A stretch of 36,027 nucleotides of DNA from assembly GCA_026391975.1 (NCBI GenBank), contig JAPLDB010000033.1:1-36027 (forward strand), written 5' to 3'. The notes under the pieces were generated by a model. It made no database searches. It was not told the origin of the DNA and worked only from the letters and a program-made list of their open reading frames with translations. The DNA comes from Bacteroidota bacterium (GTDB lineage: Bacteria; Bacteroidota; Bacteroidia; AKYH767-A; 2013-40CM-41-45). Of the stretch, positions 1 to 36,027 are shown one piece after another (positions within the stretch are counted from its first letter, which is position 1; each line of letters begins with the position of its first letter). A program made the position numbers and the translations under genes.

Positions 1-593
1 ATAAGTTCCTTCCCACCATCACTAGTTTTATATATTTTAACCTTGCCCGTTTCTATATAAAATAGTTTATTGGGGTGTTGGCCCTCTGAATAGATAACTT
101 GTTTTTTCTTATAGTCAATCACATCATGGTTTTCAAGTGCCTTATGCATCTCATCTTTATTGCCTAACTCGGAAATTATTTGATACCATGCTTCAATACC
201 TCTGCCACCTGCATTTTGTTGAATTTTATTTTTTTCAATTCGGGCTCTAATAGCATTAATTAATTCTGCATCAGAAAATGGTTTCGTGATATAATCATCT
301 GCGCCCATTTCCATTCCTTTTCTTAAATCATTTCTTTCGCTTTTAGCACTTAAGAAAATAAAGGGAATATGTTGTACGGCCTCATTTTTACTTATAATTT
401 GGTATACGCCATAGCCATCTAAGACGGGCATCATAATATCACAAACTATTAAATCGGGAGGGTTGGCCATGGCTTTTTCAACACCTATTTTTCCATTTTC
501 AGCACTGATGACTTCGTAGCCAGCTAATGTTAAAATTTCAGCAGTGTTATCTCTTAATGCTTCGTTGTCCTCAATGAGTAATATTTTTTCCAT
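1..593 (-). CDS. Response regulator with receiver and cyclic-nucleotide-binding-like domain (3' end cut by window edge)
   Basis: Reading the minus strand from the ATG at 591-593 gives an open frame of 197 codons that runs off the left edge. Residues 1-120 are a CheY-like receiver: acidic pair E9/D10, phospho-acceptor D52 in VCDIMMP, S82 in FLSAKS and K104 in TKPF. Residues from about 160 (KKKQVIYSEGQHPNKLFYIE, then TGKVKIYKT) look like the start of a cyclic-nucleotide-binding/Crp-type beta-barrel, so the complete protein is probably receiver plus cNMP-like sensor, perhaps with a DNA-binding end outside the window. The gene begins 10 bases after the histidine-kinase stump, the usual kinase-regulator operon layout. 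Receiver identity is seen directly; the effector function is inferred. Confidence 0.85.
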   Translation of the reverse strand, partial: MEKILLIEDNEALRDNTAEILTLAGYEVISAENGKIGVEKAMANPPDLIVCDIMMPVLDGYGVYQIISKNEAVQHIPFIFLSAKSERNDLRKGMEMGADDYITKPFSDAELINAIRARIEKNKIQQNAGGRGIEAWYQIISELGNKDEMHKALENHDVIDYKKKQVIYSEGQHPNKLFYIETGKVKIYKTSDGGKEL

Positions 594-603
594 AACTGTA
601 GTT

Positions 604-837
604 TTATTCAAAGTCTTTTTTAATGAAACTTGGTAAATTAATAACGAAACTGCTACCATTTTCAAATTCACTATGGTATTGAATGCTGCCATTTAATAAT
701 TCAACATACCTGCCTACAATATGAAGGCCTAGCCCTGTGCCTTGTATGTTAGTGACATTGGTAGCCCTGAAGAAGCGTTCAAATAAGTGTACTTGATCAT
801 TTATAGGGATACCAATGCCTGTTTGGCAAATCATCAA
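604..837 (-). pseudogene. C-terminal stump of a sensor histidine kinase (HATPase domain only)
   Basis: The 77-residue frame carries the end of a HATPase_c domain: a G1-like box (QTGIGIP), F box (LFERFFRAT), G2 box (GTGLGLHIV) and the C-terminal GSIQYHSE...GSSFVINLP. Everything upstream (sensor, HisKA, N box) is missing. An in-frame TGA lies at 841-843 on this strand, and the conserved Asp of the DxGxG box is Gln, consistent with the break lying within a few bases of that codon. It ends 10 bases before the response regulator, so the original gene was its partner kinase. As it stands it cannot be a working kinase. Whether the break is biological or an assembly join cannot be told from the sequence. 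Confidence 0.8.
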
Positions 838-1087
838 CTTTCACATTAAAAATGTTAATCCATATGATGGGTCGGATATGTTTTACGGTGCTAGCAACTT
901 TTTTGGAGGAAATTATACTTTACAACTCTCAGGGATGACAATTGATACAACTGTTGTTGGAAAAGCGATCAAGAGAAATCCATTTCATTATGAATATAGT
1001 TTCAAAAAAAATGGAATCACCACCTTTGTAGAAGATTCCATTCCCGTTACTTGCTTTGATATTCCTGCGGTAGATATTTTTTATTGA
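815..1087 (+). pseudogene. C-terminal fragment of an unrecognised protein, N-terminus missing at the junction
   Basis: From about 830 to the stop at 1085-1087 the plus strand reads a plausible protein tail (residues such as NPYDGSDMFYGASNFF, then VEDSIPVTCFDIPAV). The first few codons after the ATG at 815 overlap the antisense kinase stump, so this ATG is unlikely to be the real start and the true N-terminal part is absent. I do not recognise the family; aromatic and beta-rich composition suggests an extracytoplasmic protein, but this is weak. The fragment is read toward gap, and its stop lies 87 bases before the gap start. Confidence 0.4.
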
Positions 1088-1121
1088 TCATATTCTTCAG
1101 ATGCACTGCGCAACTTTTCCC

Positions 1122-1151
1122 ATTCGCAAATTCGCAATCATTCGTTATTCG
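1122..1151. repeat. ATTCG short-word cluster upstream of gap
   Basis: Four copies of ATTCG occur in 30 bases (1122, 1130, 1140, 1147). Read on the minus strand they are CGAAT words, the same vocabulary as the TACGAA-type arrays at 16700, 24744 and 29465. The cluster sits just upstream of the gap promoter. Confidence 0.5.
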
Positions 1152-1162
1152 TACAACTGAGT

Positions 1163-1170
1163 TACCTTTG
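1163..1170 (+). promoter_or_regulatory. Bacteroidota-type -7 box for gap
   Basis: TACCTTTG matches the TAnnTTTG consensus of the Bacteroidota primary sigma factor. It ends only four bases before the gap ATG at 1175, so transcription would begin at or next to the start codon. No convincing -33 TTTG is present at the usual spacing. Confidence 0.5.
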
Positions 1171-1174
1171 CCCC

Positions 1175-2179
1175 ATGAAAAAAATCCGCGTTGCCATCAA
1201 CGGCTTTGGCCGTATCGGCAGAATGACCACACGTGTTCTTCTCCAAAGAGAAAATATTGAACTGGTTGCCATCAATGATCTTACTGATACAAAAACGCTG
1301 GCCCATCTTTTTAAATATGATTCTATCCACAGAGCTTTTGCCGGAACAGTTTCGGCAGAAACAGATCATCTTAATATTAACGGCAAACAAATAAGAGTCA
1401 CTGCTCAAAAAAATCCTGCGGATCTTCCCTGGAAAACCATGGATATTGATATTGTAATTGAGTGCACGGGAAAGTTTACTGATGCAGTGAGTGCACAGGC
1501 ACATCTTGATGCCGGAGCAAAAAAAGTGCTCTTATCCTCTCCATCAAAAGGCAAGGACGATATGAAAACAATCGTGATAGGGGTTAATGACCGTACGATT
1601 ACAGGCGAAGAAAAGATCATTTCCAATGCCTCCTGCACAACCAACAACGCAGCACCCATGCTCAAGATCCTTGACGACAACTGGGGAATTGAATCTGCCT
1701 TTGTAACCACTGTGCATTCGTATACCGGGGACCAGAATATTCACGATGCTCCGCATAAAGACCTTAGAAGGGCAAGGGCAGCTGCTGTCAGTATCATCCC
1801 AACAACTACCGGTGCGGCCAAAGCACTTGCTGAGGTTTTACCCCATTTAAAGGGAAAATTGGGTGGAGCCGGGGTTCGCGTGCCTGTTCCAAACGGGTCA
1901 TTGACGGATATTACGTGCGTCCTGAAAAAACACCCATCCCCTGAAGAAATAAATGCAGCCTTTCAAAAAGCTTCAGAATCAGCTGAATTGCGGGAAATTA
2001 TTGAATTTGTCAATGATCCTATCGTTTCAATCGATATTGTGGACAATCCCCATTCCTGCATTTTTGACTCATTATTGACTTCCGTTCTTGGTGGTATGGT
2101 AAAAGTGGTTGGCTGGTATGATAATGAGATTGGCTACAGCAACAGGCTGGCCGATCTGGTGATAAAATTAAATACCTGA
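1175..2179 (+). CDS. gap: Type I glyceraldehyde-3-phosphate dehydrogenase
   Basis: This 334-residue cytoplasmic enzyme oxidises glyceraldehyde 3-phosphate to 1,3-bisphosphoglycerate with NAD in glycolysis and gluconeogenesis. The Rossmann motif GFGRIGR is at residues 10-16, the nucleotide-selecting segment is NDLTD at 34-38 (Asp favours NAD over NADP), the catalytic cysteine is C154 in SNASCTTN, and the general-base histidine is H181 in TTVHSYTGDQ. The C-terminal WYDNEIGYSNR signature is intact. Length is normal for the family. The ATG at 1175 places MKKIRVAINGFG at the N-terminus, as in homologues. It is monocistronic: a truncated fragment lies upstream and about 310 bases without a gene lie downstream. 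The promoter position suggests a leaderless or nearly leaderless mRNA. Confidence 0.97.
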   Translation: MKKIRVAINGFGRIGRMTTRVLLQRENIELVAINDLTDTKTLAHLFKYDSIHRAFAGTVSAETDHLNINGKQIRVTAQKNPADLPWKTMDIDIVIECTGKFTDAVSAQAHLDAGAKKVLLSSPSKGKDDMKTIVIGVNDRTITGEEKIISNASCTTNNAAPMLKILDDNWGIESAFVTTVHSYTGDQNIHDAPHKDLRRARAAAVSIIPTTTGAAKALAEVLPHLKGKLGGAGVRVPVPNGSLTDITCVLKKHPSPEEINAAFQKASESAELREIIEFVNDPIVSIDIVDNPHSCIFDSLLTSVLGGMVKVVGWYDNEIGYSNRLADLVIKLNT

Positions 2180-2489
2180 AAAAATCGAATAATGTCTTTT
2201 TTGGCGTGAATAGGCCATTATTTTAATCCTTGAGGCTATTTCTGAAGCCTGTGTTCACAAAAATTTTTTTTGCGGGAGATGTTTTTTGTTTATTGTTGTC
2301 CCACATTTCGGAACATTTTGTCATGCATAATTGTTGATTAGCGGAAAAGAATTCCCAAAACGTTAAATGGGGGTTAATTTTCAAGTTGAATTCAAAGAAT
2401 ATATTGACAATTGCGTTTGATAACTTAATGGTACGGTAATTGAAATTTGACTTTACCTACCAAATTAATAACCTTATTTGTCCCGAATT
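2180..2489. other. Spacer of about 310 bases without a convincing gene
   Basis: No coding frame with protein-like composition is visible on either strand. A weak hairpin (AGGCT 2233-2237 with AGCCT 2246-2250) followed some bases later by a run of T at about 2264-2271 might terminate gap, but stem and spacing are poor. The 3' half is A/T-rich and probably carries the promoter of the small basic protein; I cannot place a clean TAnnTTTG box. Confidence 0.4.
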
Positions 2490-2681
2490 ATGATTATGAG
2501 TATGATTAAAAGATTAGACAGAAGAAGAGACCGCAGCCGCAGGAAAAAGGTAAAAGGAGAGCATGATGCAAGCACACGCATTAAAGTTCAACTTGATCAT
2601 AAAACAATGATGATCGTTCATAGTATGAGCGCTTTCAAAATGTGGAAAAAACGTTACCCGCTAGCCCGGGTTATTGCGTAA
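2490..2681 (+). CDS. Small highly basic protein, hypothetical
   Basis: A 63-residue protein from the ATG at 2490; two further in-frame ATGs at 2496 and 2502 are equally possible starts, and a TTG at 2478 is less likely. Residues 7-23 form a very basic stretch (KRLDRRRDRSRRKKVK), followed by a mixed region with IKVQLDHKTMMIV and a C-terminal MSAFKMWKKRYPLARVI. There is no signal peptide or membrane segment. The Arg/Lys content suggests nucleic-acid or ribosome contact, but that is inference from composition only. It stands alone between gap and the tRNA/tuf block on the same strand. I recall similar small proteins in related genomes but can give no established function. Confidence 0.7.
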   Translation: MIMSMIKRLDRRRDRSRRKKVKGEHDASTRIKVQLDHKTMMIVHSMSAFKMWKKRYPLARVIA

Positions 2682-2764
2682 CCATTCGCAGTACTTCTGC
2701 CGTGAATCAAAGTTTTTTGAGGATCGGACGATATTTTTTCGTTTATAAAAATTATCAACGAATA

Positions 2765-2795
2765 TTTGCATAGTAAATATTGTTGTTTACATTTG
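2765..2795 (+). promoter_or_regulatory. Promoter of the tRNA-tuf-secE... block
   Basis: A -33 TTTG at 2765-2768 and a -7 TACATTTG at 2788-2795 are separated by 19 bases, matching the Bacteroidota sigma consensus TTTG/TAnnTTTG in both boxes and spacing. Transcription would start near 2800, about 120 bases before the first tRNA. A short inverted repeat (CCCC, A-run, GGGG) lies at the expected start site, 2798-2815. Confidence 0.75.
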
Positions 2796-2920
2796 CGTCC
2801 CCAAAAAAATGGGGGTGTATTTTCCTCGAAAATATATTAAAAATGCCGATGACCAGCAGTTTAGCAGGTGGATTTATTGAATTCTGCTGAATTTAGAAAT
2901 ATTGGCACATAGAGTAATTA

Positions 2921-2994
2921 GCCGATGTAGCTCAGTTGGTCAGAGCTACTGATTTGTAATCAGTAGGTCGGGGGTTCGAATCCCTCCATCGGCT
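2921..2994 (+). tRNA. tRNA-Thr (anticodon TGT)
   Basis: A complete cloverleaf: acceptor GCCGATG/CATCGGC, D stem GCTC/GAGC, anticodon stem ACTGA/TCAGT around TTTGTAA, T arm with GGTTCGAAT. The anticodon is TGT. The 3' CCA is not encoded. First of four tRNAs before tuf. Confidence 0.95.
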
Positions 2995-3087
2995 CTTAGT
3001 CACCAAAGCATTCGCGAAGGTGATTCTTAATGACCAAAGGTAAAACAAAGGTGATTAAGGTTCTTTGAATAACAGTAGGAATTGGAA

Positions 3088-3170
3088 GGGGCGATACCAG
3101 AGTGGCCAAATGGGGCAGACTGTAAATCTGCTGGCTTACGCCTACGGAGGTTCGAATCCTCCTCGCCCCA
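3088..3170 (+). tRNA. tRNA-Tyr (anticodon GTA)
   Basis: An 83-base class II tRNA with a long variable arm: acceptor GGGGCGA/TCGCCCC, anticodon stem GCAGA/TCTGC around CTGTAAA (anticodon GTA), T arm GAGGTTCGAATCCTC. CCA is not encoded. Confidence 0.95.
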
Positions 3171-3322
3171 CATGGTCACAGTTGACAGAAAAGGATTTCC
3201 GGGATTTTCGGAATGAAATAAAAAGCGGCAGTTGCTCACGATGTCATCCGGAACTCAAGCGAAGGATGTATAAGAAAAATGTTCTTTGAGAATAGTTATT
3301 ATCACCACTTCGGTGGCTTTAA

Positions 3323-3395
3323 GCGGAAGTAGCTCATTTGGTAGAGCGATAGCCTTCCAAGCTATAGGTGGCGGGTTCGAGCCCCGTCTTCCGCT
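3323..3395 (+). tRNA. tRNA-Gly (anticodon TCC)
   Basis: Acceptor GCGGAAG/CTTCCGC, D arm GCTC/GAGC, anticodon stem ATAGC/GCTAT around CTTCCAA (anticodon TCC), T arm CGGGTTCGAGCCCCG. CCA is not encoded. Confidence 0.95.
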
Positions 3396-3479
3396 CGATA
3401 AAAAGGTTATGAGTTATTTGTTAGCCGTAATTATGCAAATCGGATTAACGAATAACAGTTAGCTGGTCACATTAACCAA

Positions 3480-3552
3480 GCCAATGTAGCTCAGTTGGTA
3501 GAGTACATCCTTGGTAGGGATGAGGTCACCAGTTCGATCCTGGTCATTGGCT
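3480..3552 (+). tRNA. tRNA-Thr (anticodon GGT)
   Basis: Acceptor GCCAATG/CATTGGC, anticodon stem CATCC/GGATG around TTGGTAG (anticodon GGT), T arm CCAGTTCGATCCTGG. It reads the Thr codons complementary to the TGT isoacceptor 500 bases upstream and ends about 120 bases before tuf. Confidence 0.95.
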
Positions 3553-3675
3553 CTGAATAGAAGAAATTGAAAATAGGTAGAAATTGTTAATTATTGTACT
3601 AAGTTTAAAATCGAATCGGCTTCCTTAAAATCTAAATAAAATCAATCGTTTAACTACATTTAATCATTAAATAAA

Positions 3676-4863
3676 ATGGCAAAAGAAAAATTCGAACGTA
3701 CCAAACCCCATGTGAATATTGGTACTATCGGTCACGTTGACCACGGTAAAACAACCCTTACTGCTGCGATCACTTCAGTGCTTTCTGAAAAAGGATTTGC
3801 AGAAGTTCGTTCATTTGATTCAATTGATAACGCGCCTGAAGAGAAGGCACGAGGTATAACAATTAATACTTCTCACGTAGAATATCAGACTGATAAGCGT
3901 CACTATGCACACGTTGACTGTCCGGGACACGCTGACTATGTAAAAAACATGGTTACGGGTGCTGCACAGATGGATGGTGCAATTCTCGTTGTTGCTGCAA
4001 CTGATGGACCGATGCCACAAACACGTGAGCATATCCTTTTGGCCCGTCAGGTAGGTGTACCAAAGATTGTTGTATTCATGAACAAGGCCGACATGGTTGA
4101 TGATCCTGAATTGCTTGACCTCGTTGAGATGGAAATTCGTGACCTCCTCACTTTCTATCAGTTTGATGGTGCCAATACTCCGATTATCCGTGGTTCTGCT
4201 TTGGGTGGATTAAATAAAGATCCGAAATGGGTTCCTGCAATCATGCAATTGATGGATGCAGTCGATACTTTCATTCCTGTTCCTCCACGTGAAATTGATA
4301 AGCCATTCCTTATGCCTGTTGAAGATGTGTTCTCGATCACTGGTCGCGGAACTGTTGCAACCGGTCGTATCGAGCGTGGTGTAATCAACTCTGGTGAAGA
4401 AGTAGACATCATCGGTATGCAAGAGCTGTCAATGAAATCAACTGTTACAGGGGTAGAAATGTTCCGTAAGATCCTTGACAGAGGTGAAGCAGGTGATAAC
4501 GTAGGACTTCTTCTCCGCGGTATTGAAAAAGATCAGATCCGCAGAGGAATGGTGGTTGCAAAACCGGGTTCTATTACCCCTCACACCGTTTTCAAAGCTG
4601 AAATTTATGTATTGAAGAAGGAAGAAGGCGGTCGCCATACTCCTTTCCATAATAAATATCGTCCTCAGTTTTATCTCCGTACCACTGACGTAACCGGAGA
4701 AATCACTTTACCGGAAGGTCGCGAAATGGTTATGCCAGGTGACAACGTAACAATCAATGTTGAATTGATTCAGCCGGTCGCTATGGACAAAGGTCTTCGC
4801 TTCGCTATCCGTGAAGGTGGACGTACCGTTGGTGCAGGACAGGTAATTGAGGTTGTAAAATAA
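3676..4863 (+). CDS. tuf: Elongation factor Tu
   Basis: EF-Tu (395 residues) is the GTPase that delivers aminoacyl-tRNA to the ribosomal A site. G-domain motifs are intact: P-loop GHVDHGKT at 19-26, switch I threonine T62 in RGITI, DCPGH at 81-85 and NKAD at 136-139 (NKCD in many bacteria). The beta-barrel domains II and III follow, with [13 protein letters not shown] and the C-terminal [10 protein letters not shown]. Length is normal. The ATG at 3676 follows an A/T-rich leader without a Shine-Dalgarno motif, as usual in this phylum. The gene lies between the tRNA run and tRNA-Trp/secE, the arrangement standard in Bacteroidota; co-transcription from the promoter near 2765 is inferred. Confidence 0.98.
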
Positions 4864-4879
4864 AGCCGACAAAAAAAAC

Positions 4880-4938
4880 AGTAGACAATAGACAATAGCG
4901 TATTTAGGTTGTCTATTGTCTATTGCCAATTGTCTACT
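4880..4938 (+). repeat. GACAATAG word repeat with two competing hairpins between tuf and tRNA-Trp
   Basis: Left arm 4886-4898 (CAATAGACAATAG) is the exact complement of 4913-4925 (CTATTGTCTATTG), a 13-bp stem with a 14-base loop. A second pairing, AGTAGACAAT at 4880-4889 with ATTGTCTACT at 4929-4938, shares bases 4886-4889 with the first, so both cannot form completely at once. It could act in processing tuf mRNA away from tRNA-Trp, or simply be a dispersed repeat. Confidence 0.75.
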
Positions 4939-4944
4939 GGTTAT

Positions 4945-5017
4945 ACGGGTGTAGCTCAATTGGTAGAGTAGCGGTCTCCAAAACCGTTGGCTGGGAGTTC
5001 GAGTCTCTCCACCCGTG
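4945..5017 (+). tRNA. tRNA-Trp (anticodon CCA)
   Basis: Acceptor ACGGGTG/CACCCGT, D arm GCTC/GAGT, anticodon stem GCGGT/ACCGT around CTCCAAA (anticodon CCA), T arm GGGAGTTCGAGTCTCTC, discriminator G73 as in other tRNA-Trp. Located between tuf and secE, its normal position in this phylum. Confidence 0.95.
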
Positions 5018-5128
5018 CGAAAGAGAATAAGTTAATGGTTATTCGTTTGAAGTTAATAGAATATAGAATTTAACATAGAGTGTTTTCCGAAGAGCATTTA
5101 GCGGATAACAAATAACTTTAAAACAACA

Positions 5129-5323
5129 ATGAGCAAAGTAACGGCATACATAAAAGAAAGCTACATTGAACTGGTCGAGAAAGTTTCCTGGCCTACCTGG
5201 AGCGAGCTTCAGGACAGTGTAGTCGTGGTGATGATCGCATCGCTCATCATTGCATTTATAATATTCGTCATGGATTTTGGAATCCAAAGCCTGATGAATC
5301 TGTTTTATAAAATGGTCGGATAA
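5129..5323 (+). CDS. secE: Preprotein translocase subunit SecE
   Basis: A 64-residue single-span protein of the SecYEG translocon. The amphipathic N-terminal helix carries the family signature ELVEKVSWPTWSEL (residues 14-27), followed by one membrane segment at about 30-52. This is the short one-helix form typical of most bacteria outside the Enterobacteria. It ends five bases before the nusG start, indicating a shared message. Confidence 0.95.
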   Translation: MSKVTAYIKESYIELVEKVSWPTWSELQDSVVVVMIASLIIAFIIFVMDFGIQSLMNLFYKMVG

Positions 5324-5328
5324 CGGAT

Positions 5329-5907
5329 ATGGTAAAAGCACCTGTAAAAAAAGAAATTGTTAAACCTGACCTCACCCTGAAATGGTACGTAATTCGTGCC
5401 ATCAGCGGTAAGGAGAAGAAGGTGAAGCAATATATTGAGTCAGAAATCAGCCGTCTGAAGATGGGTGACTATGTCAAGCAGGTTCTTGTTCCTACAGAAA
5501 AAGTTTACCAGATACGCAATGGAAAAAAAGCCAGTAAAGAGCGTCAGATGCTCCCGGGTTATGTTTTCATTGAAGCTGTCCTCACTGGAGAAATTCCTCA
5601 CATCATTCAAAACATTTCAGGTGTGATTAATTTTCTTGGACCAAAGGGTGAAGCTCCGGCTCCACTCCGTCAGAGCGAGATCAATCGCATCATGGGTAAG
5701 ATGGATGAGGCAGCCGACAGCGAAGCAGTGATGAATGTTCCTTATGTGGTGGGTGAATCTGTCAAAGTAATTGACGGACCATTCAACAGCTTCACAGGAG
5801 TCATCGAAGAGATCAATGAAGAGAAAAAGAAACTCAAGGTTATGGTAAAGATCTTCGGTCGTAAAACACCGCTTGAGTTGAGTTATATGCAAGTAGAAAA
5901 AGAATAA
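5329..5907 (+). CDS. nusG: Transcription termination/antitermination factor NusG
   Basis: NusG (192 residues) binds RNA polymerase, controls pausing and couples it to Rho or the ribosome. The NGN domain starts at WYVIRAISGKEKKV (residues 19-33) with the conserved LPGYVFIEA further on; the C-terminal KOW domain is about 140-175 (VGESVKVIDGPFNSFTG). The 15-residue lysine-rich N-terminal extension is not part of the fold. It is five bases downstream of secE and upstream of rplK, separated by a palindrome-bearing spacer. Confidence 0.97.
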   Translation: MVKAPVKKEIVKPDLTLKWYVIRAISGKEKKVKQYIESEISRLKMGDYVKQVLVPTEKVYQIRNGKKASKERQMLPGYVFIEAVLTGEIPHIIQNISGVINFLGPKGEAPAPLRQSEINRIMGKMDEAADSEAVMNVPYVVGESVKVIDGPFNSFTGVIEEINEEKKKLKVMVKIFGRKTPLELSYMQVEKE

Positions 5908-5933
5908 AATCAATTTGAAAATGAAATGATTTG

Positions 5934-5953
5934 ATCCCGATAGCTATCGGGAT
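5934..5953. repeat. Perfect 20-bp palindrome, TCCCGATAGCTATCGGGA family copy 1
   Basis: ATCCCGATAGCTATCGGGAT is a perfect inverted repeat in the nusG-rplK spacer. The same 18-base core recurs at 16672-16689 and 29617-29634. It lies inside a spurious upstream extension of the rplK frame. Confidence 0.9.
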
Positions 5954-5990
5954 TGAAAATGAAAAAATCGCTTCCGGGTTAATTCAGTTC

Positions 5991-6015
5991 ATCTTCAAAT
6001 CAGCTTATCTTCAAA
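5991..6015. repeat. ATCTTCAAA short-word pair upstream of rplK
   Basis: Two copies of ATCTTCAAA (5991-5999 and 6007-6015), followed by a shorter CTCAAAT, occupy the 40 bases before the rplK start. The reverse complement, TTTGAAGAT, recurs five times upstream of msrB (25329-25417). Confidence 0.6.
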
Positions 6016-6032
6016 TCCTCAAATTAAAAGCA

Positions 6033-6470
6033 ATGGCAAAAGAAATAGCAACATTCATAAAACTCCAGATTAAAGGCGGCGCAGCCAATCCGGCTCCCCC
6101 AATTGGCCCTGCACTCGGTGCAAAAGGTGTCAACATCATGGAGTTCTGCAAGCAGTTCAATGCACGCACCCAACAGGATGCAGGTAAAGTATTGCCGGTT
6201 ATTATCACAGTTTACACTGATAAGTCGTTTGAGTTCGTTATTAAAACTCCTCCGGCAGCAGTTCAGCTTTTGGATTTTGCAAAAATCAAAAGCGGTTCAA
6301 AAGAATCAAACAGGAATAAAGTTGGTTCAGTAAGCTGGGAACAGGTACGTCAGGTTGCAGAAATAAAGATGCCCGATCTAAATTGCTTCACCATTGAGTC
6401 AGCAATGAGCATGGTCGCAGGAACTGCGCGCAGTATGGGTATCGAAGTAAAAGGCCAAAAGCCTTTTTAA
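6033..6470 (+). CDS. rplK: 50S ribosomal protein L11
   Basis: L11 (145 residues from the ATG at 6033) forms the GTPase-associated centre on 23S rRNA. The N-terminal domain shows [21 protein letters not shown], with the proline-rich hinge that binds thiostrepton-type antibiotics; the C-terminal rRNA-binding domain ends in [13 protein letters not shown] reject an upstream in-frame start at 5931 because it adds 34 residues translated from the palindrome and the ATCTTCAAA words, while [13 protein letters not shown] matches homologues. Followed by rplA after about 125 bases. Confidence 0.96.
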
Positions 6471-6484
6471 GAGAATAAAATTTT

Positions 6485-6512
6485 TGAAACGGTAATTCAA
6501 ACTCCCGTTTCA
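6485..6512 (+). promoter_or_regulatory. Hairpin in rplK-rplA spacer
   Basis: TGAAACGG (6485-6492) pairs exactly with CCGTTTCA (6505-6512), an 8-bp stem with a 12-base loop. No T-run follows, so it is not a classic terminator. A role in L1 autoregulation would fit the place but the known L1-binding fold is not evident. Confidence 0.35.
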
Positions 6513-6595
6513 TTCAAGTCGAGTATATATTAGTTCATTAACAGAAGGAGGGCAAGATAACTTCAACCCCGTTTGTACTTCATAAATTTATAACA

Positions 6596-7288
6596 ATGGC
6601 AAAAGTCAGCAAGAAGAGGAAACAAGCCCTCTCCAAAGTAGATCGCACAAAGCACTACTCATTAGCAGAAGCTACCAAGCTTGTTAAGGAAATTTCCACA
6701 TCAAAATTTGATTCATCGGTTGACCTGAGTATATTTCTCGGCGTTGATCCCCGAAAGGCAAACCAAATGGTTCGCGGAATTGTTACCCTTCCGCACGGAA
6801 CCGGCAAGACCAAAAAAGTACTTGTACTATGCACACCTGATAAAGAACAGGAAGCAAAGGATGCAGGCGCTGATTATGTTGGTATGGATGAATATATCGC
6901 AAAGATCGAGCAGGGCTGGGTTGATATGGATGTAGTAATCACCATGCCAGCTGCCATGGGAAAAGTAGGTCGCCTTGGAAAGGTTTTAGGACCAAGAAAC
7001 CTTATGCCGAATCCCAAGACGGGAACTGTAACAAACGATATCGGCAAAGCTGTTAAAGAAGTGAAAGCCGGTAAAATTGATTTCAAGGTTGATAAGCAGT
7101 CACACATTCATACTTCAGTTGGCAAAGCTTCCTTCGATGCCTTGAAACTGGAAGAGAATGCACGGGAACTGATCAACAGCATCGTCAAGTTAAAACCTTC
7201 ATCAGCTAAGGGAACTTACCTTCGAAGCGTTTATATTTCAAGCACCATGAGTCCGTCAGTTCAGATTGACACGAAGGAGCTAAGTTAA
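6596..7288 (+). CDS. rplA: 50S ribosomal protein L1
   Basis: L1 (230 residues) builds the mobile L1 stalk that handles E-site tRNA; in many bacteria it also represses its own mRNA. Signature regions are present: [33 protein letters not shown], and the conserved [21 protein letters not shown] near the middle. The start [10 protein letters not shown] is normal. It lies between rplK and rplJ on the same strand, 40 bases before rplJ. Confidence 0.97.
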
Positions 7289-7328
7289 AATTTGACCTTG
7301 TTGTTTTTACTCATTAATAATTAAGACA

Positions 7329-7856
7329 ATGAAAAAAGAAGAAAAAAATATAATCATAGATGATCTGGCCGGGATGCTTGGTAAGTACCCGACAGTTTAC
7401 ATAACGGACACTTCCTCACTCACAGTGGCGAAGACAAGTCAATTGAGACGTCTTTGCTTCAAAAAAGGAGTGAAGATGGTGGTTGCTAAAAACAAGCTCA
7501 TCCGTAAAGCGATGGAGCGCACTAATAAAGAAGCATATGAACCCATCTTTGTTTCTTTAAAAGGAACGAGTGCGATTCTGTTCAGCGAAGCTGGAAATAC
7601 ACCGGCAAAACTGATCAAGGAGTTTCGCAAAGGAGGAAATACCAAACCGCTTCTAAAAGGTGCATTTATCGACCAGTCAGTATTCATCGGAGACAATCAG
7701 CTGGATACTCTTGCTGCATTGAAGAGCAGAAATGAACTCATCGGTGATATTATCGGCTTGCTACAGTCACCTGCACGCAATGTTATCAGCGCACTTCAAA
7801 GCAGTGGCGGAAAACTTGCAGGAATTGTAAAAACATTATCAGAACGTCCAGAATAA
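7329..7856 (+). CDS. rplJ: 50S ribosomal protein L10
   Basis: L10 (175 residues) anchors L7/L12 dimers to the ribosome to form the stalk. The N-terminal globular domain (EEKNIIIDDLAGML, VYITDTSSLT, KGVKMVVAKNKLIRKAM) and the C-terminal helix that carries L12 dimers (PARNVISALQSSGGKLAGIVKTLSE) are visible. The usual partner rplL follows 54 bases later. No long L10-type leader fits in the 40-base gap after rplA. Confidence 0.97.
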   Translation: MKKEEKNIIIDDLAGMLGKYPTVYITDTSSLTVAKTSQLRRLCFKKGVKMVVAKNKLIRKAMERTNKEAYEPIFVSLKGTSAILFSEAGNTPAKLIKEFRKGGNTKPLLKGAFIDQSVFIGDNQLDTLAALKSRNELIGDIIGLLQSPARNVISALQSSGGKLAGIVKTLSERPE

Positions 7857-7910
7857 CACGGCTTCCTTTCCAAATAAATATAAATTCTTAATCCTTAAAC
7901 AACAAATATC

Positions 7911-8288
7911 ATGGCAGATTTAAAAGCATTCGCTGATCAGTTAGTAAACCTGACAGTGAAAGAAGTAAACGAACTTGCAAAAATTTTAAAAGATGAGTAC
8001 GGCATTGAGCCGGCTGCTGCTGCAGTTGCTGTAGCTGTAGGTGGCGGAGACGGCGGTGGCGCTGCTGCTGCTGAGAAAACATCTTTTGATGTAATCCTGA
8101 AAGCTCCGGGTGGTGCGAAACTTGCGATCGTAAAACTTGTGAAAGAACTTACAGGTCTCGGTTTGAAAGAAGCGAAAGACCTGGTTGACGGCGCACCAAA
8201 GGCTGTTAAAGAAGGTGTTACTAAAGAAGAAGCAAATTCTATTAAGCAACAATTAGAAGAGGCAGGCGCTGAAGTTGAAGTTAAGTAA
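7911..8288 (+). CDS. rplL: 50S ribosomal protein L7/L12
   Basis: L7/L12 (125 residues) recruits and stimulates translational GTPases. It has the N-terminal dimerisation helix pair (residues 1-30), a flexible Ala/Gly-rich hinge ([20 protein letters not shown]) and the C-terminal domain with [21 protein letters not shown] and [21 protein letters not shown]. The hinge is longer in Gly than in E. coli, as is common in this phylum. It precedes the hairpin-bearing rplL-rpoB spacer. Confidence 0.97.
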
Positions 8289-8350
8289 GTTGTTTCTTCT
8301 GTTGAAGAGTTCATCAGTTTCTCATAAGAGAATTCTGGTGTAGCGTTTAG

Positions 8351-8395
8351 GTTTAAAGTTTAAGGTGCAGCATGCTGCAACCTTAAACTTTAAAC
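8351..8395 (+). promoter_or_regulatory. 45-base near-perfect palindrome between rplL and rpoB
   Basis: GTTTAAAGTTTAAGGT (8351-8366) is the exact complement of ACCTTAAACTTTAAAC (8380-8395); the centre 8367-8378, GCAGCATGCTGC, is itself palindromic. The RNA could form a 16-bp stem extended by the central palindrome. This is where enterobacteria carry an attenuator and an RNase III site that set the ratio of L7/L12 to RNA polymerase. The stem is not followed directly by a T-run. A further AAACATTAAACTTTA echo at 8393-8407 marks it as word-repeat DNA. Confidence 0.75.
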
Positions 8396-8441
8396 ATTAA
8401 ACTTTATACAGTTTTAGTCAATTACTTAAATTCCGATCAAC

Positions 8442-11400
8442 GTGTCAGCAACTCTCAGCCAAAAAAGAATTAACTTCTCAACCAGCAAGCACGGAATTGA
8501 ATATCCGGACTTCCTCGACATTCAGTTGAAGTCGTTCCAGGATTTCTTCCAGTTGGAAACCACGTCTGACAATCGCCAGAACGAAGGTTTGTACAAAGTG
8601 TTCAGCGAGAACTTCCCGATTACGGATTCGCGCAATAACTTCGTACTTGAATTTCTCGATTATTTTATTGATCCCCCACGTTATTCGATCGATGAATGTA
8701 TCGAGCGCGGACTAACGCACAGCGTTCCGCTCAAAGCGAAATTGAAATTGTATTGTACCGATCCTGAACACGAGGATTTTGAAACGATTGTGCAGGATGT
8801 TTACCTGGGTACAATTCCGTACATGACTCCGAAGGGAACTTTCGTGATCAATGGTGCTGAACGCGTAGTCGTTTCTCAGCTTCACCGTTCACCGGGTGTG
8901 TTCTTCGGCCAAAGCCGTCATGCTAACGGAACAAAATTGTATTCAGCCCGTGTGATTCCATTTAAGGGATCATGGATCGAATTTGCAACTGACATCAACA
9001 GTGTCATGTACGCTTATATCGATCGTAAGAAAAAATTTCCGGTAACCACTTTGCTTCGCGCAATCGGTTATCAATTCGATAAGGACATTCTTGAAATCTT
9101 CGGTTTGGCCGATGAAGTCAAAGTAAGCAAAGCCTCACTGAAAACCAGTATCGGCAGAAAGCTTGCTGCTCGTGTTTTAAAAACATGGGTGGAAGATTTC
9201 GTAGATGAAGATACCGGTGAAGTTGTTTCCATTGAACGGAATGAAGTTGTCATTGAGCGTGAGACTATTTTAGAAGAGCATCACGTTGAACTGATTCTTG
9301 ATGCCGGAACAAAGGCAATCATTCTTCATAAAGCAGAAATTAATGCTGGTGATTATGCGATCATCTATAATACCATGCAGAAGGACACTTCCAATTCAGA
9401 AAAGGAAGCTGTTGAATTTATTTATCGCCAGTTACGTAATGCGGAGCCACCCGATTATGAAACTGCCCGCGGTATTATTGACAAATTATTTTTCTCCGAC
9501 AAGAGATATGACCTGGGTGATGTAGGCCGCTACCGTATCAACAAGAAACTGGGATTGCAGATCCCTTCAGATACGCGCGTTCTCACCAAGGAGGATATCA
9601 TCATGATCATTAAAAACCTCATTCAGCTGGTGAATTCCAAAGCTGAGGTTGATGATATTGATCACTTGTCTAACAGACGTGTTCGTACCGTTGGCGAGCA
9701 ATTGTATACACAATTCGGAGTGGGTCTTGCCCGTATGGCGCGAACCATCCGTGAGCGTATGAATGTGCGTGACAATGAAGTTTTCACACCTGCAGATCTG
9801 ATCAATGCGAAGACACTTTCTTCCGTGATCAACTCTTTCTTCGGTACCAACCAGCTTTCTCAGTTCATGGATCAAACCAATCCACTTGCTGAGATCACGC
9901 ATAAAAGAAGGTTGTCTGCCCTCGGGCCAGGTGGTCTCTCCAGAGAGCGTGCAGGATTCGAAGTTCGTGACGTTCACTATACACACTATGGTCGCCTTTG
10001 CACCATTGAAACTCCGGAAGGTCCGAATATCGGTTTGATTTCTTCACTGTGCGTATATGCCAAGATCAATAACCTGGGTTTTATCGAGACCCCTTATCGT
10101 TCTCTTACCAATGGTAAGGTAGATGTGGACAAACCGGTAATCTATCTCACTGCAGAAGAAGAAGACAACAAGGTAATCGCGCAGGCGAATGCCAATATTG
10201 ATGAGCATGGAAAATTCAAGGATGCGAAAGTAAAAGCCCGTTACCTTGGTGACTTCCCTTTGCTCGAGCCTGAAAAGATAAATCTGATGGACGTTGCTCC
10301 TAACCAGATTGCCTCTATTGCTGCATCTATGATTCCTTTCCTTGAGCATGATGACGCCAATCGTGCACTCATGGGATCAAACATGCAACGCCAGGCTGTT
10401 CCATTGCTTCGTGCTGAAGCACCTATTGTAGGAACCGGTCTTGAAGGACGTATTGCACAAGACTCAAGGGTGCTGATCAATGCCGAAGGCGAAGGTGTGG
10501 TTGAATATGTTGATTCAAATGAGATCACCATTCGTTATTCCCGTAAAGAGAATGAGAAACTGGTGAGCTTTGAAGATGATGTTAAAACCTACAAGCTTAC
10601 AAAGTTTCATAAAACAAACCAGAGTACCTGTATCAACCTGAAGCCAATTGTACGCAAAGGGCAAAAGGTGAAGAAAGGTCAGGTGCTTTCTGAAGGATAT
10701 GCAACACAGGACGGAGAATTGGCACTTGGTCGCAACCTTAAAGTGGCATTCATGCCATGGAAAGGTTACAACTTTGAAGATGCCATCGTAATCTCAGAGC
10801 GTGTATTGCGTGAAGACATTTTTACCTCTATACATATTGATGAATACTCTCTGGAAGTTCGTGATACCAAGCGTGGTATGGAAGAACTTACAGCAGACAT
10901 TCCGAATGTGAGTGAAGATGCAACAAAGGATCTTGATGCAAATGGTATCATCCGTATTGGTGCTGAAGTTTCTGAAGGAGATATCCTCATCGGAAAGATC
11001 ACGCCGAAAGGAGAAACAGATCCTTCTCCGGAAGAAAAACTCCTTCGCGCAATCTTCGGTGACAAAGCCGGTGATGTGAAGGATGCATCGCTTAAGGTTC
11101 CGCCTTCTGTAAGAGGTGTGGTTATTGAAAAGCGTTTGTTCTCCCGTATCCTGATGAAGGATAAATCAGCCAAGAGCGATGAGAAAGTGCTCGTTGAAAA
11201 ACTTGACAAGGAATACAATGCAGTTGTCAATGACCTCAAGGAAAAACTGATTGATAAGTTGTTCTTGCTTGTAAGTGGCAAAACTTCACAGGGAGTAGTA
11301 GACATTTTCAAGGAAGTAGTTGTTCCGAAAGGCGCGAAGTTCACGCAGAAGATGCTTGCTGATATGAATTACGAAACTGTGAATCCGAATAAATGGACCA

Positions 11401-12254
11401 CAGATAAAGAGAAAAATGATCAGATCAAGCAATTGCTACACAACTATACGATCAAGTTTAATGACGTAACTGGTATTTATAAACGCAGGAAGTTTTCACT
11501 TACTGTCGGAGATGAACTGCCTGCAGGAATTATGCAGCTTGCGAAGGTTTATATCGCGAAGAAGCGTAAGCTGAAGGTGGGAGATAAGATGGCAGGACGT
11601 CACGGTAATAAAGGTATCGTTGCGAAAATTGTTCGCGATGAAGACATGCCTTACCTTGAAGACGGAACGCCGGTTGACATCGTTCTCAATCCGCTGGGTG
11701 TACCTTCCCGTATGAACCTTGGTCAGATCTATGAGACCATTCTTGGATGGGCAGGATTAAAACTTGGAGTAAAATTCGCTACGCCGATTTTTGACGGAGC
11801 AACTTATGAGCAGATTGACGAGTGGGTGACCAAAGCAAGCCTTCCAAAATTCGGAAGTACCTATCTCCGCGATGGCGGAACAGGTGATCAGTTTGATCAG
11901 CCAGCAACAGTAGGTGTTATCTACATGCTGAAACTAGGTCACATGGTTGATGATAAGATGCATGCACGTTCTATCGGACCGTACTCTCTCATTACGCAAC
12001 AGCCACTTGGCGGTAAAGCACAGTTCGGAGGTCAGCGTTTCGGAGAAATGGAAGTATGGGCACTCGAAGCATTCGGTGCAGCCAACATCCTCCAGGAAAT
12101 CCTTACTGTTAAATCCGATGATGTAATCGGAAGAGCGAAAGCTTATGAGACGATGGTTAAAGGTGATGTGATGCCTACACCGGGTATTCCGGAATCATTC
12201 AACGTATTGTTGCATGAGTTGCGCGGACTCGGATTGAAGATCACGCTTGATTAA
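8442..12254 (+). CDS. rpoB: DNA-directed RNA polymerase subunit beta
   Basis: RpoB (1270 residues) forms half of the RNA polymerase catalytic cleft. The GTG at 8442 gives [32 protein letters not shown], in line with family N-termini, so a GTG start is chosen. The rifampicin region runs from about residue 471 ([25 protein letters not shown]) with the usual Asp, His, Arg, Ser and Leu positions kept. In the following motif, [16 protein letters not shown], residue 521 is Thr where Pro is usual (CPIETPEG). The C-terminus contains the conserved [21 protein letters not shown]. It follows rplL after a long hairpin and precedes rpoC after another; the two subunits are presumably made from one message. 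Confidence 0.98.
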
Positions 12255-12262
12255 GAATAGTT

Positions 12263-12313
12263 AATTGGTTGATTGAGTTTATTAAGTTAATTAGTAAATT
12301 CAATCAACCAATT
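12263..12313 (+). promoter_or_regulatory. Long hairpin in the rpoB-rpoC spacer
   Basis: AATTGGTTGATTGA (12263-12276) pairs exactly with TCAATCAACCAATT (12300-12313). Five more pairs, one a G-T wobble, extend the stem inward to 12281/12295, giving about 19 bp and a 13-base loop. The rest of the spacer to 12362 repeats related words (TTAATTAAC, TCAATTGACTTAA). No T-run, so termination is not implied; RNA processing or simple repeat origin are the alternatives. Confidence 0.7.
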
Positions 12314-12369
12314 TAAGTCGAATCATAATTAAATCAATTGACTTAATTAACTTAGTTAACTAAAGAAGA

Positions 12370-15300
12370 ATGGCAACCAGAAAAGAAATAAAAATCAAAT
12401 CCAACTTCACGAAGATCATTATCTCGCTTGCTTCTCCTGAGCATATCCTGGAGCAAAGCAGTGGTGAAGTATTGAAACCTGAAACCATAAATTACCGGAC
12501 CTATAAGCCGGAGCGCGACGGATTATTCTGCGAGCGCATTTTCGGACCGGTGAAAGATTGGGAATGTCATTGCGGAAAATACAAACGTATTCGCTACAAA
12601 GGAATTGTGTGCGATCGTTGCGGTGTTGAAGTAACAGAGAAGAAAGTGCGCAGAGAGCGCATGGGCCACATTCAGCTCACAGTGCCTGTTGCGCATATCT
12701 GGTATTTCCGTTCATTACCGAATAAGATCGGTTATCTGTTAGGACTTCCTACCAAGAAACTCGACATGATTATTTATTACGAACGTTATGTCGTAATCAA
12801 TGCAGGTATTAAAGCAGCAGATGGCGTAAACTATCTCGACTTCTTAACCGAAGACGAATACTTGCAAATTCTTGATGCACTTCCAAAAGACAACCAACAC
12901 CTTGATGATAGCGATCCGAATAAGTTTATTGCGCAGATGGGAGCTGAAGCGCTATACAATTTGCTTGCACGGTTAAAACTAGATGAACTTTCATTCTCCC
13001 TGCGTCATCAGGCAAATAATGAAACCTCACAGCAACGTAAAAACGAGGCTTTGAAACGCCTCAGTGTTGTTGAAGCATTCCGTTCAGCAAATCTCAATAT
13101 TGAAAATCGTCCGGAGTGGATGATTGTGAAAGTTGTTCCGGTAATTCCACCTGAACTGCGCCCACTTGTGCCTCTGGATGGCGGTCGTTTCGCAACCTCC
13201 GATCTCAATGACCTTTACAGACGCGTGATCATCCGTAACAATCGTTTGAAACGCCTTTTGGAAATCAAAGCTCCCGATGTAATTCTCCGTAACGAGAAGC
13301 GTATGTTGCAGGAAGCAGTTGATTCGCTTTTTGATAATTCAAGAAAAGTAAATGCGGTGAAGACTGAAAGCAACCGTGCGTTGAAATCTCTTTCTGATTC
13401 ACTGAAAGGAAAACAAGGCCGCTTCCGTCAGAACTTGCTCGGTAAGCGTGTTGACTATTCTGCACGTTCTGTAATTGTCGTAGGACCTGATCTGAAATTG
13501 CATGAGTGCGGACTTCCGAAAGATATGGCTGCTGAACTCTTCAAACCGTTTATCATCCGCAAGATGATTGAGCGAGGCGTAGTGAAGACTGTGAAGAGCG
13601 CAAAGAAAATTGTTGACCGTAAGGATCCTATCGTATGGGATATTCTGGAAAACGTATTGAAAGGACATCCTGTTCTTCTCAATCGTGCTCCGACCCTCCA
13701 CAGATTAGGTATCCAGGCATTCCAGCCAAAGTTGGTGGAAGGAAAAGCGATTCAGTTGCATCCGTTGGTTTGTACAGCCTTCAACGCTGACTTTGACGGT
13801 GACCAGATGGCAGTGCACGTTCCGCTGGGACATGCTGCTGTTCTTGAAGCACAGACGCTGATGCTTGCATCTCACAACATTCTGAATCCTGCCAATGGCG
13901 CACCTATTACCGTTCCTTCACAGGACATGGTACTCGGTCTGTATTATACTACCAAAGGCAGAAAGACAGAAGGAAAAGTGAAAGTAAAAGGACAAGGTTC
14001 TACTTTCTATTCACCTGAAGAAGTGTTGATCGCATTTAACGAAGCCCGTGTTGACCTTCATGCATGGATCAAAGTTAAGATCGACAATGCTGTTGAAGGC
14101 GATAAACTAGTTGCCAAGATCATTGAGACAACTGTTGGACGCGTACTGTTTAATCAGGTCGTGCCGAAGGAGAATGGATATATCAATGAGTTGCTGACTA
14201 AGAAATCTCTCCGGGACATCATTGGTGAGGTGCTTAAAAAGTGCGGTACTTCCAAGACAGCGAAATTCCTTGATGATATTAAGGATCTTGGATTCAGCAT
14301 GGCTTTCAAAGGCGGACTGTCCTTCAACCTTGAAGACGTACAGGTACCTCCTGCCAAAGCAGAACTGGTTGATAAAGCAAATAAAGAAGTTGAGGAAGTG
14401 CTGGGTAACTACAATATGGGTTTCATTACCTATAATGAGCGTTACAATCAGATCATTGATATCTGGACACGCACGAACTCTCGTATTACAGACACGCTGA
14501 TGAAACAGATCAGCACTGACAAGCAGGGATTCAATTCCATTTACATGATGCTTGACAGCGGTGCGCGTGGATCTAAAGAGCAGATTCGTCAGCTTGGAGG
14601 AATGCGCGGACTGATGGCGAAACCACAGAAGAGCGGAAGCAGCGGAGGAGAAATTATCGAGAACCCGATCCTTTCCAATTTCAAGGAAGGTCTTTCGATC
14701 CTCGAGTACTTCATCTCTACACACGGTGCACGTAAAGGTCTTGCCGATACTGCGTTGAAAACAGCTGATGCCGGTTACCTTACAAGACGTTTGGTTGACG
14801 TGTCTCAGGATGTAATTATTACAGATGAAGATTGCGGAACACTGCGCGGTCTTGCTGAGACAGCATTGAAAAACAATGAAGATGTAGTTGAATCATTATA
14901 CGATCGTATCCTGGGTCGTGTAGCTGTCCATGATATTTACCATCCGCAAACCAATAAGCTTATTATCGGAGCAGGAATGGAGATCAAGGAAGAAGTTGCT
15001 GACCTGATCGAAAACTCTCCAATTGAAACTGTAGAGATACGTTCCGTACTTACCTGCGAATCACTGAAAGGTGTTTGCGCAAAATGTTATGGAAGAAATC
15101 TTGCTACAGGACGATTTGTTGAGCGTGGTGAAGCAGTTGGTGTTATTGCTGCACAGAGTATTGGTGAGCCTGGTACACAGCTTACTCTCCGTACATTCCA
15201 CGTGGGTGGAACAGCAAGTAAGTCAGTTACTGAAAGCGGCCTGAAGGCGAAGTTTGCCGGCAAGGTTGAATATGAAGATCTGAAAACAGTTAAGGCAAAA

Positions 15301-16662
15301 GAAGGAACAAAAGAATTTGATGTAGTAATTGGCCGTTCCGGCGAGGTTCGCATCAGTGATGTGAATACCGGTGCAGTACTGACTACGTCAAACATTCCTT
15401 ATGGCTCCAAGCTTTATATAAAGAATCATTCAAAAGTGGAGAAGGGCGACCTGATCTGCGATTGGGATCCGTACAATGCAGTAATCCTTTCAGAAGTTGC
15501 AGGTAAAATTGCTTTCGACAGTATTGAAGAAGGCGTTACCTATCGCGAGGAAAGCGATGATCAGACCGGTTATAAGGAAAAGGTGATTATCGAAACACGC
15601 GATAAGACAAAGAATCCTTTGATCAAGATCATGGGTGAAACCAAGGAAATGATCAAGGGTTATAACATCCCTGTAGGTGCGCACATAATGGTGAGCATCG
15701 GACAGAAGATCAAGGCAGGAGATGTGCTAGTAAAGATCCCTCGTATGGCGGGCAAGAGCGGTGACATCACCGGTGGATTGCCACGCGTTACTGAGTTGTT
15801 TGAAGCACGTAATCCAAGTAACCCTGCTGTGGTTTCTGAAATTGATGGTATCGTATCTTATGGAGGCATCAAGCGCGGTAACAGAGAGATCATTGTTACC
15901 TCACGCGATGGCGAAACAAAGAAATACCAGGTTGCATTGTCGAAACACATCCTTGTACAGGATAACGATTTCATCAAGGCAGGTGATGCACTCAGCGATG
16001 GGGCTATTACTCCGAATGACATCCTTGCGATCAAGGGACCAAGCATGGTGCAGGAATACCTCGTAAACGAAGTACAGGAAGTATACCGTTTGCAGGGTGT
16101 GAAGATCAACGATAAGCACTTTGAGGTTATCGTTCGTCAGATGATGCGCAAGGTGATGATCGAGGATCCGGGCGATACAATGTTGCTTGAAAAAGAATAC
16201 GTGGATCGCGTTGAGTTTATCAAGGAAAACGATGAGATGATGGATAAAGTGGTGGTGATCGAGCCGGGTGATTCAGCAGAATTGAAAGCCGGACAGATTA
16301 TTACGCTCCGTAAATTCCGCGAAGAGAACTCTATGTTGAAACGCAAAGACGCCACGCCGATCGAGGCACGTCCTGCAACACCTGCTACATCCTCACCGGT
16401 GTTACAGGGGATCACACAGGCATCATTACATACGAAGAGCTGGATCTCTGCAGCATCATTCCAGGAAACCACGAAGGTGCTGAATGAAGCGGCAGTAAAC
16501 GGCAAGGTAGATGAATTGCTCGGACTGAAGGAGAATGTAATCGTTGGTCACTTGATTCCGGCAGGCACAGGCTTGAGGGATTATGAGAAGATCATCGTTG
16601 GTTCACAGGAAGAGTATGACTTATTGATGGCTTCGAAGAAGGAAGAAGAATTCGCGAAGTAA
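12370..16662 (+). CDS. rpoC: DNA-directed RNA polymerase subunit beta'
   Basis: RpoC (1430 residues) carries the active-site magnesium loop NADFDGDQ at 472-479, with Asp474, Asp476 and Asp478. The N-terminal zinc site uses C66, C68, C81 and C84 (CHCGKYK, CDRCG); the second zinc site uses C822, C896, C903 and C906 ([15 protein letters not shown]). The double-psi barrel, bridge helix and C-terminal [17 protein letters not shown] are intact. Length fits Bacteroidota beta' and exceeds that of E. coli slightly. It is the last gene of the block: a palindrome and a rho-independent terminator follow within 110 bases. Confidence 0.98.
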
Positions 16663-16671
16663 TCTCATCGA

Positions 16672-16689
16672 TCCCGATAGCTATCGGGA
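16672..16689. repeat. TCCCGATAGCTATCGGGA palindrome, copy 2
   Basis: An exact 18-bp copy of the palindrome at 5935-5952, ten bases after the rpoC stop and before the terminator hairpin. As RNA it could form an 8- to 9-bp stem only with a very tight loop, so a DNA role or a mobile-repeat origin is as likely as an RNA one. Confidence 0.9.
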
Positions 16690-16699
16690 ACGAATCAGG

Positions 16700-16726
16700 T
16701 ACGAAAATACGAAGTACGAATTCGTA
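16700..16726. repeat. TACGAA word array downstream of rpoC
   Basis: Three TACGAA words within 27 bases, ending in an inverted TTCGTA. The 14-mer TACGAAAATACGAA (16700-16713) recurs exactly in both units of the tandem repeat at 24744-24823. Confidence 0.65.
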
Positions 16727-16737
16727 AAATAATAGAA

Positions 16738-16765
16738 GGGCTGCTGAAAGGCGGCCCTTTTCTTT
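16738..16765 (+). terminator. Rho-independent terminator of the tuf...rpoC block
   Basis: GGGCTGC (16738-16744) pairs with GCGGCCC (16751-16757), seven pairs including one G-T, with a six-base loop, followed directly by TTTTCTTT. It is the only clean terminator seen between the promoter at 2765 and the Kelch-like gene. Confidence 0.85.
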
Positions 16766-16808
16766 GCGGGCCTCACCCCAGCCCTCTCCAAAGGAGAGGG
16801 TGTTAAAT
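16765..16808. repeat. GC-rich REP-like hairpin element, copy 1
   Basis: TGCGGGCCTCACCCC is followed by the hairpin CCCTCTCC (16782-16789), loop AAA, GGAGAGGG (16793-16800), then TGTTAAAT. Related copies lie inside the Kelch-like gene (18801-18841), after it in reverse orientation (19118-19147), and as a variant near 29601. It abuts the terminator. Confidence 0.8.
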
Positions 16809-16985
16809 CCTGCAATGAAATTTAATTTTGTATCAGCTTAATGGTTCAGTTTGCCAATGGTCAGTTTAAACTTGAGGTTTCATTTTGAAACCACAAATGG
16901 TATTGTATTGCTGTTTTGGAGTAGTCATTGCGAGGTACGAAGCAATCTTTTCAAATTACCTCTGAGATCTTTTCAAAAATTCTTC

Positions 16986-16993
16986 TAACTTTG
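16986..16993 (+). promoter_or_regulatory. Putative -7 box of the Kelch-like gene
   Basis: TAACTTTG fits TAnnTTTG and ends 11 bases before the ATG at 17005, implying a leader of about five bases. The -33 region (TCTG at 16961) is a poor match. Confidence 0.45.
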
Positions 16994-17004
16994 GTGTACC
17001 AACA

Positions 17005-19104
17005 ATGAAGAAGTTTCTCCTCCTTCTTTTTTTGAATTCTGCATTCTGCATCGTGCATTGTACATTATGTTTTGCACAAAATCCCGGAGAGTGGGTTTGG
17101 CTGCATGGTGATAGCATTACGAACAATCCCGGCAATTTCGGAACACAGGGAATTCCAAGTCAATCCAATGAACCGCCTTCACTTTATGCAGCATGCCAAT
17201 GGACTGATCTAAGTGGAAATTTTTGGTTGTTTGGTGGTGTTCAAGGGTCTGGGGTGCAATATGGTGATCTATGGAAGTATGATCCAATCTCAAATGAATG
17301 GACCTGGATAAAAGGTTCTGGTATTGCAAATGACACAGGTTACTACGGTATTCAGGGCGTAGCTTCTCCGGCAAACAGACCACCTGATATTTCTTGGGGA
17401 GCGTTTTCATGGACTGATTTAAATAATAATCTGTGGATGTTTGGGGGAATTGCTTCCGGATATCGCATTCATAGTGATTTATGGAAATATAATATTTCAA
17501 GTAATGAATGGACATGGGTGAAGGGACCTCATGCGGCCAATCAGCCGGCTGTTTATGGAACGCAGGGGATGCCATCTCCCACAAATAATCCCAATGGTCG
17601 GCAAGAGGTAACTACCCGATGGGTTGACAGTACGGGTAATTTATGGTTGTTCGGGGGCTGTGGAATTGGACTCACCAATCTCAATGATGTATGGAAATAT
17701 GACATTCTTACAAATGAATGGTCTTGGATGAAAGGCTCACAATACTCGAATGACCAAGCAATTTATGGTGTTCTTGGAATTGAAAACAGCAGCAATACTC
17801 CTGATGGACGGTATGCCTGGAGCGGATGGAAAGATAATGCAGGAAATTTTTGGTTGCTTGGCGGATTGGATAGCTTATCGGTAAGAAATGACTTGTGGCG
17901 GTTCAGTCCCAATACGAATAATTGGACATGGATGAATGGAAGTAGCGTTGCAGGAACATTAGGAACCGATGGCACGAAATGCATCCTTGGAACTTTGCAT
18001 TTTCCAAGTGCTACAACTGAATCCCGTTCTGTTTGGACGGATCCGAATGGAGATTTTTGGATTCGTTGCTGGGGATATACCTACTTCACTTCCCTGTGGA
18101 AGTACTGTGTAGACAGCAACGAATGGATGGTCGTCAATGGCGATTCTGTTTACAGTAATTATGGAAGATGGGGAGTAAAAGGAGTATCAGATCCTTCAAA
18201 CATGCCACCAGGGTTGCTGGGTGCAATGAGTTGGTCAGATAGCAATGGTCACCTTTATATGTTTGGAGGAGAAGGCGGACCCTGGTACAACACTTTATGG
18301 ATGTATACGATAGATCCCTGCTGCGGGTCTTGTTCTCAATTTTCACCAGTACAAAGTTTTTCTGTGAGTGATTCAACCATATGTCCAGGAACTTGTATTG
18401 ACGTCAATAATTTTTCTCAATCATACACGTCCTATCATTGGATTTTTTTTCCTGGAGGAAGTCCTTCAACTAGTAGCGATTTCAATCCCCAGAATATTTG
18501 TTACAATACTCCAGGAAGTTATGGCGTAACGCTAATAGCAACAAGATGCAATGGTACTGATACGCTAACACTGAATAATTATATCACCGTTTTTCCGCAG
18601 CCATCATCGCAAGCAATCACCCAAAGCTACGATACGCTTTTTGCAATTGCAGGAACCGGAACCTATCAATGGTATTTCAACAACAACATCATCAGTGGAG
18701 CAACTGATTATTTTTATGTAGCACCGGCAAGCGGAGATTACAATGTTGTTGCAACGGATACGAATGGATGTGAAGTTGAAGCTGCGATTTTCAATGTTAC
18801 TGCGGGCCTCACCCCGGCCTTCACCGAAGGAGATGGAATTAATCTCTACCCGAATCCGGTTACTGATAAATTGATGCTTCATTACTCACAAGCCACAAAT
18901 GGAACATCTCCGCAAGGAGTCCTTCGGACCTATGAAATTTCGATTTACAATATGGTGGGAGAAATAGTTTATTCGGTTGTTGACACCAGACGTCGATCAA
19001 ATGGGAATAAGGAAGTAGACTGTCGTCTTCTTCCATTAGGTGTGTACTGGCTGGAGGTATCTTCGAACGATAATATTTTTCGGGCAAAATTCATAAAACA
19101 ATGA
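17005..19104 (+). CDS. Secreted six-repeat Kelch-like propeller protein with PKD-like region and T9SS C-terminal signal
   Basis: This 699-residue protein has a signal peptide (residues 1-24, ending CFA before QNPGEW). Residues 28 to about 440 contain six repeats of 65-72 residues with the pattern EWTW-x-KG...YG-x-QG...W-x-D...GN-x-WLFGG...LWKY, a Kelch/galactose-oxidase-like beta-propeller; repeat 5 is degenerate. Residues about 444-532 resemble a PKD/Ig-like domain (CPGTCIDVNNFS, WIFFPGG). The end, about 612-699, is a type A T9SS sorting domain (INLYPNPVTDKLML, ISIYNMVGE, LPLGVYWLEV, FRAKFIKQ). It should be exported by Sec, then T9SS, to the cell surface. No catalytic residues are evident; ligand binding is a guess. 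Two palindromic repeats are embedded in frame (18801-18841 and 18908-18929), and the signal peptide is itself written in a CTGCATT-type repeat. Confidence 0.88.
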   Translation: MKKFLLLLFLNSAFCIVHCTLCFAQNPGEWVWLHGDSITNNPGNFGTQGIPSQSNEPPSLYAACQWTDLSGNFWLFGGVQGSGVQYGDLWKYDPISNEWTWIKGSGIANDTGYYGIQGVASPANRPPDISWGAFSWTDLNNNLWMFGGIASGYRIHSDLWKYNISSNEWTWVKGPHAANQPAVYGTQGMPSPTNNPNGRQEVTTRWVDSTGNLWLFGGCGIGLTNLNDVWKYDILTNEWSWMKGSQYSNDQAIYGVLGIENSSNTPDGRYAWSGWKDNAGNFWLLGGLDSLSVRNDLWRFSPNTNNWTWMNGSSVAGTLGTDGTKCILGTLHFPSATTESRSVWTDPNGDFWIRCWGYTYFTSLWKYCVDSNEWMVVNGDSVYSNYGRWGVKGVSDPSNMPPGLLGAMSWSDSNGHLYMFGGEGGPWYNTLWMYTIDPCCGSCSQFSPVQSFSVSDSTICPGTCIDVNNFSQSYTSYHWIFFPGGSPSTSSDFNPQNICYNTPGSYGVTLIATRCNGTDTLTLNNYITVFPQPSSQAITQSYDTLFAIAGTGTYQWYFNNNIISGATDYFYVAPASGDYNVVATDTNGCEVEAAIFNVTAGLTPAFTEGDGINLYPNPVTDKLMLHYSQATNGTSPQGVLRTYEISIYNMVGEIVYSVVDTRRRSNGNKEVDCRLLPLGVYWLEVSSNDNIFRAKFIKQ
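17034..17066. repeat. Short-word repeat inside the signal peptide coding region
   Basis: AATTCTGCATTCTGCATCG followed by TGCATTGTACATT repeats CTGCAT/TGCATT words in coding DNA and translates as NSAFCIVHCTL. The result is still a usable hydrophobic signal sequence. Confidence 0.5.
18801..18841. repeat. GC-rich REP-like element, copy 2, in frame inside the Kelch-like gene
   Basis: The first 15 bases, TGCGGGCCTCACCCC, are identical to those at 16765-16779, and most of the following hairpin region also matches (CTTCACCGAAGGAGATGG against CTCTCCAAAGGAGAGGG). It encodes AGLTPAFTEGDG at residues 600-611, exactly between the Ig-like region and the T9SS signal, a linker that tolerates insertion. Confidence 0.8.
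18908..18929. repeat. Double mini-hairpin insert in the T9SS signal domain coding region
   Basis: CTCC-GCAA-GGAG (18908-18919) is followed directly by GTCC-TTC-GGAC (18919-18929), two small perfect hairpins sharing one G. It encodes SPQGVLR in an otherwise canonical sorting domain, between YSQATNG and TYEISIYNMVG. Confidence 0.55.
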
Positions 19105-19117
19105 AATGAATATTATT

Positions 19118-19147
19118 CCCTCCCTTTGGGTGGGTTAGGGTGGGCCT
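19118..19147. repeat. GC-rich REP-like element, copy 3, reverse orientation
   Basis: CCCTCCCTTTGGGTGGG followed by TTAGGGTGGGCC aligns with the reverse complement of the 16765 element (CCCTCTCCTTTGG, AGAGGG, then GGGGTGAGGCC). It lies between the Kelch-like gene and the DUF3467 gene. Confidence 0.65.
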
Positions 19148-19195
19148 CTGTTTAGAAAATATTCCCGACCTTCACACTCCAATTAAAAACCAACA

Positions 19196-19510
19196 ATGGA
19201 TCAAAATCAAAACCCCAACAACCAGCTCAATATCGAACTCAGCGAAGAAGTAGCGGAAGGAATTTATTCCAACCTGGCAATCATCACTCACAGCAACTCA
19301 GAATTCGTAGTTGACTTTGTAAAGGTGATGCCCGGTGTTCCCAAAGCAAAGGTGAAGGCGCGAATCCTATTGACACCTCAGCATGCAAAGCGTTTGCTGG
19401 CTGCTTTACAGGATAACGTTCAGAAATTTGAAGCTGCACACGGAACGATCAAGCAGACGGAAGGATTCGGAATACCGATGAACTTCGGAGGGCCGACGGC
19501 GCAGGCGTAG
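19196..19510 (+). CDS. DUF3467 family protein
   Basis: A 104-residue soluble protein matching the DUF3467 pattern: IELSEEVAEGIYSNLAIITHSNSEFVVDFVKVMPGVPKAKVKARILLTPQHAKRLL, then a helix (LQDNVQKFEAAHG). The family is common in Bacteroidota as a single-copy small gene; its biochemical role is not established. There is no signal peptide or membrane segment. The ATG at 19196 is preceded by an A-rich leader. It converges on the glutathione peroxidase gene. Confidence 0.85.
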   Translation: MDQNQNPNNQLNIELSEEVAEGIYSNLAIITHSNSEFVVDFVKVMPGVPKAKVKARILLTPQHAKRLLAALQDNVQKFEAAHGTIKQTEGFGIPMNFGGPTAQA

Positions 19511-19560
19511 TACGAAACACTTTGTTTGGTTCGAACCACCGTGTGACTAATTGCCCATCT

Positions 19561-19594
19561 GCACATTGGCATATATGCATATAATCCGATGTGC
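19561..19594. repeat. GCACAT inverted repeat in the convergent spacer
   Basis: GCACAT (19561-19566) and ATGTGC (19589-19594) flank a 10-bp palindrome GCATATATGC (19569-19578). Together they could form a cruciform between two converging genes; no T-run on either side makes it a clear terminator. Confidence 0.45.
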
Positions 19595-19647
19595 AAATTT
19601 GCGAATGAGCAGCCTTACCAATTATTATGTAAGTTCAATTTCATCGA

Positions 19648-20166
19648 TCACTTTCCCTCAATTGCATTTACAATTTCCTCGCTGAATGGTTTTGACTTAG
19701 AGCGGAAGCGGTGAACAAGTTTTCCGTTTTCATCGATAAGGAATTTTTCAAAGTTCCATTTGATGTCTCCTGTAAAATCAGGATTGGTTTGTTCTGTGAG
19801 CCATTTGAAAAGCGGGTCGATGTCGTCTCCCTTTACGGAAATCTTACTCATCATCGGGAAAGTCACATTGTATTTACTTGTGCAAAAGGCTTTAATCTCT
19901 GCATTGGTAACGGGTTCCTGGTGCATAAAGTTGTTTGCGGGAAATCCGATCAGGACTAATTTGTCTTTGTACTTTTCGGAGAGCTTTTGGAGGTCTTCGT
20001 ATTGATATGTAAATCCGCATTCAGAAGCGGTGTTCACGATCAGGATTTTTTTGCCTTTGTATTGACTCAGGTCAATGGCCTTTCCGTCAATTGAGATCGG
20101 GGTGAAATCATAAACGGTAGTATCTTTTGTGAAAAGAAGAAGGAAAATAAGGAGAAGAGGTTTCAT
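19648..20166 (-). CDS. Glutathione peroxidase family protein (Cys-type, probably thioredoxin-dependent)
   Basis: From the ATG at 20164-20166 the protein has 172 residues: a short hydrophobic N-terminus (MKPLLLIFLLLF) suggesting export or membrane attachment, then a thioredoxin-fold peroxidase that reduces hydroperoxides. The peroxidatic residue is C50 in NTASECGFTYQY (Cys, not Sec). Q83 (HQEP), W137 and N138 (KWNFEKF) complete the catalytic set. C95 in AFCTSKYNVTFP is the resolving cysteine of the thioredoxin-using branch. The usual FPCNQF is FPANNF here, so one common Cys is absent. A longer frame to 20259 adds residues read through spacer DNA next to a CACAGAG repeat and is rejected. Confidence 0.88.
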   Translation of the reverse strand: MKPLLLIFLLLFTKDTTVYDFTPISIDGKAIDLSQYKGKKILIVNTASECGFTYQYEDLQKLSEKYKDKLVLIGFPANNFMHQEPVTNAEIKAFCTSKYNVTFPMMSKISVKGDDIDPLFKWLTEQTNPDFTGDIKWNFEKFLIDENGKLVHRFRSKSKPFSEEIVNAIEGK

Positions 20167-20246
20167 TGGGTCTGTTTTGGCAAATGTAACAAGGGAGATG
20201 ATAATTTGTTCAGTAAGAACATTTAAAATCCCAAAGCAGCCGGTAA

Positions 20247-20273
20247 CCACAGAGGCCACAGAGGTTCACAGAG
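20247..20273. repeat. CCACAGAGG tandem nonamers
   Basis: Two exact CCACAGAGG units (20247-20255, 20256-20264) and a third, TTCACAGAG, in phase. A short-word repeat upstream of the glutathione peroxidase gene. Confidence 0.65.
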
Positions 20274-20332
20274 AAAACAAGCAGCCGATCATAAGCAATC
20301 ATTGAATTCCGATTGATAAATATTCTTAAATC

Positions 20333-21211
20333 TTATGAGGAATAGCCGAACCGTTTCAGCGAGTTTTCTTTCTTGCGCCAGTCTTCCTCCACTTTGACAT
20401 AAAGTTCCAGAAATACTTTTTTGCCAAGGAACTTTTCCATGTCCTTGCGGGCAGCTGTACCAACTTTTTTCAATGCCTCCCCCTTATGTCCGATAATGAT
20501 TCCTTTTTGTGAAGTGCGCTCAACAAAAATGATGGCGCGGATCTTTACGAGGGTTTTGTCATCTTTAAATTCTTCTATGCCTACTTCAGTAGAGTAAGGG
20601 ATTTCCTTATCGTAGAACAGAAAAATTTTCTCACGAATCATCTCAGCCGTAAAAAATCTTTGGGTGAGGTCAGAGAGGTTTTCCTTACTGAAGAATGGAG
20701 GAGATTCCGGAATAATTTCAAGCAACGCTTCTACAATTTTATCAGTATTGAAATTATTGAGTGCAGAAACAGGGATCACAGCATGCGGCTTGATCGCTTT
20801 CTTCCAGCCATGGATGAGTTTGTTGATCTCATTCTGTGTTGAAAGATCCACTTTGTTGATGATGACAATAACCGGAACCTTGATTTTCTTCAATTGCTCA
20901 ACCAGCGATTCATCGAGATATGCTTCTGTGAGGTCATTGATGACCAATACGGCATCTGAATCAGCCAATGCGGACTCCACAAAATCCATCATTTTCTTAT
21001 GAAGCAGGTAATGGGGCTCAAGGATTCCGGGGGTATCAGAAAAGACTACCTGGTAGTCATCGGCATTCAGGATGCCTTTGATGCGGTGGCGGGTGGTTTG
21101 GGCTTTTGGGGTTACAATACTGAGTCTTTCACCCAGTATCTGGTTCATCAGGGTTGATTTACCGACGTTGGGCTTGCCTACAATACTTACGAAACCGGAT
21201 TTATGGGCCAT
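20333..21211 (-). CDS. era: GTPase Era
   Basis: Era (292 residues from the ATG at 21209-21211) is a GTPase that binds the 3' end of 16S rRNA during small-subunit assembly. G1 is GKPNVGKS (12-19), G2 includes the TT of KAQTTRHRI, G3 is DTPG (59-62), G4 is NKVD (119-122) and G5 is SAL (149-151). The C-terminal KH domain has the GHKG loop at 241-244. An upstream frame to 21256 adds MREIAFYSSQELTYP, which is written in the GCGCAAAG repeat, so I start at MAHKSGFVSIVG as in homologues. Confidence 0.96.
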   Translation of the reverse strand: MAHKSGFVSIVGKPNVGKSTLMNQILGERLSIVTPKAQTTRHRIKGILNADDYQVVFSDTPGILEPHYLLHKKMMDFVESALADSDAVLVINDLTEAYLDESLVEQLKKIKVPVIVIINKVDLSTQNEINKLIHGWKKAIKPHAVIPVSALNNFNTDKIVEALLEIIPESPPFFSKENLSDLTQRFFTAEMIREKIFLFYDKEIPYSTEVGIEEFKDDKTLVKIRAIIFVERTSQKGIIIGHKGEALKKVGTAARKDMEKFLGKKVFLELYVKVEEDWRKKENSLKRFGYSS

Positions 21212-21248
21212 TGGATAAGTCAATTCTTGAGATGAGTAAAAAGCAATT

Positions 21249-21308
21249 TCACGCAAAGGCGCAAAGTCCGCTAAGTTATTCCTTTGCGTGCTTTGCGCCT
21301 TTGCGTGA
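21249..21308. repeat. GCGCAAAG inverted repeat between tRNA-fMet and era
   Basis: TCACGCAAAGGCGCAAAG (21249-21266) is the exact complement of CTTTGCGCCTTTGCGTGA (21291-21308), 18 bp with a 24-base loop; the loop contains another CCTTTGCGTG (21281-21290). It lies upstream of era and downstream of the tRNA on the minus strand, so it may also serve as the tRNA 3' processing barrier. Confidence 0.85.
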
Positions 21309-21324
21309 TCTTTTGAAAATTAGG

Positions 21325-21397
<73 letters not shown>

Positions 21398-21451
21398 CTA
21401 TATCTTGATTTTTGAATCTTTTTCTAAGGAACTTGATTTTTTTTGAGGTCG

Positions 21452-21459
21452 CAAACGTA
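21452..21459 (-). promoter_or_regulatory. Putative -7 box for tRNA-fMet
   Basis: On the minus strand TACGTTTG fits TAnnTTTG, about 55 bases upstream of the tRNA. A TTGG about 21 bases further upstream is a partial -33 match. The window between (21398-21590) holds no gene. Confidence 0.5.
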
Positions 21460-21590
21460 CATGATTTTTTCAAATAACAACCAATATTTTTTAAAATCAT
21501 TTATATGCTAATAATCACATATTATCTATAAAAACCATAAGAAAACAACGGAATTTCCTCCACCAAAACACTTCGTATGCCTCTTATGTT

Positions 21591-22553
21591 TTACAAAATA
21601 ATCGCCATCCTTACTCCACCCCAATTGTGCGAATCTCCGCTGCTAAATTCCCTGGTCAGGAAGGACTGAAAATATTCGAGGTTAATTTTTCCAATGTTAA
21701 AGACGATTCCGAGATTATTTTGAAGAGTTAGCCGTATTAAGTCGCCGGAAGAAATTGTGTACTCGCTATTGCGGTTGAATAAGCCCCCCTGCAGCGTCGC
21801 ATCATAACCGACTGCGCTGATCATTGGCTGGTCATAAAAATGAATCCGGAATATTTTTCTTTTCCCGGGTAATTGAAATGGTGAATCAAAATATCCGGCC
21901 ATTGCAACAATCCCCATCGAGATTTTATCATTTAATGTTCCTGCACGGACCTCTCCGCAGCCATTCAGGAGAAAAAAATTATTCGTAAATATTTTCTTTT
22001 CAAAATCAACCTGGTAATTCAGCGCTAAATCATTTTTTATTTGATGCTGCCAGCCGAGTGGAAGAAAATTTCCTGTCCGGCGATGAATAGATGTTTGTGT
22101 CTCCTTTCCTCCTGCGGAACTGCCAATTACTCCTGCCGATATTGAAGAAGAGAATCGTTCATTCTTTATTGTGTCAACTGCTATTAAAAATGTTTTCATG
22201 AGGAGGACGCCTGAGTAAGGGCGATTACCATAAAGCACTTCGTTATGACGAATACTTGTCGGAGTATAAACGTCCTGCTCAAGGGAAACTCCAAATTTTA
22301 TTTTTACTTTTTTCGGATGGACCAGGATTGTTGAAAGCGGAAATTTATTTAATGCAGGATGGACTAATTCAAGATTGACTCCCTGGGAATAATACCAGTC
22401 AGCAGCGGAGAAAAAATCATTTTCATAATGTATGCGAAAATATTTTTCACCTTGAATATTTCTGAAGGAAGCGGTGTTGTCAATGGCCTGTGCCCGACAA
22501 CTTAAGGAAAAGCAAAAAAGAAAAGCAGTAAAGCAAATGGGACGTTTTCGCAT
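21591..22553 (-). CDS. LpxR/DUF2219-like outer-membrane protein (possible lipid A deacylase)
   Basis: A 320-residue protein with a signal peptide (residues 1-22, ending CRAQA). It shows the LpxR-type landmarks: YENDFF (43-48), WYYSQGVNLEL (53-63), EQDVYTPTSIRHNE (92-105), RPYSGVLL (111-118), and QTSIHRRTG with H157, PLGWQHQ (165-171). LpxR is an outer-membrane 12-strand barrel that removes the 3' acyloxyacyl group of lipid A; catalysis uses Asn/Asp near the N-terminus and a His. Those positions appear kept, but Ser replaces the Thr of the usual YTxG. Activity is not certain. It lies 32 bases downstream of the E1 dehydrogenase on the same strand, so co-transcription is possible. Confidence 0.78.
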   Translation of the reverse strand: MRKRPICFTAFLFCFSLSCRAQAIDNTASFRNIQGEKYFRIHYENDFFSAADWYYSQGVNLELVHPALNKFPLSTILVHPKKVKIKFGVSLEQDVYTPTSIRHNEVLYGNRPYSGVLLMKTFLIAVDTIKNERFSSSISAGVIGSSAGGKETQTSIHRRTGNFLPLGWQHQIKNDLALNYQVDFEKKIFTNNFFLLNGCGEVRAGTLNDKISMGIVAMAGYFDSPFQLPGKRKIFRIHFYDQPMISAVGYDATLQGGLFNRNSEYTISSGDLIRLTLQNNLGIVFNIGKINLEYFQSFLTREFSSGDSHNWGGVRMAIIL

Positions 22554-22585
22554 GACTGATATACGAAAACAATCCCAGTGCAGAT

Positions 22586-24718
22586 TTAATAGTTTAACAA
22601 TTCTCCCATCACTTTTGCCACTTTTTCCGCATTTGGAATCATGGCCGCCTCAAGAGTTGAATTCAATGGAATTGCAGGTAGGTTTTCGGAGCCAATGACT
22701 CTCACGGGTGCATCCAGTGACTGAAAACATTCATCAGAGATTTTGCCTGCCAGCGCCTGAGCGAAGGAATTATTCAGGACCTCTTCAGTTACCACAAGGC
22801 AGCGGTTGTGTTTCCTTACCGATGCAAAAACGGTTTCATAATCAACAGGAGCAAGGGTTCTTAAGTCAATAATTTCAACTCTATCCGGTAAATTCTTTGC
22901 CGCATTCTTAGCCCAGTAAACACCCATGCCGTACGTGATGACAGTGAGAGTAGTTGATTTACTCCCAGGCTCCCTTTCACCAGTTCTCCCATTCTTCGTC
23001 AGAGCGGGGGAAGGGGAGAAGGGGAGAGAAACAGCCTGAACGATCCTGGCTTTCCCGAATGGAATAACATAGTCTTCATCAGGCTCAACGGTTTTTGCAT
23101 CTTCTGTTCCTTTGATCTTGCTCCAGTACAATCCCTTATGCTCAAGAATCACACACGGATTTGTATCGTAATATGCTGCTTTGATAAGACCCTTCAAATC
23201 GGCTCCTGTGCTTGGATATGCAATCTTAATTCCGCGGATGTTAGTAAGAATGCTTTCTACACTTGATGAATGGTATGGACCACCGCTACCGTAAGCGCCG
23301 ATTGGAACACGAATGATACAGCTCACAGGCCATTTTCCGTTGGTGAGATAGCAACTGCGCGCCACTTCTGTAAATAACTGATTCAACCCGGGAAATATAT
23401 AATCGGCAAACTGAACTTCAACAATTGGCTTGAGACCTACGGCACTCATTCCAACTGTACTTCCAATAATAAATGCCTCCTGAATCGGCGTATTGAAAAC
23501 ACGGTCATCGCCGAATTTTTGTGCAAGTGTTGCTGCTTCACGAAATACGCCGCCCAACCTTGCGCCTACATCCTGTCCATAAAGCAGACATTCCTTGTGT
23601 TTCTCCATCAGTTCTTTCACAGCGAACAATGCACAGTCAACCATCACGGTTTTCTCTTTTCCTTTTGGTTCACGTTCACCTTTTTCCGCGGTTATTGGAG
23701 TAGGGGAGAAGTCGTGGGTAAACAGATCTTCCGGACGAGGGTCTTCTGCTTTCAATGCTCTTTCAAAATCTGCTTTCACCAATAAGGCAGCCCGCGTTTC
23801 AATTACAGCAAGATTTTTTTCTTCATATCCAGCAGAAAGGAGCATCTTTTTAAACTTCGGAAGGGGATCACGCTTCATATCTTCTTCGAGGTCGTGACGA
23901 TACCATTCACGCCGTACTCCGCTTGTATGATGTGCCAGTAAGGGAACCTTAGCATGAATCATCATCGGCCTTCTTTCGATGCGGATGATATCTAAAACCT
24001 CTCTTACTGTTTCGTAACATTTATAAAAATCAGTTCCATCAATAGAGCGCACTTCCATTCCCTTGAATCCTTTTGCATATTCGGGAGCATCCATGGCGCG
24101 CACTTCCTTTGAATGTGCTGAGATATCCCATTCATTGTCCTGGATGAAATAAAGGATCGGCATTTTCTTCAGCACTGCCATCTGGAAGGCCTCGCTTACT
24201 TCGCCTTCTGTAACAGAACCATCACCCATTGAACACACTACGACCGGTTTGTCCTTTATTTTTTTGTCGTCTATGCCAAGTTTTTCCCTGTACTGAATTC
24301 CCATTGCAATACCTGTTGTCGGAATTGCCTGCATGCCTGTGGCCGATGACTGATGAGGGATTTTCGGCATGTCATCCCGTCTCAAAGAAGGATGGCAATA
24401 ATAAGTTCTTCCTCCTGAAAAAGGGTCGTCACGTTTGGCAAGTAACTGAAGCATCAGTTCATAAGGCTTCATGCCGATTCCAACCAAGATACTGTCGTCG
24501 CGGTAATATGCAGAAAGAAAATCCTGTGGTTTCAGTTGTAAGCCAAGTGCCAGCTGAATGGCCTCATGTCCGCGGGAACATGCATGGACATATTTGGCGG
24601 TGATCTGCGATTTTTCCTCGTACAGATCGCTCATGGCACGTGCAGTACACATGAGTTCGTAGGCTTTTAATAGAACGCTTTCGTCTATGCCGGTTTTCGA
24701 TTTTTCAGCGGTTTGCAT
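22586..24718 (-). CDS. Fused alpha/beta E1 subunit of a 2-oxoacid (branched-chain type) dehydrogenase
   Basis: This 710-residue thiamine-diphosphate enzyme joins E1 alpha (about 15-335) and E1 beta (about 358-708) in one chain. E1 decarboxylates a 2-oxo acid and passes the acyl group to the lipoyl E2; similarity is strongest to the 2-oxoisovalerate/acetoin branch. The ThDP-magnesium motif GDGSVTEGE starts at 165 and ends with DN at 194-195; HSSSVE (483-488) and GQDVGARLGGVF (381-392) mark the beta half. Two stretches do not belong to the fold: residues 337-357 (FSPTPITAEKGEREP...) in the linker, and 564-588 (SLPFSPSPALTKNGRTGEREP...) between FGKARIVQ and LTVITYGMGVYWAK. They resemble one another and are translated repeat DNA. 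The start ATG at 24716-24718 follows the TACATTTA box at 24724-24731. E2/E3 genes are not in the window. Confidence 0.9.
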   Translation of the reverse strand: MQTAEKSKTGIDESVLLKAYELMCTARAMSDLYEEKSQITAKYVHACSRGHEAIQLALGLQLKPQDFLSAYYRDDSILVGIGMKPYELMLQLLAKRDDPFSGGRTYYCHPSLRRDDMPKIPHQSSATGMQAIPTTGIAMGIQYREKLGIDDKKIKDKPVVVCSMGDGSVTEGEVSEAFQMAVLKKMPILYFIQDNEWDISAHSKEVRAMDAPEYAKGFKGMEVRSIDGTDFYKCYETVREVLDIIRIERRPMMIHAKVPLLAHHTSGVRREWYRHDLEEDMKRDPLPKFKKMLLSAGYEEKNLAVIETRAALLVKADFERALKAEDPRPEDLFTHDFSPTPITAEKGEREPKGKEKTVMVDCALFAVKELMEKHKECLLYGQDVGARLGGVFREAATLAQKFGDDRVFNTPIQEAFIIGSTVGMSAVGLKPIVEVQFADYIFPGLNQLFTEVARSCYLTNGKWPVSCIIRVPIGAYGSGGPYHSSSVESILTNIRGIKIAYPSTGADLKGLIKAAYYDTNPCVILEHKGLYWSKIKGTEDAKTVEPDEDYVIPFGKARIVQAVSLPFSPSPALTKNGRTGEREPGSKSTTLTVITYGMGVYWAKNAAKNLPDRVEIIDLRTLAPVDYETVFASVRKHNRCLVVTEEVLNNSFAQALAGKISDECFQSLDAPVRVIGSENLPAIPLNSTLEAAMIPNAEKVAKVMGELLNY
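22955..23029 (-). repeat. In-frame repeat insert in the E1 beta half
   Basis: Read on the minus strand, the insert has CTCCCCTT and TTCTCCC on its 5' side and GGGAGAA and AAAGGGAG on its 3' side, an imperfect palindrome. It encodes FSPSPALTKNGRTGEREP flanked by short joins. Homologous fused E1 proteins normally pass directly from GKA(K/R)IV to LTVITYG. Confidence 0.75.
23648..23710 (-). repeat. In-frame repeat insert in the E1 alpha-beta linker
   Basis: It shares CTTCTCCCCT at its 5' end and the GAACGTGAACC/GAAAGGGAGCC region with the insert at 22955-23029, and encodes FSPTPITAEKGEREP, alignable with FSPSPALTKNGRTGEREP. The palindrome has decayed. The alpha-beta linker tolerates added residues. 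Confidence 0.65.
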
Positions 24719-24743
24719 ACGGGCGTAAATGTATGATATCTCG

Positions 24744-24823
24744 ACGAAGTACGAATGGGAATACGAAAATACGAATATAGGATGATCTCAACGAAGTACG
24801 AATGGGAATACGAAAATACGAAT
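24744..24823. repeat. Tandem TACGAA-type repeat, two 33-bp identical units with 47-base period
   Basis: Positions 24744-24776 and 24791-24823 are identical over 33 bases (begin ACGAAGTACGAATGGG, end AATACGAAAATACGAAT). It is upstream of the E1 gene on the minus strand. The inner word TACGAAAATACGAA also occurs after rpoC. Confidence 0.85.
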
Positions 24824-24912
24824 GAAAAGTATTGGTTAGCTCTAGGAAGTATTAAAGGGGATACTAATGTACAAGTCAATATACAGGCCCATTGGTAATT
24901 ACCTATTACATC

Positions 24913-25311
24913 TTACATCTTGTTTATTACCTCCGGTGCGTTGGGTATCTCGCCTGCGGGTATGAATTTCAGACTGCTTGTATTGACACAGTGCCTTGTA
25001 TTCTTTTCCGTGAATTCTTCGCCTTCGAAAACGTGGCCGAGGTGCCCGTTGCAATTACTGCAAACGATTTCAATTCTATGTCCGTCAGCATCAGTGATAC
25101 GTTTTACAGCGCCTGGGATTTCATCATCGAAACTTGGCCAGCCGCAATGGGAATCAAATTTATCCTTGCTTGAATAGAGAGGAGCATTGCACCTGCGGCA
25201 GATGTACATGCCTGCATCTTTCTTGTTGGTGTATTCACCGGTGTAGGGAGCATCGGTTCCTTTGCGGAGGAGGACGCGTTCTTCGGCGGGGGTGAGGTTG
25301 TTGTATTCCAT
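24913..25311 (-). CDS. msrB: Peptide-methionine (R)-S-oxide reductase MsrB
   Basis: MsrB (132 residues from the ATG at 25309-25311) reduces methionine-R-sulfoxide in proteins. The four zinc cysteines are C38/C41 (CRRC) and C84/C87 (CSNC). The catalytic cysteine is C108 in [11 protein letters not shown] and the recycling cysteine is C56 in [14 protein letters not shown] is intact. No signal peptide, so cytoplasmic. A longer frame up to 25446 adds 45 residues, including IFKST-HLQ twice, translated from the TTTGAAGAT array; this extension is rejected. It stands upstream of the E1 gene on the same strand, with about 190 bases of repeat-containing spacer between. Confidence 0.95.
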
Positions 25312-25328
25312 GATGCAAAGTAAATCAA

Positions 25329-25417
25329 TTTGAAGATGTGTAGATTTAAAAATTTGAAGATGTGTTGATTTGAAGATGAGTTGATTTGAAGATTTGAGGA
25401 TGTGAAAATTTGAAGAT
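25329..25417. repeat. TTTGAAGAT array upstream of msrB
   Basis: Five copies of TTTGAAGAT start at 25329, 25353, 25369, 25385 and 25409, with irregular spacing of 16 or 24 bases. The reverse complement occurs twice upstream of rplK. Confidence 0.8.
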
Positions 25418-25511
25418 TGGAATTCCGTAGTACTAAGACGTAGCATTTTTATTCAAATTTTACTTTGGAATAGGGTTAGGTTGCTACGAAGTATGCAGTG
25501 AACAAATTAAA

Positions 25512-25580
25512 CCCGATAGTAGCGAAAAGCCCGCACAGCGTGGGATTGCGGTCTGGCCGGACTTGCAGCGGATAGCGGGC
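25512..25580. repeat. GC-rich element with CCCGATAG half-site and GCCCGC/GCGGGC inverted repeat
   Basis: CCCGATAG (25512-25519), one half of the 18-bp palindrome found elsewhere, is followed by GCCCGC (25529-25534) and, 40 bases on, GCGGGC (25575-25580), with GGACTTGCAGCGGATAGC between. It stands out in base composition from the A/T-rich spacer around it. It may be a larger dispersed element or a structured RNA; I could not fit it to a known RNA family. Confidence 0.45.
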
Positions 25581-25723
25581 AGACTGGATACTTGGAACCA
25601 ACTGTACCTTTTCCAAAATTTTTTTAAAATGGATTTCAAATATGTCATTTGTAGTAACGTTAATGTTACATAATCAATCAATGATAGAAAAAGATTCTAC
25701 GTCACATTTTAAACCCATGTACT

Positions 25724-26368
25724 ATGAATCGCAACGTTGTAATTGCAGCAGCATTGCTGCTGATTTCCATCACTGCACTTGCAGGTGAAACAAAAAATGG
25801 CAGGGATCAGAGCACCGGTAATTTTTCGATCGGTACGCGAAATACAATCAGCATGTTCAATGATGATGCTGCTATCGGTAAAGGGATAGGAGGGCAGTTT
25901 CGGTTTCAGTTTATGGATAAGTTGAATTCGGAGTGGTATGCGGATTACATTCCGTCACAGACAAAAATCACGCATCGTGATGATTATCACATCGGATGGA
26001 GTTTGATGTACTACTTCGGGAAAAATGTTCGTTTTGATCATGTTTTGCAGCCTTATCTGATTGCCGGTCATTGCTTCGATTACAGCGTGGTAAGTCAGGT
26101 GGGCAATCATAAAAACAATGCAGACCGCTTCAGCAGTGCAACACAGGCAGGACTTGGTACGCACTTCAATATTACAAAGCGGTTCGATTGTTCACTCAGT
26201 GCACAGTATATGCTTCATTTCGGAAAAGAGATTGAAACAGATGTTGTTAATGGCGATGGTAAACTTGATATTCACAGAAGCGAATTTGTTAAGCCAGACG
26301 GGCATTTGTTGTTTACAATCAGCTTCAATTATAAGTTTGTGAATTTCTTGAATGGGTGGAAAGGTTAA
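25724..26368 (+). CDS. Outer-membrane beta-barrel protein, hypothetical
   Basis: A 214-residue protein with a clear signal peptide (MNRNVVIAAALLLISITALA, cleavage before GETKN). The rest alternates polar and aromatic/hydrophobic residues in short strands with Gly/Asn/Asp turns (FSIGTRNTISMF, GGQFRFQFMD, WYADYIPSQTKI, HIGWSLMYYFG, LQPYLIAGHCFDY, LGTHFNITKRFDCSLSAQYMLHF) and ends in a strand, FTISFNYKFVNFL. This is the look of an 8- to 10-strand outer-membrane barrel, OmpW/porin-like in size. No specific substrate can be named. It stands alone on its strand. Confidence 0.75.
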   Translation: MNRNVVIAAALLLISITALAGETKNGRDQSTGNFSIGTRNTISMFNDDAAIGKGIGGQFRFQFMDKLNSEWYADYIPSQTKITHRDDYHIGWSLMYYFGKNVRFDHVLQPYLIAGHCFDYSVVSQVGNHKNNADRFSSATQAGLGTHFNITKRFDCSLSAQYMLHFGKEIETDVVNGDGKLDIHRSEFVKPDGHLLFTISFNYKFVNFLNGWKG

Positions 26369-26370
26369 GT

Positions 26371-26390
26371 CACAAGTCAAAAGTCAAAAG
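26371..26390. repeat. AAGTCAAAAGTC short-word repeat
   Basis: CACAAGTCAAAAGTCAAAAG immediately after the barrel gene stop is another low-complexity word repeat of the spacer class. Confidence 0.45.
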
Positions 26391-26439
26391 ATGAGAACGG
26401 ACCAGTGAAGGTACAGAAACAGAATTACTTATTAATGAA

Positions 26440-26471
26440 AGCCCTGGTAGCACAATGGTGTTGCCGGGGCT
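26440..26471 (+). terminator. 14-bp hairpin downstream of the barrel gene
   Basis: AGCCCTGGTAGCAC (26440-26453) folds on GTGTTGCCGGGGCT (26458-26471) through 14 pairs including three G-T wobbles, with an AATG tetraloop, followed by CATTTTGG. The imperfect T-run makes termination plausible but not certain. It lies 70 bases after the stop and about 95 bases before the DUF885 gene. Confidence 0.55.
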
Positions 26472-26564
26472 CATTTTGGATGCCAGATTCAAGGAAGCAT
26501 TAACTTTTTATTTGGAAGGATTCTCGCCTTTTCAATTTACTTTGCTGTCCCATAATACCAACCT

Positions 26565-28349
26565 ATGAAAAGCAATATCCTCTACGGAATCTCATGCCTC
26601 GTTATCCTGGCTGGCGCATGCAACAATCCTTCACAAAAGAAAACCACAGCATCAAACATGAAACCCATCAGCGAGTTGTTTGAAAATTATTATAACGAAC
26701 ATAATCGCTTATTCCCAATGACGGCCACAGGGAACGGAGATAACAGATTCAATGATATCTTTCCCAATGATATCAGCGAAGCATATCGTGATACGTTGAG
26801 GCAATATTATCAGAGTTACCTGGACTCTCTGGGTACCTATGACCGTGCAACGCTATCAGAAAATGATCAGACAAGCGATGACATCCTCAAATGGGATTTA
26901 CAAATGGCACTTGAAGGGTTGAAGTTTAATGATCACCTGATGCCAATCAATCAGTTCTGGAGTAACACCATTACATTTCCGCAATACGGTTCGGGTCAGG
27001 GGAACCAACCATTTAAGACGGTAAAAGACTACGATAATTTTCTGAAGCGGATTGACGGCTTCCAAGTGTGGTGTGATACTGCCGTTGTGAATATGAAAAG
27101 GGGGATGGCTGCAGGGATGGTTTATCCTAAAATATTGATGGAGCGAGTACTCCCGCAAATGAAGTCAATGATTGTAACGGATGCGAAGCAGAGTATTTTT
27201 TATATGCCTGTAACAAACATGCCTAAAGAAATAATTGGGAATGATAAGACCCGTCTGGATAGTGCTTACCAAATTGCGATCAGGGAAAAAATTGTTCCGT
27301 CTTATCAAAAGCTGTATGCTTTTATGAAGGATGAGTACATACCAAAGTGCCGTGCAAGTGCAGGTATCAGTGACATTCCCAATGGGAAGGAATATTACAA
27401 TTTCCTTATCAAATTCTGGACGACTACAAATATGACGGCTGATGAAGTGTTTGATCTTGGTCAGAGCGAGGTGGGTCGTCTCAGAAAAGAAATGGAAAAA
27501 ATCAAGGAAGAGACAGGGTTTAAAGGTGACCTTAAGGCGTTCTTCACTTACCTGAACAAAGACAAAAAGTTTTTTCCTTTCAACAGTCCGAAGGAAGTGC
27601 TTGATTCATTTGAGAATATTCATTCAAAGATGCAGCCTCAGTTGAATAAGCTATTTGATAAAGTTCCAAGGAGTAAATTTGAGATCAGGCAGACTGAAAA
27701 ATTCCGTGAAGCCAGTGCCAGTGCAGAGTACAACCAGGGAACAGCGGACGGTTCACGGCCGGGGATCTTTTATGTTCCTGTTCCTGATGCAAAGAAGTTC
27801 AATACTTTCGGAATGGAAGATCTGTTTTTACATGAAGCAATTCCGGGACATCATTACCAGACTTCACTGCAGCAGGAAAATGATTCGCTTCCGAAGTTCC
27901 GTAGGTTTAACTGGTATGGCGCTTATGGCGAAGGTTGGGCATTGTATACTGAATCACTCGGTAAAGAGCTTGGTTTGTATACTGATCCGTATCAGTATTT
28001 CGGTGCTTTGAGCGAAGAGATGCACAGGGCAATCCGGCTTGTTGTTGATGCCGGTATGCATACGAAAGGCTGGACGCGTGAACAGGCAATTCAGTTTTCA
28101 CTCGACAATGAAGGCGAGAGCGAGGAGGCGATTACCTCTGAGATTGAAAGGTACATGGCCATTCCCGGTCAGGCATTGTCATATAAGGTCGGCCAGTTAA
28201 AGATACGTGAATTGCGTGCGAAAGCAGAAAAGGAACTGGGTGATAAATTCAACATTGGAAAATTTCATGACGCAGTTCTTGACGGCGGTTGTCTTCCGAT
28301 AGCAGTGCTTGAACAGAAAATCAACAGTTGGATACTGTCACAAAAATAA
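26565..28349 (+). CDS. DUF885 family lipoprotein, putative zinc metallopeptidase
   Basis: A 594-residue protein with a lipoprotein-type N-terminus (CLVILAGACNN, lipidated Cys probably C19), so anchored in the envelope facing the periplasm or outside. The central and C-terminal region matches DUF885: SRPGIFYVPVPDAKK (397-411), HEAIPGHHYQ (423-432) with an HExxGH-like metal site, and EGWALYTE (456-463) providing further acidic ligands. Related proteins are treated as metal-dependent peptidases, but experimentally defined substrates are few. The start at 26565 gives the full signal peptide. It converges on prfA with 23 bases between stops. Confidence 0.85.
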   Translation: MKSNILYGISCLVILAGACNNPSQKKTTASNMKPISELFENYYNEHNRLFPMTATGNGDNRFNDIFPNDISEAYRDTLRQYYQSYLDSLGTYDRATLSENDQTSDDILKWDLQMALEGLKFNDHLMPINQFWSNTITFPQYGSGQGNQPFKTVKDYDNFLKRIDGFQVWCDTAVVNMKRGMAAGMVYPKILMERVLPQMKSMIVTDAKQSIFYMPVTNMPKEIIGNDKTRLDSAYQIAIREKIVPSYQKLYAFMKDEYIPKCRASAGISDIPNGKEYYNFLIKFWTTTNMTADEVFDLGQSEVGRLRKEMEKIKEETGFKGDLKAFFTYLNKDKKFFPFNSPKEVLDSFENIHSKMQPQLNKLFDKVPRSKFEIRQTEKFREASASAEYNQGTADGSRPGIFYVPVPDAKKFNTFGMEDLFLHEAIPGHHYQTSLQQENDSLPKFRRFNWYGAYGEGWALYTESLGKELGLYTDPYQYFGALSEEMHRAIRLVVDAGMHTKGWTREQAIQFSLDNEGESEEAITSEIERYMAIPGQALSYKVGQLKIRELRAKAEKELGDKFNIGKFHDAVLDGGCLPIAVLEQKINSWILSQK

Positions 28350-28372
28350 TTGGCCAATTCTGCTGAACAGCA

Positions 28373-29446
28373 TTATGCAATGCCTTCGTTGAGGCGTTCT
28401 GCATTTTCGGCGACCTGCAATGCATCGATCATTTCCTGAATGTCGCCTCCAATAAATGAAGGAAGGTTGTGCATTGTCAGTCCAATCCTGTGATCAGTGA
28501 TCCTGCTTTGGGGATAGTTATAAGTACGGATCTTTGCAGACCGGTCTCCGGTACTTACCATGGTTTTTCTTTTCTGGGCTATGTCAGCATTGTGCTTTGA
28601 TAATTCCCTTTCATAAAGTTTGGTCCGCAACATTTGCATGGCAAGTGCCCTGTTGGCAAGCTGGCTGCGTTCTACCTGGCAAACGACAACGATCCCTGAT
28701 GGTTTATGGGTGATCTGCACCTTGGTTTCAACCTTATTTACGTTCTGACCACCTGCTCCGCCACTTCTTGAAGTTTGCATTTCAAGGTCTGCAGGATTGA
28801 TCTGCACATCTACTTCATCAGCTTCGGGAAGCACAGCCACAGTTGCTGCTGAAGTATGAACCCGCCCCATGGTTTCGGTATCAGGTACACGCTGTACGCG
28901 GTGCACGCCACTTTCGTATTTGAGAATGCCATATACTCCTTCACCTGTGATTTTAATGATGACTTCCTTGTAGCCGCCCATGGTTCCTTCACTGGCTTCC
29001 ATGAGTTCCGTTTTCCATTTTCTCTTTTCACAATACTTCATGTACATCCGGTACAAATCCCCTGCAAAAATACTTGCCTCATCACCACCTGTTCCGGCCC
29101 GTATTTCCATAATGGCATTTTTTTCATCCTCAGGATCAGCAGGAATGAGCATCACTTTAATTTGCTCTTCAAGGATTGTTTTTCTCTTTTCAAGTTCTTC
29201 CAGTTCAACCCGCGCCATCTCTTTGAATTCTTCGTCCTTTTCATTCCTAAGCAAATCTTTGGAATGATCGAGATTGCTAATCACATTCTGAAGGTCATGA
29301 CATTTTTCAACGATCTTCTGCAGTTCTTTATATTCCCTGTTGAGCTGGGCATAACGCTTCATATCCCGCATGGAATCAGCGTTGCTGAGCTCTTTCTCGA
29401 CATCAGCAAAGCGGGACTTAATTAATTCTAGTTTTTCTAGTAGCAT
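28373..29446 (-). CDS. prfA: Peptide chain release factor 1
   Basis: RF1 (357 residues) reads UAA and UAG and triggers peptide release. The peptidyl-hydrolysis motif GGQ is at 232-234 in [14 protein letters not shown]. The codon-reading PxT segment is in [23 protein letters not shown] (188-190), which marks RF1 rather than RF2 (SPF). The N-terminal helical domain and the conserved [20 protein letters not shown] (116-135) are present. The ATG at 29444-29446 gives [13 protein letters not shown]. It is followed, convergently, by the DUF885 gene; its promoter region contains TACGAA-like words. Confidence 0.97.
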
Positions 29447-29464
29447 AATTTCTAATTATCCCAT

Positions 29465-29509
29465 CGAATAGCGAATATAATCCAACGAATATACGAATTA
29501 CGAAATCGC
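29465..29509. repeat. CGAAT/TACGAA word cluster upstream of prfA
   Basis: CGAATA, GCGAATA, ACGAATA, TACGAATTACGAA within 45 bases, the same vocabulary as 1122, 16700 and 24744 but without an exact period. Confidence 0.5.
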
Positions 29510-29561
29510 AGTTAATCCTCAACGGGGCTGCAAGATATTTAGATTTAAGTAAATGGCAGGG

Positions 29562-29595
29562 AATAAAAACAGCCACACTTGATAGCGTGGCTGTT
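29562..29595 (-). terminator. Rho-independent terminator of the porV2-porU2 operon
   Basis: On the minus strand AACAGCCAC (29595-29587) pairs with GTGGCTGTT (29576-29568), nine perfect pairs around a 10-base loop, followed by TTTTATT. It lies about 50 bases after the porU2 stop and before prfA on the same strand, separating the two units. Confidence 0.85.
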
Positions 29596-29600
29596 CGTTC

Positions 29601-29634
29601 CTCCCCTTAAGGGGAGTCCCGATAGCTATCGGGA
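29601..29634. repeat. Adjacent palindromes: CTCCCCTTAAGGGGAG and TCCCGATAGCTATCGGGA (copy 3)
   Basis: A perfect 16-bp palindrome (29601-29616) is followed without a gap by the third exact copy of the 18-bp palindrome (29617-29634), then AGGATGGGCC. CTCCCC..GGGGAG plus GGATGGGCC resembles the GC-rich family of 19118 (CCTCCC...GGGTGGGTTAGGGTGGGCC), so the 18-mer may be nested inside such an element. Confidence 0.8.
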
Positions 29635-29644
29635 AGGATGGGCC

Positions 29645-32600
29645 CTACCTCATCAGGTACATCTTTCCCCAGCCCTTTTTGAAATATTTATCGGCTTCAG
29701 ATTCGCGGTGCTCGAGGTCGTTTCCGTTGCTAAAATCCGTGTACACTTTATAGATGTAAACGCCATTTGCAAGCTGGTCGCCGAATTCATCTTTACCGTC
29801 CCAGGCATAGTCGGTAATGTTCCTGCCAATGTGGATGTTGCCGAGTTCACTTTTCATGATCTCACGTACCACTTTGCCACTCACTGTCATGATCCGGATC
29901 TTCATGTGATCAGGCACTTCATTTCCGGTAAGTAAAAAAACGAAGCGGGTTGAAGTAGAGAATGGATTCGGGTAATTCAGGATCTCTGTAATCGTTGATT
30001 TATTGATGACCTCAAAAGTGATTCGGTAGTTGTATTTTCCACTTTCGTTTTTTGAACGGTCGGCTGCTTCAACCTCCAGGGTATAAATTCCATCTTCCAG
30101 CAGGACAGGATCGAATTCAATCTTACAGCTGTTTTTTGGAAGTACGGCAGGGGTGAATCGCAAATTCGCTGAATAGAACTGATCGATGAAATTGAGCTGA
30201 ACTTTTGAATTTTGCGACGGTGATTTTAAGTAGACCCGGAAGTTACTTGTATCGTTCAAAGCAAGGAACTTATTTTCATCGTGCAACTGGATCGTAATGT
30301 GCGGTTTCCCTGATACGATATCGCCATCAAGAATGTGAATGGCATCAAACGTTACATCAAGTATAGGATTTACAACGTCACGGTTAATGTTGAACTTCAC
30401 TTCGGCAATATTGTTGAAATGGAATTGCTCCAGCTGATGAATACTTCCGTAAGGATTTGCTTCCACCCATAAACTGTTTTCGCCATACAGCCCGAATGTG
30501 CTGTCAATGGCAACACTTGCAGTTAGCGACTGACCGGTTCGCAATGAATCGATCTTATATGTTTTAATATCATGCCTTGCGCGGTTACGGTCATACATGT
30601 AGAAACTCATACCTAAACTGTCCATTGGAACATTGCCAATATTATCCACGGCAATACTCAGCTTTATTGTATCTCCTTCCGAAACCGGATTTTTATAAAA
30701 TGAGTAAAGCCTATTGGCGTTCAGTGCACACTCCGGGGCTTCGTCATAGTATATCTGCCAGCGGTCCATTTGCGGCGGAGTGCGAAGCGGCAGATCCTCA
30801 AGGTATGCGCCGAGTTTAAGGAAAGGATACTGGCTGGCGCTGATGCCGCTGAGCGAATAGTCAGGTGTGTTCGTTTGAATGCCTGTTACAAGTGTATCCC
30901 ATTTAGAGGAATCCTGGTCAAATCCGTAAATGCTTAAGCTTACGCTATCGGCTGTGGCACCACCTTCCAGCGCATGCTCACCCCAATGGAGGTTTGTCCA
31001 TCGTGTTGCAGGCCCAATGACTTCAGAATAGATATTTCCCTTGTACCATTTGGTTTCAAGTACTTTGTTCAAGGTGACAAGTGAATTTGGTGCACTTCCG
31101 AATACAGATGTGTCTGAAGCAAAATTTCCCCGCTGCGTAAAAAAGATAAACGGAAGATTGTCCTGAACCAAACCGGCATTGAAGCCAAGATCGGTGAGTG
31201 CTCCAGTAAACGCCGGACTACAGGTAGAGTAAGGGAATGGGAATGCGCTGTATATGACAATGTAATTTCCGGCAGGTACGGAATTAACAAAGGTCTGCAT
31301 GGCCTGCATCTGAGTAGCATCTCCGCAACGAAAGATGAAATAGTTTTCAGCACGTGCGCGGCATGTATAAACGGTATTGTTGTCGGTGACGCAATCGCCA
31401 TTTGGATCAGTATATGTATTGGCTTGTCCAACATTGTTATTGCAAGTGTTCCATGGTATCAATGTCAACGAATCGATAACGACTACGTGAACGGAAGGTG
31501 TAACTCCGCAGAAATTATATTCCCATGGCTCTCCATTTAAAGTATAACCGGTTGAATTGTATTCGCCGGCGCTTGCAGGGGATCCATAATTTGTAACATC
31601 GAGTGATTTTACATTTTGTCCAAACTGGTAAAGTCGTGCAGCGCTGTCCTGGCTTGCATTTTCATACCCGTCTTTGTTGAACTGGAAAAAATGTGCCTGC
31701 GACCAGCCCGTTTTGTTTGGAATATAAATGAATGAGCTTTCGTTTTTGTTCACGGTCGTTGTGTCATCATACACACGCCAGTAATAAACTGTGTTTGGCA
31801 ATAATGAATAGTTTGCAGGAGACCATGATACTACCCCACCGCTTGATTGAATAAAATTAAAGCGATAAAGCGGACTGTGGGTGCCGGCGTCATCATTAAA
31901 GTAGGCTGTGTCAATTTCAAATTTATAATTGCGTGTTGTTCCTAATGGATTTGCAGTAGAAGCCTTGAGTGTAACGGTTGAGTAAGGATGAATGGCATAT
32001 TTAGGCGGATAGATCGGTACTATATCATTGGAATAGATGAAAAGAGAAGTGGTAGCAATATTATTTGAAACATCCTGCATCTCTGGAATGGTATCCGGAT
32101 CAAGGTCAACTTTGACAGTGAATGCATTGATCCCTGCGCCATTCAGCCCTGCTACTTTCATGTTAACAGAAAGGTCATCCGAATAATAGCAGCGCGGGCG
32201 TTTAATTGTGTAGACAGAGTCCACACCATTGGGAAGTTTACGCGTGATGGTAACCTGAAAAGTATCACTTACTGCGCGAGCATAATTCCTTGTTTTAAAA
32301 TGGATGGAAAATGTATCCATGTCGGCAGTGATTACATCAGGGGTAAAATAAATGTTGCTTTCATCAGCAACAAGATCCGGTTTTGACCAGGAGTTGTAAC
32401 GAAGCATAGGATCACCCTGGAGCGACATTTCATTTACCACTCTCTTGATTCCTGTATTGCCATTGTAGTTTTCCTGTAAGTTCTGAATCGTATGCTGCAT
32501 GATCTTACCAATTGGTTCTCCATAATTCCTGTATGCAATATTGTGGTACAATGCTGTATCATACAAGTAGAGGTAATATGCGTCACCGAGTCCGACACTG

Positions 32601-34702
32601 GCGAGAAAAGCAATAGCAGCTTTTCCTTGGGCCATCACAAACTGTTCACTGTTACTTTGATCTCGTGTGTGAAAGTTTCCTGCGAAACAGGAACTCGCCA
32701 TGATGATCGGATATTTTCCATAGTTAGTGTAGTTGCTTGGAAGGTCTGTCGCAATGTCAAAGCTGGATCCTGAAGCATGACCGAAAAACAACATCATTGA
32801 AACCCCGTTGTCAATTGCATTTTTAATTTGGGCTGTCAATCCGAATTCAACAGGGTCAGGACTGTTTTTATAAAATGATGTCACATGGCCACCATAAAGC
32901 GTATCCTGTATTACAGATTTCAAATAATCGAGGTTGTCTCTGAAAGCAGTTTGTTCGGAAGTGTTTTCTCCGCCTCCAAAGTGCAGTACCTCTTTCATCC
33001 ATGGCTCCGGAGTAGGGGCATTTTGTTTATTTTCATATTCCTTCACCTTGTCGAGATAATCAGTCACATCTGAAGGCCTTGAAGCACTTAGTCGTCCAAT
33101 TGGAATTGCAGGTTCGAATAGAGAACCATTTACTCCGTAAGCAAGTGCAAGGTCGGATGTAGGATATCCATAAGAAGTTACCTGGCACAAACTCCATAAG
33201 CCAGAGTTATTTCTCATGCTGTAAGGCTCAATTGACTTACCGACTAAGAAGATAGACTGTGGCTTTGGAACAGCCCATTTATCAAGGATGAAATGAATGA
33301 AGTTGCGAATGGAGCGACCATGGTTCGATATACCGAAGGCAAACTGGTCATACAATTCAGCAGCATCAATCACTACTACACGGTTGTGATTTCCCGTTGT
33401 CTGGTTGCGGTAATCTTTATAACCTCCGCCAAGGGTAATTGCATTTTTTAAACCGGCATTGGTAATTATGATGTAAGCAGAATCAACTGCCATACTCTGG
33501 ATGTTGTTGAATTTACTTGGGCCGGTCTGGCTCGTGTAATTAATTCTTGAAATAGCTGATGTAGGTACAGTTGTAATTCCACCTGATGAAGCAAGCATGC
33601 AGAATTTCGGTACGCCGGATCCATCGTTTGGAACAACGGCTTTGACGGTTGAACTGTTCTGTGTCAGGTATATTCTCTTGTGATTGGTTATATCATATAA
33701 AACTGTCCCGGTGCCTCCATTGTTGAAATTGGTAAGATCCAAAAAAGTTTTTCCGTTGGAGATATCATCAGGAACGTACATTTTGAATGATGATGCATTT
33801 TCCATATCCATCGTATGCGGATATTTAACGGAAAGGTTTACAAATGCAATTCGATTGGTTGGATAGCCATTGCCTTGCGGATAAATGGTATACGTGAAAG
33901 GTGTACTTGTATTAGTAAAGAGACCGGGAGCAACCGAAAAATTATTTTTCCTGACCTGGTAGCCGATAAATTGTTCTCTGAAATTAATACCTGGAGCGGA
34001 TATTGAATAATCCTGCGCATTGTTATTGGAGCCGGTAATGGTAGTGCTGATCTCAAAGTTTGGACCGCCTGCATAAACATTCTGGGTATTGATGCTCTTC
34101 TGTGTTGTGGTATTTGCGTCTGATAGAATCGTTCCAACATGTCCTTCTGCATTTACATAGTCCACATCCTGGTCAGGATATCCTACATTGTAAACATATG
34201 ACTCTTCCAGATATGATTCCTTAATAAAATATGGGAATGCACTGCTGTATTGGGTATCACTGAATGCAGCAAAGCGTTTTCCGGGAGTAGTTGGGCTATA
34301 AGTCAAAAAATAAACTGCAGTGTCGGTAATGAGACTATAATTTGGGTTTGGCTGCCATGTGCTGTCTTCGTAAAGTTGTTTGTCGAACCAACCGGTATTG
34401 TGCTCACCATAAAATTCGATGTAATCGTTAGGAGGGTTTAGAAAGCCGTTGTTATTCTCATCATAGACGTAGATATACTGTTCTTCGCCCTTCGCCCAGA
34501 TCTGTATATTAGAAACAGACCAGTTGGTAGATGCAACGCCTCCCCATGCCATATTTTGTGCTGTAAGGCGATAAATACCGTCTTGCCATACTTTCACTTT
34601 GTAATATTCCTGGGAGATGTTGATCCAGGAGTTTTCATACGTCTGTGCGGAGACGGCAGAAGCAGAGATCAGCAGCGCACAGAACAAGTAAATTTTTTTC
34701 AT
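29645..34702 (-). CDS. porU2: Putative type IX secretion system sortase PorU2 (C25-family)
   Basis: This 1685-residue protein starts at the ATG 34700-34702 with a signal peptide (MKKIYLFCALLISASAVSAQ). After an N-terminal beta-rich region, residues about 440-770 are a gingipain/PorU-type C25 domain: FLVGKS (485-490), YPTSDLALAYG, PIGRLSA, catalytic H642 in LFFGHASGSS and C672 in MASSCFAGNF, and NEMSLQGDPMLR (757-768). Several Ig/CARDB-like segments follow, and residues about 1571-1685 form a FlgD-like end (NYPNPFSTSTRFVF, AWDGKDEFGDQLANGVYIYKV, GKMYLMR). Classical PorU, near 1100-1300 residues, cleaves T9SS C-terminal signals and attaches cargo to the surface; this longer paralogue is annotated PorU2, its exact role being unproven. 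An upstream frame to 34750 adds MPSRNNIGMTYQNQNR and is rejected. It follows porV2 by 65 bases. Confidence 0.85.
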   Translation of the reverse strand: MKKIYLFCALLISASAVSAQTYENSWINISQEYYKVKVWQDGIYRLTAQNMAWGGVASTNWSVSNIQIWAKGEEQYIYVYDENNNGFLNPPNDYIEFYGEHNTGWFDKQLYEDSTWQPNPNYSLITDTAVYFLTYSPTTPGKRFAAFSDTQYSSAFPYFIKESYLEESYVYNVGYPDQDVDYVNAEGHVGTILSDANTTTQKSINTQNVYAGGPNFEISTTITGSNNNAQDYSISAPGINFREQFIGYQVRKNNFSVAPGLFTNTSTPFTYTIYPQGNGYPTNRIAFVNLSVKYPHTMDMENASSFKMYVPDDISNGKTFLDLTNFNNGGTGTVLYDITNHKRIYLTQNSSTVKAVVPNDGSGVPKFCMLASSGGITTVPTSAISRINYTSQTGPSKFNNIQSMAVDSAYIIITNAGLKNAITLGGGYKDYRNQTTGNHNRVVVIDAAELYDQFAFGISNHGRSIRNFIHFILDKWAVPKPQSIFLVGKSIEPYSMRNNSGLWSLCQVTSYGYPTSDLALAYGVNGSLFEPAIPIGRLSASRPSDVTDYLDKVKEYENKQNAPTPEPWMKEVLHFGGGENTSEQTAFRDNLDYLKSVIQDTLYGGHVTSFYKNSPDPVEFGLTAQIKNAIDNGVSMMLFFGHASGSSFDIATDLPSNYTNYGKYPIIMASSCFAGNFHTRDQSNSEQFVMAQGKAAIAFLASVGLGDAYYLYLYDTALYHNIAYRNYGEPIGKIMQHTIQNLQENYNGNTGIKRVVNEMSLQGDPMLRYNSWSKPDLVADESNIYFTPDVITADMDTFSIHFKTRNYARAVSDTFQVTITRKLPNGVDSVYTIKRPRCYYSDDLSVNMKVAGLNGAGINAFTVKVDLDPDTIPEMQDVSNNIATTSLFIYSNDIVPIYPPKYAIHPYSTVTLKASTANPLGTTRNYKFEIDTAYFNDDAGTHSPLYRFNFIQSSGGVVSWSPANYSLLPNTVYYWRVYDDTTTVNKNESSFIYIPNKTGWSQAHFFQFNKDGYENASQDSAARLYQFGQNVKSLDVTNYGSPASAGEYNSTGYTLNGEPWEYNFCGVTPSVHVVVIDSLTLIPWNTCNNNVGQANTYTDPNGDCVTDNNTVYTCRARAENYFIFRCGDATQMQAMQTFVNSVPAGNYIVIYSAFPFPYSTCSPAFTGALTDLGFNAGLVQDNLPFIFFTQRGNFASDTSVFGSAPNSLVTLNKVLETKWYKGNIYSEVIGPATRWTNLHWGEHALEGGATADSVSLSIYGFDQDSSKWDTLVTGIQTNTPDYSLSGISASQYPFLKLGAYLEDLPLRTPPQMDRWQIYYDEAPECALNANRLYSFYKNPVSEGDTIKLSIAVDNIGNVPMDSLGMSFYMYDRNRARHDIKTYKIDSLRTGQSLTASVAIDSTFGLYGENSLWVEANPYGSIHQLEQFHFNNIAEVKFNINRDVVNPILDVTFDAIHILDGDIVSGKPHITIQLHDENKFLALNDTSNFRVYLKSPSQNSKVQLNFIDQFYSANLRFTPAVLPKNSCKIEFDPVLLEDGIYTLEVEAADRSKNESGKYNYRITFEVINKSTITEILNYPNPFSTSTRFVFLLTGNEVPDHMKIRIMTVSGKVVREIMKSELGNIHIGRNITDYAWDGKDEFGDQLANGVYIYKVYTDFSNGNDLEHRESEADKYFKKGWGKMYLMR

Positions 34703-34767
34703 CCGGTTTTGGTTTTGGTATGTCATCCCGATGTTATTTCGTGATGGCAAGAAACTGCGAGGTTGTT

Positions 34768-35853
34768 TTATTTCTTTTCGGTTGTTGCTTTATGCTTGTA
34801 GATATCAAGTTTCAGAGAGAACACGTTAGAATATAGCGTTTCCTGGCTGCCGATATTGGTAAGGGCATAATCAATGGTAAGATTTCTCAACTTGATGCCG
34901 ATACCCATGTTAGGCTGGAAGATTGTTGACTTTGCGCCTTCCTGGTCTTTCACCTGCTGGATGTTGTTTACACCGCCGCGCAGGAAAATAAAATTATCAT
35001 ATCCGATCTCAAGACCAAGGTGCGGATCAACACTGATGGGATTGCTGCTGATAACAACATTTCGCTGGCCGTCGAAGGTCATATCAAAGTCAATTTCAGG
35101 TAAAACACTGAATTTTTTGCCGATATTTATTTTGTACCCGGCGCCAAGTATCAGTTTCGGCAAAGTAAGTTCTGTGGAGTTTTTTGGAATTTCATTGTCT
35201 GTAGTGCTGAATACGCCGGCAATTTTATCAGTGTTGAATGTCCAAGCATTAAAAGTGGTGGTGATATCTTTTCCCATCAATCCAAATTGCCAGTTGCCTC
35301 TGTCATATTGAGCACCGAGGTCAAGTCCGAAACCCCAGGAGTGTGCGAAGTCGCCGGCTGTACGGTGAATTACTTTTACAGAACCACCATATCGTAATCC
35401 AGCAATTTTGCTTTGCACTGCATAGGAGAGCATGAATGCATAATCGGCTGCTGAGAAGGATTTCAGCTTGTCATAGTCGATATTTCCGGAGGCATCAATA
35501 AGCTCCGTGGTGTCAGGAATATCGTCTACCGCAAAACGGATAAATGAAAACGCCAAAGCGCGTGTGGCATCTACTTTTGCAACGAGTCCGAGGTATTCGT
35601 ATTTGGCAATGCCGGCAAAATATTCGCTGTGCATACCCATGGCCTGAACGCTCCCCTTCACAAGCGAGAGTCCGGCAGGATTCCAAAAGGCTGAGGAGGC
35701 GTCATTCACTGAAGCCGTTTGTGCATTGCTCATTCCGAGCCCGCGGCCACCAACGCCAATTGATAAAAACTCATTGCTGTACTTGGGCGCCTGCGCAAAT
35801 GCAGTTTGTGTGAGCAATGTCAGCGTTGTAAAAAAAAGATTTGATAATTTCAT
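34768..35853 (-). CDS. porV2: Type IX sorting-associated PorV-family outer-membrane protein (PorV2)
   Basis: From the ATG at 35851-35853 the protein has 361 residues: a signal peptide (1-20, ending TAFA before QAPKYSN) and a FadL-like barrel of the PorV/PorQ (UPF0164-like) type. The family signature is SIGVGGRGLGMSNAQTASVNDASSAFWNPAGLS (31-63), followed by alternating strands and a C-terminal strand (YSNVFSLKLDIY). PorV shuttles T9SS cargo from the translocon SprA to the PorU sortase; this member precedes porU2 on the same strand, so it most likely forms the matching shuttle-sortase pair. The longer frame to 35910 adds 19 residues (MLFVNGYAKNHSPLTYNPP) without signal-peptide logic and is rejected. 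Confidence 0.85.
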   Translation of the reverse strand: MKLSNLFFTTLTLLTQTAFAQAPKYSNEFLSIGVGGRGLGMSNAQTASVNDASSAFWNPAGLSLVKGSVQAMGMHSEYFAGIAKYEYLGLVAKVDATRALAFSFIRFAVDDIPDTTELIDASGNIDYDKLKSFSAADYAFMLSYAVQSKIAGLRYGGSVKVIHRTAGDFAHSWGFGLDLGAQYDRGNWQFGLMGKDITTTFNAWTFNTDKIAGVFSTTDNEIPKNSTELTLPKLILGAGYKINIGKKFSVLPEIDFDMTFDGQRNVVISSNPISVDPHLGLEIGYDNFIFLRGGVNNIQQVKDQEGAKSTIFQPNMGIGIKLRNLTIDYALTNIGSQETLYSNVFSLKLDIYKHKATTEKK

Positions 35854-36027
35854 TGGTGGGTTGTAGGTTAAAGGTGAATGGTTTTTAGCGTAACCATTAA
35901 CGAATAACAAAGGTTTTTATTTGAGTCGTGTAAAGGTAAAATTATAATGACGCCGATGATTCCGGTTTTGGTAAATCTCAAATTTGGATGGGTGAAACAC
36001 TATTTAGCAATGGGTAGAAATATTGAA
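35854..36027. other. Upstream region of porV2 to the window edge
   Basis: No coding frame is supported. On the minus strand TACCTTTA (near 35932-35939) is one base off the TAnnTTTG box and may be the porV2 promoter, giving a leader of about 75 bases. An ACGAATAAC word (35899-35907) links to the CGAAT repeat vocabulary. Confidence 0.35.

Follow-up and report, generated by a model that had tools for sequence, protein, structure and literature searches.

Probable origin of a T9SS cargo linker from a dispersed palindromic element that lies in frame in many genes of a Bacteroidota genome

The 17-residue linker in front of the T9SS sorting domain of a Kelch-repeat cargo protein is most probably one copy of a palindromic element that is dispersed through the genome, has spread as DNA and occurs in frame in protein loops and linkers as well as between genes; we put the probability of this reading at about 0.82. 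Comparisons of the copies, of paralogues and of orthologous genes show one family with many in-gene copies in both orientations, absent from the orthologues tested, and a gain at the DNA level after the divergence of the paralogues, whereas we infer the movement of the element itself. This Bacteroidota genome thereby presents the phenomenon of in-gene palindromes at scale, with copies that are mostly intragenic and repeatedly form a linker or loop of T9SS cargo, and its approximately 50 paralogous linkers are a natural set for watching selfish DNA turn into protein sequence.

The element in the window and in the genome

Copies of the element were searched using R1, a covariance model with an 8-bp stem that was built from 20 copies and whose E-values are rough. 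The window, i.e. the whole stretch of 36,027 nucleotides that was analysed, contains the following features:

17005..19104, + strand: ORF of the Kelch-repeat / PKD-like / T9SS type A cargo gene (699 aa), bearing the coding copy
18805..18838, + strand: coding copy in forward orientation, encoding GLTPAFTEGDG(I) of the linker, hairpin eroded
18796..18846, + strand: linker of 17 aa, VTAGLTPAFTEGDGINL, which joins the Ig-like region to the T9SS domain with its initial YPNP
18844..19095, + strand: T9SS sorting domain, Por_Secre_tail, aa 614-697 (PF18962/TIGR04183)
16769..16802, + strand: intergenic copy downstream of rpoC, with an intact 8-bp hairpin
19116..19147, - strand: probable eroded third copy just after the Kelch gene (weak; R1 E=0.035 in the window only)
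25257..25299, - strand: possible eroded copy (weak; R1 E=0.066 in the window only)

The 699-aa protein gave matches to Kelch, PKD-like and Por_Secre_tail models, the PKD-like match being weak and under the curated cut-off, and its TIGR04183 score of 35.4 bits, compared to a cut-off of 23, identifies it as a T9SS type A cargo. The original prediction had placed the coding copy at the joint between the Ig-like region and the sorting signal, and this was borne out: the segment, which translates as AGLTPAFTEGDG, directly adjoins the sorting domain. The DNA shared by the two copies consists of 15 exact leading bases, TGCGGGCCTCACCCC, within an ungapped alignment of 42 nt with 83% identity (16765-16806 and 18801-18842), but the prediction that most of the hairpin is shared was overstated. 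The intergenic copy folds with -19.4 kcal/mol and z=-2.68, compared to z=+0.24 for the coding copy, in which the hairpin is broken and the structure is not being maintained. In the window alone, R1 detected the intergenic copy at E=9.8e-12 and the coding copy at E=7.3e-7, the latter still at E=7.2e-5 in the genome-wide search. No match at a gathering score was obtained for 16600-19200 in Rfam, nor any match in phage records for the intergenic DNA between rpoC and the Kelch gene.

A genome-wide search, for which the absence of other copies had been set beforehand as the refutation, revealed 38 full-length copies at E<=0.005 in the 3.6 Mb of this 239-contig assembly. The hosts of these copies were tallied by reading the ORFs in context and naming the genes by family models. 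Ten copies are the linker before YPNP of the T9SS sorting domain of paralogous cargo proteins, and 16 lie within other genes: one each in alaS, aspS, ileS, leuS, hemB and the genes for pyruvate carboxylase, a saccharopine-dehydrogenase-like protein and a DsbH-like thioredoxin-domain protein, and two each in polA, nuoL, recG and a cytochrome/TPR gene. Another seven are located at gene edges or in ORFs of no named family, including the N-terminus of nuoD and the C-terminus of cysS, and five, among them the copy after rpoC, are intergenic. Weaker copies were detected in valS (E=0.033), purD (E=0.022) and others. Thus, the prediction of one element that is non-coding at one site and coding linker DNA at another holds and reaches at least 26 in-gene sites, but the description of the element as intergenic does not fit a family residing mainly within genes. 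The distance of two kilobases between the two window copies, both of which are real, means little, since nine paralogous genes elsewhere carry counterparts at the linker position.

The short form of the element measures 34 nt; where a nested hairpin is present (CCTCACCCCnnCCCTCTCCnnnGGAGAGGG), the length is about 64 nt, and the overall range is 34-67 nt. The element qualifies as a palindrome by the 8-bp stem in the model and the fold of the intergenic copy. Its consensus, nGCCTCACCCCnACCCTCTCCAAAGGAGAGGGAG, has no GTAG tetranucleotide at the base of its stem and no CGTC tag, and the copies lack RAYT neighbours, so that the term 'REP-like' had to be dropped in its strict sense. By our codon reading, five of the six frames are free of stops.

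Other repeats were noticed alongside. A second palindrome, CCCGATAGCTATCGGG, occurs in the window at 16673-16688, 5936-5951 and 29618-29633. Its 58 forward and 59 reverse pattern matches genome-wide correspond to approximately 55-65 sites, as it is its own reverse complement, and it lies in frame inside the sorting domains of six of the 52 T9SS cassettes (seven sites; L026, L029, L030, L035, L051 and L053). Intergenic GTCATTGCGAGGTACGAAGCAATCTTTT (16921-16950) presumably resembles a CGTC-type REP, in which case the gap between rpoC and the Kelch gene would hold three palindrome families. Non-coding DNA of another Bacteroidota genome (L193; SCSP01000012.1) contains AAGTCAAATCCCGATGGCTATCGGGACAAAAGTCAAAAGT, which is nearly identical to the DNA encoding the first strand of some sorting domains in this genome. 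Intergenic tandem 8-mers (ATTTGAAG-like) are present at 25328-25423 of the window, with an inverted partner 19 kb away at 5981-6024.

Linkers of the T9SS cassettes

The cassette consisting of Ig-like region, linker and sorting domain is strongly expanded, with about 52 distinct copies in this genome (G000) and 87 matches in the relative G006. The element was recognised in 13 of the 52 linkers here, ten times forward and three times reversed, and each of the 13 alignments gave p=0.002 against 500 shuffles, which is the lowest attainable value. Among element-bearing paralogues, identity of fourfold third bases was 0.78-0.83 in the linker versus 0.34-0.46 in the flanks. This similarity of the linkers between saturated flanks indicates that the element was acquired as DNA after the paralogues had diverged, and selection on the protein would not conserve third bases in this way, as opposed to a recent entry or copying of DNA. 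Linkers that lack the element are the most variable segment of their cassettes, with an amino acid identity of 0.32 compared to 0.67 upstream and 0.39 downstream. A BLAST search of all these linkers against other intergenic repeats yielded nothing convincing. Among 395 genomes of the class, only this one and a single further candidate case have an element preceding YPNP.

The median linker length is 17 aa both with and without the element, and the distance from the conserved GC to YPNP is 32 aa here and 28-33 aa in homologues of several relatives. The element has become the linker, as predicted, but the unchanged length suggests that an ordinary linker gave way to it and that the protein was not lengthened. 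Simple insertion is therefore inadequate for the T9SS cases, which need either replacement or insertion plus deletion; our preferred guess is an insertion followed by a deletion under length constraint. With five frames free of stops, in-frame capture would be easy, and the segment before YPNP of T9SS cargo is probably permissive for nearly any stretch of approximately 17 aa, so that the element probably displaced the old linker there and now acts as a flexible spacer. After capture, the palindrome would decay while the reading frame stays open, as is seen in the window copy.

An unlikely alternative is vertical descent combined with gene conversion, according to which a single gain of the element in one ancestral T9SS cassette was passed on to the paralogues; conversion would then have kept the DNA similar, and the remaining linkers would have descended from it by erosion. 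The constant linker length in all cassettes fits this account, as does the resemblance of some other linkers, e.g. AGITVALLGGEGIDL and AGIAPTQFEGEGVYL, to eroded forms. In addition, four of the ten forward linkers are tandem neighbours on C62, form one supported clade and may go back to one event. The paralogue tree, in which 30 of 49 inner branches are open, was too poorly resolved to decide on a common descent of all forward linkers, and the third-base test was used instead. Conversion over very short tracts could likewise explain the similar third bases of the paralogues, but these tracts would have to be limited to approximately 33 bp, given that the flanks are saturated at fourfold sites and the linker is not. 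Moreover, the three reversed copies require separate origins, and independent copies reside in many unrelated genes.

It is far less probable that the peptide AGLTPALSEGEG was kept for a function, e.g. as a processing site, and that its likeness to the intergenic repeat merely follows from this. All ten forward linkers do use one reading frame, but the conserved third bases refute selection on the peptide as the sole cause, the same DNA is used in other frames or on the opposite strand in other proteins (SLSFGEGRGEA, PSPSERVGVR and RPHPLPLSP), and 39 of the 52 paralogues are without a recognisable element. The probability is negligible for a chance likeness between a low-complexity linker and an intergenic hairpin. 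Although the exact identity between the window copies extends over the 15 leading bases only, a 30-nt element pattern with up to three mismatches gave 15 matches in the genome compared to none for the reversed control, and this explanation is refuted by these counts together with the R1 value of the coding copy in the window and the shuffled linker alignments.

Housekeeping genes, relatives and the association with DUF559

Outside the T9SS family, insertion of the element is apparent from comparison with relatives, which belong to different genera, with insert boundaries defined at the protein level. In HemB, the distance between anchors is 7 aa in 13 of 13 relatives and 18 aa here; in AlaRS, it is 11-13 aa in all 30 relatives examined and 29 aa here. 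The insert is therefore absent from these orthologues. When PurD and AspRS are aligned to solved structures, the gaps coincide exactly with the element; the net length change in NuoL is small. The AlaRS element is in forward orientation here and reversed at the identical site in the relative G006, pointing to two separate events at a preferred site.

This genome contains two hemB genes (L221/L279, and L293 on C88) with about 89% identity over the aligned DNA, gaps counted. The site of the element is identical in the two genes, but one has the short form and the other the nested form, the difference being 27 nt inside the hairpin. One copy of the pair has a stop (TAA) in the tblastn reading. 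The distribution of the 30-nt pattern in 61 relatives is patchy, with 12 positive genomes. G006 has 54 copies, most of those examined being located in T9SS sorting-domain loops in both orientations, and copies in G014 lie near the end of the sorting domain.

In RecG of this genome, two inverted copies of the element bracket a DUF559 domain (PF04480). This stretch matches PDB 3hrl, an endonuclease-like protein, and weakly 3r3p, annotated as 'Mobile intron protein' (E=7e-4). Inverted copies also bracket DUF559 in LeuRS of G003 and G046 and in an HsdR-like gene of G048, and a single flanking copy is present in a MetH-like gene of G016 (the HsdR and MetH assignments were made by eye). Several stand-alone DUF559 ORFs are flanked by element copies. 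The inverted pairs are close to DUF559 in L122, L125, L127 and L129, and outer pairs occur in L124 and L126. The DUF559 insert of LeuRS (L127 and L129) follows WIGRSEG and precedes the FTTRPDT motif, a position shared by two families of the class, so that LeuRS, like AlaRS, has a recurring site. It is 66% identical between the two families, compared to 73-82% for the flanking LeuRS, which is compatible both with common descent and with repeated homing.

Considering all DUF559 loci sampled, R1 gave 36 matches at E<=0.05 in 30 loci, about half of which are without detectable copies, whereas none was found at this threshold in 30 Y1_Tnp loci (90 kb) or in 30 AlaRS control loci. These counts weigh against the rather unlikely possibility that RAYT, a Y1 transposase, moves the element, which would then be a REP of the ordinary type, and that the DUF559 neighbourhood reflects hitch-hiking. 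The presence of Y1_Tnp genes in 52 of the 61 relatives leaves room for a RAYT acting in trans, but the two Y1 matches of this genome are weak (E=5e-14 and 7e-4). RAYT was rejected as partner after a search for Y1_Tnp in 61 genomes, with no element nearby. The link between DUF559 and the element is strong as an association and makes DUF559 a concrete candidate mover. On this hypothesis, larger relatives of the element encode the nuclease, which may promote the movement of the element in trans. A search of the open literature, with subscription literature outside its scope, found no report that ties DUF559 to palindromes or describes T9SS linkers of such origin.

More tentatively, and with the odds slightly against it, these cases may represent a class of mobile DNA built around a Vsr-like DUF559 nuclease with inverted palindromes on either side. 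Such a unit would enter essential genes in frame, and its solo palindromes would disseminate within coding DNA, where they supply material for loops of proteins and for linkers of secretion signals.

Comparison with known systems

Rickettsia palindromic elements (RPEs), reviewed in PMC10969869, are palindromic repeats that lie in frame in many unrelated housekeeping genes and between genes, in host proteins that apparently tolerate the inserts; RPEs were first reported with a size of approximately 150 bp (Ogata 2000, 2002, via PMC10969869). As a kind, and by this description, the element is alike in being a palindrome in frame in many unrelated genes and absent from the orthologues tested. It differs by its phylum, by its size of 34-67 nt versus the approximately 150 bp first given for RPEs, by its link to DUF559 and by serving as linker of a secretion-signal family.

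REPs of the GTAG/CGTC type are short, mostly intergenic palindromes in which head-to-head pairs are common, and intragenic REPs are known from several phyla, with DNA polymerase I and tRNA synthetases among the hosts (PMC3733652). The element resembles intragenic REPs as a short palindrome with copies in the genes for DNA polymerase I and tRNA synthetases and with common head-to-head pairs, but, unlike GTAG/CGTC REPs, it has neither tag, was not found near the Y1/RAYT genes sampled and is located mostly within genes.

REPtrons, or RAYT units, consist of a small nuclease-type gene bracketed by inverted repeat copies, with many solo copies besides. The same arrangement is seen for the element, whose inverted copies bracket a DUF559 gene and which has many solo copies besides; the bracketed gene, however, is DUF559 rather than a Y1 HuH transposase. 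The DUF559 domain itself can be compared to EDxHD/Vsr-like homing endonucleases such as I-Bth0305I. The weak match of the RecG domain to 3r3p is a point of likeness, whereas DUF559 differs in being either embedded in frame within a host protein or encoded by a separate ORF with flanking palindromes, and no intein or intron was noticed.
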